Below are positions 1-64,000 of a DNA stretch of 64,000 bases, in pieces. Origin of the DNA: Candidatus Thorarchaeota archaeon. Lineage in GTDB: Archaea > Asgardarchaeota > Thorarchaeia > Thorarchaeales > Thorarchaeaceae. The stretch lies in assembly GCA_029855935.1 (NCBI GenBank), contig JAGSHN010000031.1, positions 73,650 through 137,649 on the forward strand, read 5' to 3'. A program made the translations under genes and the position numbers. The notes beneath the pieces were generated by a model. It had not been told where the DNA came from, ran no database searches, and saw only the letters and a program-made list of their open reading frames with translations. Positions within the stretch are counted from its first letter, which is position 1. Each line of letters begins with the position of its first letter.

Positions 1-1275
1 CGCCTTGCAAGAAAGGTCTGTCAGGGCGCTGTGGCTGGTATCCGAAGACTGGGCGTTGAGGCCGAGTTTCGACCTAAGAACGATATCGAAGTCGGGGGCC
101 GAAAGATATCTGGCACTGGCGGCACCGAGCGAGGAGATGCCTTCATGTATCAGGGGACGCTCCTCATCGACTTCGACGTTGACCTGATGCTCAAGACGCT
201 GAGAATCCCTGTGGAGAAGCTGAAGGACAAGGAGATAGACAGCGTCAAGCAGCGAGTCACCTGCCTCAAATGGGAACTAGGGGAGGTACCTCCACTCCAA
301 CGGATAAAGAGGTCCCTCGTGGAGGGGTTTGCAGAGGTCTTTCAGGCGGAGTTCAGAGAGGAGGAACTCTACGAATGCGAAACAGAACTGCTCAAGGAGA
401 GGCTGCCATACTTCCGGTCTGAGGAATGGGTTCACCTCATCGAGCCGCCAGAGTGGACTCAGGGCCAAGTGACGGCACTTCGCAAGACACCCGGTGGGCT
501 GGTACGCGTCTCAATCGCGCTGAACATTCAAGGAAACTTCATCGTCAGTGCCCTCATCACGGGAGACTTTCAGGTCTTTCCGCAGAGAGCAATAATGGAC
601 CTTGAGGCAAGGCTGAAGAATCTCTCAGCAGACGAGGAGTCAATCAGAGAGGCAGTCTATGATTTCTTCCAAGAAACAGAAACACGCATCTTTGGGGTGG
701 AACCAGACGACCTCGTACAGATAATCCTCGAGGCCGTGAAGAAGAAGGCATTCCACGTCATCGGGCTGAATCTGGAGGAGGCGGACCACATAATGACGGT
801 CAACTTCATGCCGGATGAGCTGCTGGAGCAATATTTCGACTACGTGCTATTACCCTATTGTGCAAAGCTGGTCGACTGTGACTACAGATGGATTGAGGGA
901 TGTGATGCGTGCGGTGGTTGTACAATCAGTCCGGTATACGCGCTCTGTGAAACCCTCGGCATACCAGTGCGAACGATTCAGAACTTCGAACACCTGATTG
1001 AAACCATCAACGAGTTCAAAGAGAGGGGAGCACGTGGGTACATCGGGTCCTGCTGCCAGGGATTCTACACCAAACACCACGATGACTTTGTGGATACGGA
1101 GGTACCTGCCCTCCTAGTCGACGTTGACGACTCCACGTGCTACGAGCTCGGAGAGGAACAAGAGGCCTATATCGGTCAATTCGAGGGACAGACGTCACTC
1201 AAGGATGACTTGATGGTGAAGATCATTCGCGAACTTCACAGAAGAGGACGGATTGGTGGGGTGAAATTCGATTAG
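1..1275 (+). CDS. Lipoate-protein ligase A-like domain fused to DUF116 (5' truncated)
   Basis: The reading frame is open back to base 1, so the true start lies outside the window. The first visible ~80 residues match the end of the lipoate ligase catalytic domain (the KNDI...GRKISGTGGT signature followed by GTLLIDFD), which adenylates and transfers lipoate to carrier proteins. The C-terminal ~230 residues match DUF116, with the cysteine cluster CDACGGCTISP and the following LCETLGIPV helix; the family is thought to bind metal or an Fe-S cluster but has no firm function. LplA-DUF116 fusions are known in anaerobes. The next gene starts within about 10 bases and shares the strand, suggesting one transcript. 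Confidence 0.85.
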   Translation, partial: RLARKVCQGAVAGIRRLGVEAEFRPKNDIEVGGRKISGTGGTERGDAFMYQGTLLIDFDVDLMLKTLRIPVEKLKDKEIDSVKQRVTCLKWELGEVPPLQRIKRSLVEGFAEVFQAEFREEELYECETELLKERLPYFRSEEWVHLIEPPEWTQGQVTALRKTPGGLVRVSIALNIQGNFIVSALITGDFQVFPQRAIMDLEARLKNLSADEESIREAVYDFFQETETRIFGVEPDDLVQIILEAVKKKAFHVIGLNLEEADHIMTVNFMPDELLEQYFDYVLLPYCAKLVDCDYRWIEGCDACGGCTISPVYALCETLGIPVRTIQNFEHLIETINEFKERGARGYIGSCCQGFYTKHHDDFVDTEVPALLVDVDDSTCYELGEEQEAYIGQFEGQTSLKDDLMVKIIRELHRRGRIGGVKFD

Positions 1276-1285
1276 GAAGTTCGAT

Positions 1286-2332
1286 GTGATCGTTGTGGGT
1301 GGTGGGCCAGCAGGTGCCGCTACTGCGATTGTCAGTGCCCGACGTGGACACAGAGTTTTACTCATTGAGAGAGGAGTCCCCCCACGACACAAGCCGTGCG
1401 GAGGGGTCCTCCCGCAGGTAGCCGAGGAGACCATTGAGGACATCATCGGTGTACCAATCCCCGAGGAGGTCTTCTCAGACCCGTCGCACCTTGGTCTCTA
1501 CTACGTACCACCCTCAGGGAGAGAGAATGGCGGACGCGTCCGTGGCTACTCCATACTCAACGTTGACAGGGACGCATTCGATGACTGGATCCTCACACGA
1601 GCGATAGTGAACGGAGTCCAAGTGAAGTTCGGTGCCACCTTTGTTGGATTTGTTGACAAGTCGCACACGGAGGTCGTCTACTCAAGTCCCGAGGGGATAC
1701 ACAGGGCAAGGGCCAGATTCGTCGTGGGCGCAGATGGTGTCCGGTCAAGAGTTCGGGATGCTCTGGGTGGGGGACCTGTTCCGCTGCTCGTAGTGGCCCA
1801 GTACTATCTTCCTCGGCAGGCCGCGGGGGCCATTGCGAACTGCTTCTACGGGCTTTTCCGCGAGGACATCTCTCCCTCATACGCCTATGCTATTCCCAAG
1901 GACAAGTCGCTCATTGTGGGCACTGGGGTCTTGCCGAAACAGGAGCCAAATGTAGCCGTGGCCATGCGGGCATTGCTACTGTGGATCAGAGAGGAGTTCG
2001 GCGTGGCCACGGAGACCATCCTGAGGAGAGAGGCGTGGGCCATACCATACGGATTCTTCAATCCGGGAGAGCGAAATGTCATCCTCGTCGGAGACGCGGC
2101 CGGTCTGTGCAATCCGCTCTCGGGAGAGGGTATCAGGCTCGCCATCGAGTCCGGAGAGGCCGCAGCTGACGCCATCGACCAGGCAACCAGAGACAGTGAT
2201 GCTGCAGACATCTATCGCAGTGGTGTGAGGCGTATCGCGGACTTTGTCCAGTCGGTCAGAGAGACGATCGATGGCTGGTCGAACGGTGATAGAGAGCAGT
2301 TCGTGAGGGAAGAGCTGACAAGGAGAATGTGA
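1286..2332 (+). CDS. Geranylgeranyl reductase family FAD-dependent oxidoreductase
   Basis: This 348-residue flavoprotein has the N-terminal dinucleotide-binding motif VVGGGPAGAATA, a KPCGG motif near residue 37, the VGADGVRSRVR motif near residue 150, and a GDAAGLCNPLSGEGI motif near residue 270. These are the marks of the archaeal geranylgeranyl reductase family, which saturates isoprenoid chains of membrane lipids. The GTG start used here leaves very little before the first beta strand. The frame is open further upstream and an ATT at 1271 would add RKFD, overlapping the stop of the upstream gene, so a rare ATT start is possible. Close spacing implies co-transcription with the lipoate ligase gene. 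The exact substrate is inferred from the family only. Confidence 0.85.
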   Translation: MIVVGGGPAGAATAIVSARRGHRVLLIERGVPPRHKPCGGVLPQVAEETIEDIIGVPIPEEVFSDPSHLGLYYVPPSGRENGGRVRGYSILNVDRDAFDDWILTRAIVNGVQVKFGATFVGFVDKSHTEVVYSSPEGIHRARARFVVGADGVRSRVRDALGGGPVPLLVVAQYYLPRQAAGAIANCFYGLFREDISPSYAYAIPKDKSLIVGTGVLPKQEPNVAVAMRALLLWIREEFGVATETILRREAWAIPYGFFNPGERNVILVGDAAGLCNPLSGEGIRLAIESGEAAADAIDQATRDSDAADIYRSGVRRIADFVQSVRETIDGWSNGDREQFVREELTRRM

Positions 2333-2420
2333 GTCATTCGCGTCCCCATCAAGGAGAGAGCGGACAGAACTCGCCAGTGGGAGTAGCATACTGTACTGTC
2401 TGATGGAGGAGTGGAGATGA

Positions 2421-2463
2421 TAAGAAAAAGGGGAGCGCATGGGGAGTACTATGACTCCTCATG
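2421..2463 (-). terminator. Hairpin plus T tract ending the dppB transcript
   Basis: A 10-base inverted repeat (2438-2447 with 2454-2463, one wobble pair) lies 14 bases past the dppB stop. On the minus strand it is followed by a CCCTTTTTCTT tract. It sits between convergent genes and could also stop the plus-strand transcript. Confidence 0.65.
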
Positions 2464-2476
2464 CCTGTTGCTCGGG

Positions 2477-3526
2477 CTATCCGTACTTGATTCGTGGATC
2501 AAGCACGCCGTACAGCAGGTCCGCCACGAAGTTGGCGAGCACCGCCGTGATGGCGATGATCATAAAGATTGCCTGCACGACGGGATAGTCCAGCCGGACT
2601 AGACTATCGAAGATGTATCTGCCGAGCCCACGCCAGTTGAACACGGTCTCAGTAAGCGTTGCCCCGTTGATGAGGAAACCGAAGGTCATTGCAATGATTG
2701 TGACCATCGGCAGCAGCGCGTTCTTCAGACCGTGCTTGTAGAGGACTTGGTTCTCGTCAAGGCCCTTGGCCCGAGCGGTGAGAATGTAGTCCTCTGTCAT
2801 GACGTCGATCAGGTTGTTGCGCATATACAGGAAGTATCCACCGTAGCCTCCGACGCCCAGAGCGACCATCGGCAATATCAGGTGGTGAAGGATGTTGCCG
2901 GCCACGTATAGTGGCCCCAGCGGGTCGTCTTTGACTGCCACCCAGAGTTCGTAGTCCATCGTACCTCGCAACGGGAAGCTAATCAGACCATTCGTCCATA
3001 TTGGCATGTAGAAGGCAAAGACCATCAGGAGCAGCATTCCCAGCCAGAATATGGGGAGGGCGTAGATGAACAGTGCCACTGTGACGGCGGTTACATCCTT
3101 TGTGGAGCCGGGCTCAGCAGCGACCTTCACACCAGTCCAGATGCCCAAGATGATTGATACTATGGAGGAGGTCCCCATCAACAGCAGAGTGTTGGGAAGA
3201 CGACTCATTATCTCATCGATGACAAGGCCCTTGCTGACAAAGGACCTGCCAAAGTTGCCGGTGAACATGTTGACGATGTAGCGCCAGAACATGTATATCC
3301 AGTCGAAGATGTCAGGGTCTGGTACCAGACCAAATCTGAGATAGATCTCCTCGAGAGCCTCACGGGTCAGGTTTCTCCGGAGGTTCTCGTCAATCATCAG
3401 GTCAACGGGACTGATGCCGAGTACAAACGTCGGAAGCCTGAACAGAAAGAAGTTGAAACAGACGACTGCAACTATCAGCAGGAACATGTAGATGCTTCGT
3501 CTGATGACGTATTCTCGGAGCCCCAA
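2477..3526 (-). CDS. dppB: Peptide/nickel-type ABC transporter permease (DppB-like)
   Basis: This is a 349-residue integral membrane permease of the DppB/OppB family. It has an N-terminal membrane segment right after YVIRRSIYMFLL, a large external loop holding LRFGLVPDPDIFDWIY, then five more membrane segments, and the conserved EAA cytoplasmic loop region around TARAKGLDENQVLYKHGLKNALLP. It ends with the typical YGVLDPRIKYG. It would pair with the DppC-like permease at 14.0 kb and the two ATPases at 11.2-13.2 kb. Unusually, it is separated from them by about 8 kb of unrelated genes, and no substrate-binding protein is in the window. Whether it belongs with that set is an inference from family and proximity. 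Confidence 0.88.
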   Translation of the reverse strand: MGLREYVIRRSIYMFLLIVAVVCFNFFLFRLPTFVLGISPVDLMIDENLRRNLTREALEEIYLRFGLVPDPDIFDWIYMFWRYIVNMFTGNFGRSFVSKGLVIDEIMSRLPNTLLLMGTSSIVSIILGIWTGVKVAAEPGSTKDVTAVTVALFIYALPIFWLGMLLLMVFAFYMPIWTNGLISFPLRGTMDYELWVAVKDDPLGPLYVAGNILHHLILPMVALGVGGYGGYFLYMRNNLIDVMTEDYILTARAKGLDENQVLYKHGLKNALLPMVTIIAMTFGFLINGATLTETVFNWRGLGRYIFDSLVRLDYPVVQAIFMIIAITAVLANFVADLLYGVLDPRIKYG

Positions 3527-3712
3527 AGAATCACCTTCTCATACTATTCGTCACTCAGGTACCTAGTGGCGCTAAGTACCGTGTCACACTGGAGCACGAG
3601 CCTCCACCCCCATATAAGGATAATGTTCACCGCGGAGAGAGGCTGCTGCCGCTGGTGACCAGAGGAGTTTTAGGTTGCGTTCTCACCCCCGACTGCAGCA
3701 GGCGGGATCCAG

Positions 3713-4507
3713 ATGTCAGACCGGAGGAGACTGGCAGAGTTCGCGGTTCTCATCTTCGCATACGTCTTGTTGTCCGCTACAGCAGGCCGAATCGTCCCCG
3801 AACAGATGGAGGACGCGGTTGCAACAGTCACATTCTTCGCAGTGCTATTTCTGATGTATGTCACCGTTGCGCTTTTCTTGGACAGAGAGGGGGGCGGATC
3901 GGTCTCCACTCTGGGGTTGCAACAAGATGGGAAGGCGGTGCAACAGATCTCAGCGGGCGTTCTGGCCGGCGTCGGCGCTGCAATGTCGGTCACGCTGCTG
4001 GCAATACTGCTCGGGGGTCAGCTACGCCCGGCGAGCGACGTGACTGCCGGGCTCCTCATCTCGACAGCGTCCATTGCCGTCATTGTATCATTTGTTGAGG
4101 AGCTGACCTATAGGGGATATCTCCTGACAAGGATGGAGAAGTGTCTTGGACAACGCCTTGCCATCGTCGGAAGCTCTGTGTTCTTCTCGCTGATGCACTT
4201 CTCATGGTGGACTCCGCCCTATCAGGTCCCCCCATATCTCGTGGCGATGTTCACCGCCAATATCTTCGTCGGTGGATGCACCCTTGCACTTGCATACTAC
4301 TGGTCGGGTAGAAGACTCTGGGCCCCGATGGCGTTCCACGCTTCGTGGAATGTCGTGGCATACGCTCTCTTTCCGATATACCCTCGAGAGAACGTCACTC
4401 AGGTCATCCTGACCCAGATAGAGTGGGGAGCCACTACTCTAGTGGGCTTCGCCATCGGCATCATTCTTCTCTGGCTCCTACTCACGGAGGGAGAAAAACA
4501 GGTGTAG
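3713..4507 (+). CDS. CPBP family intramembrane glutamic endopeptidase
   Basis: This 264-residue polytopic membrane protein carries the CPBP (Abi/CAAX-protease-like) motifs: EELTYRGYLL near residues 129-138, SLMHFSWW near 159, and MAFHASWN near 207. The paired glutamates, arginine and two histidines are the expected catalytic residues of this intramembrane protease family. About seven or eight hydrophobic segments are visible. Its target is unknown: family members in bacteria and archaea act in prenyl-protein processing, peptide maturation or immunity. It stands alone on the plus strand, with a TATA-like CATATAAGG near 3611 shared with the divergent dppB gene. Confidence 0.85.
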   Translation: MSDRRRLAEFAVLIFAYVLLSATAGRIVPEQMEDAVATVTFFAVLFLMYVTVALFLDREGGGSVSTLGLQQDGKAVQQISAGVLAGVGAAMSVTLLAILLGGQLRPASDVTAGLLISTASIAVIVSFVEELTYRGYLLTRMEKCLGQRLAIVGSSVFFSLMHFSWWTPPYQVPPYLVAMFTANIFVGGCTLALAYYWSGRRLWAPMAFHASWNVVAYALFPIYPRENVTQVILTQIEWGATTLVGFAIGIILLWLLLTEGEKQV

Positions 4508-4530
4508 GAGGCGGGCATAGAATCCGCCTC
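4508..4530. terminator. Hairpin between convergent CPBP and NfeD genes
   Basis: A perfect 7-base-pair inverted repeat, GAGGCGG at 4508-4514 with CCGCCTC at 4524-4530, starts directly after the CPBP stop codon. It lacks a long T tract, so the terminator role is inferred from its position. Confidence 0.45.
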
Positions 4531-4562
4531 ACCACATAACTTCAGCGTGCTGATACTGTGCC

Positions 4563-5282
4563 CTACTCGCTTGGCTGGGGACCGGTCAACCCTTCACGAG
4601 GACCGGACTCTTCCTCCTCATATGGCACCACAAGCATCGTCATACCGCTCACGCCGAGCACTCTGACAGTCTGGCCGGTCTTGACGTGATCACCAACGGT
4701 GCGCGCCCACCAGATCTCGGCACCTGACTTGACCTTGCCCTTGGGAGCAAGGTCCGTTATGGCAACAGCCGTGGTGGGACCAAAGGTATAGTCTGGCCAC
4801 TTGTCGTAGTCTCTCAGAAGCACCATATAGACGCCCATCAGAGCGAGAGCAGTGCCTGCCATTATGTACACTGCAAGCTGATGCGACGGGTCGGCCAACG
4901 TGGCGACCACTATTGCAAGCGCGTAGATTGGGCAGAACTTCAAGGCAACCTTGGCGTTGAGAAAGCCGCCGTGGAGGAAGCTCCCGCCACCAGCAAACAT
5001 GGCGACCATCAGAAACAAGACGACCGCTATCACAAGCAGCTTGCCAGTGTCGAACTGCGCGTTGCCAAGGAAGACCTCAAAGACAAAGAGAAGTACTACC
5101 AGTGGGATGACCACCTGTGCCATGGCCTTCCCTGTCGCGGGCTCCAGTGTCAACACCATCAGAGTGAGTATGACAGCCATCAGAATCAGTCCTATGAAGG
5201 GGTCATACATGACGTATCCTATGACCCAGCTGAGCAGGGTCAGCATCAGCAGGACAATGCACATCTTCACCCAAGCGTCCAA
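4563..5282 (-). CDS. NfeD-like membrane protein with C-terminal OB-fold domain
   Basis: This 239-residue protein has about six hydrophobic segments over its first 145 residues, then a soluble domain holding the NfeD OB-fold signature (GKVKSGAEIWWARTV, then GQTVRVLGVSGMTMLVV). NfeD proteins are partners of SPFH/stomatin proteins in membrane microdomains, and the gene directly upstream on the same strand is such a protein, 33 bases away. That pairing is widely conserved in archaea and bacteria. The start is a TTG preceded by GGTGAGG. The C terminus ends in a short acidic, proline-containing tail. Confidence 0.85.
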   Translation of the reverse strand: MDAWVKMCIVLLMLTLLSWVIGYVMYDPFIGLILMAVILTLMVLTLEPATGKAMAQVVIPLVVLLFVFEVFLGNAQFDTGKLLVIAVVLFLMVAMFAGGGSFLHGGFLNAKVALKFCPIYALAIVVATLADPSHQLAVYIMAGTALALMGVYMVLLRDYDKWPDYTFGPTTAVAITDLAPKGKVKSGAEIWWARTVGDHVKTGQTVRVLGVSGMTMLVVPYEEEESGPREGLTGPQPSE

Positions 5283-5315
5283 TCCGCCTCACCCACCCCT
5301 AGCTGAAGTCTTTAC

Positions 5316-6137
5316 CTAGCCCCCCTTGTCCGAGGGGACCCTGATGCCGCCTGTCGCCGCACTGAGGGCGGCGGACGTGCCCGCGGCCATTCCGACCTCA
5401 GGGATGTTGGTTGGCACCATAATGATGAGATTGGCATTCTTGGATATCTCTTGCATGATGTTCCATGTTCTCAGCACAAAGCCGATAGTCGACTGCTCGT
5501 ATTTCCTCGCCGCCTGCAACATCGTTTCTGAGGCCTCAAGCTCTGCCTGTGCCAAGGTGATTCTAGCACGTCGCTCTCGCTCAGCCTGCGCCTCGCGGCT
5601 CATCGCATCCTGCAGCTGGGTCGGTATGACAACATCGCGAATCTCAACCGATGAAACCTTGACGCCCCAGTGCTCGGTCTTCTCGTCGATGAGCTCCTGC
5701 AGGTGCATTGCGATCTTGTCGCGCTCGGAGAGCAGTTCATCAAGAGTGACCTTTCCTATGGTCTCTCTGAGCGTCGTCTGGGCTGCAAGCTCGACGGCAA
5801 GGGTGTACCTCTCGACCTCCAGAATTGCCTTCTCCACATCGACGACCTTGAAGTACATCACAGCGTCGACGATGACAGGGACATTGTCCTTGGTGAGTGA
5901 CCTCTCGGTCTTGAAGGCGTACGTCTGAAGTCGGAGCGACACCCTCATTGCGATTGTGTCAATCACGGGTGTCACCCAGATGAGGCCAGGGCCCTTGATT
6001 CCCTTGTACTTGCCGAGCCTCATAATGGCGACACGCTCCCATTCGTTCAACCGCTTGATGCCGCTCGCTATGATCATCAGGATGACAAGCAAGAGCAGCC
6101 CAAATAGAACCCATAGCATCGTTGGATCAATCTGCAA
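5316..6137 (-). CDS. SPFH/stomatin-like (slipin) membrane protein
   Basis: This 273-residue protein starts with a single membrane segment (residues ~8-28), followed by the SPFH domain: GIKRLNEWERVAIMRLGKYKG, PVIDTIAMRVSLR, and the KDNVPVIVDAVMYFKV core. The slipin stretch LDELLSERDKIAMHLQ and an alanine- and glutamate-rich helix (AQAERERRARITLAQAELEA) follow. Such proteins oligomerise on the inner face of the membrane and scaffold microdomains. It is the first gene of a two-gene unit with the NfeD-like gene, the usual arrangement. The start codon is TTG. Confidence 0.92.
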   Translation of the reverse strand: MQIDPTMLWVLFGLLLLVILMIIASGIKRLNEWERVAIMRLGKYKGIKGPGLIWVTPVIDTIAMRVSLRLQTYAFKTERSLTKDNVPVIVDAVMYFKVVDVEKAILEVERYTLAVELAAQTTLRETIGKVTLDELLSERDKIAMHLQELIDEKTEHWGVKVSSVEIRDVVIPTQLQDAMSREAQAERERRARITLAQAELEASETMLQAARKYEQSTIGFVLRTWNIMQEISKNANLIIMVPTNIPEVGMAAGTSAALSAATGGIRVPSDKGG

Positions 6138-6288
6138 CTCTTCAATCTCCCTCTGACAAGTCTATGCGACCTCGGAGCAGATGTCTACTCCGGGCCGCAG
6201 TCGAATCATGTGCATATTAATCTTGACACCCACGTGGTGATGCTGGAGATCTGTGTCGCACCGTGTGGCTCCCTAGCGAGCCCGAGTC

Positions 6289-7029
6289 CTAGCTCTGGCC
6301 GCCAGACCTCAAGAACGGGGTACCTGAAAGAGCCTTGAACAAGGCCAGACCAACGACCACAATGAGGATTGTGGCGACTATTCTCTCCACTGGATACACG
6401 AGCAGGACAATATTGTAGGAGGTTGCCACAGACTCGGGAGAGACTCCCAGAGAGACAAAGTAGTAGGCCGCGATCGCCGAGCCGACAATGTGGTCCGTCA
6501 TGACTGACAGGAATGACGTAATTCCGAGGAAAAGGGTGAGCTGGGTCGGCGAACTTGTGTCAAGGCCCCTCTCCACCACAGATGCCACGCCGGGAATCAG
6601 CATCACAAGCGCAATAGGAAGTGCAATAAGATGAAGCCACAGATAGAGCGGCGCATAGGGAGCAATGGGGCTCGCCACGTAGGCCACAACAGCGATGGGA
6701 TATACGATTCCCACCACCTGGCCCTTGCCGGTGCGCAGGCAGCCAGCAGCCAAGGCGCCTGCCGCCGTGGCGATGGGAGTGTACGGACCCAAGACGCCCG
6801 CCGGGGGATTGAGAACAATTCCAACGTAGGAGCCGATGAGGACGGCGATAGGGCCGTAGATCGGCCCTAGGAGCAGCCCAATCAGCGATGCTGAGAGAAG
6901 GCCCACTGAGATGAAGCCATTCCCACCGACAGCAATCGAGAAAGGAATGATTGTTGCCACCGTGTGGAATGCTGCGAAGATTCCTACAAAGGACCAAGCG
7001 TGGGTAAGGGAAGGTATCTCTAGAGACAT
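6289..7029 (-). CDS. Polytopic membrane protein, resembles ECF-transporter substrate-binding components
   Basis: With the ATG start at 7029 this is a 246-residue protein with about six or seven membrane segments. A glycine-rich stretch (FISVGLLSASLIGLLLGPIYG...) and a segment starting near GPYTPIATAAGALAAG are reminiscent of ECF-type S components, but I see no family-defining motif, so this is only a structural impression. The frame stays open to 7206, but a TATA-like box at 7074-7083 lies inside that extension and the extra residues are arginine- and cysteine-rich with no membrane character, so I reject the longer start. No energising ECF genes are adjacent. Confidence 0.7.
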   Translation of the reverse strand: MSLEIPSLTHAWSFVGIFAAFHTVATIIPFSIAVGGNGFISVGLLSASLIGLLLGPIYGPIAVLIGSYVGIVLNPPAGVLGPYTPIATAAGALAAGCLRTGKGQVVGIVYPIAVVAYVASPIAPYAPLYLWLHLIALPIALVMLIPGVASVVERGLDTSSPTQLTLFLGITSFLSVMTDHIVGSAIAAYYFVSLGVSPESVATSYNIVLLVYPVERIVATILIVVVGLALFKALSGTPFLRSGGQS

Positions 7030-7073
7030 TTCAGTCGCCTTGCGGGTTTCTCTGACTTCCCGCCTGAGAACCT

Positions 7074-7083
7074 CTATATTAAA
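7074..7083 (-). promoter_or_regulatory. TATA box for the membrane protein at 6289-7029
   Basis: On the minus strand this reads TTTAATATAG, about 45 bases before the ATG at 7029. It supports the shorter start for that gene. Confidence 0.55.
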
Positions 7084-7232
7084 CGTACGGACCGAGAATA
7101 GCGATAGCCCCCAGCTGTCGCAATCACACCGCACCGTAGTCGTGGGCAGCACATCCCGGCAACAAAACCCTGGTGAAGGGCGCCATGAACGAACGTGCAC
7201 GGGCACAATGGGGAAACCGTCGCCGCGGAGAA

Positions 7233-8171
7233 CTAGCTGCTCGACGACGCCACGACCCAGAAGAAGAGAAAGCCAAGAATCCAGACAAAAAGTCCTGCTC
7301 CAAGGACGACACCGAGTGCAGCACCCATCCCCGATGACCCCAGATTCACGTGGGCATTAGTGAACTGCTTGAATCCGCCGACGTACTTCGTCTCGTAGCC
7401 GCAGTGAAACTCCTTGTCTGTGATGGCACCACATATCTCGCAGACATAGCGATTCTGAAACACAGCGCCAATCAGGCTGTCGAGATTGCAGCCGATGAAG
7501 GCGGTGAGAACAGACAACGGAAATATCAGGAGAATCTCTGCTGACGATGTGACGGGGACAAGACCGGGTGTAAAGAGAGCATAGAGCGAAACAATCGTGC
7601 CGATTGCCGCTCCGGCAAAGAGTGCAACGCCTTCTCCGAGGAGAGAAACAGCCCCAATGGTCCCAGCGGGAACCTTGCGGCGGAGATTGGTGATCAGTCG
7701 GGGCTTTCGCTTGCTGAAGACGCCAATCTCGCTTGCCAGTGTGTCCGCGCTTGTCGTGGCCACCGAGCCTATGAACCCGCCGAACATCCAGAATGCAAGA
7801 GAGGGACTGACTGCACCAACTTCAGCAAGACGCTGTGACACAAAGATGCCAATGGAGAACATCATAGGAATTATGCCACTGCCAAAGACATTCTTCCATG
7901 AACGTTTGCCCTTGGCCTCTTGGGCCACATTCTTTCTCATCTTGGCCCTGTACTTGTACTTCGTTGCAATGCCAGAGCTGATGAAGAAGAAGAGAAGGAC
8001 TGTGAACGCCGCGACACCACCGGTGTACCACACTGTGAATCCAACGAAGAAGGCACTGATGAGTCCCGATATGTCTACGAATCCTAGTCTGTAGCTCAGG
8101 GCCCCTAGAAAGGCCATCACTATCAGACCGGATATGACCGAGCTTGACAGGAACTCTATCACACCTCTCAC
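7233..8171 (-). CDS. DUF92 family integral membrane protein (VTE6-related)
   Basis: This 312-residue protein has about seven hydrophobic segments and matches DUF92: GGVAAFTVLLFFFISSGIATKYKYRAK near residue 50, then GSVATTSADTLASEIG near 140, and the KPRLITNLRRKVPAGTIGAVSLLGEG stretch. DUF92 includes the plant VTE6 phytyl-phosphate kinase, so a role in isoprenoid-phosphate phosphorylation or salvage is possible. A C-terminal CxxC pair (VCEICGAI...FHCG) interrupts the membrane part and could bind zinc. The start is GTG, with a second in-frame GTG three codons on. A TATA box lies at about 8222-8230. Confidence 0.82.
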   Translation of the reverse strand: MRGVIEFLSSSVISGLIVMAFLGALSYRLGFVDISGLISAFFVGFTVWYTGGVAAFTVLLFFFISSGIATKYKYRAKMRKNVAQEAKGKRSWKNVFGSGIIPMMFSIGIFVSQRLAEVGAVSPSLAFWMFGGFIGSVATTSADTLASEIGVFSKRKPRLITNLRRKVPAGTIGAVSLLGEGVALFAGAAIGTIVSLYALFTPGLVPVTSSAEILLIFPLSVLTAFIGCNLDSLIGAVFQNRYVCEICGAITDKEFHCGYETKYVGGFKQFTNAHVNLGSSGMGAALGVVLGAGLFVWILGFLFFWVVASSSS

Positions 8172-8221
8172 CTCGTTGTCTTCGCATCACCGAGAGTCAG
8201 CGTCAACGGCAGTGTTCTATG

Positions 8222-8230
8222 AGTATATAT
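8222..8230 (-). promoter_or_regulatory. TATA box for the DUF92 gene
   Basis: On the minus strand this reads GATATATAC, about 50 bases upstream of the GTG start at 8171. Confidence 0.5.
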
Positions 8231-8363
8231 CAGTTGATAGCAGTATTCTCACATTACCAAGAGGCGGCGTATTGGTGGCATTTAAGCCTTTGCCACCGAC
8301 TTCTGCAGTTGCCGAAGCCGAGTTCGATATAGTACAGAGTCGACGCCCATTCCCGGTGTCAAG

Positions 8364-10490
8364 TCACGTGGCCTCGGATGGGACGACGAGAAACGACCGG
8401 GAGTCCGTTGAAGCAACAATCCGCCCCCGACTATCGAGTATGACAAGGCGAAGAACACATCTCTCAGATGTCCGGATGCTCTCTCTACTGACCACGAGGG
8501 GAGGAAAGTCATCAGAGGTGAAGGTCAGGCTCTCTGAGTCGGAGGGGTATAGGATGCCCTCGGTCCCCGCGAGAGGCTGATCCCGAGATGAGGACAGAAG
8601 TTCCACCCTACAGGGGGCGGACTGTATCGATGCGCCACCAGTGTCGATCTTCCCGCGAAACAAGACCGGCGTCTTGCCACGCACATAGGAAACGGTGGCG
8701 AGGGGCTCAATGAAGAGGCGAGGAATGGACGTGGAGAAACCAGCCCTGAGTTGAGTCACTCCCTCACCCATTCGTGCAGTCACGCTGACCGAGTACTCTT
8801 GCGGCTCAACGGCAGTATCAAAGGCCGTCGGCTCTACGATGGTCTGACGAGGGGCGAGGCTAAGAGGACCGACAGAATGCTTCTTGACAATCAAACCCCT
8901 TGCATCGGTCACTAAGCAGACAAGTGATGAGACCGTGATCTCGTGGGCCGTCGTGTTGCGAAGCAATATCGACAGGCGGGCTGTTGTCCCGGCAATCACG
9001 TGGTCTGCACTGAGGAGAAGTCTCAGTTCGAGACCTTGATGCCAGCGCAACCAAGTGGGTAGCATGGGCGCGCCGCCAACAGGATCGCTGGCCCATTCTC
9101 CTATCCAGTCTTGTGCCGTCTTGGCCAAAGAGCGAATCAGAGAGTCCACATCCAGTCCGGACCGCGCGTAGAACGTTAGGACAAGGTCTGCGGGCGTCGT
9201 CCGTGAATGCCAGAGCTCGCTCCCAAACACGGATACGAGGACTGGTCTCAGAAGGGGGCTCTGCAGCACTCCCATCTGGTCCAGCTCTTCACCAATGAGA
9301 TAAAGTAGAGATGTGAGGGCGTCGCCGAGCGTTCGATGGGCGAGTACGTGACCTGTCCCGTTATCGTTGACGTTGGGATCTCTTGTCGGTCCCTGATTGT
9401 AGAGAGCAGCCATCAGGGGGTCTTCGTCGATCGTGGCAGGTGCGAACGGTCCGTTCAGACCCGCCAATATCGCGCTCGTGCAGTTCGTGATAAGAGAAGC
9501 AGTGTCGACACACGGGACCTCAGACCCTGCCACGAGCGATCCAAATGCCCTCACAGCAAGTCCCTGAAGCAGTGCCGCGATGGCCACAGTCCGTGTGACT
9601 GATAGTTGAAGGTCAAAGACCTGAACTCTGACACCCCCGCCCTGGCGCTCAAGCACTATGCAGGCGCCCTTATCGCTTGGAGAGACCGATGATGCTGAAC
9701 CCATGTCATCTCTAGTCAGCGGCGGTACAACGGGAAATCGTCCGCCGCTATCAAGGCTATACTGATGATATAGTCGCAGCGAACGCACGCAACCCTCTGC
9801 CTGCAGCTCGGTATCAGGACCCAGGCTGACATCACAAGTGGGACGAGAGGCCACTATAGGCGAGTTGACGGAGAGGGCAATGAGGTGAGGAAGAAAATCG
9901 CGGAAGATGTTGTATACTGCCCTCCGTGTCAGCTGGTCGGCGTGAGGACCAAGCACTATGTGACGCTCTCCGAAGGACAACCGTTGGTCGTGTGACATCA
10001 CGGGATTGAGGCCCAGCGGGAGAAGCACCACATCCACGGTATGTTTGAATGCCTCCCATACGCTGCGGAGGAGGGCACGTAACCACCAGTCAAGCTCGTT
10101 GAATGAGGAACAGGTGGGAGTTGAGATGATTGGATGTGCAGGACCGTCGGGGGACGACCCAATCTCACATTCAAAGATGCCATAGGATGCCACGCTCCCG
10201 TCAGGAAGAGCATAGCGGACACGTCCTGTGATTCGAGGTCTGACTGAGCTCGGCGAGAGCACCGTTGCTGTACGGAATCGACTCCTGACAGACTTCAAGG
10301 ATGATGTCCTGGCCGCCTCACCAATGAGGGACGCGAGGGTGTTGGCCAGTGATGGGACAGCGGGCAGTATCTCCCCGATTGTGAGCGGCGTGCCATCGGC
10401 GTGGGTGATCTGAGGCTCAATCTCAATCCTGTGGGGAAATGGCAGCCCAATCTCCCCACGGCCTTCGGTCGGCGGAGTTCCAGCGCTCAA
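8364..10490 (-). CDS. GCS2-like (glutamate-cysteine ligase family 2) domain with C-terminal beta-sandwich extension
   Basis: This is a 708-residue protein with a TTG start. The N-terminal ~450 residues resemble the GCS2 carboxylate-amine ligase family: RIEIEPQI near residue 22, LGLNPVMSHDQRLSFGERH near 155-180, and the hallmark LIALSVNSPIVASR near 205. The last ~230 residues look like two beta-sandwich (CARDB/Ig-like) domains, with alternating hydrophobic strands around ARLSILLRNTTAHEITVSSL and EYSVSVTARMGEG. I know of no standard family with this architecture. If the ligase fold is active it would join an amine to a carboxylate using ATP; the actual substrate is unknown. It stands alone, downstream of an unrelated small gene. 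Confidence 0.65.
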   Translation of the reverse strand: MSAGTPPTEGRGEIGLPFPHRIEIEPQITHADGTPLTIGEILPAVPSLANTLASLIGEAARTSSLKSVRSRFRTATVLSPSSVRPRITGRVRYALPDGSVASYGIFECEIGSSPDGPAHPIISTPTCSSFNELDWWLRALLRSVWEAFKHTVDVVLLPLGLNPVMSHDQRLSFGERHIVLGPHADQLTRRAVYNIFRDFLPHLIALSVNSPIVASRPTCDVSLGPDTELQAEGCVRSLRLYHQYSLDSGGRFPVVPPLTRDDMGSASSVSPSDKGACIVLERQGGGVRVQVFDLQLSVTRTVAIAALLQGLAVRAFGSLVAGSEVPCVDTASLITNCTSAILAGLNGPFAPATIDEDPLMAALYNQGPTRDPNVNDNGTGHVLAHRTLGDALTSLLYLIGEELDQMGVLQSPLLRPVLVSVFGSELWHSRTTPADLVLTFYARSGLDVDSLIRSLAKTAQDWIGEWASDPVGGAPMLPTWLRWHQGLELRLLLSADHVIAGTTARLSILLRNTTAHEITVSSLVCLVTDARGLIVKKHSVGPLSLAPRQTIVEPTAFDTAVEPQEYSVSVTARMGEGVTQLRAGFSTSIPRLFIEPLATVSYVRGKTPVLFRGKIDTGGASIQSAPCRVELLSSSRDQPLAGTEGILYPSDSESLTFTSDDFPPLVVSRESIRTSERCVLRLVILDSRGRIVASTDSRSFLVVPSEAT

Positions 10491-10648
10491 TCACAGTGCC
10501 CCCGTCATCTACGTGGCACGTGGCCCGTACAAGAGGTCCGTCACGAGGCGGACAGACAGCAGATGATGGCCACTCGTTGTCACATCACTCTATGGGAGTC
10601 CACTGAGTACGGGACCGACCTTTATTATCTTTGCTCGCACGGGGGATG

Positions 10649-11077
10649 CTACTCGCTGGCAACGAGCCCGAAGACCTCCTTCACCTTCTCACTGATCTCC
10701 CGAAGACGATACCACACGGAGTCGCGGCCCCTTCTCTCAGCAAGCATGACGAAGAGTATCTGATAGTCAAACTCTGTGATGTCCTTGAGTAGGACTAGAG
10801 CTCGGTCATCTATGAAGTGGCTTCGATTGACACGACCGTCACGGAACCTGATGGCTAGGGGACGCAGAGCCTTCTCCGCCCGGTCGAGCTTCCTGATTGC
10901 CTCACGGAAATTCTTGTCAGGATCGCCCATAGCGTAGCCGCCGACAAGGGGGGTCATTCCTGCGCCGAGCGAGCCTCGCCCAATCTCGTCTAGAACATCC
11001 ATCGTTTCCTGAAAGTATGCGTACGCGTCAGAGAGACACTTCTTTATTCCGTACAGGACACGCGCACGGTCTGTCAT
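10649..11077 (-). CDS. Conserved-looking helical protein of unknown function
   Basis: This 142-residue soluble protein is almost wholly alpha-helical by composition. It has a glycine-rich loop near residues 33-50 (GRGSLGAGMTPLVGGYAMG) between helices. The middle holds several charged amphipathic helices (FREAIRKLDRAEKALRPLAIRFRDG). I do not recognise a family. It lies between the GCS2-like gene and dppF, 108 bases from the latter, and could be read through from the dppDF transcript. Confidence 0.6.
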   Translation of the reverse strand: MTDRARVLYGIKKCLSDAYAYFQETMDVLDEIGRGSLGAGMTPLVGGYAMGDPDKNFREAIRKLDRAEKALRPLAIRFRDGRVNRSHFIDDRALVLLKDITEFDYQILFVMLAERRGRDSVWYRLREISEKVKEVFGLVASE

Positions 11078-11185
11078 TGAAGACCCCCGGGCAAGACTGT
11101 GAGAGGGAGAAAGACAGCAGAACTGAAGAGGGGCGGGTCAGATGACCGCGCCCTGCTCATCAGTACTTTACTCTCGTCGACGCAC

Positions 11186-12250
11186 CTAGAGCTCCATCTC
11201 ACCCAGCTCACCAGCAAAGTGGCAAGCGACGTGATGACCGTTGCCCATATCGCGTTCAACGGGTATCTCTCTGGTGCAGATCTCCTGCGCGTATGGACAA
11301 CGCGGGTGAAACCTGCAACCACGTGGGACATTGATTGGGCTCGGGGGCTCGCCCTTCAGCGACTCGACACGACGCTTGACTGTCGGATCTCCAGACGGGA
11401 CTGCAGAGATCAGAGCGCGCGTGTAAGGATGCTGGGGGTTGAAGGCGACCTCGTGAGATGGGCCAATCTCCATTATCTTGCCAAGATACATGATACCGAT
11501 TCTGTCTGCGATATAGGTTGCGACAGCAAGGTCATGTGTGATGAACAGATACGTCAGACCAAGCTCCTCGCGCAGCTTGAGCAGCAGGTTCAATATCTCG
11601 GCACGGATTGAAACGTCTAGCATCGACACCGGCTCGTCGGCGACCATGAACTCCGGGTGGAGAATGAGCGCGCGTGCGATGGATATGCGCTGGCGCTGCC
11701 CGCCTGACAGCTCATGCGGATATCTGTCAATGTAGTCCTCTGCGGGAGTGAGAGCGACACTCTCAAGCGCCTCAAGGACACGCTCCCTGCGCTGACTGGG
11801 AGTGAGCTGAATCTTGTGGACAGTGAGTGGCTCGGACACGATGCTGTAGATGCTCTGCTTGGGGTTGAGAGACTCGTATGGATCTTGGAAGGTGATCTGC
11901 ATTCGCTTCCGCAGTTCCTTCATCTCATTGCGGTCAAGAGTACCGAGATCGATTCCTGCATATATCACCTCACCATCGGTCGGGGGCTCAAGGTACAGAA
12001 TGCACCGTCCAGTCGTTGTCTTGCCGCAGCCGGACTCTCCTGCGAGAACGAGAATCTCTCCCTTCTTGATGTCAAAGCTCACCCCGTCGACTGCCTTCAC
12101 GTACAGCTCCTGTTTGTAGAGCAATGACGAGAGAAACCCTGTGTTGACAGGGAACCATTTCCTTAGATTCCGCACTTGGATGAGAGTCTCGCCTGGGGCT
12201 ACCTCCTGGGCCTCCGTGAGATACCTGCTAGTCTGTGGAATTGCCATCAT
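11186..12250 (-). CDS. dppF: Peptide/nickel-type ABC transporter ATP-binding protein (DppF-like)
   Basis: This 354-residue ATPase has Walker A GESGCGKTT at residues 71-79, a Q-loop in TFQDPYESLNP, the signature LSGGQRQRISIARAL, Walker B FMVADEPVSMLD, and the C-terminal oligopeptide-transporter domain with the cysteine motif CRFHPRCPYAQEIC, which in the family can hold an Fe-S cluster. It energises import together with DppD, whose stop codon lies 3 bases before its ATG ATG start, so the two are clearly co-translated. The permeases are encoded elsewhere in the window. Confidence 0.93.
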   Translation of the reverse strand: MMAIPQTSRYLTEAQEVAPGETLIQVRNLRKWFPVNTGFLSSLLYKQELYVKAVDGVSFDIKKGEILVLAGESGCGKTTTGRCILYLEPPTDGEVIYAGIDLGTLDRNEMKELRKRMQITFQDPYESLNPKQSIYSIVSEPLTVHKIQLTPSQRRERVLEALESVALTPAEDYIDRYPHELSGGQRQRISIARALILHPEFMVADEPVSMLDVSIRAEILNLLLKLREELGLTYLFITHDLAVATYIADRIGIMYLGKIMEIGPSHEVAFNPQHPYTRALISAVPSGDPTVKRRVESLKGEPPSPINVPRGCRFHPRCPYAQEICTREIPVERDMGNGHHVACHFAGELGEMEL

Positions 12251-12253
12251 CCA

Positions 12254-13243
12254 TCACTCCAACTCTACCTTCAGCTTGCCCTTCAGCTCCTCAGCGAAGT
12301 GACAGGCCACCCATCTGCCGGGTTCAATCTCCTCGAAAGCCGGCTCTTCTCTCTTGCATATGTCCTGAGCGTACGGACAACGCGGATGGAACCTGCAGCC
12401 GGGCGGTGGGTCAATCAGATCTGGCGGAGAACCCGGGATGGACGTGAGAGTCTTCTTCTCAGCCTTTACCATACTTGGAATTGCTCCCACCAGTCCGGTC
12501 GCGTACGGATGCACCGGCTCCTTGAACACCGACACCACGTCGGCCAGCTCTGCAATTCGACCGGCGTACATGACCGCGACCTTGTCACACGTTTCAGCAA
12601 TGACGCTCAGGTCGTGCGTGATGAGAATCAGTGAGAGGCCGAGGTCCTTCTGAAGCTTCTGCATCAGCTTCAGGATCTGGGCCTGAATAGTCACGTCGAG
12701 CGCTGTCGTCGGCTCGTCGGCAATCACGAGGTCCGGATTGCACGCGAGGGCCATAGCAATCATTGCGCGCTGACGCATCCCACCGCTGAACTCGTGTGGG
12801 TAGTTGTGGATCCGGCCAGGGTCGAGTCCGACCATCTCGAAGAGCCGTGCCACTCTGTCCAGGGCCTCTTCCTCAGTCACGTTCTCGTGCATCAGAATGG
12901 CCTCAGCAATCTGTTCCCCAATCTCGAAGACAGGGTTCAGTGCGTTCATCGCGCCCTGGAAGACTATGGCCACGTTCTTCCATCGGATGTCACGCATCTC
13001 GCGCGGAGTCTTTCGCAGCAGGTCTTCGCCCTTGAAGTAGATGTTACCACCGACAATGTTTGCAGCCGGCGGAAGAAGCTGCATTATGGAATAGGCAAGA
13101 GATGACTTTCCGCAGCCTGATTCACCTGCCAGTCCTATGGACTCTCCCGCCTCCAGCTGAAGCGAAACGTTGTCCACAGCCTTGACAAGTCCGCGCTTGG
13201 TTGAATAGTACATTCTTAGGTTCCTTATATCAAGCAGAGGCAT
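12254..13243 (-). CDS. dppD: Peptide/nickel-type ABC transporter ATP-binding protein (DppD-like)
   Basis: From the ATG at 13243 this is a 329-residue ATPase starting MPLLDIRNLRMYY. It has Walker A GESGCGKSS, signature FSGGMRQRAMIA, Walker B DLVIADEPTTALD, and the C-terminal CRFHPRCPYAQDIC motif. I chose 13243 because it fits the family and follows GGAG; the frame is open to a GTG at 13300, which would put the start within about 30 bases of the TATA box at 13329 and make the mRNA nearly leaderless, so the longer form cannot be excluded. It forms a two-gene unit with dppF. Confidence 0.92.
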   Translation of the reverse strand: MPLLDIRNLRMYYSTKRGLVKAVDNVSLQLEAGESIGLAGESGCGKSSLAYSIMQLLPPAANIVGGNIYFKGEDLLRKTPREMRDIRWKNVAIVFQGAMNALNPVFEIGEQIAEAILMHENVTEEEALDRVARLFEMVGLDPGRIHNYPHEFSGGMRQRAMIAMALACNPDLVIADEPTTALDVTIQAQILKLMQKLQKDLGLSLILITHDLSVIAETCDKVAVMYAGRIAELADVVSVFKEPVHPYATGLVGAIPSMVKAEKKTLTSIPGSPPDLIDPPPGCRFHPRCPYAQDICKREEPAFEEIEPGRWVACHFAEELKGKLKVELE

Positions 13244-13328
13244 CTTCTCAATCTCCGCCGGAGCTCTATAGCAATGGTAGGGTGTCTTGTCTGTCTGCAC
13301 CCATTGCGTGGGGTGCTTCTCGGTCGGC

Positions 13329-13339
13329 TTAAATATATT
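13329..13339 (-). promoter_or_regulatory. TATA box for dppD-dppF
   Basis: TTAAATATATT on the plus strand reads as an A/T-rich TATA box (AATATATTTAA) on the minus strand, predicting a transcript start near 13303, just upstream of dppD. Confidence 0.65.
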
Positions 13340-13436
13340 CCCTTTGACGACCTCGGCTTTGCACTCGGTTCACAGTTGCAACGTACAGCTGTCGAAATGC
13401 GTAAAAGTAGGAATGGCGAGGATGGCGTGAAGCCTG

Positions 13437-13751
13437 ATGACGATAAGGTCATTTCCAAAGACGCGCAACGAGCCCCGCAAGAGAATACTTCTCATACCTG
13501 TGGTCCTCATTCTTGGAGGCTATGTACTCACTCTTCTTCATCCGGTGTTGGGAACAGGCTTCATCGGCATTCTGCTCGCATTGACGGGGGTGCTCTCGGT
13601 CTTTCTCGTGGGGATGGTCTTTGCTGACATCTGGGTGTCCGCACGGCGGACCAGACAGATGATTGAGAGAAGACAGAGAGAGCTCGCCGACGATAGTGAT
13701 GTGTCGGATGAGGACATTCCCGATCCTTTCCAAGACGAGATGGGCGACTGA
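13437..13751 (+). CDS. Small membrane protein with two hydrophobic segments
   Basis: This 104-residue protein has a basic N terminus (KTRNEPRKR), two adjacent membrane segments at about residues 17-37 and 40-62, and a charged cytoplasmic C-terminal tail ending in a strongly acidic stretch (DDSDVSDEDIPDPFQDE). I do not recognise a family. It lies alone on the plus strand between the divergent dppDF unit and dppC, and might be a small accessory protein of the transporter, though nothing in the sequence shows that. Confidence 0.55.
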   Translation: MTIRSFPKTRNEPRKRILLIPVVLILGGYVLTLLHPVLGTGFIGILLALTGVLSVFLVGMVFADIWVSARRTRQMIERRQRELADDSDVSDEDIPDPFQDEMGD

Positions 13752-14022
13752 GCTCTCGGTATGGTGTCACCCGACAATGGCTGTGTGAACAGAGCCTTGC
13801 TCCCCAAACAACAACAGAGAGTAGGCAGTCATTGTGCTGTTACCGTCAGTGCATACAATGTCTGTGTGTCGTCCGGTGGCGAGATGTCGCAAGATGTTAC
13901 TCAAAGGGGATGAGCGCAGACCGAACTGCTTTTTAGGGGAATTTGTCGGAGCTAGCGCGTTCAGAACTAGTACAAAAGGAACGACGTCTATCTGAACTGT
14001 CGGTCCCTACGGAGGTCAGTCC

Positions 14023-15627
14023 TTGTCCATCAAGAAAGGCAGCTGGAAAGACAGTAACTGGTACGTGAGCCTGACCGGATTCTGGAGAGAGTACAAGAAA
14101 CACAGGATAGGTGTCCTTGGACTGCTTGTGATCGTGATGTTCTTTGGAATGGCAATTGGTGCACCACTCTTGGCCACGCACAACCCCTCGCCCGGAGTGA
14201 AGGTGGCACCACCGTTCCTCGCTCCCGCATGGGTGCAGGTCTTTGACTCGGGCGCCATAAGGAACGGAGAGTATCTGCCTGACCCGAATCTTGACAGAGG
14301 AACAACAACCAGTCATTTGCAGATATATGGAAGCGACACGTACGGGAATGAGTCATCGTTCTCGGGATACTATCACCAGGCCACAAGCGCTGACGACCTC
14401 AACTATATGGCGTTGCAATGGAACCATCATGCTGGTGACAGGCCGAGCTTCAGGTTTCCGTGGCCCTCCGAGAGCGAAACAGAGATGCCTATGACAGAAG
14501 ACTTTGTCTACTTCACGCAGACTCTCGACTGGCCATACGAGCGGATGCCGAAGGATGTCAATGTGTCCTTTGCCTTCTCCACCCATTTCACTGGCGACTT
14601 CGCCACGCACGAGGAGGCTGGCCTGATGTTCAAGGTCTACGTCTGGCTCATCGACTCCTCGGGCAACTGGAAAATGATCTACAAGACCTCGCCACCCTAC
14701 TATGACTATCCCATCACACGAGTCGCAGACCTTAACTGGTTCGACATCGTGGCAGGCTGGAGAGGAATGGTGAAGAACAGCACCAGTGGGACCCAGGAGG
14801 ATCCAGAAGACAAACTGACGCTCGCTGTGGGCCTCGCCCCGTACAAGAACTTCTTCTACTACAATGGGCATTGGGTCTACCGCGAGTGGTCGGGTAGCGT
14901 GGAGGTGAGAGTTTCCCGCCTCTCAGTCTACGTCTACGGCGGATACTTTGGATACCTTGGCACAACGGACAAGGGCGGTGACGCATACTCCCAACTCATC
15001 TACGGTTCCAGAGTGTCACTGACGATTGGACTACTTGCAACAGCACTCTCCACTGCTGTCGGTGTCATAGTCGGCATGGTCGCAGGATACTTCGGCGGAA
15101 AGACCGATGAGATACTGATGCGAATCGTTGACTTTCTGCTCGTCATCCCGGGACTGCCGCTTATGATGGTGCTCGCGGCGTTCCTCGGACCAACCATTGA
15201 GAACATCATCGTCGTCATAGCGATACTTGGATGGACCAGTACGTCACGGCTGATACGATCTCAGGTGCTCGCTGAGAAAAACAAGGCATACGTGGAGTCC
15301 GCGCGTGCCATCGGTGCCTCAGACACCTACATCATATTCAGGCACATCCTCCCCAACGTGACGCCCATTCTGTTTGCAAACATCACGCTGGGCGTCGTAG
15401 GCGCAATCCTCTCAGAGGCTGGCCTCTCCTTCCTCGGACTGACTGATCCGAATGTTCCGAGTTGGGGACGCATGCTCGCCGATGCGAGAGCATCTGGTGG
15501 CTTCAGCAACGGTGCGTGGTGGGTGGTCGTCTTCCCGGGACTGATGATCACTCTCCTGTCGCTGGCCTTCACGTTCGTTGGTCACACACTCGACCAGGTG
15601 CTGAATCCACGACTCAGAGAGCGATAG
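14023..15627 (+). CDS. dppC: Peptide/nickel-type ABC permease (DppC-like) with large external insertion
   Basis: This 534-residue permease is far longer than the usual ~300 residues. The first membrane segment is at residues ~28-50 (GVLGLLVIVMFFGMAIGAPLL), and the BPD transporter domain starts only at about residue 320 (GGDAYSQLIYGSRVSLTIG), with the EAA motif YVESARAIGASDTYIIFRHI near 425. Between them lie about 260 residues rich in aromatic residues and beta-strand patterns that should face outward. Family members have a short linker here. The start is TTG with a strong GGAGGT six bases upstream. It probably pairs with DppB (2.5 kb) and DppDF on the other strand. Confidence 0.9.
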   Translation: MSIKKGSWKDSNWYVSLTGFWREYKKHRIGVLGLLVIVMFFGMAIGAPLLATHNPSPGVKVAPPFLAPAWVQVFDSGAIRNGEYLPDPNLDRGTTTSHLQIYGSDTYGNESSFSGYYHQATSADDLNYMALQWNHHAGDRPSFRFPWPSESETEMPMTEDFVYFTQTLDWPYERMPKDVNVSFAFSTHFTGDFATHEEAGLMFKVYVWLIDSSGNWKMIYKTSPPYYDYPITRVADLNWFDIVAGWRGMVKNSTSGTQEDPEDKLTLAVGLAPYKNFFYYNGHWVYREWSGSVEVRVSRLSVYVYGGYFGYLGTTDKGGDAYSQLIYGSRVSLTIGLLATALSTAVGVIVGMVAGYFGGKTDEILMRIVDFLLVIPGLPLMMVLAAFLGPTIENIIVVIAILGWTSTSRLIRSQVLAEKNKAYVESARAIGASDTYIIFRHILPNVTPILFANITLGVVGAILSEAGLSFLGLTDPNVPSWGRMLADARASGGFSNGAWWVVVFPGLMITLLSLAFTFVGHTLDQVLNPRLRER

Positions 15628-15670
15628 GCGCGGACAGTGTGACGGAGCGGGACTCGCGAGGTCCTGCCTC

Positions 15671-15698
15671 CATCCCTCCTTTTTCTTCTCGTTCCTCT
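15671..15698 (+). terminator. Pyrimidine-rich tract after dppC
   Basis: A CT-rich run containing CTTTTTCTTCTC starts about 45 bases past the dppC stop. T-rich tracts of this kind end transcripts in archaea; there is no clear hairpin. Confidence 0.4.
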
Positions 15699-15802
15699 CA
15701 CGCCAATCAGGTATCCACGACGCCTGACCACGGTGTAGAGATGGCCACTCCCGACCGAGCCGGCTCCTAGATGCGGAGTGAGCACTACGTATGGCCAACT
15801 GA

Positions 15803-15811
15803 TTTAAGTAT
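15803..15811 (+). promoter_or_regulatory. TATA-like box upstream of the HEAT-repeat gene
   Basis: TTTAAGTAT lies about 85 bases before the TTG start at 15893; the leader would be about 60 bases and contains the palindrome GGTCGACC near 15856. Confidence 0.4.
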
Positions 15812-15892
15812 CAAGAAGCTACGCCTACAATAGACAGGATAGGTGCACGACCCCTGGTCGACCATTCTATCAGCACGTCGGAGAGAGTATCT

Positions 15893-17131
15893 TTGTCAGA
15901 AACAAGGCGCCTACTGTTGGAGTTCAAGACGGAACTTGTGAGTAGCCGGGCAAAGAGAGATAGCAGGATAAGGGAGGAACTGATCAAAGCAATCTCCGAT
16001 GTTTCTGAGGTGATACGAGAACGAGCACTGATAGCAGCAATAGATCTTGATGACCCAACAATTGTGGAACACATCATCAAGAGCATGGACGACCCTGATG
16101 ACGATGTACGAATTGCAGCCGCCCAGGCACTCGCGTGGTACCGGCAACCTCGTACCGTTCCGGTCCTCCTAAAGGGCCTGAAGGACCCGAATCCGTGGGT
16201 CAGATCGCACTGCGCGGCAGGACTCTCAAAGCTGATGAGCGGACCCATCTGGGCAAGACTGTCGGAGGACGCTGTTGCCAATCTTGTGGCTGGATTCCCC
16301 GACTGGACAGACGAAGAGATCACCCAGTTTATGGAGCGGATTGGCGTCAATCCGAAGGCGATCGCTAACTATCTGGAGTGGAGGAGCAAGGGCTTCGATG
16401 TCGAGATTGACATGTCAGTGATAGAGGAAATGGAGAGCGGGCCGATTATTCTGGCAGGTGCAGAGGAGGAGGCCCGACCCTCGCTGTCGAGCCAGCTGGG
16501 CGTGCCAATGTCATCTGAAGTTGAGGCAATACTGAGCGAGCTCCCGCGAGAAGTGCTTGAGAAACTCCCACCCGAGGACTTGGCACGGCTGACGCCCAAG
16601 ACTGCAAGGGAGCTTGTGGACTCGCTGACCGCGCCAAGCGCGCCCACGCCGCCAGAGCGGCCAGGGAAGAAGAAAGTGAAGGTGCGCCGCGTCAGGAGGG
16701 TCAGGAAAGTCAAGAAGGGGCCGACAAGAGAAGAGCTGATCGCCCAGCTTCCGCCAGAGGTGAGAGAGGCGATTCCCGAGGAGAAGCTCGATGAACTTGG
16801 GGTCGAGGAGTTACAGGCGCTGATTGCTGCACCGCCTCCGGTGGGCGGCACGGGGGTAGAAGCGGCCGGAGTGCCAGAGGACGAGATGGTCCCAGAGGCT
16901 GAGGCCAAGCCAGTGAAGCGGAAAAGAAAGAAGAAGACCAAGGCGAAGAGCGCTGCAAAGACCCCTGAGGAGGAGAAAAAGAGGCTTCTCACGGAGAAAT
17001 TCGGTGCTGATAAGGCCGAGATACTGGTCAAGGTCCCCGATGAGTTGCTTGGCGACATCCCTGAGGAACAGATCAAGCAGATGGATGTCGACACTCTGAG
17101 CGACTTGGTTCGAGCACTTGGTGTGGAATAG
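15893..17131 (+). CDS. HEAT-repeat protein with three internal 28-residue motifs and basic linkers
   Basis: This 412-residue protein starts at a TTG after GGAGAGAG. Residues ~10-125 form HEAT-like helical repeats (VIRERALIAAIDLDDPTIVEHIIKS.., DVRIAAAQALAWYRQPRTVPVLLKGL, PWVRSHCAAGLSKL). The second half holds three copies of a short motif: ELPREVLEKLPPEDLARL, QLPPEVREAIPEEKLDEL and KVPDELLGDIPEEQIKQM, each followed by a short helix. Lysine/arginine-rich linkers (KKKVKVRRVRRVRKVKK and KRKRKKKTKAKS) separate them. HEAT arrays bind proteins; the basic linkers could bind nucleic acid or membranes. I recognise no named family. The 874-residue gene follows 126 bases downstream on the same strand. 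Confidence 0.75.
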   Translation: MSETRRLLLEFKTELVSSRAKRDSRIREELIKAISDVSEVIRERALIAAIDLDDPTIVEHIIKSMDDPDDDVRIAAAQALAWYRQPRTVPVLLKGLKDPNPWVRSHCAAGLSKLMSGPIWARLSEDAVANLVAGFPDWTDEEITQFMERIGVNPKAIANYLEWRSKGFDVEIDMSVIEEMESGPIILAGAEEEARPSLSSQLGVPMSSEVEAILSELPREVLEKLPPEDLARLTPKTARELVDSLTAPSAPTPPERPGKKKVKVRRVRRVRKVKKGPTREELIAQLPPEVREAIPEEKLDELGVEELQALIAAPPPVGGTGVEAAGVPEDEMVPEAEAKPVKRKRKKKTKAKSAAKTPEEEKKRLLTEKFGADKAEILVKVPDELLGDIPEEQIKQMDVDTLSDLVRALGVE

Positions 17132-17257
17132 GCTCTATGGCGGGTTGGACAGGAACAGACTGATATGCTCCTATGCAGAACAACCGATTGTCAGCTGGCA
17201 GGGAAAGCTGCAATTGGCCAGCCTGATACACCATAGCCATAGTGGTGGGCGCGGGAC

Positions 17258-19882
17258 TTGCTCATAGTTCAGGACACCAAAACCAATGATGTCATTCGTA
17301 TCATCACAGTTGACGCACTCGTGCAGCTCGGCGAGGTCCGGGCAGGCAAACACGTCAGGAGATTCGACCCTCAGAGGCTCTTGGGATATTTCCGTGCGGT
17401 CAATGATCACCTGCTCAGCTTCGCGAGCAGGTACGGCGATGCCTATCGGTATCTCCCCCTTCGCAACCGCCCGAATCCATCTGCGGCCCCATTGATTGGC
17501 GATTTGTATGAGGGTACAACCGATATTGCTCGTAGCTGGCTGGTGGACCTCTTTCTCGTGGCGCCTCTTGTGAAAGTGGGGGACATTGTACTACCTTCGA
17601 ACCAGCAGACATCCAACGTACGCCTGGCCAGAAACTGGTGCCTGATGTCACAGCACTCGTCACGACTCTACGTCGCTCAAGACCTCCGACAGGGACGGGT
17701 AGATGACCCCGGCTGGGTCACCTTTGTGACAGCCTCTGATCTGTCTGGCGGGCACAGCAGCATCAGTACCCGAGCATTGACCACAGCGATAGAGAGGAAC
17801 AGTCCGCTCATAGTCTCGCTGAGTGGAACAGAAGACGTCGACACACTACTGGAATGGCTCGTTAGGCTGAGAGAGGGTCACGCCGACACGCCACGGCTGA
17901 TGTTTCACATTCGCTCATACGAGGAGTGGGAAGGATCCATCGGGAGACTGCTCGACATTCCAAAGTCAATGCTGCTGACAAGCGGAGCGACCATCACACG
18001 CCTGTCAGAGGTCATCAGATATCTACGTAGGCACGACGGCGGAGACTGGTCCCGCAGACTCGTCTTCGCAAGCGCCTATCCTGAAACTCAATCGGGTGAC
18101 AGCATTCCCGAGATCCTGAGTTTTCTGCTGAGCAAGAGCCTTTCAGCGACTCCACTGGACCTTCACAGAATTCTGGGTGGAAATCTGCTGGGAATGCTAC
18201 CACCACGGCCCACATTCCTCAGACTTGCGGACTCAAAGGCGTCGGTGGTAATGGAAGCCACACTCGGCCGGCTGGGACTACGCGAGATAACGAGATTTCT
18301 CAAGGTACTTCTCCGTGGCGACCGTGTGGGCCTAGTCTCAGTGGACTTCATGGTGACGAAGGAGGGCCGGGTGTCAACCTCAGATGCTGTGCTGACACTT
18401 GCGGACATCTACGAGAGCACAGCAAGGGCCTTCGCCCTGTGCACAGAGAGGGATGGCACCTTGATAGCCACAGGATGGCGTGGTTCGTTTGAGGAGGTTC
18501 TAGAGGAACGGGACGATGACACCTTCAGGACAATAGTACGTTCCACTGCGTCATCAGAGGCAACAGTGTTCGACTCTCCAGCCCATCTCAACCAGCTCGG
18601 AGCGATGCTCGTGCGTTTCCTTGGGCTGTCGGAGGCCAATGCCGTTCTCTCAGCACTTCACTACAGAGTCAGCGTGCGGCACAGCTCACCAGGCATGGTA
18701 TTGATGGCACCCGAGGACCTCAGCGCACTCGGAATAGCCAGCGGCGAGAGAGCAATCATACTTCACAGTGGAACCCGGCAGTGGTGGGGAGGCACTGTCA
18801 GAGAACTCAACACGATTCCCAGGCATGAGGTCGGCATAAGTGACAGAGAAGCGGGCCTCTTCGGCGCGAATGAGGGCACCTCTGTCGATGTCGTTAGATG
18901 TCAGATGACACCACAGACATTGGAGGAGCTCGTCATCGGTTTTGAGAGAAGCGACGGGCACGTATCGATCGAGGATGATGCCTACCTGTACATGCATCAT
19001 CAGGCAATTCGGCAGCGACTGGAGGGGGCAATGGTTGGCATCGGCACGCGCCTCAATGTCTTTCCGACCGACACCACGATTAGGGCCTCAGTCATCGCCA
19101 CTGAGCCGCCGTTGATGCCCGGTCAGCTTGGGAGAGTCACTGAAGAGACCCGTATCCAGACGGTCCCGGTCCCGCTGCTTCGCGAGATGAACGTGGTCCT
19201 ATGTATCATCAGCCATGGACATACCAGTGAGGCCACCCTCCCTGTGGAGGATCCAATGTCAATAAGACGACGCCTCGAGCCGCTTCAGCAGGTGGTCCCC
19301 AGGTTCTCTGAGATAGGCGAGAGGATAGAGCGTACGGTCGACCGCCGCAGCGCGACCGTCATAGCCGGGTTGCTAATCCTCTCAGCCCTGAGTCAGAACC
19401 GTTCGCAGGGACGCTTGGCTCTCATTCGCGGGGGTGAGCGTGTCGAGAGATTCGGAATACAGAAAGGGCAGTTGGTGAAGCATTTTGCAGAATTCGAAGA
19501 TGACCTCTCCACACAGGAGATACTGCACTCAATCGTGGCCTCTATCGTGGAGTTGGCCGGGGGGCAGGACACCTACTCTCCGGACGAGGACTTGTACCAG
19601 GCCATCGCCGAGACCCTCTATGAGATGGGCGATGATATGCCGACAATGGTGATCGTACTGTCCGACACGAGGCCCAATCCTAGCGATGATGCCGAGGTGT
19701 TCCTCCGTGCCATTGCAACGCACAAGAGATACACGATAGACTGGTTGACGCTCGGGGCTGAGGAGCAGCCAACGCCGGGAGAACGGCTGATGAAACTGAT
19801 CAACAGCAGGATATTCGTGCTGGCGCAGCTCTCTGCTCGGGAGATCTTGGCCTATCTCCTGACCGCGGTACAATACCGATGA
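17258..19882 (+). CDS. Large multidomain protein: possible TIM-barrel, double-psi-barrel-like and vWA-like parts
   Basis: This 874-residue soluble protein has a TTG start after GGTGG. Three regions stand out. Residues ~190-320 look like an amidohydrolase-type TIM-barrel end (RLVFASAYPET...ILGGNLLGMLPP), but the usual HxH metal site is not visible. Residues ~470-560 resemble the CDC48-N/double-psi barrel fold (MVLMAPEDLSALGIASGERAIIL). Residues ~650-874 resemble a von Willebrand A domain (TMVIVLSDTRPNPSDDAEVFL) although a clean MIDAS motif DxSxS is missing. These assignments are from pattern only. It may be co-transcribed with the HEAT-repeat gene. Function unknown. Confidence 0.6.
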   Translation: MLIVQDTKTNDVIRIITVDALVQLGEVRAGKHVRRFDPQRLLGYFRAVNDHLLSFASRYGDAYRYLPLRNRPNPSAAPLIGDLYEGTTDIARSWLVDLFLVAPLVKVGDIVLPSNQQTSNVRLARNWCLMSQHSSRLYVAQDLRQGRVDDPGWVTFVTASDLSGGHSSISTRALTTAIERNSPLIVSLSGTEDVDTLLEWLVRLREGHADTPRLMFHIRSYEEWEGSIGRLLDIPKSMLLTSGATITRLSEVIRYLRRHDGGDWSRRLVFASAYPETQSGDSIPEILSFLLSKSLSATPLDLHRILGGNLLGMLPPRPTFLRLADSKASVVMEATLGRLGLREITRFLKVLLRGDRVGLVSVDFMVTKEGRVSTSDAVLTLADIYESTARAFALCTERDGTLIATGWRGSFEEVLEERDDDTFRTIVRSTASSEATVFDSPAHLNQLGAMLVRFLGLSEANAVLSALHYRVSVRHSSPGMVLMAPEDLSALGIASGERAIILHSGTRQWWGGTVRELNTIPRHEVGISDREAGLFGANEGTSVDVVRCQMTPQTLEELVIGFERSDGHVSIEDDAYLYMHHQAIRQRLEGAMVGIGTRLNVFPTDTTIRASVIATEPPLMPGQLGRVTEETRIQTVPVPLLREMNVVLCIISHGHTSEATLPVEDPMSIRRRLEPLQQVVPRFSEIGERIERTVDRRSATVIAGLLILSALSQNRSQGRLALIRGGERVERFGIQKGQLVKHFAEFEDDLSTQEILHSIVASIVELAGGQDTYSPDEDLYQAIAETLYEMGDDMPTMVIVLSDTRPNPSDDAEVFLRAIATHKRYTIDWLTLGAEEQPTPGERLMKLINSRIFVLAQLSAREILAYLLTAVQYR

Positions 19883-19951
19883 GGACTTGCCAGCAGAATG
19901 TGTACCGCATCACATTTTAGTCGGCCTCCGTACTAGGACTAACGAGCACTG

Positions 19952-20329
19952 ATGAACGAGAGCGAGGTTCCTATCGAGTTCCAGTTTGAGGATGGACAGG
20001 TATTGAGAGCCGTTCTCGATGTGGTCAGGGCCCCGCAGATTGTTGATGCAATCAGGCACAGGCTGCCCCTTGAATCGAGAACAGTCCTTGTGAGAAACGA
20101 GATGAAGATACCGCTGGATATTTCGAGGGGGAATCAGAAGCCAACCCACGAGGTCAAGGCTGGCGACATAGCATATATGCCTCTTGGCGACTCGCTCTGT
20201 ATCTACCTCGCGGACATGCGCACCTTCAGCCCAGTGAACGTGATTGGAAGAGTCAGAAGCATCGACAACCTGGATATGCTAAGGCACCTTCGCCGGGGCG
20301 CAAGGGTCACGGTGAGGCTGAGCGAATGA
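19952..20329 (+). CDS. Cyclophilin-like fold protein (COG2164 / DUF369 type)
   Basis: This 125-residue protein fits the small cyclophilin-like archaeal family: APQIVDAIRHRLPLESRT, then MKIPLDIS, then VKAGDIAYMPLGDSLCIYLADM and the closing VNVIGRVRSID. Length and motif order agree with the family. These proteins share the cyclophilin beta-barrel but not its known catalytic residues, and their job is not established. The ATG start lies about 35 bases after a TATA-like ACATTTTAG at 19912. Confidence 0.8.
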   Translation: MNESEVPIEFQFEDGQVLRAVLDVVRAPQIVDAIRHRLPLESRTVLVRNEMKIPLDISRGNQKPTHEVKAGDIAYMPLGDSLCIYLADMRTFSPVNVIGRVRSIDNLDMLRHLRRGARVTVRLSE

Positions 20330-20332
20330 CGG

Positions 20333-20377
20333 ATCAGACAAGAGAAAAGGTGGACAGGCACACTTGATCTGTCTGAT
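20333..20377. terminator. Inverted repeat between convergent genes
   Basis: ATCAGACA at 20333-20340 is repeated in inverse as TGTCTGAT at 20370-20377, with a 29-base loop containing a GAGAAAAGG tract. It sits between the COG2164 gene and the convergent E2F-like gene; a terminator role is inferred. Confidence 0.35.
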
Positions 20378-20431
20378 GAGGTGAAAGATCTCGTAGAGGA
20401 ATACCATAGTCGCCACACAGAGATGATCGCA

Positions 20432-20983
20432 CTATATCCTTTGCAGCGATCGCAGGAGCTCTCTTGTCTCCGAAGACTCACGCGGTACTGGGTCAACGAC
20501 TATACCTGGCTCGTATGTTTCGATGATGACCTCTACGCCTGAGTCGCGTACTCGCTTGAAGCCTCTCTTTGACAGGGCACGTACAGTCAGCGTGGTAGTG
20601 TCGAATTGTGTCTTCCCCGTCGCCTGCCCCACGGCTGCATCATGCCTGAGCCGACTTCTCAACATTCTGACCTGTTCTTTCAGCTCGGCAACGCGGACCT
20701 GAAGCTCGTTTCTCTCCTCTGTCACGCGCCGCTCGGCCTCAAGCAGCGCCTCATAGTCCTTCATCGGGACAAACTCCTCGCTTCGATCGATCCAATACAC
20801 TGTTGTGCCGTCTTGTCGGCGCCTGGTACGTACGAGCCCGAGAGCCCTCAATACTGCAATGACATCATAGACTCGCCGCTTGGGGACGCCTATCGTCAGG
20901 GCAATAATGTCACTCCGGATGCCCTCGTCCCCGCACTCCTTTATGAGACTGATGCACTTCTGGGCCAACTCAACGAGCTTCAC
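20432..20983 (-). CDS. E2F-like winged-helix protein with coiled coil
   Basis: This 183-residue protein starts at GTG 20983, preceded by GAGGTG at the right spacing; the frame is open to 21019 but without a ribosome site. Residues ~1-65 form a winged helix whose recognition helix reads VPKRRVYDVIAVLRALGLV, closely matching the RRxYD and NVL(E)xxxL(I) core of eukaryotic E2F/DP DNA-binding domains, closing with a strand ending in YWI. Residues ~75-120 are a heptad-patterned coiled coil (RVTEERNELQVRVAELKEQVRM). The C-terminal ~60 residues are mixed alpha/beta. Domain order mirrors E2F (DNA-binding then dimerising coiled coil). A transcription factor role is inferred. Confidence 0.75.
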   Translation of the reverse strand: MKLVELAQKCISLIKECGDEGIRSDIIALTIGVPKRRVYDVIAVLRALGLVRTRRRQDGTTVYWIDRSEEFVPMKDYEALLEAERRVTEERNELQVRVAELKEQVRMLRSRLRHDAAVGQATGKTQFDTTTLTVRALSKRGFKRVRDSGVEVIIETYEPGIVVDPVPRESSETRELLRSLQRI

Positions 20984-21214
20984 AGTTGCACCTCGGTGGA
21001 GAATCCTGCATGATCTCATATGGAGAGAAGGTGGTCCCCCTACTGCCGAACTCTGTCTTAAGTGTTTGTATTATCCTGTCGATTTTTCGCGGTTCCGATT
21101 TTTCGAGAGGCGTATTCGGCCCACTGTGGCGCGAGATAGCAGCACCGACAATTTGATAACATACAGTCAGGGGCCGTCAGTTGCTTGAAACGCAACAGAG
21201 CGGCGGCGATAGTG

Positions 21215-22549
21215 ATGAAAAGAAAGAGAGTAATCATAATGGGTGCTGCTGGCCGAGACTTCCACAACTTCAACGTGTACTTTCGTGACAACGAGGAGTA
21301 CGAAGTTGTGGCCTTCACGGCAGAACAGATCCCCGGAATAGAGGACAGAATCTATCCCCCTGAACTCTCCGGAAGACTGTATCCTGAGGGCATCAAGATA
21401 TACCCTGAGGAGAAACTGCCCGAACTGGTCCAGAAGTATCAGCCAGAGCAGTGCATTCTTGCGTATTCCGACCTGTCGCACATAACGGTCGGACATAAGA
21501 TAGCGTGGGTGAACTCCCTAGGCCCCGACATGCGTCTGATGGGGCCGACGACAACTATGCTGAAGAGCAAGAAACCGGTCATTGCTGTATGTGCCATCCG
21601 GACAGGCTGCGGAAAGAGCCAGACCTCACGCAGAGTCAACAAGATACTCGTAGATATGGGGCTCAAGCCAGTCAATGTCAGGCATCCCATGCCCTACGAC
21701 CCGGATCTGACCACACAGATAGCGCAGAGGTTCGAAACACTGGAGGATATGGACAGGTACCGCTGCACGATTGAAGAGCGGGAGGAGTATGAGCCCATGA
21801 TAAACATGGGTGTCGTGGTCTATGCTGGGGTGGACTATGCAAAGATCCTTGAGCAGGCGGAGCAAGAGGCAGACATCATCACATGGGACGGCGGAAACAA
21901 CGACTTCCCCTTCTACAAGCCCGACCTGCTCATCACGGTCGTCGATCCGCACAGGGCCGGTCACGAGGTGACGTATTATCCGGGTGAGACCAATCTCAGG
22001 ATGGCGGACGTGATCATAATCAATAAGGTCGAAACCGCCGACTATGAGAACATAGAGAAGGTCAGACGGAATATCGAGGCGCTCAACCCCGATGCTGTGG
22101 TCATCGACGCAGCCTCACCAGTCCGTGTCGAGGACATAAGCGTCATCAGAGGCAAGCGTGTGCTCGTCATCGAAGATGGCCCGACAGTGACCCACGGTGA
22201 GATGCGGTACGGCGCGGGCTACATTGCCGCTCGCAAGGCTGGTGCCACGATTGTTGACCCACGGCCGTATGCGGTGGGCAGCATACGCGACACCTTCGAG
22301 AAGTACCGCCATCTTGAGAATGTCCTGCCAGCAATGGGTTACGGTGCCGAGCAGATGAAGGAACTTGAGGAAACAATCAACAAGGCGGATGTCGACGCCG
22401 TTGTAGTAGGTACTCCAATCGACTTGACCCGCATAATCAAGATCAACAAGCCCTCCACGAGAGTGCGCTACGATCTTCAGGAGATTGGAAGACCAGATCT
22501 TGAAGATGTCGTCAAGGAGTTCGTGGAGAAGCACGGGCTCGTCAAGTGA
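21215..22549 (+). CDS. COG2403 GTPase-like protein (cyclic 2,3-diphosphoglycerate synthetase-like)
   Basis: From ATG 21215 this 444-residue protein begins MKRKRVIIMGAAGRDFHNF, the usual opening of the family, followed by a Rossmann-like domain, then a P-loop-like VCAIRTGCGKSQTSRRV near residue 130, the TWDGGNNDFPFYKPDLLI segment near 225 and an INKVETADY motif near 270. COG2403 proteins are commonly annotated as cyclic 2,3-diphosphoglycerate synthetase, a solute-making ATP enzyme of methanogens, but most are of unproven function. The alternative TTG at 21185 adds ten residues and is less like relatives. A hairpin terminator follows. Confidence 0.82.
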   Translation: MKRKRVIIMGAAGRDFHNFNVYFRDNEEYEVVAFTAEQIPGIEDRIYPPELSGRLYPEGIKIYPEEKLPELVQKYQPEQCILAYSDLSHITVGHKIAWVNSLGPDMRLMGPTTTMLKSKKPVIAVCAIRTGCGKSQTSRRVNKILVDMGLKPVNVRHPMPYDPDLTTQIAQRFETLEDMDRYRCTIEEREEYEPMINMGVVVYAGVDYAKILEQAEQEADIITWDGGNNDFPFYKPDLLITVVDPHRAGHEVTYYPGETNLRMADVIIINKVETADYENIEKVRRNIEALNPDAVVIDAASPVRVEDISVIRGKRVLVIEDGPTVTHGEMRYGAGYIAARKAGATIVDPRPYAVGSIRDTFEKYRHLENVLPAMGYGAEQMKELEETINKADVDAVVVGTPIDLTRIIKINKPSTRVRYDLQEIGRPDLEDVVKEFVEKHGLVK

Positions 22550-22562
22550 GAGAGAACAGAGC

Positions 22563-22629
22563 GAGATGGGCAGTACCGCTGTGGGTGCGAGGAGCAGCGG
22601 TCCACTGCCTCATCTCCCATCGTCTTTTT
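22563..22629 (+). terminator. Hairpin plus T tract after the COG2403 gene
   Basis: A long imperfect stem pairs the region 22563-22581 (GATGGGCAGTACCGCTG) with 22594-22619 (CAGCGGTCCACTGCC...), followed by GTCTTTTTG. This is the clearest intrinsic-type terminator on the plus strand. Confidence 0.65.
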
Positions 22630-22700
22630 GCGCACATCACTCATTGATTGAGGTATCTCCCGCATCGGGATATCAGGCGACAGCCCGTGGTCGAGAAAGG

Positions 22701-22709
22701 CTATAAACG
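22701..22709 (+). promoter_or_regulatory. TATA box for the aldehyde dehydrogenase gene
   Basis: CTATAAACG lies 60 bases before the ATG at 22761, and GGGAGAAAGG provides the ribosome site. Confidence 0.55.
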
Positions 22710-22760
22710 GGCGATACATCGTTCGCAGCAACCTGGCCTTGTGACCGGGAGAAAGGCAGC

Positions 22761-24431
22761 ATGAGCGTGCACTATCCGATACTTGTCAGCGGACAGGAGA
22801 GAGACACCGGCCACTATACGATATTCCCAGACATGGATAGGGTGATTGAGGACCCGGGTCTGGCGATAGCGTTGCAGCTACGCGATGCCTCAGCAGGTCA
22901 GCGACTGTCATTCAGGTGGCTGCCATTCCTCATCCCGCGCTCCGCCCCGGAGTTGCGATATCTGCGCGACTACCGAAGAGCACATGGAGTACCCAAGTAC
23001 GGAAAGAGCGAGCTAGACGAGGTGACCTTCGCCAAGGTCTCACTGGCCCGTGACAGCGACATCGATGACGCACTCGCCACGGGAGTGAGGGATCATCTGA
23101 GTCTCTTCAACCCGTTCCGTGTTGACGGCATGGGTGTGACCCTCGACGAGCGGGTCGATGCACTGTACCGTGCAGGTCTGGCAGTCAAGAGGGAGTTCAG
23201 ACAGATACGGGAGATCTCCGTCAGAGAGGGGGTGCCCATCAAGACCTTCGAGTGGACGTGGAAGATGTTCACCGAGTATCTTGAGAGAGAGACCTTCAGT
23301 CTCTGGGCTGAGGCTCTGGACGTCTTGGAGAGGCCCGGTAGGGACGGGGGGAGAAACTACAGGTTCAGAGAGCCGTACGGTGTGACATGCCTGTTCACGC
23401 CATACAACTCGCCGCTCGCATTGGGTATCCTCAGTATCACCTCCTCCATTCTCGCTGGAAATGCGACGATACTGAAGCCACCGAGCAAGGTGCCACTGAG
23501 CACGATTGTCCTCGGCCGGATAATGCTAAGCTCCTTTCTAGAGCAGGGTCTTCCGCCAGGCATACTTCAGGTCCTGACAGGGGGCGGAAAGCGGATGATG
23601 AGACGTTTCCTCTCCGACCCGCGTACGGGAGCTCTAGTGTGGTATGGTGACAGCTCAACCGGCATCGAGTTATGGGCCGAGGCCATAAGAAGACGAATTC
23701 AGATGGCACCGGAGCTGGCAGGTAGCGATGCGTGCCTCGTCTGGGGAAGGGATGTCGACCTCGAGAGAGTGGTACAGATCATTGTCAGGGGCCGCTTCCT
23801 CGGCGGCGGTCAGGCCTGCATGGCGATAAAGCGCGTTCTTGTCCAGCGAGAGCTGCACGATGACCTGATTGATCTCCTAGTGGAGGAGATCTCACATCTG
23901 AAGATGGGACGACCCTCCGACCCAGAGGTAGATCTACCGCCGCTGGGACTCACAGCGCTGTACCTTCTGCTCGACCAGATGGAGGATGCCAGGGCCAGGG
24001 GCGCAGATGTAGTCACAGGAGGATACCGTTGCAACTTCCTTGGGGAGCCAGATTCTGCCGGACTCTTCTATGCACCCACAATCATCAGAAATGTGACACT
24101 GGAGATGCGCGTGATGCGGGAGGAGGTCTTCGCGCCAGCCCTGCCAGTGATGAGTGTGGACAGCGTGGAGCAGGCTATCGGGATTGCGAATCAGTCCAGA
24201 TACGGCCTGCGCGCATCTGTGTTCACGGACGATGAGAGAGTCAGGGCCAGATGGATCAAGGAAGTACAAGCGGGAGGGATAATAGTCGAACAGGACCATC
24301 TCTACTTCGATCCTCACATGCCGCATCTGGGCGGCTACAAAGACTCCGGAATAATCGGTGCAAAGTACTTTCCAGTGATGCTCACTCGAATGAAATACGT
24401 ACATACGGGACCGGGCGTGTCACCACTATGA
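22761..24431 (+). CDS. Aldehyde dehydrogenase family protein
   Basis: This 556-residue protein is an aldehyde dehydrogenase superfamily member, longer than the usual ~480-500 by an N-terminal extension of about 60 residues. The NAD-binding and substrate regions are visible (FTPYNSPLALG, GNATILKPPSKVPLS, GLPPGILQVLTGGG). The general-base glutamate lies in APELAGSDACLVWG and the catalytic cysteine in GGGQACMAIKRV, and the C-terminal EVFAPALPVM and NQSRYGLRASVF blocks are intact, so it should be active. Substrate unknown; proximity to no clear pathway. Its stop overlaps the ATG of the next gene (ATGA), indicating translational coupling. Confidence 0.88.
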   Translation: MSVHYPILVSGQERDTGHYTIFPDMDRVIEDPGLAIALQLRDASAGQRLSFRWLPFLIPRSAPELRYLRDYRRAHGVPKYGKSELDEVTFAKVSLARDSDIDDALATGVRDHLSLFNPFRVDGMGVTLDERVDALYRAGLAVKREFRQIREISVREGVPIKTFEWTWKMFTEYLERETFSLWAEALDVLERPGRDGGRNYRFREPYGVTCLFTPYNSPLALGILSITSSILAGNATILKPPSKVPLSTIVLGRIMLSSFLEQGLPPGILQVLTGGGKRMMRRFLSDPRTGALVWYGDSSTGIELWAEAIRRRIQMAPELAGSDACLVWGRDVDLERVVQIIVRGRFLGGGQACMAIKRVLVQRELHDDLIDLLVEEISHLKMGRPSDPEVDLPPLGLTALYLLLDQMEDARARGADVVTGGYRCNFLGEPDSAGLFYAPTIIRNVTLEMRVMREEVFAPALPVMSVDSVEQAIGIANQSRYGLRASVFTDDERVRARWIKEVQAGGIIVEQDHLYFDPHMPHLGGYKDSGIIGAKYFPVMLTRMKYVHTGPGVSPL

Positions 24432-25786
24432 CAGAGCCGAGAGGCCGTGATCGGGAGCCGGGTGGACGTCAGACCACACGAGAGGCGAGAGAGGTTGCAG
24501 TTAGACTGCTGACCGTCTTCACCCAGGGGGTCAAGTCCATGCATGCGGTACTCCGGGACTACCTCTTCACAACCAGACCGCCCGCCAATCTGTTCAATCT
24601 CGTCCAGGCGCTGACTATGAGCACCGTCCGGTATCTCAATACCATCGACTTCATCATAATCCGAAGCGGACTCCCTGTGCGGGTGAAGGATCTGCCAGCC
24701 GAACAGAGAAATGCGCTGAGGCTTGCTGTCTTCGAGGGGCGGTGGCTCGGAGAGCCTATTGAAGAACTGAAGGCCGACTATCTCCGGGGCATTGACGAGC
24801 TTGCGGACGCCGTTGAACGTGCGACCGAGGCCGACTTGGGTCGTCTTGTGTCACGTCTCCCCGAGGACGAACGACTTGGAGTGATGTACTCTCACCCAAC
24901 ATTCATTGTGAGGACGCTGCTTGATAATCTCCCCGAGAAGCAGGTGCTGGCCCTACTCAAGGCCAATCTCTCACCGCGACCGTACTACGTCAGACCGAAC
25001 AGGCTCAAGAACGAGGACGCCAACATTGTAGAGAGTCTCTCAGCGGAGGGCGTGAGAGTCACTCCTGACGGAGATGTAGAGGAACTCTTCCGTGTGATTA
25101 GTGCGCCTGACAAAGTCGTACGATCGCATCTCTTTGCGGAGGGCAGAGTCCTCATTCAGGATAAGGCGAGCCTGCTCACGGTCCGGGCACTGGATGTCAG
25201 GCCGGGGGAAACTGTCTGGGACGCCTGTGCAGCACCAGGCATGAAGACGCAGGCGCTATGGGAGATGATGGATGCAAGGGGGAGGCTGGTCGCTTCTGAC
25301 GTTCACATGGCCCGGCTGAGGACAGCCGTTGATAGAGCGTCCATGCTTGGTCTCGACAGGGTGGCTTGGCTCCACACCGATGCGTCGACGGCACCAGTCA
25401 GGAACGCGGACAAGATACTCATAGACGCGCCCTGCACGTCCACCGGTATCCTTCGAAGTAGACCCTCGTTCAAGTGGAAGCTTAACAAGAAGACACTACT
25501 GAACATAATGTCAGTTCAGAACAAGATACTCTACGGAATTGTCAGGGCATACTTGGATTGCCCCGGGACAGAGATTGTCTACGCCACGTGCTCGATACTG
25601 CCCCACGAGGGAGAGTCACAGATTGACTCGGTCATCTCAAGATTTGATGTCGAGCTCGTGGACGTACCGATAGAGTGTGCCGACCACGGCTATGAGGGCT
25701 ACGCCTGCTCTGAGAAGGTCAGACGTCTCTTCCCACACAGACACGACACGTCAGGTTTCTTCATCGCAAAGATTCGTATCCCCTGA
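24428..25786 (+). CDS. RsmB/NOP2/Sun (NSUN)-type RNA m5C methyltransferase
   Basis: This 452-residue protein overlaps the upstream stop by four bases (ATGA). The N-terminal ~200 residues are helical, like the NusB-type domain of bacterial RsmB. The methyltransferase core has the SAM motif DACAAPGMKTQAL near residue 265, then the DAPCTSTGI motif with the releasing cysteine and the catalytic YATCSILPHEGE motif, and ends HRHDTSGFFIAKI. These are the two-cysteine hallmarks of RNA cytosine-5 methyltransferases that modify tRNA or rRNA. The frame is open upstream to 24251, but that part overlaps the dehydrogenase gene and is not family-like. Confidence 0.9.
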   Translation: MTEPRGRDREPGGRQTTREAREVAVRLLTVFTQGVKSMHAVLRDYLFTTRPPANLFNLVQALTMSTVRYLNTIDFIIIRSGLPVRVKDLPAEQRNALRLAVFEGRWLGEPIEELKADYLRGIDELADAVERATEADLGRLVSRLPEDERLGVMYSHPTFIVRTLLDNLPEKQVLALLKANLSPRPYYVRPNRLKNEDANIVESLSAEGVRVTPDGDVEELFRVISAPDKVVRSHLFAEGRVLIQDKASLLTVRALDVRPGETVWDACAAPGMKTQALWEMMDARGRLVASDVHMARLRTAVDRASMLGLDRVAWLHTDASTAPVRNADKILIDAPCTSTGILRSRPSFKWKLNKKTLLNIMSVQNKILYGIVRAYLDCPGTEIVYATCSILPHEGESQIDSVISRFDVELVDVPIECADHGYEGYACSEKVRRLFPHRHDTSGFFIAKIRIP

Positions 25787-25792
25787 GAGGGC

Positions 25793-26611
25793 CTATTGCC
25801 CAGCAGTGATACGTCTATACACGGAGTCCATCACGCGTCGCGCAAACTCTTGGTCGTCCTTGAATGCCCAGGGAATGGAAAAGAACTCCTTGCGAGCCTG
25901 CTCAATGGCCTCCCTGTCTCTGTTGATGAGTGCCTTGAACACAAGCTTGGTCCAGTTGAAGCACGGATGCCTATGGAACTCCTCTATGAAACCCGATGTC
26001 CCGGCCACGCGCTTCAGATACTCAACACCGTCTTTCGGGCGGCCAAGCATAAGGTCCGATAGAGCGCCGAGGCACGCAAAGACCACGGCATTCTTCACGA
26101 TGCCAGACGATATGTATTTCTCAGCCCCCTCCTTGTACTCTTGGGCCTTCTTCGCATAGAGCTGGCGCCCGTCTAGAATGTGTATGTCAGTGGGGATCTC
26201 CTCCCGCTCAACACGCTTGAGTCCGCCGCCACTCAGGATTGCGGCCTTCAACTCCGCCTGCATCATTCGCATGTCCGCATCCTTCTGGAGCGCCCTAGCC
26301 GTATCGACTATTCTTCGACCCGCATCAACGAGTCGGGCCTTGATTGTGGGGTCGACCAGAGCGGGATCATTGCGGGCCACGCCGTTCTCGTAGACAGTAC
26401 GAGCATATCTGAACAGCTCGTAGGCACGTGTTGTCAGGTTCTTCTCAAGTGCAAACTCCACGCCTTCAAGTATTGCAAGGATGGCGTTGTCGGTCTCACC
26501 CAAGTTCTCAAACTGTGTTGCCGCCTCAATGAGCCAGAGGAGCGAGTCTGTGCTCTCAGCCTTGATGAGCCCCTGACCCTTCGCTAGGGAACTGTAGGCG
26601 TCAATACACAT
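25793..26611 (-). CDS. Helical (TPR/alpha-SNAP-like) protein
   Basis: From the ATG at 26611 this is a 272-residue all-helical protein. Repeated helix pairs are visible (WLIEAATQFENLGETDNAILAIL, KNLTTRAYELFRYARTVYENG, AQEYKEGAEKYISSGIVKNAVVFACLGA), with the spacing seen in TPR-like arrays such as alpha-SNAP. The match is by pattern, not by a specific motif, so the SNAP comparison is only suggestive. A longer frame reaches 26953 but runs through the divergent PDCD5 gene and is cysteine/serine-rich noise. The gene converges on the methyltransferase gene with a 6-base gap. Confidence 0.65.
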   Translation of the reverse strand: MCIDAYSSLAKGQGLIKAESTDSLLWLIEAATQFENLGETDNAILAILEGVEFALEKNLTTRAYELFRYARTVYENGVARNDPALVDPTIKARLVDAGRRIVDTARALQKDADMRMMQAELKAAILSGGGLKRVEREEIPTDIHILDGRQLYAKKAQEYKEGAEKYISSGIVKNAVVFACLGALSDLMLGRPKDGVEYLKRVAGTSGFIEEFHRHPCFNWTKLVFKALINRDREAIEQARKEFFSIPWAFKDDQEFARRVMDSVYRRITAGQ

Positions 26612-26822
26612 CACTGAACGATCTGTCTTTGTGCACTTGGCAGCAACCTCTCCCTTGGGCAGTGCCACATTTCTCAGGCCGCAAGAGTACTGTGAACCGC
26701 TGACTCTAAGCCAAGAACAATACTCTTGTGACTCCAACGGGCCAACACCAACTGAAGCGTGTGAACATCGCCTAATAAACAAATTCAGCTGTACCGACAA
26801 TCTTAACTTAGCAGAATAGAGC

Positions 26823-26840
26823 GTCGACCGCGGGGTCGAC
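26823..26840 (+). promoter_or_regulatory. Perfect hairpin directly upstream of the PDCD5-like start codon
   Basis: GTCGACC (26823-26829) and GGTCGAC (26834-26840) form a 7-base-pair stem with a GCGG loop, ending three bases before the ATG at 26844. It covers the place where a ribosome site would sit; no Shine-Dalgarno sequence is otherwise visible. Confidence 0.5.
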
Positions 26841-26843
26841 ACA

Positions 26844-27239
26844 ATGGACGATGACGACGCGGAGCTCGCATCAATCCGGCGAAAGAAGATGCTACAGCTT
26901 ATGGAGAGAGAGAAGCGGCTCCGAGAACAGCAAGAACGCGAACAGAAGACCAAGGAAGAGAGAACGAAGCTGCTCCAGAGGTTTCTCGCACCAGACGCAC
27001 AGGCGTATCTGAGCTCCCTGAGAGAGAGAGAGCCGACTGTTGCAAAGAGAATAGAGGATGTGTTCCTTTATCTGATAGTCTACCGTGGACTCAGACAGAT
27101 ATTCAGCCAGATTGACGTGATGTACGTAGAGCGCCGAATAAAGGGCGAGGGGCCACGCATTCGTGTCCAGCGCGATGGTGAGATCTCAGACTTTAGTTCC
27201 TACGTGAGAGAGGCCCTACAGAAAGACTCTGACAAGTAG
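26844..27239 (+). CDS. PDCD5-like DNA-binding protein
   Basis: This 131-residue basic/acidic helical protein matches archaeal PDCD5 (TFAR19) homologues: an N-terminal charged helix (ELASIRRKKMLQLMEREKRL), then RFLAPDAQAYLSSLREREPTVAKRIEDVFLYLIVYRGL, corresponding to the family's LTPEAR...RPEKA..VED core, and a short C-terminal strand pair (GPRIRVQRDGEI). The archaeal family binds double-stranded DNA; in eukaryotes it works in apoptosis and with the CCT/TRiC chaperonin. It is slightly longer than the usual ~110 residues. Confidence 0.82.
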   Translation: MDDDDAELASIRRKKMLQLMEREKRLREQQEREQKTKEERTKLLQRFLAPDAQAYLSSLREREPTVAKRIEDVFLYLIVYRGLRQIFSQIDVMYVERRIKGEGPRIRVQRDGEISDFSSYVREALQKDSDK

Positions 27240-27258
27240 TGCAGTCTTCCGCCTACGC

Positions 27259-28164
27259 TCACTGAAGAGCAGCCGCCCTAGATTTCCACTCCTTGATCTT
27301 GTATCTGAGGTCCTCCGTACTGCCCGGTGAGGACTTCCAAGAACTCGCCGTCCGCCGCATCTGAAATATCAGGGCGCCGCCCCGTGCCATCTTCTGCTCA
27401 AGGAGGTCAACTGCGGTCTCTAGTGCGCGTGCGACGCTCTCCGAATCATCGGTCCGAGAGACTATCTTCTCCAGGTCGTCGAATATCTCCTCAGGAGAGG
27501 CAGCCTGCCATCGCTCTGTTGGCACCTGCGCCTCTCGGTACTTCTTGGCCAACTGCACCACATCGCCAGGGGCCATCTCCAGCTCACCCTCTGCAACAAG
27601 ACGCTCGACGGTTTCCCTGACGGCAGACTTGTCAGATACAAGGAGAGCAGCAAGGTCGTCCAGTTTCATCTTGTGATGACGCATCACGTGGACGAGGACT
27701 CTGTGCTTGCTGTCACCGGCCTCTGCCAAGACGCTCTTCAGAACATCAACTGCCCCCTCGGTGCCAAGTATCACGGCCATGGCAGCCGCCGACAGGCGGG
27801 ACAGGTTTCCTTCGAGAAGACGCAGTTTTGCATTCGCTAGGTCGAGCTGCTCCCGGAGCTGTTTCGAGTCCTCGCGTGCTACCGGGACCGCAGCCTCAGC
27901 GGTGACCCCACCCTGCTGGGACTCCCTCATCGCAGCACCCATTGCACGCATAGCATTCTGGCTCCGCTTGAGCTCGTCCTTCAGACGGAGAATCTCTTCC
28001 TCTCGCTCTCTCAGCTGGGCTTCCAGCTCCTCTACTCGTTGGGACAACTGAGTGGCCCGTCGTACGCTACCGCTGAGCTGAGCCTGAAGGACTTCAAGTC
28101 GTTGGTTCAGCGCGGCAATCTGCATTGTCTTCTCACGAAGCCTTGTGTTGATCTCGTCAGACAC
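27259..28164 (-). CDS. Coiled-coil protein with central winged helix
   Basis: This 301-residue protein opens with a long heptad-patterned coiled coil (residues ~1-85: RLREKTMQIAALNQRLEVLQAQL..., RVEELEAQLREREEEILRLKDEL). A second helical stretch is followed by a winged-helix-like domain near residues 155-205 (HVMRHHKMKLDDLAALLVSDKSAVRETVERLVAEGEL). The C-terminal part is helical. I recognise no family; a DNA-binding or scaffold role is possible. The GTG at 28164 follows GGTGGTG and lies near the expected transcript start; an ATG at 28188 would add eight residues. It converges on the PDCD5 gene. Confidence 0.7.
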   Translation of the reverse strand: MSDEINTRLREKTMQIAALNQRLEVLQAQLSGSVRRATQLSQRVEELEAQLREREEEILRLKDELKRSQNAMRAMGAAMRESQQGGVTAEAAVPVAREDSKQLREQLDLANAKLRLLEGNLSRLSAAAMAVILGTEGAVDVLKSVLAEAGDSKHRVLVHVMRHHKMKLDDLAALLVSDKSAVRETVERLVAEGELEMAPGDVVQLAKKYREAQVPTERWQAASPEEIFDDLEKIVSRTDDSESVARALETAVDLLEQKMARGGALIFQMRRTASSWKSSPGSTEDLRYKIKEWKSRAAALQ

Positions 28165-28243
28165 TGTGCACCACCGGTGAATTGTCATATAGCGAGTAGT
28201 AAAAAGGGAATTGTGTACCTCCCACCGGGTCGGAGAGAGATAG

Positions 28244-28999
28244 ATGTTGCGACTATTCGACGCTCACACCCATCTCGATATGCAGCACTACAAGAACGAC
28301 TTGGACCACGTGGTACAACGCGCCAGAGATGCCGGTGTCGAGGGGATGGTCAGTTCTTCGATAGGCCCCGGGTCATTCCGCCGGACACTTGGAATCGTGA
28401 AGAAGTATCAGGGCATTGTGTTTCACACAGCTGGCTGTTCTGTCTCGCAGCTCACAAGAGATGAGGCAGACCGAATCATCGCCCTTGCAAGGAGGTACGC
28501 CTCGCAACTTGTGGCCATCGGTGAGGTCGGGCTCGACTACTATTGGGTGAAAGATCCCGCAGGAAGGCGCGCTCAGGAGCCGCTGTTCCTCGACTTCATC
28601 AGGCTGGCGGAAGAACTAGGTCTCCCGCTTGTCATCCACTCACGTAGGGCGGAGGCTGAGGCTGTCACAATCCTTGAGAGAGAGTTCAACGGCGATGTGT
28701 TGATGCACTGTTTCGACGGTAAGCCAGATGTCGTAAGACGAGTGGCCGAGAACGGGTGGTATATCACCCTACCTGCCAACTTCGGTCGGTACAGGAACAG
28801 GATAAGAGCGGCACAGACACTCCCCCTCGAACAGATCATGCTTGAAACAGATGGGCCGTATCTGTCGCCAACCGGAGAGAGAAACGAACCAGCGAACGTG
28901 AGGTATGGGTGCGAGTCTCTCGCCGAGCTTCTTGGGATGGACGCTGAGGTCGTCGCAGAGACCACAACAAGAAACGCACGGCGCTTCTACCGGGTCTAG
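28244..28999 (+). CDS. tatD: TatD family metal-dependent hydrolase (DNase)
   Basis: This 251-residue TIM-barrel enzyme has the metal-binding DAHTHLD at its start, GEVGLDYYW near residue 90, VIHSRRA near 127, HCFDGKP near 152 and LETDGPYLSP near 205, which together form the two-metal site of TatD nucleases. Length and motif order are normal for the family, which acts on DNA ends in repair or degradation. The ATG start follows GGAGAGAG. The divergent coiled-coil gene begins 79 bases upstream. Confidence 0.93.
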   Translation: MLRLFDAHTHLDMQHYKNDLDHVVQRARDAGVEGMVSSSIGPGSFRRTLGIVKKYQGIVFHTAGCSVSQLTRDEADRIIALARRYASQLVAIGEVGLDYYWVKDPAGRRAQEPLFLDFIRLAEELGLPLVIHSRRAEAEAVTILEREFNGDVLMHCFDGKPDVVRRVAENGWYITLPANFGRYRNRIRAAQTLPLEQIMLETDGPYLSPTGERNEPANVRYGCESLAELLGMDAEVVAETTTRNARRFYRV

Positions 29000-29080
29000 G
29001 TGTTCCGAGTACCGAAACGGCTCTGACCGATAGCGAGAAAAGATATCGTGAGTCGTATTGAACAGAGCTGTGTGTTGAGT

Positions 29081-29872
29081 ATGTACGTGAGAAAGTTCAT
29101 CGATCCCGACCCCAGCACACTCAATGACCCGGTGGCGGTCGTCGGGCTCCCGGGGATAGCAAATGTCGGGCGAATCGCGGTCGAGACACTGATTGCTGAG
29201 TTGAATGCAGAGTTGTTGCTCTATCTCTTCAGTGACGAGTTTCCACCACGCGTACTGGTCAGAGGGGGCATCTCTGAGATTCCGAAATCGGCGCTCTACC
29301 TGTACAGAGCCGCTCCAGACGAGCCGCACGACCTGCTTCTCCTGACAGGCGACTATCAGCCTGAAACAAGCAGGGGAGTCTTCGAGTATTCCGACTTCAT
29401 CATTCAGAAGCTGGCAGGTCTAAATGTCAAGACCGTCATTGCTCTCGCGGCCTATGAGCAGGACTACCACACATTTCTCAACTCCTATCCTGCAGCGCCC
29501 CGTGTCTACGCCTCCGCAAGCTGTGAGGAGCTGCTCGGACGAATGTCGGCTGCAGACGGTGTCGTATCTATGACGCAGGGAGTTATCAACGGCGCGAATG
29601 GATTCATTCCTGGCTGGGCCGCAACTATGTATGATATGGAGGGCGGTTGCCTACTTGGCGAGACAATGGGTGTCATCAAGGCAGACTACCGTGCCGCAAT
29701 GCGGGTCCTTGAGGTGTTCTCATCGGTTGTCGGCGTGCAAGTTGACCTCAGTGGGATGGACGACCACGTTCACAGGGTGGAAGAGTTCATAGAATGGGCA
29801 AAGAAGGAGATTCTTGAACGGCAGGAGAGCCAAGAGGAGGACGAGTCCGCGCGCGACCGCTACATCGGCTGA
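29081..29872 (+). CDS. PAC2 family protein (proteasome assembly chaperone-like)
   Basis: This ~263-residue protein has the PAC2 signature near the N terminus (VAVVGLPGIANVGRIAVETLIAEL), then FSDEFPPRVLVRGG, a central LLLTGDYQP strand-loop and QGVINGANGFIPGWA. PAC2 proteins resemble nucleoside phosphorylases and include eukaryotic proteasome-assembly chaperones; archaeal members may act similarly. The C-terminal ~25 residues are acidic. An in-frame GTG at 29048 would add 11 residues; I prefer ATG 29081 because relatives start there and a TATA-like AAAAGATATC sits at about 29037. The next gene, a zinc-ribbon-like protein, converges 5 bases away. Confidence 0.85.
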   Translation: MYVRKFIDPDPSTLNDPVAVVGLPGIANVGRIAVETLIAELNAELLLYLFSDEFPPRVLVRGGISEIPKSALYLYRAAPDEPHDLLLLTGDYQPETSRGVFEYSDFIIQKLAGLNVKTVIALAAYEQDYHTFLNSYPAAPRVYASASCEELLGRMSAADGVVSMTQGVINGANGFIPGWAATMYDMEGGCLLGETMGVIKADYRAAMRVLEVFSSVVGVQVDLSGMDDHVHRVEEFIEWAKKEILERQESQEEDESARDRYIG

Positions 29873-29877
29873 GATCG

Positions 29878-30069
29878 TCACTCCACAAGTTCCGGCGCAA
29901 GGATATCGGTGATATGCGCCTCACTGTCGAGGTTGATGTAGAAGTAGTGGTCTTTGTGCTTGACCTTGACGGTGACTGGAAATCTTGATGCGCCCTCAAC
30001 GACATGTGGGGGCACACGCAATATGGTCTTGTTACCACACACTGGGCATTTGGCATATCGCTCGAACAA
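29878..30069 (-). CDS. Small CxxC (zinc-ribbon-like) protein
   Basis: This 63-residue protein begins at a TTG and has a single CPVCGNKTILRVP motif near residue 8 followed by beta-strand-rich sequence (FPVTVKVKHKDHYFYINLD) and a short acidic helix. With only one CxxC it would need a second chain to make a full zinc site. It lies 28 bases downstream of the next gene on the same strand, so the two are probably co-transcribed. No function can be assigned. Confidence 0.6.
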   Translation of the reverse strand: MFERYAKCPVCGNKTILRVPPHVVEGASRFPVTVKVKHKDHYFYINLDSEAHITDILAPELVE

Positions 30070-30097
30070 CGGTACATTCCTCTATACAATCTTTCAA

Positions 30098-30511
30098 TCA
30101 CGGGGATACGAGTCTGGAGTCTGTCGACAGAACAATGACGGTCTGGAAACGTTCAGGGTCCTGAAGGGCCTCAGTAAAGAGCCTGATTATCTCTTCAGCG
30201 GAACGGCCCGCGATATCCTCCGATCCAGTGGCCACAATTCTGATGTTCTCATAGACTCCCGTCTGCGCAAGCAGCGAGAAGGAAACACCATCCGCACTCG
30301 TCGCCCTCACCACAACGTATCTTGCAAAGTCCTGAAACTCATTCTTCGGGCCCCGGAGACTACCGTTCACCCTCTTGACGCGTCCCGAGGAGAGAGCGGT
30401 GTCGAGCAGGTAGGCACGGAGCACCTGATTCCCGACCTTTCTGCGTATGTCGATGAACTCCTCTACGGAACCGTCACTCATTCGAAGCCTCCACCTGGGG
30501 CCACTGGTCAC
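30098..30511 (-). CDS. Hypothetical alpha/beta protein
   Basis: This 137-residue protein has a GTG start. It opens with a strand-rich segment (RWRLRMSDGSVEEFIDI), contains RGPKNEFQDFARYVVVRATSADGVSF in the middle, and ends with helix then strand (RSAEEIIRLFTEALQDPERFQTVIVL). I recognise no family. It heads a two-gene unit with the small CxxC protein and has a TATA-like CCTATATGTAC on the minus strand at about 30547-30557. Confidence 0.55.
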   Translation of the reverse strand: MTSGPRWRLRMSDGSVEEFIDIRRKVGNQVLRAYLLDTALSSGRVKRVNGSLRGPKNEFQDFARYVVVRATSADGVSFSLLAQTGVYENIRIVATGSEDIAGRSAEEIIRLFTEALQDPERFQTVIVLSTDSRLVSP

Positions 30512-30590
30512 AGGACATCACCCTTACGTGGAACTCTCGCAGGGCGTACATATAGGGATTTTCGGGACGTAGGGTCGTGAGAAACGCGAT

Positions 30591-30604
30591 GACACGACCG
30601 TGTC
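30591..30604. promoter_or_regulatory. Palindrome between divergent genes
   Basis: GACACG-AC-CGTGTC is a perfect 6-base-pair dyad in the 252-base gap between the divergent hypothetical gene and the seven-helix membrane protein gene. It is placed like an operator; no regulator is evident. Confidence 0.3.
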
Positions 30605-30706
30605 TCATAGGTGGTCGCCACAAGGAGCTGTGCGATCTGCACCCGGCCAGATCAACGTGTCCCGAGGTTAGTACTCCTTATGGAGCGGACCTGTTACCCA
30701 GAATAT

Positions 30707-30715
30707 CTTTATTTG
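30707..30715 (+). promoter_or_regulatory. TATA-like box for the membrane protein at 30764
   Basis: CTTTATTTG lies about 50 bases before the ATG at 30764. Confidence 0.45.
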
Positions 30716-30763
30716 GCCGTTGTATACTGTGATGAGATAGCCAGCTGTATCGGAGTGAAGGCA

Positions 30764-31477
30764 ATGCTGCAGACCGTTGACATGGCAATCCGTGAGATTC
30801 ACATCGGCCTATGGTTCTTGGTCGTTGGGTACTACTTCTTCCTGTTCCTGTTCCTTCTCTTTTTCAGATGGAGAAAGTCCAAGAACCCGTTCCAGCTGGC
30901 AATGGCCCTGTTCTTCCTCCTCCTTGCCGTAGGGAGAGCATTCTACTTTGTCGGTGACTTCTACGCCGATTCACGGTCGCTGTACGGTGACCTGTCCAAT
31001 ATGGTTGGTGTGTTTCTGCCGGACCTTCAGCCGTGGCTTCAGGCAGGTGCGTTCTTCCAGTGGATGGCGCTGGCCATCCTATCAGCAACAGCCGGCTTCA
31101 TGATCTTTGGACAGAGATGGGCAGAGATCATCTTTGCGGCACCGGCCATCATCATCGGCATAGCGCTTGGGGTCGTGCCGATGGACAATTCCACACGATT
31201 TCTGATCTCCGGCACTGCTGGCCCAATCTATGCCCTGTTTATTCCCTTGCTGTTCTGGTACCTTGCATACCAGTCAGGAGGGATACTGAGAAGGTCCAAT
31301 TTTGTCCTCGGGACGGGCTTCTTCGTCCTCTTTGCAGGCCGAGTTGTCCACGCTGGCAGGTTCTGGCTATCCGACAACATGTTTGGGACCCTGACCATCC
31401 CCGGCATCCTCGCACCCGGTCTCATTGTCATAGGGCTCATCCTGATTGCCATTGGCAATGAGTGGGGTCAACAGTAG
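30764..31477 (+). CDS. Seven-helix membrane protein of unknown function
   Basis: From the ATG at 30764, which follows GGAGTGA, this is a 237-residue protein with about seven hydrophobic segments. The first (GLWFLVVGYYFFLFLFLLFF) is followed by basic RWRKSK, implying a cytoplasmic loop, and further segments alternate to the C terminus ending IAIGNEWGQQ. The frame is open to 30611 but the extension is cysteine- and arginine-rich, crosses the promoter, and is rejected. The size and helix number recall archaeal seven-helix sensor or rhodopsin-like proteins, but no retinal lysine motif is recognised, so the function is open. Confidence 0.7.
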   Translation: MLQTVDMAIREIHIGLWFLVVGYYFFLFLFLLFFRWRKSKNPFQLAMALFFLLLAVGRAFYFVGDFYADSRSLYGDLSNMVGVFLPDLQPWLQAGAFFQWMALAILSATAGFMIFGQRWAEIIFAAPAIIIGIALGVVPMDNSTRFLISGTAGPIYALFIPLLFWYLAYQSGGILRRSNFVLGTGFFVLFAGRVVHAGRFWLSDNMFGTLTIPGILAPGLIVIGLILIAIGNEWGQQ

Positions 31478-31504
31478 GGAGCAGACGTCAGGCAGGCCTG
31501 CAAG

Positions 31505-31526
31505 AGGGAGCAGCTCATCGCTCCCT
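31505..31526. terminator. Hairpin between convergent genes
   Basis: AGGGAGC and GCTCCCT form a 7-base-pair stem with an 8-base loop, 27 bases after the membrane protein stop. No T tract follows. Confidence 0.3.
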
Positions 31527-31616
31527 ACATCTGTCAGAAGGAGTGATGACCACGTCAGATCAGACCATCTACTAGCGACTACGGGCCTACGCAGAGAGTA
31601 ATGTCTCTCCAGCCAC

Positions 31617-32231
31617 TCACTCACCAAGCTCTTTCCACTGGAGTATCTTCATGTCCTCGAGAGTGTGTAGAGCCTTCTGGACATCCTTGAGGTGCATCCC
31701 GAGCTGGTCGGCAATCGCTCGGGCAGTCAGGTTGCCCTTGCACATCTTCGCAACATCGTAGGTTTCCTGGTCCATCTGCCCGAGACGGACGAGCATGGGA
31801 GAGACCTTTCCCTTCAGGACAGGTACCAGGACTTTCTTCTCGGAGGCCTTGCCATCCTTCGTAATCTCGTCAATGGTCCTGCGGAACTCCTCGAATGGCT
31901 CAAGATTGCCATCCCAGTCCTGGAGGATCTCGGCATACTTCTTGACGAAGGCATTATTCACATCCGCAAGGATGGCCATTGCTGTGTTGGTGTCATCAAT
32001 CTTATCGATTATGCCGGCCACAATGACGTTGTCCTTCAAGGAGAGACAGATGTCGAACGCCCCGAAATCGATGACGTGAACGCGGTTGCCGGAACTGAGT
32101 TCGCGACCGAATTGGATGAGCGCTGTCAAGAAGCCGCTGATGAGGTTCGGATCGATGTCAGCCTCGCCATATTTCCTGTCAAGCACGCACAGCCCGCTGT
32201 CCGCGATGAGAACGTAGATTGCCTGTATCAA
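31617..32231 (-). CDS. Longin-like domain joined to a winged-helix domain
   Basis: This 204-residue protein starts at TTG after GGGAG. Residues ~1-120 follow the longin/adaptin-small-subunit pattern: strand MIQAIYVLIADSGLCVLDRKYG, helix GFLTALIQFGRELS, strands RVHVIDFGAFDICLSLKDNVIVAGIID, and a long helix ILADVNNAFVKKYAEIL. Residues ~150-204 form a winged helix (MCKGNLTARAIADQLGMHLKDVQKALHTLEDMKIL). Longin and roadblock domains are expanded in Asgard archaea, where they are thought to bind small GTPases; fusion to a winged helix suggests a switch or adaptor. No GTPase gene lies in the window. Confidence 0.75.
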   Translation of the reverse strand: MIQAIYVLIADSGLCVLDRKYGEADIDPNLISGFLTALIQFGRELSSGNRVHVIDFGAFDICLSLKDNVIVAGIIDKIDDTNTAMAILADVNNAFVKKYAEILQDWDGNLEPFEEFRRTIDEITKDGKASEKKVLVPVLKGKVSPMLVRLGQMDQETYDVAKMCKGNLTARAIADQLGMHLKDVQKALHTLEDMKILQWKELGE

Positions 32232-32277
32232 CTCATAGTCTCTCCCGACTGTGGTCTCTAGGCTGTAGTCATCATTG

Positions 32278-32288
32278 CTTTATATCAA
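32278..32288. promoter_or_regulatory. Shared TATA box between divergent genes
   Basis: CTTTATATCAA reads as a TATA-like box in both directions, about 47 bases before the minus-strand longin gene and about 75 bases before the plus-strand RNA-binding gene. Confidence 0.45.
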
Positions 32289-32359
32289 TTCTCGTGGTCT
32301 CTCCCGGAGGCGATAGACCTTTCTGTGGATAGATACTGCCACGGCGTGGTGAGAATCTC

Positions 32360-33055
32360 GTGGACACGGCCAAAGACGCTCGCATTCTCCTTGTCGAAGA
32401 TGCGCTCAATCGAATGCTCGCAGTTGTCAAGCAGCGGCGTCTGAAGACCTACCTAGACTATGCTGCTCTGGCAGCCGCACTCAATGACGCACATGGCGCC
32501 CTCTACGAGGTCAAGTATTCCTATGCCGATGCGGAGCAGGTCTTGAATCTACCAGCCACAACACGTGTCGTGGCCGCGGCAGAGGCCGTCGCCAAAGCAG
32601 TAGGCGATGCTATGAACTCGGGCTACAAGCCGGGCAGTACTGGTGAGAAACTGGCCTTGGCAGAGCTGAACTATGGAACAAGAATCATCACGGGCTTTCC
32701 AAGACGTCTGAGAAACGGTAGTGACGATCCTGGGATGGCCACCGACATAATTGCTGTCGAGACCACACAGGTGTCCGAGGTGAAGGGGTCCGAGAATCTG
32801 CTCGAGTGCAGATGCACAGACGGCTCCCGGATATGGACCGTTGTGACAAACATCAGAGAGGTGAGACCCAATATGACCCTTGCTGCAGCTGTATTGCCGC
32901 CTGCAGAGTTTATGGGAGTCATTAGTGAGGCGATGTTCCTGAGCAAGAATGTCCTCCCGGAGGGGACAGCCCTGGGAGTCATCGAGCAACCCACGCCGGA
33001 CATTCTGAAACAGGCTCGCGCACAGGTCCTTGCCATAGTAAAGAGGCTGATGTAG
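32360..33055 (+). CDS. COG2517-type RNA-binding protein with C-terminal EMAP/tRNA-binding domain
   Basis: This 231-residue protein (GTG start) has a helical N-terminal half (LVEDALNRMLAVVKQRRLKTYLDYAALAAALNDAHG) and a C-terminal OB-fold like the EMAP/tRNA-binding domain: CRCTDGSRIWTVVTNIREVRPNMTLAAAVLPPAEFMGVISEAMFLS. That end resembles the substrate-binding end of CsaA and Arc1p-type tRNA-binding domains. COG2517 is an archaeal family of predicted RNA-binding proteins. The next gene's ATG directly abuts its stop codon, so the two are translated together. Confidence 0.75.
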   Translation: MDTAKDARILLVEDALNRMLAVVKQRRLKTYLDYAALAAALNDAHGALYEVKYSYADAEQVLNLPATTRVVAAAEAVAKAVGDAMNSGYKPGSTGEKLALAELNYGTRIITGFPRRLRNGSDDPGMATDIIAVETTQVSEVKGSENLLECRCTDGSRIWTVVTNIREVRPNMTLAAAVLPPAEFMGVISEAMFLSKNVLPEGTALGVIEQPTPDILKQARAQVLAIVKRLM

Positions 33056-33403
33056 ATGGTGGGACTGCGAGAGATACAGCAGAGACTCAGACAGTTCGAG
33101 GAGGCACGTGGATGGAACAGATTCCCCGCATCTCAGGTCTTCACTCATCTCATTGAGGAGCTGGGGGAGATATCACGGTATATAACGGTGGAGGAGGGCT
33201 ACAAGGCCATCGGGCTGGGCCATGAGGCGCCAGACAGATCGGGACTCGCAAGAGAATTCGCCCAGGTCTTTTCCCTCTTCGTTCAGCTCGCCAACCACTT
33301 TGGGATTGATCTTGAGGCCAGTGTCCTGCGTGAGATTGAGCTGATGGAGAAGAGGTTCCCGGCGCGAGAATGGCGTGAATACATGAGCGGAGAGGAAGGG
33401 TGA
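33056..33403 (+). CDS. MazG-like nucleotide pyrophosphohydrolase domain protein
   Basis: This 115-residue helical protein fits the MazG-like family, which hydrolyses non-canonical NTPs. The first metal motif is intact (HLIEELGEISRYI, ExxE near residue 35). In the second motif the usual ExxD appears as EFAQ, so one metal-binding aspartate is replaced by glutamine. The end (LANHFGIDLEASVLREIELMEKRFP) is typical. Loss of the aspartate may lower or change activity. It is translationally coupled to the RNA-binding protein gene upstream. Confidence 0.75.
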   Translation: MVGLREIQQRLRQFEEARGWNRFPASQVFTHLIEELGEISRYITVEEGYKAIGLGHEAPDRSGLAREFAQVFSLFVQLANHFGIDLEASVLREIELMEKRFPAREWREYMSGEEG

Positions 33404-33440
33404 CTCGATAGCGCAGGCCACCTGAGGCCGTCTCAGCTAC

Positions 33441-33878
33441 TCATTTCATCTTCCGATGGGCGTCGAGTTCCTTCTTGGCCAGGTCCTCAAGGTCCTTTGT
33501 CGCGGCCAACAGGCCAAGTGCCCTGTTGCTCACTGCCTTGATGTTCTTTTCCTTTGCCCACTGCGCCAGACCAGTCACGAGCGGGCCGAGCGCAGTGCGA
33601 GCAGCCTCAACAGTGCCGACTGCCTTTCCAAGAAGCTCAAGGGCATTCTTGGGCTTGAGACGTGCCTCCGCCACACGCAACCAGACAAGAGCATGAATCA
33701 TGTAGAGTGCATCAAGCATCAGTGTTGGTGACTTCGGGTTCTCCTGAACTTTGGCGATCAGACGATTCTTACGGGTCTCGAAGACATCCTTGAACAGGTT
33801 GTAGGCCTTCTTGTAACTACCCTTGTCGAGCTCTATGATACCCTTCTGAAGCTTCTCATCGGTCTCGGACAATCGCAC
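33441..33878 (-). CDS. Helical TPR-like hypothetical protein
   Basis: This 145-residue all-helical protein starts with a TPR-like helix pair (EKLQKGIIELDKGSYKKAYNLFKDVFETRKNRL), continues with alanine- and leucine-rich helices (MLDALYMIHALVWLRVAEARL) and ends with a lysine-rich helix. The GTG at 33878 lies too close to a GGAGG; the TTG two codons later has better spacing from it. A TATA-like box near 33897-33905 could alternatively make a leaderless start. No family recognised. Confidence 0.6.
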   Translation of the reverse strand: MRLSETDEKLQKGIIELDKGSYKKAYNLFKDVFETRKNRLIAKVQENPKSPTLMLDALYMIHALVWLRVAEARLKPKNALELLGKAVGTVEAARTALGPLVTGLAQWAKEKNIKAVSNRALGLLAATKDLEDLAKKELDAHRKMK

Positions 33879-34031
33879 GCCTCCGCCAGCCGTTTAGGTA
33901 TATGCGCAGTTCAAGATACCCACGACACTATTATGACTTTCTGCGCCGAAAGCCACCGAGAACCCGGGGCGACACAGGGACCATCAGCCAGTCTCGCGAG
34001 AGACCCAGCATATCGCTCTTGAACTCGGGAG

Positions 34032-34040
34032 TATTTAAAT
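34032..34040 (+). promoter_or_regulatory. TATA box for the PaaK-like gene
   Basis: TATTTAAAT preceded by purine-rich GGGAG (BRE-like) gives a strong archaeal promoter; the transcript would start near 34065, and GGAGG stands just before the ATG at 34123. Confidence 0.7.
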
Positions 34041-34122
34041 CACGGTACTTGAAAGTGAACAGCCACTTGGAGTGAACACGCCCAAGGCGTGTGCCACCAC
34101 ACTACCACACGGAGGATAGCGG

Positions 34123-35715
34123 ATGACCAAGACCACTCTCACGTTTCAGGAACTCAAGCGGATATCGGACCGCGAGATAAGGGAGATGCAAGATCGGAAG
34201 TTCAGGGCGTTCATCAGGTATCAAGTGTGGCCCAACCACCCCTACTACAGACATCTGTTCAAGGAGAACAACATAGACCCGTTCAATATCACCTGCATGC
34301 GAGACTGGGAGAAGTATCAGATCCCCCTTGTCCGTAAGGTCGACTACAAGGACCACATCCGGGAGTTCGTGCTCAATCCGATGGAGGAGGACGGAAAGGA
34401 ACGCGACCCTGCCAACATCGTGAAGAGTGTGATGGCCTATGCGAAGGCCTCCGGCAAGAGTGACCTGTACGCATTCCTTCGGAACAACGGTATCCGTGTG
34501 AAGCTACATATCGGCGCAGATGCGGCAATGGAACGAATCAAGGAGAGACTTGCCTATCTGTACAGCCCACTCCAGTTCTGGCTCAGTTCAGGCCGTGCCT
34601 CCGGTATGCCGGCCCCCGTATTTCTCACTCGGTACGACAATGACCTTCTGTATCGCAACTGCGTGAAGGTGGGACAGATGGCCGTCGATCCGTGGGTGGG
34701 GACCGGATGGAAGCTTGTCAGTATGAACTTGTTTCCGTACGCACCGCATCTTGGTTGGCACGCTGTCAACATGGGCCTGAAACAGATGTCCGAGTTCTAC
34801 GTGGCGACAAGCGCTGGCGGTGCAATTCCGACGCCCAAGCTCGTCGAGATTGCCAAGCTATTCAAGGTGAACGGCTTTGCAGGGATGCCCAGCTATCTCA
34901 GGAACCGCTTCTTCAGAGCGATGAAAGAGATGGACTATGAGGCCCCAGAGAAGGTGGTCGTCCTGCTGGCGGGCGAGAAGATCTATCCGCCGGTCGTGGA
35001 CGACATCGTGGACACGCTGACCAGCAAGGGTGCCAAGGAGGTCCGTGTCGTCGGCGGCTATGCGTCGTCGGAGAGTAAGATCTCGTTCGCTGTGCAGTGC
35101 TCCTACGAAGGTCCATACCACAATGTCAGTCCTCTGATTCTCTCATTCGAGTTCGTCCGGGTCAATGACGATGGTTCGTGGGAGTTTGTGGACGACGACG
35201 AGCCGGGTCACGTGACGCTCTTCCATCTCGACGGCACTGGCACGGTCTTTGAGGGATTCCTGCTTGGTGACATCTCAAGTCGCCACGAGCGGGGTTGCTG
35301 CCCGATCTGCGGAATGGAGGGACCCTTCTTCTGGGACATCGGCCGACAGAACGACGTTGAGGCCCAGATCGACATAATGGGCATCAGCGAGAAGAAGATC
35401 AAGGGGGCAACAGTCAATCTCACAGCGCTGAGGACCGACCTGTTGAGCATAGACGGCATAGAGGAGCTCCAGATAGAGATTGCAAAGGAGGACCCCAACG
35501 ACCCCTACAGCATGGATGTCCTCAACATCTATGTCGCGTTGTACGGTGGGGCCGAAGGACGGAGAGACGAGATAGTCAGAGAGGTGCAGCAGGTGACTAA
35601 GAATGCTGCCGAGATCACTCCGCGCGTATTTGTCATATCCTTCGAGGAGCTGATCGAGCGAAGCGGTGGAATGAAGTTCATGGAGATCAGCGACGTCAGA
35701 CCCCGCCCCGCATAG
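34123..35715 (+). CDS. PaaK-like adenylate-forming enzyme (phenylacetate-CoA ligase family)
   Basis: This 530-residue protein is an AMP-binding superfamily member closest in pattern to phenylacetate-CoA ligases: FRAFIRYQVWPNHPYYRHLF near the start, SSGRASGMPAPVFLT as the phosphate-loop equivalent near residue 153, GFAGMPSYLRNRFF near 255, GEKIYPPVVDDI near 285, and VGGYASSESK near 310. It carries a CCPICGMEG motif near residue 390. It would activate a carboxylic acid with ATP for transfer to CoA. The gene stands alone under a strong promoter. Substrate unknown; an aromatic or long-chain acid is likely by family. Confidence 0.85.
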   Translation: MTKTTLTFQELKRISDREIREMQDRKFRAFIRYQVWPNHPYYRHLFKENNIDPFNITCMRDWEKYQIPLVRKVDYKDHIREFVLNPMEEDGKERDPANIVKSVMAYAKASGKSDLYAFLRNNGIRVKLHIGADAAMERIKERLAYLYSPLQFWLSSGRASGMPAPVFLTRYDNDLLYRNCVKVGQMAVDPWVGTGWKLVSMNLFPYAPHLGWHAVNMGLKQMSEFYVATSAGGAIPTPKLVEIAKLFKVNGFAGMPSYLRNRFFRAMKEMDYEAPEKVVVLLAGEKIYPPVVDDIVDTLTSKGAKEVRVVGGYASSESKISFAVQCSYEGPYHNVSPLILSFEFVRVNDDGSWEFVDDDEPGHVTLFHLDGTGTVFEGFLLGDISSRHERGCCPICGMEGPFFWDIGRQNDVEAQIDIMGISEKKIKGATVNLTALRTDLLSIDGIEELQIEIAKEDPNDPYSMDVLNIYVALYGGAEGRRDEIVREVQQVTKNAAEITPRVFVISFEELIERSGGMKFMEISDVRPRPA

Positions 35716-35779
35716 TGATAGGGAATAGGGGAAAGGATATTACGCGGTCCGACGCAGTCCAGAACTAGAGGAGTTCACA

Positions 35780-36742
35780 ATGGCAATCGACTTCGGTCCG
35801 GATGATGCCCGTGGATGGGTGGCACCTGAGGAAGAGGCTCTGATACAGCAGATGAAGGTCGGTGCCTTGGAGATGGTGCAGCGAACCTTCACGGTCTGGT
35901 TCAGACGGGTGCTCGACTATATCCTGGCCTGCGGCATAATCATAGCCGCCTTGCACCTGACAGCTGGTGTCGTCGTTGTCAGCATTTTTGGTATGACTAT
36001 GGAGGCACAGCAGGCCATATCAGTCGTCTCTCTCGATCCCTCATCGGTGGTGGTGAGTCTCTACGCACTGATCATTGAACAGAGCCCGTTGGTGCCCTAT
36101 GCGATTGTCCTCGGAGTGACAGCAATCATCATCGGCGCGCTGGCCTCCGGAGCCGCCGTGCGACTGGTCCTGTGGGACTATGGCAATCCAGGTCAGGGAA
36201 CCGTCCAGGAGAGCGTGTCCTGGTCGGCATCGAACCTGCCACGAGTGGCTGGCACCATGGTCGCTGTCGGAGTGATCACTGGTGGACTCAATGCGCCTCT
36301 TCGTACTCTGATCTCACAGATTCAGGGCCTGAGCGAAGTTCAGATGATGCAGTTCCTCATCGACAACAGTCGACTGTTCCTGCTCGCCTTTGTACTTGTG
36401 ATTGTGGGGATATACATCTCGATCCGTATGTTGCCGGTGGTCGCTGCATTGATATACGAGGACACGGGAATTGCAGATGCACTCAAGCGAAGTTACGAGC
36501 TGACATCCGGCGCCTTCTGGCACACTGTGGGATCATACCTCGCACTGGCTATAGCAGTGGGGATTGTGAACTACTTTCTGAGTCTGATTGTGGGGTCACT
36601 GTTGTACGCTGTGTATATGGGATCCGTCATCACATATGCCATCGTCACTATGCTGACGGGACCAGTCTACTACGTGTACGTCGGTATTCTCTACCGAGAC
36701 CTCAGGGCACGAGAGGAGATCCGACAACAGCAGTTCTGGTAG
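35780..36742 (+). CDS. Polytopic membrane protein (glycerophosphodiesterase-membrane-domain-like)
   Basis: This 320-residue protein has a soluble acidic N terminus (~35 residues) and about six membrane segments with a pattern like the GPDPase-membrane/DUF7847-type proteins of archaea (YILACGIIIAALHLTAGVVVV, PVVAALIYEDTGIADALKRSYELTSGAFW, where the last is a typical cytoplasmic re-entry motif). The family has no proven reaction; a role in membrane organisation is assumed. The ATG follows GAGGAG. It is 64 bases downstream of the PaaK-like gene, so they may share a transcript. Confidence 0.7.
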   Translation: MAIDFGPDDARGWVAPEEEALIQQMKVGALEMVQRTFTVWFRRVLDYILACGIIIAALHLTAGVVVVSIFGMTMEAQQAISVVSLDPSSVVVSLYALIIEQSPLVPYAIVLGVTAIIIGALASGAAVRLVLWDYGNPGQGTVQESVSWSASNLPRVAGTMVAVGVITGGLNAPLRTLISQIQGLSEVQMMQFLIDNSRLFLLAFVLVIVGIYISIRMLPVVAALIYEDTGIADALKRSYELTSGAFWHTVGSYLALAIAVGIVNYFLSLIVGSLLYAVYMGSVITYAIVTMLTGPVYYVYVGILYRDLRAREEIRQQQFW

Positions 36743-36768
36743 AGCACCACCGGTATCGTACTACGCAA

Positions 36769-36805
36769 CAGGTCCTCACGTCTGGCCCCGTATCGTGAGG
36801 GCCTG
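36769..36805. terminator. 12-base-pair hairpin between convergent genes
   Basis: CAGGTCCTCACG (36769-36780) pairs with CGTGAGGGCCTG (36794-36805) with one wobble and a 13-base loop. Placed between convergent genes, it probably ends both transcripts; only a short T-rich stretch follows. Confidence 0.6.
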
Positions 36806-36814
36806 TCCTATTTG

Positions 36815-37333
36815 TCACTGTTGGGATTCTCTCTCCTCTGGTTCATCGGTGAGAATGCGCTCATACATCTGCACAAGCATCCCCTCATCCTGCTCATAGG
36901 GCTCTCCCCACGGGCGAAAGCCGAACTTCTTCATAAGCCGCTCTCCAATCTTGTGGCCAACGAGGATGTTGCAGTAGTTTCTCTTTAGACCGTGAGCACG
37001 CGCATACTCAGCAAACTGGATGTACATCGCTGATGCCAAGCCCGAGGCACGACACTCTGGGCTCACTGTCTGGTGCTCGCCATATAGGCCCTTGTCGGTG
37101 ATCTTGGCCTTGTAGACACCAACTATCCTCCCATTCAGTCTGGCGCCAAAGTAGTGGTATCCGGCACGCATCTCGTCGATGATCTGTTGGGGGGAGTACA
37201 TCCGCTTGCGTCTCCACGACTCAGGATAGTCGGTCTCGAGAGGCCAGACTTGGTGGAACAGCTGCGATATCTCTTCCGCGTCCTCCTCGGTGAACTCGAC
37301 TATGCGTATGTCCTCAGCAGGAATGTGCGCCAT
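36815..37333 (-). CDS. GNAT family N-acetyltransferase
   Basis: From the ATG at 37333 this is a 172-residue acetyltransferase with the GNAT fold: IVEFTEEDAEEISQLFHQVWP at the start, FGARLNGRIVGVYKAKI for the central strands, and the acetyl-CoA loop around VSPECRASGLASAMYIQFAEYARAHG, then VGHKIGERLMKKFGFRPWG, a common GNAT ending. The longer frame to 37393 lacks family sequence. A GAGGACC lies upstream as a possible ribosome site. The acceptor substrate cannot be told. Confidence 0.82.
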   Translation of the reverse strand: MAHIPAEDIRIVEFTEEDAEEISQLFHQVWPLETDYPESWRRKRMYSPQQIIDEMRAGYHYFGARLNGRIVGVYKAKITDKGLYGEHQTVSPECRASGLASAMYIQFAEYARAHGLKRNYCNILVGHKIGERLMKKFGFRPWGEPYEQDEGMLVQMYERILTDEPEERESQQ

Positions 37334-37428
37334 ACGACAGGTCCTCTTCGGTCTGCTCGTCCAACCGCTATGTTTCCGACCATAGATAAACACTCAGTTG
37401 GTGCCCTAGGCACAGGAACGAGCCGTGC

Positions 37429-38541
37429 CTACTGCGAGGCAGCCCAGTCGAATGCCTCCTGTATTGGGGTGCAGCCCCCGCACTTGTGACAGCCTGCTCT
37501 TGTGCGGTCGGGATTCAGTCCCTCGTCACGGAGGATCTCACCGACACGCTTGTAGAAGTGGATCGTCTCGCTCATGTCACTCAGATACGACGGTGTGCTG
37601 TCAGCCAGCTGACTGCCTGAGGCTGGTCTGAATGGCGTCACGACGGGGAGAACACCAGCCTCAGCAATCTGACGAATTCCTTCGAGCGTCAAACTGGAGT
37701 CCTCTCCCAGGCCGTGCAGAATGAAGGTGCTGGCATTACCCCTGCCAAAGACAGACACCGCACGCTCCCACGCGCGCCTGTAGAGATCAATGGGGCCGTA
37801 GCCGTACTTACCAGGACAGATCAGCCTCCGTATGCGCTCATCAGTCGTCTCCAGATGAATACCTGCCGCGTCTGCACCCGCTGCAGCCAGCTCGTCAATG
37901 AGATTCAGGTCCTGAGGAGGCTCGAACTGGACACCGATAGGGAGATCCGAGACCCTCCGGATAGCGGTCACGAGCCGGATGAGACGTCCAATCCCAACAT
38001 CCTCCGAGTCAGGCGTTCCAGTTGTTATGAGGATGTTGCGGATGACGCCCTCTGCCTCAGCGGCCTGAACCACCTCCGCAAGCTGCTCGGGAGTCTTCTC
38101 AAGAATGGTATCGCCCGCATTCAATGAAGTGGGTATCGTACAGAACTTGCACTGTGCGCCACGAGTCCAGTAGCGACACTGCTGATACGCTGTTGTGGCC
38201 AGCGTCTCGGAACCGTGCAGCAGGGCGATCTTGAAGTAGGGAACACCATCTGCTGTCTTCAGGTCGTAGAACTTTGGGCGCGGCACTGCTCGGAGGCGAT
38301 ATCTCCCATCATAGACCCAGACCATCGGATCATCTGTGGGAGTCAGTGGCGCCGAGTTGAATCTTGTCGCCGCGTCACCGCGGCGCAGTGGCACACCAAC
38401 GGGCCGCCCGTTGGGCAATACAAAGTATCGTGCCCCTACTGGGCCAGCACCGCCTCTTCTTGCGCCTGACACATCCTCAGGAACAGCAGCACCCTGGGTC
38501 AGAAGCCTGACCTTCAGAGTGAGCAACTCTTCAGCGTTCAT
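37429..38541 (-). CDS. MSMEG_0568-type radical SAM protein
   Basis: This 370-residue protein matches the MSMEG_0568 radical SAM family: ARRGGAGPVGARYFVLPNGRPV near residue 27, PKFYDLKTADGVPYFKIALLHG near 88, and the cysteine motif CRYWTRGAQCKFCTIP. The cysteines follow CX8CX2C instead of the common CX3CX2C. A second cysteine site near the end (CHKCGGCTP) may hold another cluster. The family is found with nitrile- and amide-related or folate-like biosynthetic genes in bacteria; here it closes the six-gene glp-type cluster. Reaction unknown. Confidence 0.8.
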   Translation of the reverse strand: MNAEELLTLKVRLLTQGAAVPEDVSGARRGGAGPVGARYFVLPNGRPVGVPLRRGDAATRFNSAPLTPTDDPMVWVYDGRYRLRAVPRPKFYDLKTADGVPYFKIALLHGSETLATTAYQQCRYWTRGAQCKFCTIPTSLNAGDTILEKTPEQLAEVVQAAEAEGVIRNILITTGTPDSEDVGIGRLIRLVTAIRRVSDLPIGVQFEPPQDLNLIDELAAAGADAAGIHLETTDERIRRLICPGKYGYGPIDLYRRAWERAVSVFGRGNASTFILHGLGEDSSLTLEGIRQIAEAGVLPVVTPFRPASGSQLADSTPSYLSDMSETIHFYKRVGEILRDEGLNPDRTRAGCHKCGGCTPIQEAFDWAASQ

Positions 38542-38598
38542 TGTCGATACTGGCGTATTCTCGCCTATTATGGACTACCGTTGTGGCCATTGCGTCAT

Positions 38599-39705
38599 TC
38601 ATTTCCCGCCGATTGCGTCCGCGACCAGTTCGGGTAGGTCGATCACACGCACCCTGCCACCACTCGCGTCCTCAAGCATGTCCTTGCAGAACGGACACGC
38701 CGTGACGAGAGTCTCGGCCCCGACATCGAGCGCCTGCTGTACTCTCGCCTCGCCAATAGTGCGTGCGCGATCCGGTCGCAGAGTGCGTAGGCCCGCCCCA
38801 TTGCCGCAGCACATAGCATTGTCTCCGTGACGCTCCATCTCTCTGAGAGACTCAGTGCTCACTCTCTCAATGACTGTGCGAGGCGCATCAAGAACGCCCA
38901 TATGACGGGCCAGATGGCACGGGTCGTGATACGTGACGGCACCGAGATTCGAGGCCTGCGGTAGGTGCTCCGCATGCTCGGCGAGGACCTCACTGATGTG
39001 AAGGACTGGAACCTTGAGTTCAAGCCCTCGCTCGGAGTAGTCTGACTTGAGGACACGATAGCATCCCGGGCAGGACACGACTATGGCCTCAGCGTCCATC
39101 CCGTTGAGCACGGTAACATTATGTCTCGCCTGTTCAAGGGCAGTATCCTCTTGGCCCGTCCTGAAGAGGGGTGAGCCGCAACACCATTCGTCGGGGGTCA
39201 CAACAACTGCATAGCCCAGCGCGCTGAGGACCGCCACTGTGGCCCGAGCAATCTCCTGATGCCGATACGCCGAGGTGCAGCCCGTGAAATAGATGACCCT
39301 GCGCCCCTCCTGTGGGGACACGTGAAGCCAGTCAGTCCTTCTCTCGTGCGGCTCGCCGTAGGGATTGTGATGCGTCCTGACGAGGTCTGCAAGCCGGACA
39401 ATCTCCGATGGCGCCCGTCCCTCCGCGACAATCCGTCTGCGTGTGACCTCAACGATTGTTGCGATGTCTATGCCGGTCTTGCAGAGGGTGAGGCAGTTAC
39501 TGCACTCAAGGCACTCATAGAGCACCTCGATACTTCGGGCATCAAGGGGACGGTCCCCACAGGCCTCATAGTGGAGCAGGAGTGCTCTGCCGTGGGGAGT
39601 GGGAACGTCGGACCTCCAAGCGAGAAAAGTTGGGCACACATGCCTGCACATCTTCGGACAGGCTGCGCACATCCGGACCTGCTCTGCCAACTCCTCTTGG
39701 TTCAA
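38599..39705 (-). CDS. Two-cluster ferredoxin/CCG-domain Fe-S protein (GlcF/HdrD-like)
   Basis: This 368-residue protein starts at TTG 39705, just past the upstream stop. It has two 4Fe-4S motifs (CAACPKMCRHVCP and CLECSNCLTLC) followed by two CCG domains (TGCTSAYRH...WCCGSPLF and DPCHLARHMG...MCCGNGAGL), the architecture of GlcF, GlpC and HdrD. It most likely takes electrons from the flavoprotein encoded directly upstream (2-base gap) and passes them to quinone or a heterodisulfide-like acceptor. Confidence 0.85.
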   Translation of the reverse strand: MNQEELAEQVRMCAACPKMCRHVCPTFLAWRSDVPTPHGRALLLHYEACGDRPLDARSIEVLYECLECSNCLTLCKTGIDIATIVEVTRRRIVAEGRAPSEIVRLADLVRTHHNPYGEPHERRTDWLHVSPQEGRRVIYFTGCTSAYRHQEIARATVAVLSALGYAVVVTPDEWCCGSPLFRTGQEDTALEQARHNVTVLNGMDAEAIVVSCPGCYRVLKSDYSERGLELKVPVLHISEVLAEHAEHLPQASNLGAVTYHDPCHLARHMGVLDAPRTVIERVSTESLREMERHGDNAMCCGNGAGLRTLRPDRARTIGEARVQQALDVGAETLVTACPFCKDMLEDASGGRVRVIDLPELVADAIGGK

Positions 39706-39707
39706 TG

Positions 39708-41132
39708 TCAGTCCCCCTTGAGACCAAGCTTGTCTGGATTGAGAATGCCGTTCGGATCCAGCACGGCCTTTATCCTTCTCAGGACATCGAAGGATGTTCC
39801 CAGCTCTGGCTCCGTGTACGTGCTTCTCCATAGACCCACTCCGTGCTGGTGACTCATCGTCCCGCCCTCACGAAGACAGGCCTCGACGCCATCGTCCCAT
39901 ATCTGTTTGTATCTCTCCCAGGCAGACTCGGCGTCCGGCATCGAGACAAAGAAGATCATGTAGATACTACCTCCGTTCTGATACATGTGTGAGAAGTGGG
40001 CGAGCACAATGGCGTCGTGTGACTCCATGACCTCCTTCATCGCCCAGTACACTCTCTCCAGCCTGTCGTATGTGGCAACAACGTCTATGGTGTCACCGAT
40101 GGAGTATCCCCCGGTGGTCAATGGTGTCGGATAGTACATGTCGTATCGATGTTCCCACCAGTGACGGGAGGGACCCTCTCCAACATCTCGCCCTCCGGCC
40201 TCCTTGCATACACGACTCGCGACCTTGTCATCGAGGTCCACCTGCTCTCTGGAGCCATCAAAGGCGAGCAGAAGAAGACATTCCCCATCACCGACGTCGA
40301 ACTTGCCGGTGAATGTGAATGCAGTGTCCTCCGGGTCATAGAGCCGGACGATTGATGGTGTCACTCCCTTGCGGAAGATGAGCCGTATCGCCTCAAGCCC
40401 CGAATGGATATCATCGAAGGCGAACGTCCTGAACCTCCGTTCCTCAGGGAGGGGAAATAGTCTGAGTGTGGCCTCTGTGATGACACAGAGCGTGCCCTCC
40501 GAACCGATAAAGAGCTGTCTCAGGTCCGGCCCGACAGAGTGACGTGGAACGGCCTTGCAGTCCACGATCGTACCATCGGCAAGCACAACTCTTAGTCCCA
40601 AGGTGAGATCCTCAATCTTCCCGTACAACGAGGACATCGAACCGCCTGAACGTGTGGCAAGGAAACCGCCCACAGTGGAGGCCCTCATAGAGGATGGAGT
40701 GTGGCCTGTCGTGTATCCCAGACGATTGACAGCACCCTCCAAGTCAATTCCGACCACACCAGCCTCCACGGTTACGGTCATAGAGCTGTGATCAATGGAG
40801 AGAATCCTGTCCATGCGCTTGAGGTCGAGCTGAATACCCCCGCGAGTGGGTAGTGTGCCACCGCAGACACCAGCTCCGCCGCCGACTGGGACCACAGGAA
40901 TCCGAAGCCTGTTGGCGACCTTGAGGACCTCCGCGACCTCCTCTGTCGAACCCGGGTACACGACCATATCCGCCAGTGGCAACCTCTCGCAGGCGCGAAT
41001 CTTTGCCTCGCTTAGCGGCCAGGCATCGTGGGCATTGAGGAGGCGGTCCGTCTCGGTGAGCCATATGTTCTTCGCGCCCACTATCTCAGAGATGAGTTGT
41101 GCAACGTGCTGTCTCATCTTCTCATCAAGCAT
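39708..41132 (-). CDS. FAD-linked oxidase resembling alkyl-dihydroxyacetonephosphate synthase
   Basis: This 474-residue PCMH-type flavoprotein has the FAD-binding stretch VVPVGGGAGVCGGTL near residue 80 and MRASTVGGFLATRSGGSMSSLYGKIEDLTLG near 150-180. The C-terminal half resembles AGPS/ADPS enzymes more than simple glycolate oxidases: SHWWEHRYDMYY-type sequence and GGTMSHQHGVGLW, close to the histidine motif SHHHGVG of alkyl-DHAP synthases. Yet it sits with a GlcF-like Fe-S protein, which fits a hydroxyacid or glycerophosphate dehydrogenase better. Both readings stay open. It is in the middle of the glp-type operon with gaps of under 10 bases. Confidence 0.8.
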   Translation of the reverse strand: MLDEKMRQHVAQLISEIVGAKNIWLTETDRLLNAHDAWPLSEAKIRACERLPLADMVVYPGSTEEVAEVLKVANRLRIPVVPVGGGAGVCGGTLPTRGGIQLDLKRMDRILSIDHSSMTVTVEAGVVGIDLEGAVNRLGYTTGHTPSSMRASTVGGFLATRSGGSMSSLYGKIEDLTLGLRVVLADGTIVDCKAVPRHSVGPDLRQLFIGSEGTLCVITEATLRLFPLPEERRFRTFAFDDIHSGLEAIRLIFRKGVTPSIVRLYDPEDTAFTFTGKFDVGDGECLLLLAFDGSREQVDLDDKVASRVCKEAGGRDVGEGPSRHWWEHRYDMYYPTPLTTGGYSIGDTIDVVATYDRLERVYWAMKEVMESHDAIVLAHFSHMYQNGGSIYMIFFVSMPDAESAWERYKQIWDDGVEACLREGGTMSHQHGVGLWRSTYTEPELGTSFDVLRRIKAVLDPNGILNPDKLGLKGD

Positions 41133-41141
41133 GCCCAGACA

Positions 41142-42377
41142 TCACTCCCCAGAGAGGTATTGAGCAACCAAGACTGTGAGGTCCTCCACATCCATATCCA
41201 CGCCTGCCCTGAAGGCCGCGTTCTCAAGCTGCGCGACACAGAGGGGACACGGAGCGACTGCCCGATCGACCCCGAGTGCCCCTATGGCCTCAACATTGAC
41301 CCGAGTGACAGCATCAGAGGTCTTCGTATCGTGGTGATTGACGAGGCCGCCACCGCCACAGCACGAGTCCTCCACTCCAGAGTGTTTGACTGTCACAGGA
41401 GCAATCAAGTCCAAGAGCCACTCCATATCGTCACCAATGTTGCGGGAAACATGTCGTATCAGATGACACGGTTGATGCACCGCCACCGCCTCCGGTGGGC
41501 CAGTGGCCGCTCTCAGAGTATCTCTCACACGTTCCTCGCCAATCACCTCTCGGAGATACTCCACTATGTGCAGTACCTTAGCGCTCCAATGGTGTGATAC
41601 CGCAATCTCACTCAATCGGGATGTGCAGCCTGCACAGGTCGTGACCACATATTCGACACCGAGTGACCGTACCTGCTCCGTCAGACGTCCCGCCAGCTCC
41701 TCTGCCTGTTCGTCATCGCCGAGAAGCTCCAGTGGAAGACCACAGCAACGCATCTCCTCAAGGAGCGTGTAGTCGACGCGGAAGTGCTCCAGTATCACCT
41801 TGGCTGCCTCACGTATCTCCTGAGCGCGCTCCTCCGCCTGACAGCCCGGATAGTACAGGACCTCAGCATGGTCGGTGATGCGGTCTTCAAACAGCGGTAG
41901 GCCAAGACGCTCGAGCCGCATATCACGGCTGTCAGCCTTGTCCTCAGGGTCCTCCCAAGGCTCGAAGGCCAGTCCGTACTCTCGAACCCTCTCCTGCAGC
42001 TGATGCAGAGGGAGTGGTACGAGGTCTGGCATGGTGCGGAGAATCCTCTTTCGAATCATATTCACGACCGATGGGATGTCGACGTCATTGGGACAGACCT
42101 CCCTGCACGTCCCACAGCCCGTACAGAGGTATATCACATCGGCGTCGGTCCAGAACTCGGGGGGCGAACGGCTAAGACGGACCGCGATGCCCCGAGGACC
42201 GGGGAATCGCATTACGCCCACTGCGGGGATCAGGGGACAGTGGTTCAGACAGACCCCGCAGTTTATGCACTGCTCAACAGACTTTACGATAGGAAGCTCA
42301 GCCTCACTATAAGGCACTATTCGCTCCCGTGACAGAGTCCCGAGAACGAACTGATAGGCCTCCTCCTCGTCGCTCAT
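41142..42377 (-). CDS. glpC: Anaerobic glycerol-3-phosphate dehydrogenase subunit C-like Fe-S protein
   Basis: This 411-residue protein carries two 4Fe-4S motifs (CINCGVCLNHCP near residue 37 and CTGCGTCREVCP near 85) and two CCG domains (YYPGCQAEE...CCGLPLELLG and HQPCHLIRHVS...CCGGGGLVN). This is the GlpC layout, the membrane-associated electron carrier of the GlpABC complex. Its start overlaps the glpB stop (TAATG), so it is translated together with GlpB, as in bacterial glpABC operons. Confidence 0.85.
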   Translation of the reverse strand: MSDEEEAYQFVLGTLSRERIVPYSEAELPIVKSVEQCINCGVCLNHCPLIPAVGVMRFPGPRGIAVRLSRSPPEFWTDADVIYLCTGCGTCREVCPNDVDIPSVVNMIRKRILRTMPDLVPLPLHQLQERVREYGLAFEPWEDPEDKADSRDMRLERLGLPLFEDRITDHAEVLYYPGCQAEERAQEIREAAKVILEHFRVDYTLLEEMRCCGLPLELLGDDEQAEELAGRLTEQVRSLGVEYVVTTCAGCTSRLSEIAVSHHWSAKVLHIVEYLREVIGEERVRDTLRAATGPPEAVAVHQPCHLIRHVSRNIGDDMEWLLDLIAPVTVKHSGVEDSCCGGGGLVNHHDTKTSDAVTRVNVEAIGALGVDRAVAPCPLCVAQLENAAFRAGVDMDVEDLTVLVAQYLSGE

Positions 42378-43747
42378 TACATCACCTCCTTGGTCTCTCG
42401 TGCGGCGTATGTCCCTGCGGTGTGTCCAGTCACCAGAGCCACTCCGAGGCCGCTTTTCTCAGTTTGATAGTTGTACCCTGCAAGTATGGCACCTGCACAG
42501 AAGAGATTCTCGTAGACGACATCACCATCAACACCAACGGGGCGTAGCATCGTATCCGTTCCGACACCACAGGCAAAGACACGATGGCCAGTAGGTGTCA
42601 CACTACGCACTGAGGTGAGGTGGGAGGGACGCTCGTCGCCGACAAGATAGCGTTGCGCGTCAAAGACTGGAAGTCCGAACAGAAACTCTCGTAGACCTGT
42701 CTCATCACCGACTATGCCACCACCAACAAACTTGCCCGTGGCCAGCACAAAGGCGGACGCCGACACTGTGACACTACGACGACGGGAACGAGCAGTCACC
42801 TCTGTGATTCGTCCGTCAGTCACTCGGTGGTCCTGAACCGTGTGGCCCTTGAGTAGTCGTCCGCCCATAGAGACAACCATCCGCTCAAGGGCAGCCTGGA
42901 GCCTGCTTCCCGGTACAGAGGGAGGTACGCCCAGCGTCTCAATCACCCTGCAACCCAGGGCCGTCTCAAGCGACTCTCTGGCCTCGTGGGAATCGACGAC
43001 CCCCATCACGGGTGGTAGCACCACGTGAGTGGCACCCGTGTTGTTGACTATCGGAACCAGTGCATCCGTAAGCTCGGTCCGACCCGCGTCCGTGTCGAGG
43101 TGATGTGCGATCTCGATGGACGACAGGGCTTGACGCTGGGAGAGAGAGCGAAGTTCGACCACCGTGCCGACCACACGGTGAGGGCCCTCACCTGTCGATT
43201 GACACCACTCAGAGTAGGCAGACGAGGCGGCTCGCGGATTGAGGTCGGGAAGACCCCGCAGTCCCACAAAGAGAACAGTGGCATCGGCGTCCGTGGACAT
43301 CGATCCCGTCACCATCGAGCTCTGTAGGAGTGTGGTAGGTTTGACCGTCCCGAGAACGGACACCGGCCACTGAGTCTCGGACACCGACCCTGAGATTTCA
43401 AGCCCTGCAGAGGAGATGCGATCACGGAACCAGTCGATAGCGTCTGATACTTGCGCGACGCTGGCATCTGCGCTTCTGCCCGCATCCGTTGTACCGAGTC
43501 CAATCAGAGTGTAGGGATGCCACGGGTGAAACATGGCCAACGTGTGAACCCCGTCAGCGGGTATCTCGACAGGGAGCACAGCGCCAGGGAGATAGCCCAG
43601 AATATCAATGGCACCTGATGATGACGCTGTCGCGCCGTGTCCACGTGTCACAACAGTCACTGACAGGCCCGCGTCTAGTGCCACGGCCGCAGCGACCAGC
43701 CCAGCCATTCCGCCTCCTATGACAACGACGTCGCTCTCCACCTGCAA
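42377..43747 (-). CDS. glpB: Anaerobic glycerol-3-phosphate dehydrogenase subunit B
   Basis: This 456-residue flavoprotein begins with a dinucleotide-binding motif (VVVIGGGMAGLVAAAVALDAG) and follows GlpB through TRGHGATASSSGAIDILG near residue 37 and HPWHPYTLIGLG near 75. The C terminus has CGVGTDTMLRPVGVDG and the ENLFCAGAILAGYNYQTEKSG block typical of FAD-binding subunits. It is placed between GlpA (3-base gap) and GlpC (overlap), the canonical gene order. Confidence 0.88.
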   Translation of the reverse strand: MQVESDVVVIGGGMAGLVAAAVALDAGLSVTVVTRGHGATASSSGAIDILGYLPGAVLPVEIPADGVHTLAMFHPWHPYTLIGLGTTDAGRSADASVAQVSDAIDWFRDRISSAGLEISGSVSETQWPVSVLGTVKPTTLLQSSMVTGSMSTDADATVLFVGLRGLPDLNPRAASSAYSEWCQSTGEGPHRVVGTVVELRSLSQRQALSSIEIAHHLDTDAGRTELTDALVPIVNNTGATHVVLPPVMGVVDSHEARESLETALGCRVIETLGVPPSVPGSRLQAALERMVVSMGGRLLKGHTVQDHRVTDGRITEVTARSRRRSVTVSASAFVLATGKFVGGGIVGDETGLREFLFGLPVFDAQRYLVGDERPSHLTSVRSVTPTGHRVFACGVGTDTMLRPVGVDGDVVYENLFCAGAILAGYNYQTEKSGLGVALVTGHTAGTYAARETKEVM

Positions 43748-43750
43748 CTA

Positions 43751-45403
43751 CTACTCCACCTCCTCCCATGGCTGACTCTCCAAGGATGGGCCCATCCTGT
43801 CCAGATTCAGGACGCAAGAATAGGTCCCCTGTACGATCTCCTCCTGGGAGAGCTGGTCACCCCTGAACGACGGCCGCTTGCCCTTCCAACGTTCGCTCAG
43901 GTATCGGAGCAGCTCCGTCTGTGCCTCTCTCCCGCTGAGGTCCAGCTCCTCTGCAAGAATCGGTGCGGCCCTGAGAGCACAGTACGTGCTCTGGCAGGGG
44001 CCAGTGCCGAGGCGAGTCCGACGACGGAGGTCGTTCAGGGTCTGTGGAAACTCCTCGCGGAGAGAGTAGCGCAGCTCGGCCTCGATGACTGGTTCGCAGG
44101 CGCAGATCGTCGACCTCCAAGAGGGGTTCTCACTGAGAAGCTCGAGCACACGTACAGTGAGAGTACCGCGTCGGGCGACCATTCTCTGAACGGTCTGTGC
44201 AGGCACGCCGTATTGCCGTGAGAGGACGAGAACATCAACATCGTCCTCCATGCCAGGCAACGGTCGCTCATGCGTCAAACACTCACTGTCAACACCAAGA
44301 CGCTGGCAAATAAGGTCGGTGACCGTCTGTGCCATACGACGGCACATTACAAGCTTGCCGCCCACAAAGCTGTAGAGGCCCACAACACCATCTTTCTCGT
44401 GATCGATGACCTCATAGCCCCGGGTCACATCGTCCTCGGGGACCTTCCACTGTGCCACAAGCGGCCTGACACCCTCCATCGTCCTGATGATTCTGGCCTC
44501 TCTCACTGACGGAACGACCCAGCTCATACTGGTGAGGAGGTACTCTATCTCGTCGTGCGACGCCGTCAGGTTGTCCGGATCCTCCCAAGTGTCGAGAGCC
44601 GTCGTCCCCAACAGGACCGTGTTCTCGTGTGGAAAGAGATAGATCATGCGTCCGTCAACCGCCTTTGCAATCACTCCTACGTTGACAACTCTTCTGTCCA
44701 GTATCACGTGTGCGCCCTTGTTCAGCCTGAGCTGCAGGGGGACTCCAGCAATCTCCGCTATGCGCGTCGCCCACGGCCCTGTGGCATTTACGACAATTCG
44801 TGCACTGGCACGTTCGATAGAGCCGGACAGACGATCGAAGAACTCGACACCTGTGACCTCACCCTGCCCGACAATGATGTTGGTCACTTCGCAGTAGGTC
44901 CTGATGTCAGCCCCGTGGTTCCGTGCATCAAGAGCCTGAAGGAGGCACAGCCTGAATGGGTCGATGAAGTATTCCTCGAAGTAGAGAGATGCAATGATAT
45001 CGGGGCTCAGCCGAGGCTCAATCTTCAGTGCGTCCTCAGGGGTGAGAAACATCACAGGCGGGACCTCGCGCTCAGCCGCCCTCTTTGAGTACTCCTCGGC
45101 AAAGTTCCCCCCGCTTGACAGGTCGCTCATCTCGATGAGAGGCGTGAGAATCGGGTTCTTCATCACTATGTGCCTTGCAATGTGCCTCAGATGCACGACC
45201 TCGGAGGAACACATATCGACGATGTGCGGCTCGCGCATGTACTTGAGCCCGGAGGAGATCATCCCGGCGCACGTGCCGACGGTCCCAGAGGCAATGTCGT
45301 CACGTTCAAGGAGCAACGTCTTCAGCCCGCGCAGGGCGCAGTCTCGGGCAACAGCTGTCCCCGTACTGCCTCCTCCAATCACTATCACATCATACTCATT
45401 CAT
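43751..45403 (-). CDS. glpA: Anaerobic glycerol-3-phosphate dehydrogenase subunit A
   Basis: From the ATG at 45403 this 550-residue protein begins MNEYDVIVIGGGSTGTAVARD, the GlpA/GlpD FAD motif. It continues with GLKYMREPHIVDMCSSEVVHLR near residue 57, VVNATGPWATRIAEIAG near 195, and YLFPHENTVLLGTTALDT near 250. The C-terminal ~100 residues contain a BFD-like [2Fe-2S] domain (CACEP ... GPCQSTYC), as in GlpA. It oxidises glycerol 3-phosphate to dihydroxyacetone phosphate, the catalytic subunit of GlpABC. A longer frame to 45490 is not family-like. It heads the six-gene operon. Confidence 0.9.
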   Translation of the reverse strand: MNEYDVIVIGGGSTGTAVARDCALRGLKTLLLERDDIASGTVGTCAGMISSGLKYMREPHIVDMCSSEVVHLRHIARHIVMKNPILTPLIEMSDLSSGGNFAEEYSKRAAEREVPPVMFLTPEDALKIEPRLSPDIIASLYFEEYFIDPFRLCLLQALDARNHGADIRTYCEVTNIIVGQGEVTGVEFFDRLSGSIERASARIVVNATGPWATRIAEIAGVPLQLRLNKGAHVILDRRVVNVGVIAKAVDGRMIYLFPHENTVLLGTTALDTWEDPDNLTASHDEIEYLLTSMSWVVPSVREARIIRTMEGVRPLVAQWKVPEDDVTRGYEVIDHEKDGVVGLYSFVGGKLVMCRRMAQTVTDLICQRLGVDSECLTHERPLPGMEDDVDVLVLSRQYGVPAQTVQRMVARRGTLTVRVLELLSENPSWRSTICACEPVIEAELRYSLREEFPQTLNDLRRRTRLGTGPCQSTYCALRAAPILAEELDLSGREAQTELLRYLSERWKGKRPSFRGDQLSQEEIVQGTYSCVLNLDRMGPSLESQPWEEVE

Positions 45404-45524
45404 AGCAGGTCCTTCTTGGCCAACATTGTGCAGATGGTCTGCAGATTGAGAGATGGGGGAGAGTAGTAAGGATTTCGGCCAGAGTGGCACCGGAGAAGCG
45501 GTCTGGACGCACCTGTCACAGATA

Positions 45525-45533
45525 GATTAAAGT
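45525..45533 (+). promoter_or_regulatory. TATA-like box for the 84-residue gene at 45571
   Basis: GATTAAAGT lies about 42 bases before the ATG at 45571, in the gap divergent to glpA; the complementary strand offers CTTTAATC for the glp operon. Confidence 0.4.
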
Positions 45534-45570
45534 AACGAGTTTTCGGAGTCCGTATCAGACGCTCAGTTTC

Positions 45571-45825
45571 ATGGTGAGAATTGTGCCAACATACAACCTA
45601 GGATTGCTGACGATCACAAGACACGATGTGGAAAAGATAACCGATGCTCTGGGCATCCCGGAATACCGGTTCGAGGACATTGTGGATATCGCTCGACGCG
45701 GATGGCAACACGGTGACACCATCAGCGAGAGCATAGAGTTCATAGCTCAGCGGCTTGTTGGGTCTGAGCTCGTGCTCGCCATGATAATCCTCGGCCGTGT
45801 CTGGGAACAGAACAAGCGTGACTAG
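45571..45825 (+). CDS. Small hypothetical protein
   Basis: This 84-residue protein has a helical look with two predicted helices around DVEKITDALGIPEYRFEDIVDIARRG and ISESIEFIAQRLVGSELVLAMIILG. It has its own TATA-like box and lies between the divergent glpA and the convergent kinase gene. I recognise no family. Given its place it may regulate or belong with glycerol metabolism, but nothing in the sequence shows that. Confidence 0.5.
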   Translation: MVRIVPTYNLGLLTITRHDVEKITDALGIPEYRFEDIVDIARRGWQHGDTISESIEFIAQRLVGSELVLAMIILGRVWEQNKRD

Positions 45826-45871
45826 TCTTAGTGTCGAGGGGATTGCCGGGAGAGCGGCTGCCACCGCGTCC

Positions 45872-47329
45872 TCACGACGTGAGTTGCAGCAGCTCTGACA
45901 TCTCGGCAAGTAGTAGTTTGTTAAAGACCTGGTACTGTGCCTCATATGTTTCAACGTTCTCCGGAATCGGCTGGCGTCGTTCCTCAACGTGAAACATGTT
46001 CTCAACTGCCTCTTTGAAGGACCCGTATACGCCCATCCCGATTGATGCAAGCACGGCTGCACCGATTACTGTCGAGTCACGGGACCTCGGAAGTAGGACT
46101 GGCTTGTTGGTGCAGTCTGCGATAATCTGCCTCCACAACGGAGAGTTCGATCCCCCGCCATCGATTCTGAGCTCATCGAACTCTGTGTCGAGCATCCCCT
46201 CCATCATCTCAACATACATGCGGATACCGTAGCCATTTGCCTCCATGATAGCACGAGCCACGTGTGCCTTGGTGTGCCGAAAGCCAAGATTGTAGAATAT
46301 GCCCTTGTTGTACGCCATGAAGGGAAAGACGACAAGACCATCGCTACCAGCCGGGACAGAACTCGCTGACGCCTCTATTATCTCGTAGACATCACGATTT
46401 GTCTCCGCAGCCAGTGTCATCTCCTGTTGACAGTACTGATCACGGAACCATTTGTAGGCAAGGCCTGTCCCGGGTATCACGCCCTCAAGAATCCACTTGC
46501 CGGGGATGGCCGCGGGATTGCAGAACATCACATAGGGGTCCTCAATGAACTCGTCCGTGGGAGTTATGACGAATGTTCCAGTACCGGTCGTCGCCTTGAC
46601 AACTCCTACCTCGATGGTTCCGGTACCCAGTGCAGAACACTGCTGGTCACCACTGCCCATCACGACCGGCGTGCCCGCCCTCAGACCCGTCGCTCTCGCA
46701 GCCCCGGAACTCACCTCACCAATCACCTCTCCGGGACGCACTATCTCAGCTAGCTTGTCCATCGGGATGCCTGTCATCTCACAGAGCTCATCCGACCAGT
46801 CCATGGTCTCATGGTTGAAGGGACCGTAGCGAGCATTGGCTGGCTCGGTCACCATCCTTCCGCAGAGTCGGTAGTTAATCAGGGCGTCTAGAGTGAGAAA
46901 CTTATGTGCCCGTTCGAATACAGATGGGCGGTTCTCAGCAAACCACATCATCTTGTTGACGCTCTTCCGGGGGCCGATATCCTCCGCCATCTCCTTCGCC
47001 CGGTCCGTGGACCTGTTGTCCACCCACGTCACAGTGGGCGCGAGAGGCGCACCATCACGGTCCACTGGTGTTATGCAATCGCGAGTTGTCGCCACCACAC
47101 ACGCGACTACCGACTCCGGACCAGCCCTAGAGGCGGAGAGGGCCCTCTGCATCGTATTGCAGGCTGTACGCCAGAACGTGTCGGCAAGCTGCTCGTGAGG
47201 TCCGAGATCGGATGGCGGAACAGGATACTCCTCATAGTGCCTACTGATCTCATTGCCCTCCTCATCGACAAGGCACGAACGCGCACCGGTGGTGCCAATG
47301 TCGAAGATCGCAAACACTCTCTGACTCAT
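45872..47329 (-). CDS. glpK: FGGY family carbohydrate kinase, probable glycerol kinase
   Basis: From the ATG at 47329 this 485-residue kinase has the FGGY phosphate motif DIGTTGARSCLVD, TWVDNRSTDRA near residue 105, GSGDQQCSALGTG near 235, and IDGGGSNSPLWRQIIADCTNKPV near 395. The GDQQ motif and the glp context argue for glycerol. Other parts (TTRDCITPVD in place of the QRET of GlpK, and WVDNR) look more like xylulokinases, so the substrate is not certain. It converges on the small 45571 gene and is divergent from the MBL gene. Confidence 0.8.
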   Translation of the reverse strand: MSQRVFAIFDIGTTGARSCLVDEEGNEISRHYEEYPVPPSDLGPHEQLADTFWRTACNTMQRALSASRAGPESVVACVVATTRDCITPVDRDGAPLAPTVTWVDNRSTDRAKEMAEDIGPRKSVNKMMWFAENRPSVFERAHKFLTLDALINYRLCGRMVTEPANARYGPFNHETMDWSDELCEMTGIPMDKLAEIVRPGEVIGEVSSGAARATGLRAGTPVVMGSGDQQCSALGTGTIEVGVVKATTGTGTFVITPTDEFIEDPYVMFCNPAAIPGKWILEGVIPGTGLAYKWFRDQYCQQEMTLAAETNRDVYEIIEASASSVPAGSDGLVVFPFMAYNKGIFYNLGFRHTKAHVARAIMEANGYGIRMYVEMMEGMLDTEFDELRIDGGGSNSPLWRQIIADCTNKPVLLPRSRDSTVIGAAVLASIGMGVYGSFKEAVENMFHVEERRQPIPENVETYEAQYQVFNKLLLAEMSELLQLTS

Positions 47330-47450
47330 TCTTAGCACCACGCGAGGAGCTGACAATGTTCAATCCCTCATGTGAATTATGTCACGCGGTGTTCTTGTAC
47401 GGGTCGAACCCTTTTTCTCTCGGCCACACCGTCACAGACTACGAGACACC

Positions 47451-48386
47451 GTGTCTGAAGAGTATCCAGTACTGGTAGAAGTTGAATCCGATGTCTATCT
47501 GGTGAGAGGTGCGAACAGAAGCAGATTCCCTCAGGCCAACTGCGTCCTGATTGACGATGACGTACTCACTCTCATTGACGCCGGTGCCGACCTCCAGAAC
47601 ATCAAACAGGCTCTGAGCAAGCTCGGCCACAGCGTTACAGACATAGACCGAATTGTGCTCAGCCATTTCCACATCGACCACAAGGGCTACGCAGAGATCA
47701 TCCGAAGAGAGGCCGACTGCGAAGTACTCTGTCATCGCCTCGGCGTGGAGGCGACCGAGAAGTTCGCGGGACTTGTGAAGTGCTACGGCCACATCAGAGG
47801 ACCGTACTACGAGGCCTGGCTGCGATTTCTCAAGACGTGGGCACCGTACTCCCTGGAGGACTATGTTGTGACGGGGTCCTATGCTGACGGGCAACGCATC
47901 GACTGCGGAAAGAACTACATAGTGGCGATTCACGCTCCCGGTCATACACACGACCACACGTGTTTCGGGATCAACGGTACCGACATTGTCTACTTGGTCG
48001 ACATAGATCTGACGAAATTCGGACCATGGTACGGCAATGTGGTCAGCGACATCACGCGGTTCAGGCAGGCCGTTGAGAAAATTATCGAGCTGAGACCGAG
48101 GATTGGCCTCAGCTCGCACTTGGTGGAGCCTGTGACTGATGGCCTGACGGAGCGACTGAGAGCATTCGGAAACGCCTTTGACGAACGTGAAAGAAGAATA
48201 ATCGAGAATATTCAGGATGGGCGAGACACCATTGACCAGCTGGCCCACGTTCCAATTGTGTATCCACGCCTTCCACACAAAGTCTACCTGATGTTCGAGC
48301 GAATAATGGTTGAGAAGCATGTGGACCAGTTAGTTCAACAGGGGCGGTTGGCCAGAGAGAACGGCCGACTTGTTGTGGTCGAGTGA
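47451..48386 (+). CDS. Metallo-beta-lactamase-fold hydrolase
   Basis: From the GTG at 47451 this 311-residue protein has the MBL motif SHFHIDHKG near residue 68 and AIHAPGHTHDHTCF near 164, with the aspartate in VYLVDIDL near 185, the usual two-zinc ligands. The C-terminal ~90 residues are helical (LRAFGNAFDERERRII..., then IVEKHVDQLVQQG), like the substrate domain of hydroxyacylglutathione-hydrolase relatives. An upstream ATG at 47379 would add 24 basic residues unlike the family. Substrate unknown. Confidence 0.8.
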   Translation: MSEEYPVLVEVESDVYLVRGANRSRFPQANCVLIDDDVLTLIDAGADLQNIKQALSKLGHSVTDIDRIVLSHFHIDHKGYAEIIRREADCEVLCHRLGVEATEKFAGLVKCYGHIRGPYYEAWLRFLKTWAPYSLEDYVVTGSYADGQRIDCGKNYIVAIHAPGHTHDHTCFGINGTDIVYLVDIDLTKFGPWYGNVVSDITRFRQAVEKIIELRPRIGLSSHLVEPVTDGLTERLRAFGNAFDERERRIIENIQDGRDTIDQLAHVPIVYPRLPHKVYLMFERIMVEKHVDQLVQQGRLARENGRLVVVE

Positions 48387-48392
48387 CAAGTA

Positions 48393-48423
48393 CGGCCACC
48401 GACGAGGATCGTGCTGGTGGCCG
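48393..48423. terminator. Strong hairpin between convergent genes
   Basis: CGGCCACC (48393-48400) pairs with GGTGGCCG (48416-48423), and the loop contains a second stem ACGA-GGA-TCGT. It begins 6 bases past the MBL stop and faces the convergent hydratase gene. Confidence 0.55.
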
Positions 48424-48469
48424 CATCAGTTTGGGAAACCTGTCCCGACCTAGATGGCCGGAACAGTTC

Positions 48470-49255
48470 TCATTTGTGCTTGAACTGCGGTTCTCTCCGA
48501 TTGAGAAAGGCGTCGACACCCTCCCTCATATCCTCTGTGTCAAAGACCTCGCAGAAGACGTCCACCTCGAACTCAAGCGAGTCCTTCAGCGGCAGCACCC
48601 AGGAATTGTTCAACGAACGCTTCGCCAGCTTGATGGCAACGCCGGGCTTTTTGGCAAGACGCCTGGCCAGCTCCATAGCACCCTCGCGAAGCGCATCAAC
48701 AGAGTCAAACACCTTGTTCACCAAGCCGATCCTCAGCGCCTCATCCGCCTTGATCTGGTCGCCTGTATAGACAAGCTCCTTTGCCACACCGAGGCCCACA
48801 AGACGAGGCAGCCTCACAGTTCCCCCGAAGCCGGGAATTATTCCCAGATTGATCTCAGGCTGACCGAACCGCGCGTTTGCTGATGCATACCGGATGTCGC
48901 AGGCCATCGCTATCTCGCAACCGCCACCAAGTGCATAGCCATTGACGGCAGCAATGACAGGCTTGCTCATCGACTCTATGTATGTGCACAGTGCCTGACC
49001 ATTCTCTGCAAGCGGTCGCACTGTGCTCGAGTCCTTGTCTTGAAACTCTGTGATGTCTGCGCCAGCGGCAAAGGCCTTCTCACCCGCACCAGTGAGTATG
49101 ACGACACGAACCGAGTCGTCCTGTTCGGCCTTCTGAAATAGATCACGCAGCCGCTGAACGGTAGCCACATTCAGTGCGTTTAGCCGCTTCGGGCGATTGA
49201 TCGTGATTGTTGCAACACCATCCGACACTTCGTAAAGCACAGATTCCTCTGACAT
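48470..49255 (-). CDS. Enoyl-CoA hydratase/isomerase family protein (copy 1)
   Basis: From the ATG at 49255 this 261-residue crotonase-fold protein has both catalytic glutamates: GGGCEIAMACDIRYAS and FGQPEINLGIIPGFGGTVRL, plus the oxyanion segment KAFAAGADITEF. These match active enoyl-CoA hydratases of fatty-acid oxidation. The start is fixed by family match and by a TATA box at about 49294-49303. It is separate from the acyl-CoA cluster downstream by the two arrestin genes. Confidence 0.9.
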   Translation of the reverse strand: MSEESVLYEVSDGVATITINRPKRLNALNVATVQRLRDLFQKAEQDDSVRVVILTGAGEKAFAAGADITEFQDKDSSTVRPLAENGQALCTYIESMSKPVIAAVNGYALGGGCEIAMACDIRYASANARFGQPEINLGIIPGFGGTVRLPRLVGLGVAKELVYTGDQIKADEALRIGLVNKVFDSVDALREGAMELARRLAKKPGVAIKLAKRSLNNSWVLPLKDSLEFEVDVFCEVFDTEDMREGVDAFLNRREPQFKHK

Positions 49256-49293
49256 TGTGTCTACTCTCCAAGGCACGGCAGGAGAACTCTTCC

Positions 49294-49303
49294 CATAAAT
49301 AAG
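49294..49303 (-). promoter_or_regulatory. TATA box for enoyl-CoA hydratase 1
   Basis: On the minus strand this reads CTTATTTATG, about 45 bases before the ATG at 49255. Confidence 0.55.
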
Positions 49304-49357
49304 CATTCACGGAGGGCGACAGAGGGCAGGTCTGGCCCCTCCACTGAACAAGAGCCC

Positions 49358-49374
49358 CGGCACCCAAGGTGCCG
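49358..49374. other. Perfect hairpin in the gap between divergent genes
   Basis: CGGCACC-CAA-GGTGCCG is a perfect 7-base-pair stem with a 3-base loop, placed between the hydratase and the first arrestin gene. It may be an operator dyad or RNA structure; no T tract follows. Confidence 0.4.
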
Positions 49375-49447
49375 AGAGGTAGGTAGACTGCCTTCAGACT
49401 GACGGGTGCCAAGCAGACGTTGTCACGCACCGCCATTGAACAAAGAG

Positions 49448-49458
49448 TTGATATCGAG
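49448..49458 (+). promoter_or_regulatory. Promoter element of the first arrestin-like gene
   Basis: TTGATATCGAG lies 39 bases before the GTG at 49487. The second arrestin gene has TTGATATTGAG at 50405, 41 bases before its GTG, so the two genes share a nearly identical element. Confidence 0.6.
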
Positions 49459-49486
49459 ATACTTGACAGTCGCGGAAAGAAGCCGT

Positions 49487-50317
49487 GTGATCTTCGTGCG
49501 GAGAGTTGAGATTCTTCTGGATGGAGATTCATTCGTCCAAGGCACCGCCATCAAGGGTTCACTGCTGGTGCGGACTGATACCGAGTTCAGATGTGAGAGA
49601 GTGTCAGTCGCGCTTCACGGTGAGACTGGCACGAGTTCGCCGAGAGGCACGGTCGTTGGAAGGCAGAACGTGGTAGCACAGGAGACTGTCCTGAGCGGAC
49701 CAACGACGATATCAGCTGGCGAGTCGATGTTCTACTTCCGGTTCAATCTCCCCGAAACGGCACCCCCGTCATATTTGGGATGGGTGGGGTACGTCAGGTA
49801 CAACGTGAGCGCGCACATAGAGATTTCTCGGGGACGAGACCTCAGTGCCTCCAAGGAGGTCGTTGTTGTTCCCAGAGTGGAGCCTCTTCAGCCCCAGAGG
49901 AGCGAGGACCGCATAGTGCTCGGAGAGATGTCCGACATCTGTGTGGAGATTCCATCAGACATTCTGACACCGGGGCAGCCATTTCTCGTGAGGCATATGG
50001 TTCGCGGAGACCCTAGTGTCAGGGGAATTCGTCTTGAGATCATAAAGACACAACGTAGGAGCATTGGGGATTTTCATATGGAGATGGACGTTCCTATCTG
50101 CAAGGAGTATGTCGATAGGGACCAGCTCGCATACAACTCGTGGTCGGAGACTGTGCTCACCCCCGATGCCAATATGATAGTGAGTGTCGAAACGGAGACC
50201 ATGCACGTGGGCTATGTCCTGAAAGTGACTGCCGACATTCCGTGGCGACGCGACAGAAGCGTGACACTGCCCCTGAGAGTGGGCAGATCCGTTTCGGAAC
50301 AGTCTCAGGGGTCATAA
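49487..50317 (+). CDS. Arrestin-fold protein 1
   Basis: From the GTG at 49487 this 276-residue protein has an all-beta arrestin-like two-lobed pattern: RRVEILLDGDSFVQGTAIKG, CERVSVALHGETGTSS, LSGPTTISAGESMFYFRFNLP, VRYNVSAHIEISRG, then PSDILTPGQPFLVRHMVRGDPSVRGIRLEII and GYVLKVTADIPWRRDRSVTLPLRVG. The order matches arrestin-N and arrestin-C domains, which in eukaryotes adapt membrane cargo. Such proteins are known in Asgard archaea. Upstream in-frame residues lack family sequence and precede the promoter element. Paired with the next gene, a paralogue. Confidence 0.8.
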   Translation: MIFVRRVEILLDGDSFVQGTAIKGSLLVRTDTEFRCERVSVALHGETGTSSPRGTVVGRQNVVAQETVLSGPTTISAGESMFYFRFNLPETAPPSYLGWVGYVRYNVSAHIEISRGRDLSASKEVVVVPRVEPLQPQRSEDRIVLGEMSDICVEIPSDILTPGQPFLVRHMVRGDPSVRGIRLEIIKTQRRSIGDFHMEMDVPICKEYVDRDQLAYNSWSETVLTPDANMIVSVETETMHVGYVLKVTADIPWRRDRSVTLPLRVGRSVSEQSQGS

Positions 50318-50404
50318 TGAGGTGATATGCGGACGGTCTGTGCAGTGTCCAACGTACCGGAGATGCGCCATACTGAACTGTCCGGGATCATCTCGTGGCA
50401 AAGG

Positions 50405-50415
50405 TTGATATTGAG
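50405..50415 (+). promoter_or_regulatory. Promoter element of the second arrestin-like gene
   Basis: TTGATATTGAG, 41 bases before the GTG at 50446, differs from the element of the first arrestin gene by a single base. Confidence 0.6.
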
Positions 50416-50445
50416 TCAGTCTAGGCAGATGGCAGAACTGGCAGA

Positions 50446-51294
50446 GTGAGTGCGTTGAGAGAGGTGGAGATTCTTCTGGACAAGGAATATTATGTCCCTG
50501 GCGATGAGATCAACGGGAAGCTACGGGTCATCACAGACAAGGAGTTCGAGTGCAATAGGATTGTGGTGTCGCTTGTTGGCCTAGTTCGCGCCTCCATCAC
50601 GACGTCGGGTGGGAAGCACTCCCACACATACAGGGAGAGGAGAGGGATCGTGGCTGACGAGATTGTTCTCAGTGGGCCCACAAGACTCAGTCCGGGCGAA
50701 ACAGACTATGAGTTCCAGTTCACGCTACCACCAGAGGCCCTGGGTACCTTTCACGGGTACCGCGCAGATGTCGAGTACCATATCCACGGCGTTGTGGAGA
50801 TACCGTGGGCACTCGACCCCAAGGAAACGAAGGAGGTCCTCGTCGCCCCCACAGTGAAACGACTCATGCCTCAGAGAGTAGTGCGGACAATCACGCTGAA
50901 TGACCGTACGGAGATTGCAATCGAGCTGCCGTTCGACATTCTCACGCCAGAGCGCCCTCTGATAGCGAGATACACCGTGTGGGGTGATCCCAAGATACGG
51001 GGACTCCGCTTCGAGATAATGAGGGTCATACGTAGACTCGTCAGAGGCCGTGAGCGAGAGATGCCATTCGTGCTATTCAAGGGGGAGGTCCCGCGAGAGA
51101 ACCTCTCCTACGGTGCTTCAGGCGAGATTCAGCTGGAGTACGATGCGAGTGAGGCGTTCGAGTTCCACACCGACATTCTCGAGGTGGGATATATGCTGAA
51201 GGTGACAGCGGACATACCGTGGCGACCTGACAAGCTCGTGATGATTCCTCTGAGGGTCGGACGATTTGCCACGGAAGACCCCTTCTTCTACTGA
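50446..51294 (+). CDS. Arrestin-fold protein 2
   Basis: This 282-residue paralogue of the upstream gene starts at a GTG. It shares REVEILLDKEYYVPGDEINGKL, CNRIVVSLVGLVR, LSGPTRLSPGETDYEFQFTLP, YRADVEYHIHGVVEIP, FDILTPERPLIARYTVWGDPKIRGLRFEIM and GYMLKVTADIPWRPDKLVMIPLRVG with it. The two are clearly a recent duplication that has since diverged in the loops (this copy has SGGKHSHTYRERRG). An adaptor or cargo-binding role is inferred from the fold. Confidence 0.82.
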   Translation: MSALREVEILLDKEYYVPGDEINGKLRVITDKEFECNRIVVSLVGLVRASITTSGGKHSHTYRERRGIVADEIVLSGPTRLSPGETDYEFQFTLPPEALGTFHGYRADVEYHIHGVVEIPWALDPKETKEVLVAPTVKRLMPQRVVRTITLNDRTEIAIELPFDILTPERPLIARYTVWGDPKIRGLRFEIMRVIRRLVRGREREMPFVLFKGEVPRENLSYGASGEIQLEYDASEAFEFHTDILEVGYMLKVTADIPWRPDKLVMIPLRVGRFATEDPFFY

Positions 51295-51469
51295 GGGAGT
51301 AGTGGGTCACGTGAGTCAACGTCAAGGAGCCACGGTGTTCTGTTGAACAGCTGTGGCGTACCAATCGCCGTGAACACGACGCTCTTGCAACCTGGACGAA
51401 ATCAATTCTATCCATTGTCCATTATTCTTATAGGTCGGTTGTGCAATCACGGGAACAGTTCCTGCACAG

Positions 51470-51847
51470 GTGAGGCCCGTGAACACCGATGACCCCCGGG
51501 AGATATGGCGGAGCAGCCTGAGGGCAATGAGAAACTCCTTGCTTGGCACTTATGAGATCACGACAACGGCCGAGGAACAGAGAAGATTCCTCCAGTGCTG
51601 GACAGGGGAGGACAAGAACTACGATGTCTTCGCAGGGTACAGGCGGAACGAGGGACGACGCAGGATTCTCGATATTCTCGAGGTGATCGATGAGGGAATA
51701 AGGCGACTGGAGGAATGTGATATGAGGACGGGCGCCAAGGTGTTCCATGAGACTGTCGAGCAGGTCGCGCTCTTCTCCAGAGTAGCGCAGCTGCTGGAGT
51801 TATCCAACGAGCCTGCGCAGAAGCGGGCGGGCGGCCCACACCAGTAG
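51470..51847 (+). CDS. Small helical hypothetical protein
   Basis: This 125-residue protein starts at a GTG (a second GTG follows three codons on) behind a TATA-like ATTCTTATAGG near 51424. It is mostly helical (REIWRSSLRAMRNSLLGTYEI, ILDILEVIDEGIRRLEECD) with a polar, glycine/proline tail. No family recognised. It follows the arrestin pair on the same strand and could belong with it. Confidence 0.5.
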   Translation: MRPVNTDDPREIWRSSLRAMRNSLLGTYEITTTAEEQRRFLQCWTGEDKNYDVFAGYRRNEGRRRILDILEVIDEGIRRLEECDMRTGAKVFHETVEQVALFSRVAQLLELSNEPAQKRAGGPHQ

Positions 51848-51934
51848 CAATTCGTGGCGGTGCGGTGCGCCCTAGGGACCAGACCCCCTGTGAGTGCAGA
51901 ATGAGAAATATGGGTGAGGGGAGGAATGAGTCCC

Positions 51935-52354
51935 CTACACCAGCCATTTGTAGGTTATCTTCTTGTCATCGATGCGATCGAAGGCGAGTTTCAGAGTCAT
52001 ACCAATCTCGGGCATCGACATCAGATTGGTGATATGTGCCGTGAGACGCTTGCCCGACGGAAACTCTCCTATCGCCACAACGTATGGAGCACGTGATGCC
52101 AGGCTCTCGGGCGCAAAGTCAACTATGACGTATGAATAGAGCTTTGCCTCCCGCTCGGGAAACTCGACGAGTTCGCACTCTTCAAGGTCCTTCTGGCAAT
52201 GCTGCCGCGGGGGGAGATATTCTGCCCCGCACTTGGGGCATCGGCTCATCATCAGCTTCTCCTGCTCCAGCGCCTCAAGGAACCTCTGGAAGAATGGTGT
52301 CACAGCCTTGTCGGTCGCGTATCCCAAGTATAGCTCCTTCTTCTCTTTGGACAT
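51935..52354 (-). CDS. DUF35 zinc-ribbon/OB-fold acyl-CoA-associated protein
   Basis: From the ATG at 52354 this 139-residue protein has the DUF35 pattern: an N-terminal helix (FFQRFLEALEQEKLMMSRC), a rubredoxin-like zinc ribbon with CPKCGAEYLPPRQHC and one more residue position nearby, then an OB-fold (EREAKLYSYVIVDFAP...PYVVAIGEF). DUF35 proteins act as partner subunits or CoA-channelling scaffolds of thiolase-like enzymes. The thiolase-like gene lies immediately upstream, so the two form a conserved pair. Confidence 0.88.
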   Translation of the reverse strand: MSKEKKELYLGYATDKAVTPFFQRFLEALEQEKLMMSRCPKCGAEYLPPRQHCQKDLEECELVEFPEREAKLYSYVIVDFAPESLASRAPYVVAIGEFPSGKRLTAHITNLMSMPEIGMTLKLAFDRIDDKKITYKWLV

Positions 52355-52358
52355 TCGA

Positions 52359-53525
52359 TCACCAACCTCTCTCAAAGATTATCACGTTGACGAACTGGCC
52401 CGACTGGCCCACATTGTGGGCGAGACCATAGTGAACATCGTCAATCTGTCGTGACGGTTTCTGAACCTGTCCGCGCATCTGCATCAGAATCTCGTATGTC
52501 ATCGATATGCCCGTGGCGCCCAAGGGATGTCCCTTGCTCTTCAGACCCCCGTCCACATTGACCGGAATCCTCCCGTCGTGGTAGTTCTCCTTGTTCTCGA
52601 CTATCTCGCGACCCTTCCCGGGCTCAGCAAAGCCTAGGTCCTCATAGGCAATCAGCTCGGCTATCGTAAAACAGTCGTGAACCTCGGCCATGTCGATGTC
52701 CTTCGGCTCTATCCCGGCCATCTTGTATGCCGCCTTGGCCGCACGCTTTGCGCCCGGGATGGACGTCAGCGATGGTCGGTCTTGAATCATCATCTCAGAG
52801 GCCCCAGCGCCAATGCCCTTTATCCACACGGGCTCATCGGTGAACTCTTTGACCCGGTTCTCTGCTGCGATGACAACGGCTGCCGCACCATCGGTGATGA
52901 GGCTACAGTCGTAGAGATTGAGAGGTCGGGCAATGGGGACCGCATTGTTGGCCTCCTCAAGAGTCACCTCGCGCGGGAGGTGAGCCTTTGGATTCTGGGC
53001 CCCGTAGTGATGCGACTTCACTGCAATCATTGACAGAACCTCATGGGGCAGATTGTACTCGTGCATATACCGGGAGGCCATCAGAGCGTAGAAGGCGGGG
53101 AACGATATCCCGTAGGGATACTCCCACCGCATGTCTCCGGCACGGGCCATCAGCTCCGTGGCCTGTGCAGAGGTCACACGGTTCATCTGCTCGACTCCGA
53201 GGACGAGCATAACATCGTACAGGCCAGAGGCCACCATGCCCCACGCCGCACGAAGCGAGGCCGTACCCGTGGTACAAGCAGACTCGACCCTGAGATGTGG
53301 CTTCTCGTGAAGACCCAGATAGTCCGCAATGAGGGCCGATCCCGCACCCTGCCCCGTGAACTGGGAGGCTGCGTATGACAGGACGGAAGCATCAATCATG
53401 TCCTGTGTGATGCCCTCGTCTAGGATGGGCTTGAAGGCCTCGGCACATAGTTCTCGTACTGTCGCATCGTAGCGTTTGCCAAACTTGCTGTGGCCGCCAG
53501 CTACTACTGCTACGCGTCTTGTCAA
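52359..53525 (-). CDS. Thiolase-like (SCP-x type) acetyl-CoA acyltransferase
   Basis: This 388-residue protein starts at TTG after AGGAGG. It has the nucleophile-region motif ESACTTGTASLRAAW near residue 83, HDCFTIAELIAYEDLGF near 290, and the closing GGLKSKGHPLGATG motif. The second cysteine of classical thiolases (CxG near the C terminus) is not evident, typical for archaeal SCP-x-like thiolases paired with DUF35, which often make acetoacetyl-CoA for isoprenoids or cleave acyl-CoA. Its direct partner gene is downstream. Confidence 0.88.
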   Translation of the reverse strand: MTRRVAVVAGGHSKFGKRYDATVRELCAEAFKPILDEGITQDMIDASVLSYAASQFTGQGAGSALIADYLGLHEKPHLRVESACTTGTASLRAAWGMVASGLYDVMLVLGVEQMNRVTSAQATELMARAGDMRWEYPYGISFPAFYALMASRYMHEYNLPHEVLSMIAVKSHHYGAQNPKAHLPREVTLEEANNAVPIARPLNLYDCSLITDGAAAVVIAAENRVKEFTDEPVWIKGIGAGASEMMIQDRPSLTSIPGAKRAAKAAYKMAGIEPKDIDMAEVHDCFTIAELIAYEDLGFAEPGKGREIVENKENYHDGRIPVNVDGGLKSKGHPLGATGISMTYEILMQMRGQVQKPSRQIDDVHYGLAHNVGQSGQFVNVIIFERGW

Positions 53526-53656
53526 TTCGTGTTCCTCCTAGGGCCCCTGCAAGAGATTCGAAGGCCCCAATGTGTGTCTTGTTGATTTGCTGTTCTTCGC
53601 CTAACAGAGTCTTAAGCTTGACGCTTTGTCGCCGAGATGATACTGGCCAGAATGAG

Positions 53657-53690
53657 AAAAATAGAGAGAGGGTGGTCCTTGGCGGACCAC
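53657..53690 (-). terminator. Hairpin plus T tract after enoyl-CoA hydratase 2
   Basis: GTGGTCC (53672-53678) and GGACCAC (53684-53690) form a perfect stem; on the minus strand it is followed within about 11 bases by a TTTTT run. It lies 12 bases past the hydratase stop. Confidence 0.7.
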
Positions 53691-53701
53691 TCTGAAGACA
53701 A

Positions 53702-54514
53702 CTACTTGCCCTTGAACTTTCCACGGCGCTTCTCAAAGACTGCAGTGATGCCCTCAGCGAGGTCTTCGGTCTTGAAGCACTCTACAGCAGCGTCGACCTC
53801 AAACTGAAGGTTCTCCTCATACGATGCCTCGAAGGCCATATGGGTCGCCTGCTTGGCGAGCTTCAGCGCTATCGGTGCATTGCCCCCGAACTTGGCACCG
53901 TACCACATCGCCTGACTCAGGAGCTCATCGGGCTTGGTCACCTTACTGATTAGACCAATCTGCAGGGCCTCCTGCGCACTGATTTGTCCCCCCGTGAGAA
54001 TGAGCTCCAATGCCCTCCCAAGACCGACTATCCGCGCGAGCCTGACACAGCCGCCCCATGCCGGGATGAGGCCAAGGCTGACCTCTGGTGCGCCAATCTT
54101 CGCCTCTTCATCAGCAATCCGGATGTCACAGGCGAGAGCAATCTCCGTACCGCCGCCAAGACACAGACCGTGAATGGCGGCGATGACGGGCTTGCTAAAC
54201 CTTGCAATCTTGTCAATAGCCTTTTGGCCCATCGCGACAAGCTCGCGGACCTCGTCAGGCTTACCAAGCAGTCCCTGGGCCATCTTCAGGTCTGCGCCCG
54301 TACAAAACACCTTGTCGTGATTGGAGGCGAGTACCACAGACCGCACATCTTGGTCTTTCTCGGCCTCATCCAGCGCGGCAATCAGGTCCTTGATGAACTG
54401 GTCATTGATGGCGTTCAGTGCATCCAGCCGGTTGAACTTTATCAGGGCCACATTCTTCACAGGCGAGAGGAAGGACCCTGCCTTCTCATAGGTCATTGTC
54501 TCAAACTCTGGCAT
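53702..54514 (-). CDS. Enoyl-CoA hydratase/isomerase family protein (copy 2)
   Basis: This 270-residue crotonase-fold protein starts at ATG 54514 with GAGGTG seven bases before. Both catalytic glutamates are present (LGGGTEIALACDIRIAD and IGAPEVSLGLIPAWGGCVRL) along with VFCTGADLKMA for the oxyanion hole. It is a paralogue of the 48470 gene. It is transcribed alone between two terminators. Confidence 0.9.
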   Translation of the reverse strand: MPEFETMTYEKAGSFLSPVKNVALIKFNRLDALNAINDQFIKDLIAALDEAEKDQDVRSVVLASNHDKVFCTGADLKMAQGLLGKPDEVRELVAMGQKAIDKIARFSKPVIAAIHGLCLGGGTEIALACDIRIADEEAKIGAPEVSLGLIPAWGGCVRLARIVGLGRALELILTGGQISAQEALQIGLISKVTKPDELLSQAMWYGAKFGGNAPIALKLAKQATHMAFEASYEENLQFEVDAAVECFKTEDLAEGITAVFEKRRGKFKGK

Positions 54515-54560
54515 CTTGTGCACCTCATAGAGACTTTAGGACTCTGGACTGAAGTCCCGA

Positions 54561-54570
54561 CTAATAAACC
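54561..54570 (-). promoter_or_regulatory. TATA box for enoyl-CoA hydratase 2
   Basis: On the minus strand this reads GGTTTATTAG, about 50 bases before the ATG at 54514. Confidence 0.55.
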
Positions 54571-54605
54571 TCCGCAATCACTGAGGGGATCTCAGAAGAC
54601 AGAAG

Positions 54606-54640
54606 AAAAAGAGAGATGGAGGGCAGGGGTGGACCTGCCC
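54606..54640 (-). terminator. Hairpin plus T tract after 3-hydroxyacyl-CoA dehydrogenase
   Basis: GGGCAGG (54621-54627) and CCTGCCC (54634-54640) form a perfect stem, followed on the minus strand by a CTTTTTCTTC tract. It lies 10 bases past the dehydrogenase stop and ends the five-gene unit. Confidence 0.7.
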
Positions 54641-54650
54641 CTCTGAGATG

Positions 54651-55775
54651 CTACTGTAGCATCTTTGGCGTGCTGTAGCAGTCGCCAAGCTCCGCCTGGA
54701 GCTTCTCCAGCTCGGCCCGAATGGTGTCGTAGCCGAGCGCCTCGGCCATCTCGAATGGCCCACGTGGGAAGTTGGCTCCAAGCTTCATAGCCTTGTCGAT
54801 GTCCCCCTTCGTGGCAATCCCCTCGTCGACGAGGATCATCGCCTCCCGTATGACGGGGACCGAGATTCGTTTCACAAGCCACTCCGGGTCAGCACCCTTG
54901 GGCGGCTCCTCCTTTGGCGGGGCCCCACCGTATTCGTAGAAGCCCTTCTTTGTCTTTGTGCCCAGAGCTCCGCCCTCGACCAGCTTGACGAGTGTCTCCG
55001 GCGGCTTGAAGCAGTCCCCTAGCTCCCTGTAGAGGGTCTCCATCGTGTGCAGCGCTATGTCAAGTCCGACAAAGTCCCCCAGGACGAACGGCCCCGCGGG
55101 GAACTTTCCGTGAACTGTCATCGCACTGTCTATCTCCTCCTTCGTGGCGACACCCCGCTCATAGAGAAGGATGGCCTCGCGGAGGACCGGCATCAACACG
55201 CGATTGACTATGAAGCCCGGACTGTTCTTGGCCTTGACGGGGATCTTGCCCTGCCTCTCAGCGACTGTGATCGCAGTCTGGATTGTATCCTCGCTGGTCT
55301 TCTCGCCGATGACTATCTCGACCAGCTTCATCGCGGCGACGGGTGAGAAGTAATGCATTCCGATGAACTTCTCGGGTCGCTTTGTCGCACTGGCGAGTTC
55401 ATCGATGCTCAATGACGATGTGTTGGAGGCGAGTATTGTGTGCTCCGGTGCCTGTTCGTCCAGTGAGGCGAAGACCTTCTTCTTCACCTCCATGTTCTCA
55501 AAGATCGCCTCGATGACCAAATCGGCATCCTTGACGGCCTCGGCCTGGTCTGTCGTTGCTCTGAGCCGGCTCATCAGACCCTCAGCCTCGGCAAGGGATA
55601 TCTTCCCTTTGTCGATGCCGGTCATCACGTCACCGCGAATACGCTCCATACCAGCGTCTATGGCCTCCTGCTTGATGTCCACCATTGTGACATCAAAGCC
55701 GTTCCACGCTGAGACGTAGGCGATTCCCGAGCCCATGAGGCCCGCACCAATGACGGCAATCCTCTTGACTTCCAC
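54651..55775 (-). CDS. 3-hydroxyacyl-CoA dehydrogenase with two C-terminal domains
   Basis: This 374-residue protein opens with the NAD motif IAVIGAGLMGSGIAYVSAWNG, has IGMHYFSPVAAMKLVEIVIG with the catalytic histidine region, and the NSPGFIVNRVLMPVLREA helix. Two repeated C-terminal domains follow (FVLGDFVGLDIALHTMETL and FEMAEALGYDTIRAEL), as in bifunctional FadB-type proteins without the hydratase part. It oxidises 3-hydroxyacyl-CoA to 3-ketoacyl-CoA using NAD. It is the last gene of a five-gene minus-strand unit whose gaps are only 1-13 bases. Confidence 0.93.
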   Translation of the reverse strand: MEVKRIAVIGAGLMGSGIAYVSAWNGFDVTMVDIKQEAIDAGMERIRGDVMTGIDKGKISLAEAEGLMSRLRATTDQAEAVKDADLVIEAIFENMEVKKKVFASLDEQAPEHTILASNTSSLSIDELASATKRPEKFIGMHYFSPVAAMKLVEIVIGEKTSEDTIQTAITVAERQGKIPVKAKNSPGFIVNRVLMPVLREAILLYERGVATKEEIDSAMTVHGKFPAGPFVLGDFVGLDIALHTMETLYRELGDCFKPPETLVKLVEGGALGTKTKKGFYEYGGAPPKEEPPKGADPEWLVKRISVPVIREAMILVDEGIATKGDIDKAMKLGANFPRGPFEMAEALGYDTIRAELEKLQAELGDCYSTPKMLQ

Positions 55776-55788
55776 GGCATCGCCTCCT

Positions 55789-56148
55789 CTACATCGCTGA
55801 CATCATCACTTGGAGTATGAGGTTCGCAAGCGGATTGCTCTCATGAGCATTGCCGATGACTGTCAGTGATCCCTCCTTCATCGTCTGTTTGAACGGCACC
55901 TCACCAGTGAAGATGTTGAGGAGCGTCTGGGCAGAGGCCTTGTAGGTCACGTCCGGACTGGGATAGATGCCGTCGTGGAGACTCATCCCGTCTTTTGTGA
56001 CGACAATGTATTGGGGACCGTCCTCGGTGAACACCTGTAGAATCTTGCCATCGTAGGGGCCAACCCACTCGGCAAGATACTTCTTCAGTTCGGGCTTCTC
56101 GTTGACCTTTGAGATCAGGAACTTGAAGAACTCCTGTAGCTGTGACAT
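55789..56148 (-). CDS. SCP2 sterol-binding-domain protein
   Basis: This 119-residue protein matches the SCP2 lipid-binding fold: GKILQVFTEDGPQYIVVTKDGMSLHDG near residues 33-60, PDVTYKASAQTLLNIFTGEVPFKQTMKEGSLTVIGN near 65-100. Such small proteins bind acyl-CoA or other lipids and travel with beta-oxidation genes. Its start and stop lie within 13 bases of neighbours, so it is part of the dehydrogenase unit. Confidence 0.85.
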   Translation of the reverse strand: MSQLQEFFKFLISKVNEKPELKKYLAEWVGPYDGKILQVFTEDGPQYIVVTKDGMSLHDGIYPSPDVTYKASAQTLLNIFTGEVPFKQTMKEGSLTVIGNAHESNPLANLILQVMMSAM

Positions 56149-56152
56149 TCTA

Positions 56153-56425
56153 TCAGTCCTCCTTCGCCATCCACTCTGCGATTGCCTCCTTCACGGCGGC
56201 GTCCACAGAGGATGCCCAGATGTTGCCCTTACGCTCACGGACCTTGTCCAAGAAGGCGTCGTACTCGTCACCATCCATCAACACGACTATGCGTCCCTTT
56301 CGGTCGTTGATGAAGGCCTGGTGGTACATCTTCTTGGAGGTCCAGTACTCGTGCTCGATGTCACCCTCTTTCAGCCTTGGGTAGAAGGGCCACTCTCCGG
56401 ATGGATGCTTTCTGAATCTCGCCAT
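56153..56425 (-). CDS. Small protein with RHH-like helix in the acyl-CoA operon
   Basis: This 90-residue protein has an N-terminal part with WPFYPRLKEGDIEHEYWTSKK and a C-terminal part like a ribbon-helix-helix fold (RIVVLMDGDEYDAFLDKVRERKG, then SVDAAVKEAIAEWMAKED). The helix spacing fits RHH regulators, but the N-terminal part is not regulatory in look. Sits between the SCP2 and the next small gene with gaps of 1-4 bases. A regulator or a subunit of the acyl-CoA enzymes are both possible. Confidence 0.6.
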   Translation of the reverse strand: MARFRKHPSGEWPFYPRLKEGDIEHEYWTSKKMYHQAFINDRKGRIVVLMDGDEYDAFLDKVRERKGNIWASSVDAAVKEAIAEWMAKED

Positions 56426-56426
56426 C

Positions 56427-56690
56427 TCACTCCTTCCTCCATTTCTTCACAAGATCGCCGGTTGCCTCAAGGAAACCGGGGCGGAAGGGCCACTGGACTA
56501 CATATCTCATCCCCTTCACGCCATCCACCTCGCCCTTGGACCAACGGCCAGTATAGACACGTCCGCCAGTGTTCCTGCAGAACTCATGTATCACAATCTC
56601 GACGAGGCCCTCGGGCCGGACCCCCGCCTCGTCAGCAAGCTCGTAAAGCTTCTTCATTGTCTCTTCGTTGAAGCTTACCTCCATCGTCAC
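56427..56690 (-). CDS. Small RHH-like protein, partner of the preceding gene
   Basis: From the GTG at 56690 this 87-residue protein begins with an RHH-like MEVSFNEETMKKLYELADEAGVRPEGLVEIVIHEFCRN, followed by RVYTGRWSKGEV and a region VVQWPFRPGFLEATGDLVKKW that shares a WPF motif with its neighbour. An ATG two codons later is an alternative start. It sits directly downstream of the nitroreductase stop. Function unknown. Confidence 0.6.
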   Translation of the reverse strand: MTMEVSFNEETMKKLYELADEAGVRPEGLVEIVIHEFCRNTGGRVYTGRWSKGEVDGVKGMRYVVQWPFRPGFLEATGDLVKKWRKE

Positions 56691-56691
56691 A

Positions 56692-57462
56692 TCACTCCTC
56701 CTTCTTCCTGAAGGCAAGCCGCTTGTACGGCAGACCCCAGCGCTCCTGGTACATCAGGCCCTCAAGCGGAGGCCGGCTTGGCCCAAGCTGTCGTGCCTTG
56801 CTCGGCTTCCCGATGCAGAATGCTGTCAGGGGCTTCCACATCGGAGGAATGCCAAGCCGATCACGTATGAGCTCGGCGTGTCGTGGGTCAGAACATACGA
56901 GCGCCTCATATCCGCAGCCGTAGCCCAGTTCTGTGGCGACTAGCCACATGTTCGTAACAGCCATCCCTGCGACGACCGAGCCGAAGAGGTCGAGCGGATA
57001 CAGGTAGCCAGCGTCGTGCCACGACTCACTGGCACAGACGACTATCACTGTGTCGCTCTTCTCAGGATAGCGGAACAACTCGCCGTCTCTGAGACGCGCA
57101 TAGACCGCTGCGCGATACGGGTCCGTGATGAACCAGTTCCTACCGCTCGTCAGCTCGAACGGCGCGCCACCAAAGGCGGTCTGTGCCATCTCCTGGGCTA
57201 TGTCGGCAAGGAACTCCTTGGTCTCCTGGTCATCACGAATCACAATAAACCGGATCATAAGCATGTTCTCAGGACTCGGTGCGTGGCGTGCCGCCTCCAG
57301 TATCATCTCGATGTGCTCATCGGGAATCTTCTCACCCGTGAACTCCCGGATGGACCTACGCTCCCTGATGAGCTGAATGGACTGAAGCTCCTCCGTGGTC
57401 GTCGGAGTCTCAGCGGCTGCACCAGATGAGTCCGTCTTGGTCTCGGTAGTGCCTCCAGACAT
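56692..57462 (-). CDS. Nitroreductase family flavoprotein
   Basis: This 256-residue protein starts with a low-complexity polar tail (~25 residues), then the nitroreductase signature RERRSIREFTGEKIPDEHIEMILEAARHAPSPEN, matching FMN-binding residues, and ends with ATELGYGCGYEALVCSDPRHAELIRDRLGIPPMWKPLTAFCIGKPSKARQLGPSRPP. It should bind FMN and reduce or oxidise a small substrate with NAD(P)H. It heads the five-gene unit that ends at the 54606 terminator. Confidence 0.88.
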   Translation of the reverse strand: MSGGTTETKTDSSGAAAETPTTTEELQSIQLIRERRSIREFTGEKIPDEHIEMILEAARHAPSPENMLMIRFIVIRDDQETKEFLADIAQEMAQTAFGGAPFELTSGRNWFITDPYRAAVYARLRDGELFRYPEKSDTVIVVCASESWHDAGYLYPLDLFGSVVAGMAVTNMWLVATELGYGCGYEALVCSDPRHAELIRDRLGIPPMWKPLTAFCIGKPSKARQLGPSRPPLEGLMYQERWGLPYKRLAFRKKEE

Positions 57463-57886
57463 ATTGACACCTCTACTTGTCGTGAATAGTCCCAGATGAT
57501 AAGATTCCGCCTAAAATGTATTCCGAGAAGATGGGCAATGGTATGTGAGTATTTGGCCCATATTTGTGGGATAATGGCCGGACCACACAAGCAGACATAA
57601 GAGCGACCTGCAGTGCACAGTACAGACGCGCACCGAGATACTCATCATCTCTCCTCCCGGCAACTGACGTGCGCGTCATCTCCCTTCTGCAGAACCTCTC
57701 CTCTGCGCAGCAGTCACTCTGACAGCAGTGGCTGGCGGCTTGCCATTCGTGAGAGCGACTAGTGTCTGATGCTGTCTTTGGTGAGTATTACTCACAGCCA
57801 TATTGCGGTATGACCGAGAGTGGTATCAGGCCAGTACCGTGGTCCCAATTGTCGGGGCCGGGTCTGGACAGAGGTTCAGGTGAGAG
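57463..57886. other. 424-base intergenic region with a palindrome
   Basis: No tRNA, rRNA or coding frame worth calling is visible here. It holds promoter-like sequence for the divergent nitroreductase (a TATA-like box near 57510-57520), the perfect dyad at 57781-57795, and GTGAGTATT also at 57545. Confidence 0.5.
57781..57795. promoter_or_regulatory. Palindrome upstream of the RHH regulator gene
   Basis: GTGAGTA-T-TACTCAC is a perfect 7-base-pair dyad with a single central base, 91 bases before the RHH gene. Its half-site GTGAGTATT also occurs at 57545. It has the form of an RHH operator; binding is inferred. Confidence 0.5.
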
Positions 57887-58030
57887 ATGATGAAGCTGGT
57901 CACACTACACGTTCCCGAGACCTACATAGACGGTCTGGAGAAGCTAGTAAAGAACAATCTGTATCCAAACAGGTCCGAGGCCATAAGGATTGCAATTCGC
58001 GATCTGTTGAAGCGAGAGCTGTGGGGATGA
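57887..58030 (+). CDS. CopG/NikR-type ribbon-helix-helix regulator (47 residues)
   Basis: This 47-residue gene is short but has the full RHH pattern: MMKLVTLHVPETYIDGLEKL (strand then helix A) followed by PNRSEAIRIAIRDLLKREL (helix B with the conserved SEAIR). It is preceded by GGTGAG and a double ATG. RHH proteins dimerise and bind palindromes such as the one at 57781. It lies 56 bases before a tandem pair of cysteine-rich genes it may control. Confidence 0.8.
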   Translation: MMKLVTLHVPETYIDGLEKLVKNNLYPNRSEAIRIAIRDLLKRELWG

Positions 58031-58055
58031 TCTCAGGCCGTTCCCACAGGCAAGA

Positions 58056-58064
58056 TTAATATCA
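58056..58064 (+). promoter_or_regulatory. TATA box for the first cysteine-rich gene
   Basis: TTAATATCA lies about 30 bases before the GTG at 58087, predicting a nearly leaderless mRNA beginning at that codon. Confidence 0.55.
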
Positions 58065-58086
58065 TTTCATAGACGCGAATAAGTCT

Positions 58087-59112
58087 GTGTGCACAGACAA
58101 GGACACGCCGGGAGAGCCCTCCACACACGGGGCGGGCCTCGATACCTCCACACAGATAGTTGTAGGTGGTAAGAGGTCCACCGTTGGCTGCCCTTGTTTT
58201 ATGGACCTCGGAACCGAAACGATATGCATCAACGGCGATCAAGTACGGCCGGTATCCTACGTCAGAGTGCAGAACGGCACGCCAATTGAGATTGACACCT
58301 ACGTGAGAAACAAGTCGACAAGTGACAGGCTCGAGTGCATCCCCTGCTGTGCGACCGTTGACGTGGGGTCACCCGACGGGTATGCCTATTGCACAGTCAC
58401 AGGCGAGCCGTTGGTGATCAACGGCAGACAGGTACGGAGCGCGGACATTGAGGATGCACTGCAGTTCGTGCTCTTCTCAGGAGCGGAGGACGCCGAGACA
58501 TGCTCTCCGTGTATCTACAAGTACCTGGTGACAATTGGCGGTTTCTTCGAGCACGAGATGGGCCCAGAAGAAACTCGGACAGCCATTGAGGAGTACCTGC
58601 GGTTTCTTGCACGGGATACAGGAGCCAGACGATGGACCGCAGAGGAGGCTGGTGACCTGTACAAGGGCATTCTTCGCTCGCATCTGCACGAGCTGGCCCG
58701 TGAGAAACGTGCTTGGTCCGAGCTGGCCGCTCGTACGTCAGCGGGAGACATATCGGAGCGAGTTCGCGAACTGCTCAACATGTACAGGAGTGCCGCTAGA
58801 ATCGATATGATACTCCACGCTCAGCTCCTCACTCTGTGGGAAGACGAAGGCAATACCCCGGTGAGTGCGGCGACCCTCAGGGACACAGCCAAGAAAATAG
58901 TCGGCCTCTGTGGCAAGATTCATCAGGTCTCTGATGAACTTCTTCGTGAGGCCATTCCTGAGGACATCAGGAGGACCATTAGGCATCACCAAGACAACCG
59001 GAGGAGCCTTGAGGAGAGAGTACAGGTCCTTCTTGAGGCTCTTGACCATCATTCGGCAGAGATGCCAGGCCTCAGAGCCCCTCGGGATAGCAGTGAAGCA
59101 AAACACACGTGA
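58087..59112 (+). CDS. Cysteine-rich protein, paralogue 1
   Basis: This 341-residue protein (GTG start) has an N-terminal cysteine domain: VGCPCFMDLGTETICING (C35, C37, C47), ECIPCCATV (C84, C87, C88), AYCTVTGEPL (C102), IEDALQFVLF and CSPCIYKYL (C139, C142). The C-terminal ~180 residues are helical with coiled-coil character (SHLHELAREKRAWSELAARTS, KKIVGLCGKIHQVSDELLREA). The cysteines are spaced like a metal or Fe-S site and recur in the next gene. No named family recognised. A TATA box fits a leaderless start. Confidence 0.7.
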   Translation: MCTDKDTPGEPSTHGAGLDTSTQIVVGGKRSTVGCPCFMDLGTETICINGDQVRPVSYVRVQNGTPIEIDTYVRNKSTSDRLECIPCCATVDVGSPDGYAYCTVTGEPLVINGRQVRSADIEDALQFVLFSGAEDAETCSPCIYKYLVTIGGFFEHEMGPEETRTAIEEYLRFLARDTGARRWTAEEAGDLYKGILRSHLHELAREKRAWSELAARTSAGDISERVRELLNMYRSAARIDMILHAQLLTLWEDEGNTPVSAATLRDTAKKIVGLCGKIHQVSDELLREAIPEDIRRTIRHHQDNRRSLEERVQVLLEALDHHSAEMPGLRAPRDSSEAKHT

Positions 59113-59131
59113 CAGTGGAAACCAATCTGGG

Positions 59132-60094
59132 ATGGCGCAGATGACAAGCGGAGATAGCGAGATTAGGCTGGTCCGAGGTTGCCCGTGCTTCAAGACCTTC
59201 GGAGACGAAACTCTCTGTGTCAACAATGACGAGATCCTAGAGGTCGATGTCATCGAGATAGACCCGGCCATCTTCACATTCCACAAGACAAGAGAGGACA
59301 TCGCCAGGGAGATGGTCGGTGATGGTGTGACGTGCTATGCTGCAATCTACGTGAACTACCCCGACAACAGTGTCTACTGCATCTCCCAGGGATGGAAGTT
59401 GAGGATTCACGGACGGGATGTCCCAGGCACTGACCTTGAGGATGCACTGCAGTTCCTCTCAACAAAGGACCTACACGCCACCGCGGAGATCTGCAGTGAG
59501 TGCCTCTACAAGTTTCTCCTCACTCTTGCTGACACCTTTGCCGATACTATGTCAAAGGAGGAGAAGACGCAAGAGATCAAGAAGTACGTTGACAAGTTCT
59601 CGATGATGGTCGCGGTGAAGCATAGTCAGGTCGACTCGATGATGCGCCCCATCGGTAGTGAGGAGGACATCGACAAGACCACGGACAGATTTCAGTTCAT
59701 CAGGGAGTATCTCGTACAGCTTTTGGACCAGCAGCAGTACTGGATGGAGTTGGAGCGACAGCTGACCGAGGAGGGGGCTGACGAGTGGCTGATAGACCTC
59801 GTGAGGAAGAGGGAGAGACTTGCTCGCTTCGAGTTCCAGTTCTACAGCCAGACACTTCAGCTGAGGGACATCAATGACTTCAATCTGATGATCAAGATGC
59901 TATCATTCATTCTCAAGACTGCCGATGAGATACTGAAGGTGAACGCGGAGATACACGATGCCATTCGATCGAAGAAGTTCAAACAGATGGTGGAGAGAGA
60001 CAAACGACTCTCACCTCTTGCAGAATACGCCAAGAAGAGCCGTATTGTTGAACACAACTTCGGGAACATTCTACAGATATTGACGAGAATCTGA
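59132..60094 (+). CDS. Cysteine-rich protein, paralogue 2
   Basis: From the ATG at 59132 this 320-residue protein repeats the layout of the upstream gene: RGCPCFKTFGDETLCVNNDE (C17, C19, C29), TCYAAIYV (C68), VYCISQGWKL (C83), LEDALQFLS and CSECLYKFL (C121, C124), then a helical tail (FQFIREYLVQLLDQQQYWMEL, FNLMIKMLSFILKTADEILK). The cysteine positions align between paralogues except that copy 1 has two extra cysteines near 87-88. A second ATG lies three codons on. It overlaps no gene and ends 4 bases before the convergent epimerase. Confidence 0.7.
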   Translation: MAQMTSGDSEIRLVRGCPCFKTFGDETLCVNNDEILEVDVIEIDPAIFTFHKTREDIAREMVGDGVTCYAAIYVNYPDNSVYCISQGWKLRIHGRDVPGTDLEDALQFLSTKDLHATAEICSECLYKFLLTLADTFADTMSKEEKTQEIKKYVDKFSMMVAVKHSQVDSMMRPIGSEEDIDKTTDRFQFIREYLVQLLDQQQYWMELERQLTEEGADEWLIDLVRKRERLARFEFQFYSQTLQLRDINDFNLMIKMLSFILKTADEILKVNAEIHDAIRSKKFKQMVERDKRLSPLAEYAKKSRIVEHNFGNILQILTRI

Positions 60095-60098
60095 GCCC

Positions 60099-61046
60099 TC
60101 AGACAGGCCCGAGGGTTCTCACCAGCCATCGAACGTACTTCCGAACGCCATCTTCGATTGGAGTGCGTCTCGTCCATCCAAACGACTTCAGAAGCGAGAT
60201 GTCAATGTCTGTGATCACCACGTCGCCAGCCCAGCCGCGTTCTGTGCCAGTGTAGACTATTCTTGCGTCCGATGCGCCTACCTCCTGCGTCACAATCTCA
60301 GCGATGCGTCGTACTGTCAGTCGCTCACCCGAGGAGATGTTTACGGGCAGATAGCCCTTGCCCATCCGCTCTGCCATGAGCAGGACGGCATCAATGGCAT
60401 CATCAATGTACATGTAGGCCTTCTCCTGCCGCCCGTCACCAAGAACCTCTAACTTCGATGGGTCGCGTCTGAGCTTCATGTAGAAGTCGTAGATCACGCC
60501 GTGAGTGGAACGCGGACCGATCACATTACCAAAGCGCAGGCTCACAGCATCAATGCCGTAGAGTGAGGCATAGGAGGAGAGGTACATCTCCACAGCACCC
60601 TTTGCGGCACCGTAGTTGCTTATTGGCCGAAAGGGAGTCGACTCGGGTGTTGGAAAGACGTCTGTCTCACCGTAGACGGTGCCACCAGAGGAGGCGAACA
60701 GTATCCGTGGGACATCTAGTCTGCGCATCGCCTCGAGAACCCTCAGACTACCGACCACGTTGACCTCAAAGTCCTTCATCGGGTTGCTGACGCTGAGGCG
60801 AACATCCGGCTGCGCAGCAAAGTGGAACACGGTGGTTGCCTCCTGCATGGCCTCGAACACATCAGACTCATCTGTCACGGAGCCTCTTGTGAAACGAAAG
60901 TTGGGACTGCCCTTGTGAGTGTTGAGATTGTCGAGGCTCCCCCCAGACAGATCATCGAGTACTACCACCTCGTAGTCGCCGACGAGCCTGTCCACAAGGT
61001 GGCTTCCGATGAATCCTGCACCGCCCGTGACAAGCACGCGTTCCAT
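60099..61046 (-). CDS. NAD-dependent nucleotide-sugar epimerase/dehydratase
   Basis: From the ATG at 61046 this 315-residue SDR protein begins RVLVTGGAGFIGSHLVDRLVG, then FHFAAQPDVRLSVSNPMKDFEVNVVG and the catalytic triad region: S in LFASSGGTVYGE, and Y..K in ISNYGAAKGAVEMYLSSYA. The tyrosine and lysine are intact. The family includes UDP-glucose 4-epimerase and dTDP-glucose dehydratases; the exact sugar is not told by the sequence. It likely serves surface glycan or N-glycan precursors. It ends the minus-strand run from the DUF362 gene. Confidence 0.9.
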   Translation of the reverse strand: MERVLVTGGAGFIGSHLVDRLVGDYEVVVLDDLSGGSLDNLNTHKGSPNFRFTRGSVTDESDVFEAMQEATTVFHFAAQPDVRLSVSNPMKDFEVNVVGSLRVLEAMRRLDVPRILFASSGGTVYGETDVFPTPESTPFRPISNYGAAKGAVEMYLSSYASLYGIDAVSLRFGNVIGPRSTHGVIYDFYMKLRRDPSKLEVLGDGRQEKAYMYIDDAIDAVLLMAERMGKGYLPVNISSGERLTVRRIAEIVTQEVGASDARIVYTGTERGWAGDVVITDIDISLLKSFGWTRRTPIEDGVRKYVRWLVRTLGPV

Positions 61047-61108
61047 CTCTCTCACCAAGAACCGGAACTCTGAGCGTCGACTGGGGAGAATCACATAAAC
61101 CTGCCGGG

Positions 61109-61720
61109 TCAGGACTGAAACGTCGGCTCGGAGAGAATGGCACTGATCACGTCGGCAGCAGTGGGCTCAGGAACCTCGCTGTTCCAACGTCCTGCAAATC
61201 GTCTGAAGGCGGCTATCTCCTCAAGTACGACGACACCTGTCTGAAAGAGCCACAACTCCGAAACCGTGGGGCCACGACCTACACCGGGACAGATGTGTAC
61301 GTTGGCGCTCAGACCCCAGACGATCTCTTCATCTCTGATGTCAAAGGTGAAAGGAAATGTGGTACACGTCCCGGGGCGGACGGGATAGATAAGACACTGA
61401 GTCTCGTGGAGAAATATGCAGCGTCCTAGGTCATCTTTCTTGAGAGAGATATATGCAGGTCCCCTCTCCGTCATCACTGCAGGCAGAAATCTGAGCCCCG
61501 CAGGCACATCCCCCAACTCTGAGGGCACGTAGAAGTCGATGGCACGAAGTATCTGACGTGCAGTCAGTCTGAGTGCACGTGCAATACGTACCAAGTCGTG
61601 GCCCGTGAGTGTGACTATCATATTCTCCTGACTGCAGCAGGCTCCACAGCGCTGGCACTCAAAACGTACTGGTTCCCTGCGAGTGTCAGGTCGCAGGCGT
61701 AGTGGGAAGACGTTTGACAT
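61109..61720 (-). CDS. YkgJ family zinc/iron-chelating protein
   Basis: From the ATG at 61720 this 203-residue protein carries the YkgJ motif: FECQRCGACCSQENMIVTL near residue 20, DDLGRCIFLHETQCLIYPVRPGTCTTFPF near 95, then HICPGVGRG near 130, a set of cysteines expected to bind metal. Function of the family is unproven. It overlaps the 3' end of the aminotransferase gene by about 35 bases, so translation is coupled. The epimerase follows 62 bases later. Confidence 0.85.
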   Translation of the reverse strand: MSNVFPLRLRPDTRREPVRFECQRCGACCSQENMIVTLTGHDLVRIARALRLTARQILRAIDFYVPSELGDVPAGLRFLPAVMTERGPAYISLKKDDLGRCIFLHETQCLIYPVRPGTCTTFPFTFDIRDEEIVWGLSANVHICPGVGRGPTVSELWLFQTGVVVLEEIAAFRRFAGRWNSEVPEPTAADVISAILSEPTFQS

Positions 61721-62900
61721 GTCCGGGGCCTCTGGGTTTGAGAGTGGCAAGGTAGTCGCCAAGTACGCCCAGACCCTCTTCGATAACATCTGTGGAAACA
61801 GCATAGGTGAAACGCAGATGGTTGTCATAGTCCTTGCCGAAGACTGCGCCTGGGGTGCAGACGACTCCAGTGTCGCGAAGTATCTGCTCCGCCAGCTCGC
61901 TGCTGCGCATGTGATAGGCTGAGAAGTCCGGGAATACGTAGAAGGCGCCCTTGGGTATCACACAGGAGACGCCATCCATAGCACAGAACATCTTCTTCAT
62001 GATGTCACGACGGCGTTCGTACTCCTTTCGCATACGTTCTATCGACGACTGATCACCACGCAGGGCCTCCACGCCCGCCACTTGTACAAAGGAGGCTGCA
62101 CAGGACGTGGTGTTCTGCTGAATCCGCACCATGTTATTGATGATCTCCTCATTGCCAACGGCGTAGCCAAGACGCCAGCCTGTCATAGAGTACGCCTTGG
62201 AGAAGCCGTTGATGACGAGCGTCCGCTCCATCGTCGGGTCGACCTCTAGCATCGATGTCTGCCTGAAACCGTCGTAGACAAGACTCTCGTAGATCTCGTC
62301 GCTGAAGATGACAAAATCATAGTCGCACGCGAGGTCATATAGTGCGCGGAGATTCTCCTTTGTGAGAACGCCGCCCGATGGATTGTTCGGGCTATTGATG
62401 ATTATGCAGCGGGTATCGCGGGTCACTCGCTCCTTTATGACCTCCTCGTCAAACTCATACAGCGGCCCCGCAGGCACCTCGATTGGAGCGCCACCAGCAT
62501 TGCGTATCATCACACGATAGCTCGGCCACGATGGGGTGAGCAGCAAGACATCATCGCCAATGTCAATCACAGCAAGAAAACCCATGAAGAGGGCCATCTT
62601 GGCACCTGGTGTGACTATGACGTTCTTGGCGGGGTCTATGTCGATGCCGCGGTGACGATACCGGTCCGCAATCGCGTCGAGGAGTGGCGGAATGCCCCTC
62701 GCGGGAACGTATTTTGTGAACCCCTGTCTGAGGGCCTCGATGGCCGCATCAACGATGTTTGGAGGCGTCGGAAAGTCTGGCTGGCCGACCTCAAAGTGGT
62801 ATACCTTTAGGCCCTCAGCCTCCAGTCGTGACGCCAAGTCGAACATCCTCAGCGTGCCCGAGGCGGGAATCCGCTGCATGTGGAGCGAGGTCCAGTCCAT
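61686..62900 (-). CDS. Class I/II PLP-dependent aminotransferase
   Basis: From the ATG at 62900 this 404-residue enzyme has YHFEVGQPDFPTPPNIVDAA near the start, NSPNNPSGGVLTKENL near residue 165, SDEIYESLVYDG near 200, and the PLP-lysine motif NGFSKAYSMTGWRLGYAVG near 230. It is a complete aspartate/tyrosine-type aminotransferase; the substrate is not clear. It has its own TATA box at 62965-62974 and shares an overlap with the YkgJ gene downstream. Confidence 0.92.
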   Translation of the reverse strand: MDWTSLHMQRIPASGTLRMFDLASRLEAEGLKVYHFEVGQPDFPTPPNIVDAAIEALRQGFTKYVPARGIPPLLDAIADRYRHRGIDIDPAKNVIVTPGAKMALFMGFLAVIDIGDDVLLLTPSWPSYRVMIRNAGGAPIEVPAGPLYEFDEEVIKERVTRDTRCIIINSPNNPSGGVLTKENLRALYDLACDYDFVIFSDEIYESLVYDGFRQTSMLEVDPTMERTLVINGFSKAYSMTGWRLGYAVGNEEIINNMVRIQQNTTSCAASFVQVAGVEALRGDQSSIERMRKEYERRRDIMKKMFCAMDGVSCVIPKGAFYVFPDFSAYHMRSSELAEQILRDTGVVCTPGAVFGKDYDNHLRFTYAVSTDVIEEGLGVLGDYLATLKPRGPGHVKRLPTTPAT

Positions 62901-62964
62901 GGCACAATCACCACAAGGCTGGCGAGTCGGAGCAACCAGCAAACTGGCGGCTGCAGCACTCGTT

Positions 62965-62974
62965 ATATGACTTT
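62965..62974 (-). promoter_or_regulatory. TATA-like box for the aminotransferase gene
   Basis: On the minus strand this reads GTCATATAAC, about 65 bases before the ATG at 62900, in the 99-base gap behind the DUF362 gene. Confidence 0.45.
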
Positions 62975-62999
62975 TGATGAGTGTGTAATGAATATTCGT

Positions 63000-63848
63000 T
63001 CAACGCACAAATATTCTTGACGCAATCTCCTGCATAGCATCCACAAGACGCTGTTTCTGGTGCTCTGTCCCAAGCACACGTATTCTGTCCGGCAGGGCCT
63101 CTCCTAGTCCCATATCGTGTGCGCGTCTCAGCAGAGGGATGTTGAGAGGGTCGAGCTCCAGTAGAGTCGCGGCAAGTGCGTCGACGGCGACTACATCTGT
63201 GCTGGCCATCACACCACCAACTCGGACGGGCTCGTCATCTACTGTGCCACGGAGGACAACACTCGTCAGGTCCATTATGGTGAGCTGGGGTCGAAGGTAC
63301 GACAGCAGGTCAAGCAGTACGTCTTCAAGCCGGTCATGATAGACGCTCTTGTCAGGCTCTGGCAGAAGGCCAAAGAGGTTCTTGATTGCTCCCCCAATTG
63401 TGACCCGAGAGTCGATCTTTAGCGTCGGCAGGTTGACAAGAAAGGGTCGGTCTACAACGATATCTGGAAGATGATGACGCTTAAGAAAATGGCCTCCGAG
63501 GTCGACCTCCACCGTGGGCCTTTCAGACAGATTGACGAACTGCACATCAAGGTCAGATACTGCGTCCTCGTACCCAGCAGCTCTAAGTGCAGTTGCACCG
63601 TCGCGTACTGGGTTGTCGCTCTCCACGAGCGTCACCTCACCAGCTGCGCCGAATGTACGGACTGCTGCCCTCACCAACAGGGGGTCTGTGACACCCGGTC
63701 TGGCGGGGTCATAGACGGAGGGTTTCAAGACTATCCTTCGCAGAGATCCCGTGAGAGCAAGAGGGGAGCTCATCTTCCTGAGGGCCTTCGCTAGGGCCTC
63801 GCGGGGATTTCTGGCTACTGCGACTATGACCTCCGATGTATAGTCCAT
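63000..63848 (-). CDS. DUF362 domain-containing protein
   Basis: This 282-residue protein matches DUF362: IVLKPSVYDPARPGVTDPLLVRAAVRTF near residue 40, PFLVNLPTLKIDSRVTIGGAIKNLFGLLPEPDKSVYH near 135-170, and the ASTDVVAVDALAATLLELDPL segment near 215. DUF362 proteins are often linked to Fe-S or ferredoxin-like redox genes, but this one has none of the C-terminal CxxCxxC clusters seen in longer members. It begins the minus-strand unit of aminotransferase, YkgJ and epimerase genes. Confidence 0.85.
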   Translation of the reverse strand: MDYTSEVIVAVARNPREALAKALRKMSSPLALTGSLRRIVLKPSVYDPARPGVTDPLLVRAAVRTFGAAGEVTLVESDNPVRDGATALRAAGYEDAVSDLDVQFVNLSERPTVEVDLGGHFLKRHHLPDIVVDRPFLVNLPTLKIDSRVTIGGAIKNLFGLLPEPDKSVYHDRLEDVLLDLLSYLRPQLTIMDLTSVVLRGTVDDEPVRVGGVMASTDVVAVDALAATLLELDPLNIPLLRRAHDMGLGEALPDRIRVLGTEHQKQRLVDAMQEIASRIFVR

Positions 63849-63916
63849 ATGTTCTCACCACTGCAAACGGCGTGCTCTGTGTGTCGAGTCCAGATGGTGG
63901 TATCGCGGATTGACAA

Positions 63917-64000
63917 CTATGCACCAAAGAAGAGGCGCCTCTTGCGCCGACGCCACTCCTCCTCGGGCTCATCAGACTCCGGGGGCGGTGGGGGCGGCGG
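63917..64000 (-). CDS. C-terminal tail of a gene cut by the window end
   Basis: The minus strand is open from base 64000 to a TAG at 63917-63919, encoding 27 residues: seven prolines, an acidic stretch (ESDEPEEEW) and a basic end (RRRKRRLFFGA). The charged, proline-rich tail looks like the disordered end of a larger membrane or surface protein. The gene lies 68 bases upstream of the DUF362 gene on the same strand. Confidence 0.55.
   Translation of the reverse strand, partial: PPPPPPPESDEPEEEWRRRKRRLFFGA

Follow-up and report, generated by a model that had tools for sequence, protein, structure and literature searches.

A Thorarchaeal cassette of a CdrS-type regulator paralogue and two cysteine-rich paralogues shares a predicted operator with cdrS-ftsZ

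Introduction

Three kinds of RHH regulator come closest to the one at the locus analysed here. In Sulfolobales, the small RHH protein aCcr1 regulates the cell cycle and represses cdvA. NikR has the same RHH DNA-binding fold, followed by a nickel-binding C-terminal domain that NikR-type metal sensing requires. CdrS, a small stand-alone RHH protein of Haloferax and Halobacterium, controls cell-division genes in haloarchaea, where both the regulator type and its link to ftsZ, in the cdrS-ftsZ2 locus, are already established (PMC7439475, PMC8406309). As of a 2024 review, division of Asgard archaea had not been imaged, and CdvA is absent from nearly all of them (PMC7617429), which sets aCcr1 and its target apart from the regulator described below. 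Here we analyse a Thorarchaeal cassette in which a paralogue of the CdrS-type regulator precedes two cysteine-rich genes instead of ftsZ.

Results

Layout and conservation of the cassette

The window is a 64,000-nt stretch of DNA from a Thorarchaeota (Asgard) genome; no Rfam or tRNA features were found in it. A preliminary description, made from the sequence alone, had placed a dyad, an RHH gene and two cysteine-rich genes (here A and B) at 57781-60094, and all of them are present there (Table 1).

Table 1 Features of the cassette and of related loci. Coordinates with no prefix refer to the window.
Feature	Coordinates	Strand	Remarks
15-bp dyad GTGAGTATTACTCAC, predicted RHH operator	57781..57795	.	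perfect 7+1+7 palindrome
Operator core GTATTAC (GTAWTAC)	57785..57791	+	conserved across cassette promoters
CATATT element, probable TATA-type box	57799..57804	+	7 nt past the core; TATA role inferred
GTATGACC element, cassette-promoter-specific	57808..57815	+	conserved GTATGAC
RHH regulator, CdrS-family paralogue, 47 aa	57887..58030	+	Pfam/NCBIfam matches
Gene A, Cys6 and helical tail	58087..59112	+	341 aa if the GTG start, which is uncertain, is right
Cys6 domain of A	58189..58551	+	approximate limits
Gene B, Cys6 and helical-bundle tail	~59132..60094	+	about 320 aa
Cys6 domain of B, beta-rich	59162..59548	+	approximate limits
Helical-bundle tail of B	59549..60091	+	generic helical-bundle matches only
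Winged-helix-like gene	L176:1118-1609; own genome G000:C12:65241-65585		third predicted regulon member
Arf-Cys6 fusions	L056:7184-8248, L058:1060-2109, L307:3201-4265, L308:3565-4608, L309:3606-4622		
Multi-TM-Cys6 fusions	L057:6924-8129, L304:1596-2729, L305:523-1656, L306:1365-2558, L310:3079-4263		
Giant TrmB-domain coiled-coil proteins	L064:4513-8322, L067:3260-7687, L313:417-4763, L315:1022-4813		

The RHH gene and the two paralogues form one recurring cassette in about 13 genera, and nearly every Thorarchaeaceae locus that has sufficient flanking sequence keeps the order RHH-A-B; the orthologous loci that bear names are almost all Candidatus Thorarchaeota. Of the family's 47 genomes, 44 contain matches to B, some of which are partial or solo paralogues. 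The length of the gap between the RHH gene and A differs between loci, and in one genome (G004) a divergent copy resembling B comes after B. In two loci, a tandem pair of RHH genes lies ahead of A/B (L086:2377-2779 and L102:4301-4685).

The alignment of A with B (28% identity over 272 aa, E 1e-29) shows that they are true paralogues and bears out the tandem duplication that had been suspected. B is conserved, its orthologues being 47-74% identical to it; the orthologues of A evolve fast (18-39% identity) and keep six invariant cysteines. Estimates of dN/dS are near 0.02 for B and 0.05 for A, from two pairs with estimable dS. Neither protein had a match above cut-off in Pfam or NCBIfam, and a PDB sequence search gave nothing significant, so that the view of A and B as belonging to no named family still stands. 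No relatives of B were found in the viral contigs searched. An obligate A:B heterodimer is unlikely because one genome (G014, 97% complete) keeps the RHH gene and B but not A.

A CdrS-type regulator

The 47-residue RHH protein, whose gene is where it had been reported, stands alone and matches Pfam RHH_1 above the gathering cut-off (E 3.9e-8). Its best NCBIfam match is CdrS (NF058555, E 7.8e-13), at 48.2 bits and thus under the 100-bit equivalog cut-off for the haloarchaeal protein. This model appears to be halophile-specific, since the ftsZ-adjacent Thorarchaeal CdrS likewise scores only 47.4 bits on it. The match to aCcr1 (NF053762) is weak (E 3.7e-5, 23.5 bits, under the 60-bit cut-off), and weaker ones were obtained to the NikR N-terminal domain and to the ParD antitoxin (E 0.069). 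The protein ends right after helix 2, and no C-terminal metal-binding domain follows.

The same genome encodes three further relatives at 60-65% identity. One of them, 64% identical to the RHH protein of the window, directly precedes ftsZ and is likely the CdrS orthologue; the window gene, which precedes A/B, is separate from it. Across about 30 genomes, mean identity is 91% among cassette RHH proteins, 79% among CdrS proteins and 65% between the two groups. On these sequence grounds, the cassette RHH protein is a paralogue of the CdrS-type regulator. The GTAWTAC site described below is absent from the two other CdrS-like RHH genes of the same genome. Elsewhere, a CdrS-like RHH gene lies just 5' of an ABC transporter permease/ATPase pair (L116:6609-6872).

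A predicted operator shared with cdrS-ftsZ

The dyad GTGAGTATTACTCAC is the perfect palindrome that had been described, and no other exact copy exists in the window or in the genome. When up to three mismatches were allowed, genome-wide matches to the 15-bp dyad showed no excess over a reversed control (48 vs 80), so only its shorter core combined with CAWAT is informative. The part of the dyad that is conserved between genera is GTAWTAC, with CATAT 7 nt later. GTAWTAC is present in all 33 upstream regions of cassette RHH genes (from 31 loci), and each position of CATATT is 81-97% conserved in 31 promoters. The GTATGACC element, whose GTATGAC is 84-97% conserved in cassette promoters and weak in cdrS-ftsZ promoters, lies between this putative TATA box and the start of transcription.

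Thorarchaeal genomes also hold a true cdrS-ftsZ locus, and its promoter carries the same predicted operator. Of 28 such promoters, 16 have the exact core, nearly always some 53 nt ahead of the start codon; the remaining 12 carry, at this -53 position, a site that differs from it by one mismatch (GTAATAT and, in one case, a TAATAC form). By comparison, shuffled promoters gave 1-1.5 GTAWTAC matches per set, and among 299 other upstream regions from the same loci the core was found in 11 and the composite of core and CAWAT in none. In other Asgard families, one cdrS-ftsZ promoter contains GTAATAC (L325, at -61 and -158) and another GTACTAC, and no such site was seen in the remaining ones examined, so the operator is not established as ancestral.

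We then searched 47 whole genomes for the composite GTAWTAC-N7-CAWAT and clustered the downstream genes. Three targets recur: the cassette, cdrS-ftsZ and a small gene whose product, of roughly 115 aa, weakly resembles winged-helix proteins and has no family match. One further target gene recurs in just two close genomes, and in three relatives of the same genus the composite marks the ftsZ and cassette sites only. GTAWTAC precedes the winged-helix-like gene in 25 of 26 genomes (0.8 expected). The search returned 101 composite sites in total against 59 for the reversed-pattern control, so many of the single sites are chance; the counts are not independent because the target sequences are related, and binomial values therefore overstate significance. 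The predicted regulon of cassette, cdrS-ftsZ and winged-helix-like gene is well supported by sequence. As the same predicted switch precedes ftsZ, the A/B pair is probably part of a division-linked gene programme.

It is possible to explain the site more simply, with the RHH protein controlling only itself and A and B being unrelated housekeeping genes co-located by descent. GTAWTAC could be a self-regulatory site retained after duplication of the cdrS gene together with its promoter, and the variable gap between the RHH gene and A would agree with this. Such an origin is probably not the sole cause, however, because the winged-helix-like target, which is not an RHH gene, carries the site as well; A and B also remain behind the RHH gene through all genera. 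We therefore consider pure autoregulation unlikely.

A toxin-antitoxin system, with an RHH antitoxin that autoregulates on the palindrome and A and B as toxins, would also fit the arrangement, as an RHH gene and a palindrome ahead of two genes are a common layout of such systems, and the weak ParD match points the same way. Yet the cassette shows vertical, near-universal retention in one family, the RHH protein stops after helix 2 and has no neutralising tail, A and B are long proteins without a match to any toxin family, and the predicted operator is common to ftsZ. Taken together, these points make a toxin-antitoxin function very improbable.

The cysteine-rich domain

A and B share CPC-x9-C, a mid C, a second C (in YC), (I/L)EDALQF and CxxC. 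This pattern, reported from the two proteins, stood in part when homologues were compared: six cysteines (the C of CP, three single ones and the two of CxxC) are invariant in A, B and even distant homologues. The second C of CPC is almost so: one B has Val there, and distant homologues have various residues. Conservation of EDALQF is partial. We call this region the Cys6 domain. As suggested earlier, its conserved cysteines are likely to bind metal.

AlphaFold2 models had a pLDDT of 84.7 for full-length B and 83.7 for the domain alone. The N-terminal domain in the model of B is rich in beta structure, its CxxC lies where a helix begins, and a long helical bundle comes next. The models put the three sequence pairs of cysteines near hairpin or helix ends, a predicted placement that fits metal binding, with the metal itself a matter of inference. 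Foldseek found no match at E 0.001 or better for the Cys6 domain model in the PDB, and only generic helical matches, none significant, for full-length B. With VIA, HslV/proteasome chains reached Z 2.8 at most against the domain alone, which we do not accept as a relationship; the full B model matched helical bundles at up to Z 9.4, a value that for helical bundles may reflect mere common arrangement.

Cys6 proteins in other Asgard archaea

A profile search over 227 Asgard genomes found the Cys6 domain in 88 of them. Outside Thorarchaeaceae, it occurs in solo proteins of 120-160 aa or with a helical tail like that of A and B. Five genomes of another Asgard family encode an Arf-family GTPase with Cys6 fused at the C-terminus (Pfam Arf E 5e-44 and 4e-44 in the two tested), and at five loci Cys6 follows a multi-TM segment that has no Pfam match; the latter protein is possibly a membrane sensor. 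Judged by these domain combinations, Cys6 is an Asgard module that comes solo, with a helical tail, or fused to Arf or to multi-TM segments.

Two other kinds of neighbour were seen. Several genomes within a single Asgard family have, immediately 5' of a solo Cys6 gene, a gene for a giant coiled-coil protein with a TrmB domain, and at one locus (L059:8547-10055) the gene for a protein with a thioredoxin-like domain fused to two V4R domains adjoins another solo Cys6 gene.

The Arf fusions resemble Arf/Rag-type GTPases of Asgard archaea that carry a longin or roadblock domain (PMC10933270), in that an Arf-family GTPase is likewise joined to an accessory domain, but here the accessory domain is Cys6, which has no Pfam match. 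No mention of it was found in the searched passages of that paper, and Cys6 appears to be a previously undescribed fusion partner of Arf GTPases. These fusions, together with a third Thorarchaeal Cys6 paralogue that lies directly downstream of a Ras/Rab-like GTPase gene in two genomes (Pfam Ras E 8e-42 for the one in L053), suggest that A and B could be signalling adaptors in the Asgard GTPase network, their CdrS-type promoter being incidental. However, A and B themselves have no adjoining GTPase genes, nor do most solo paralogues, and the two neighbour cases may be chance because Asgard genomes are rich in GTPases. We regard this reading as conceivable but doubtful.

The fusions also bear on the metal or stress response that the preliminary description had proposed. 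In such an operon, the RHH protein would sense metal or redox state and A and B would store, buffer or use metal. Cysteine-rich products and the weak likeness to the NikR N-terminal domain agree with it, but the regulator speaks against it: at only 47 aa the RHH protein has no ligand or sensor domain, its similarity to NikR is confined to the RHH fold, it is of the CdrS type, and its predicted operator is common to cdrS-ftsZ, not to metal genes. Moreover, the fusion partners of Cys6 are a GTPase and a TM segment, not known metal transporters or oxidoreductases. A metal or stress operon is therefore improbable.

Discussion

We propose, with a probability of roughly 0.5, that the cassette belongs to a CdrS-family division or growth regulon of Thorarchaeota in which A and B serve as metal-binding adaptors. 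To our knowledge, no division protein carries the Cys6 domain, which weighs against this reading. The RHH dimer, its paralogue CdrS or both would bind GTAWTAC immediately 5' of the core promoter and would control the RHH gene's own operon, cdrS-ftsZ and the winged-helix-like gene together, so that A and B would be expressed in step with the FtsZ programme. Both would act in the cytoplasm, the N-terminal Cys6 as a mobile Asgard domain that binds metal, most likely zinc, and the C-terminal helical bundle for protein contacts. GTAWTAC precedes the presumed TATA box, and the Haloferax CdrS paper ties sites in that position to activators (PMC8406309). One could speculate that GTATGACC, downstream of that box, gives separate repression in the cassette.

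A broader idea is that Cys6 is a metal-binding module specific to Asgard archaea that couples small-GTPase and membrane signalling to FtsZ-based division, A and B being division-stage adaptors under the CdrS-type switch of FtsZ and the Arf and TM fusions linking the same module to GTPases and membrane sensors in other Asgard archaea. We hold this coupling to be rather unlikely.

The logic of the regulation is familiar; the effector family is not. New are the paralogous cassette of Thorarchaeota, the regulon of three targets predicted for it, and the Cys6 module, which has no name and occurs fused to Arf GTPases and to TM segments. The predictions suit in vitro tests, as the proteins are small and the DNA is short. 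Among prokaryotes, Asgard archaea are the nearest known relatives of eukaryotes, and the cassette bears on how they control division, offering a concrete predicted operator, a predicted regulon of three targets, ftsZ among them, and an Asgard module linked to that regulon and so far uncharacterised.
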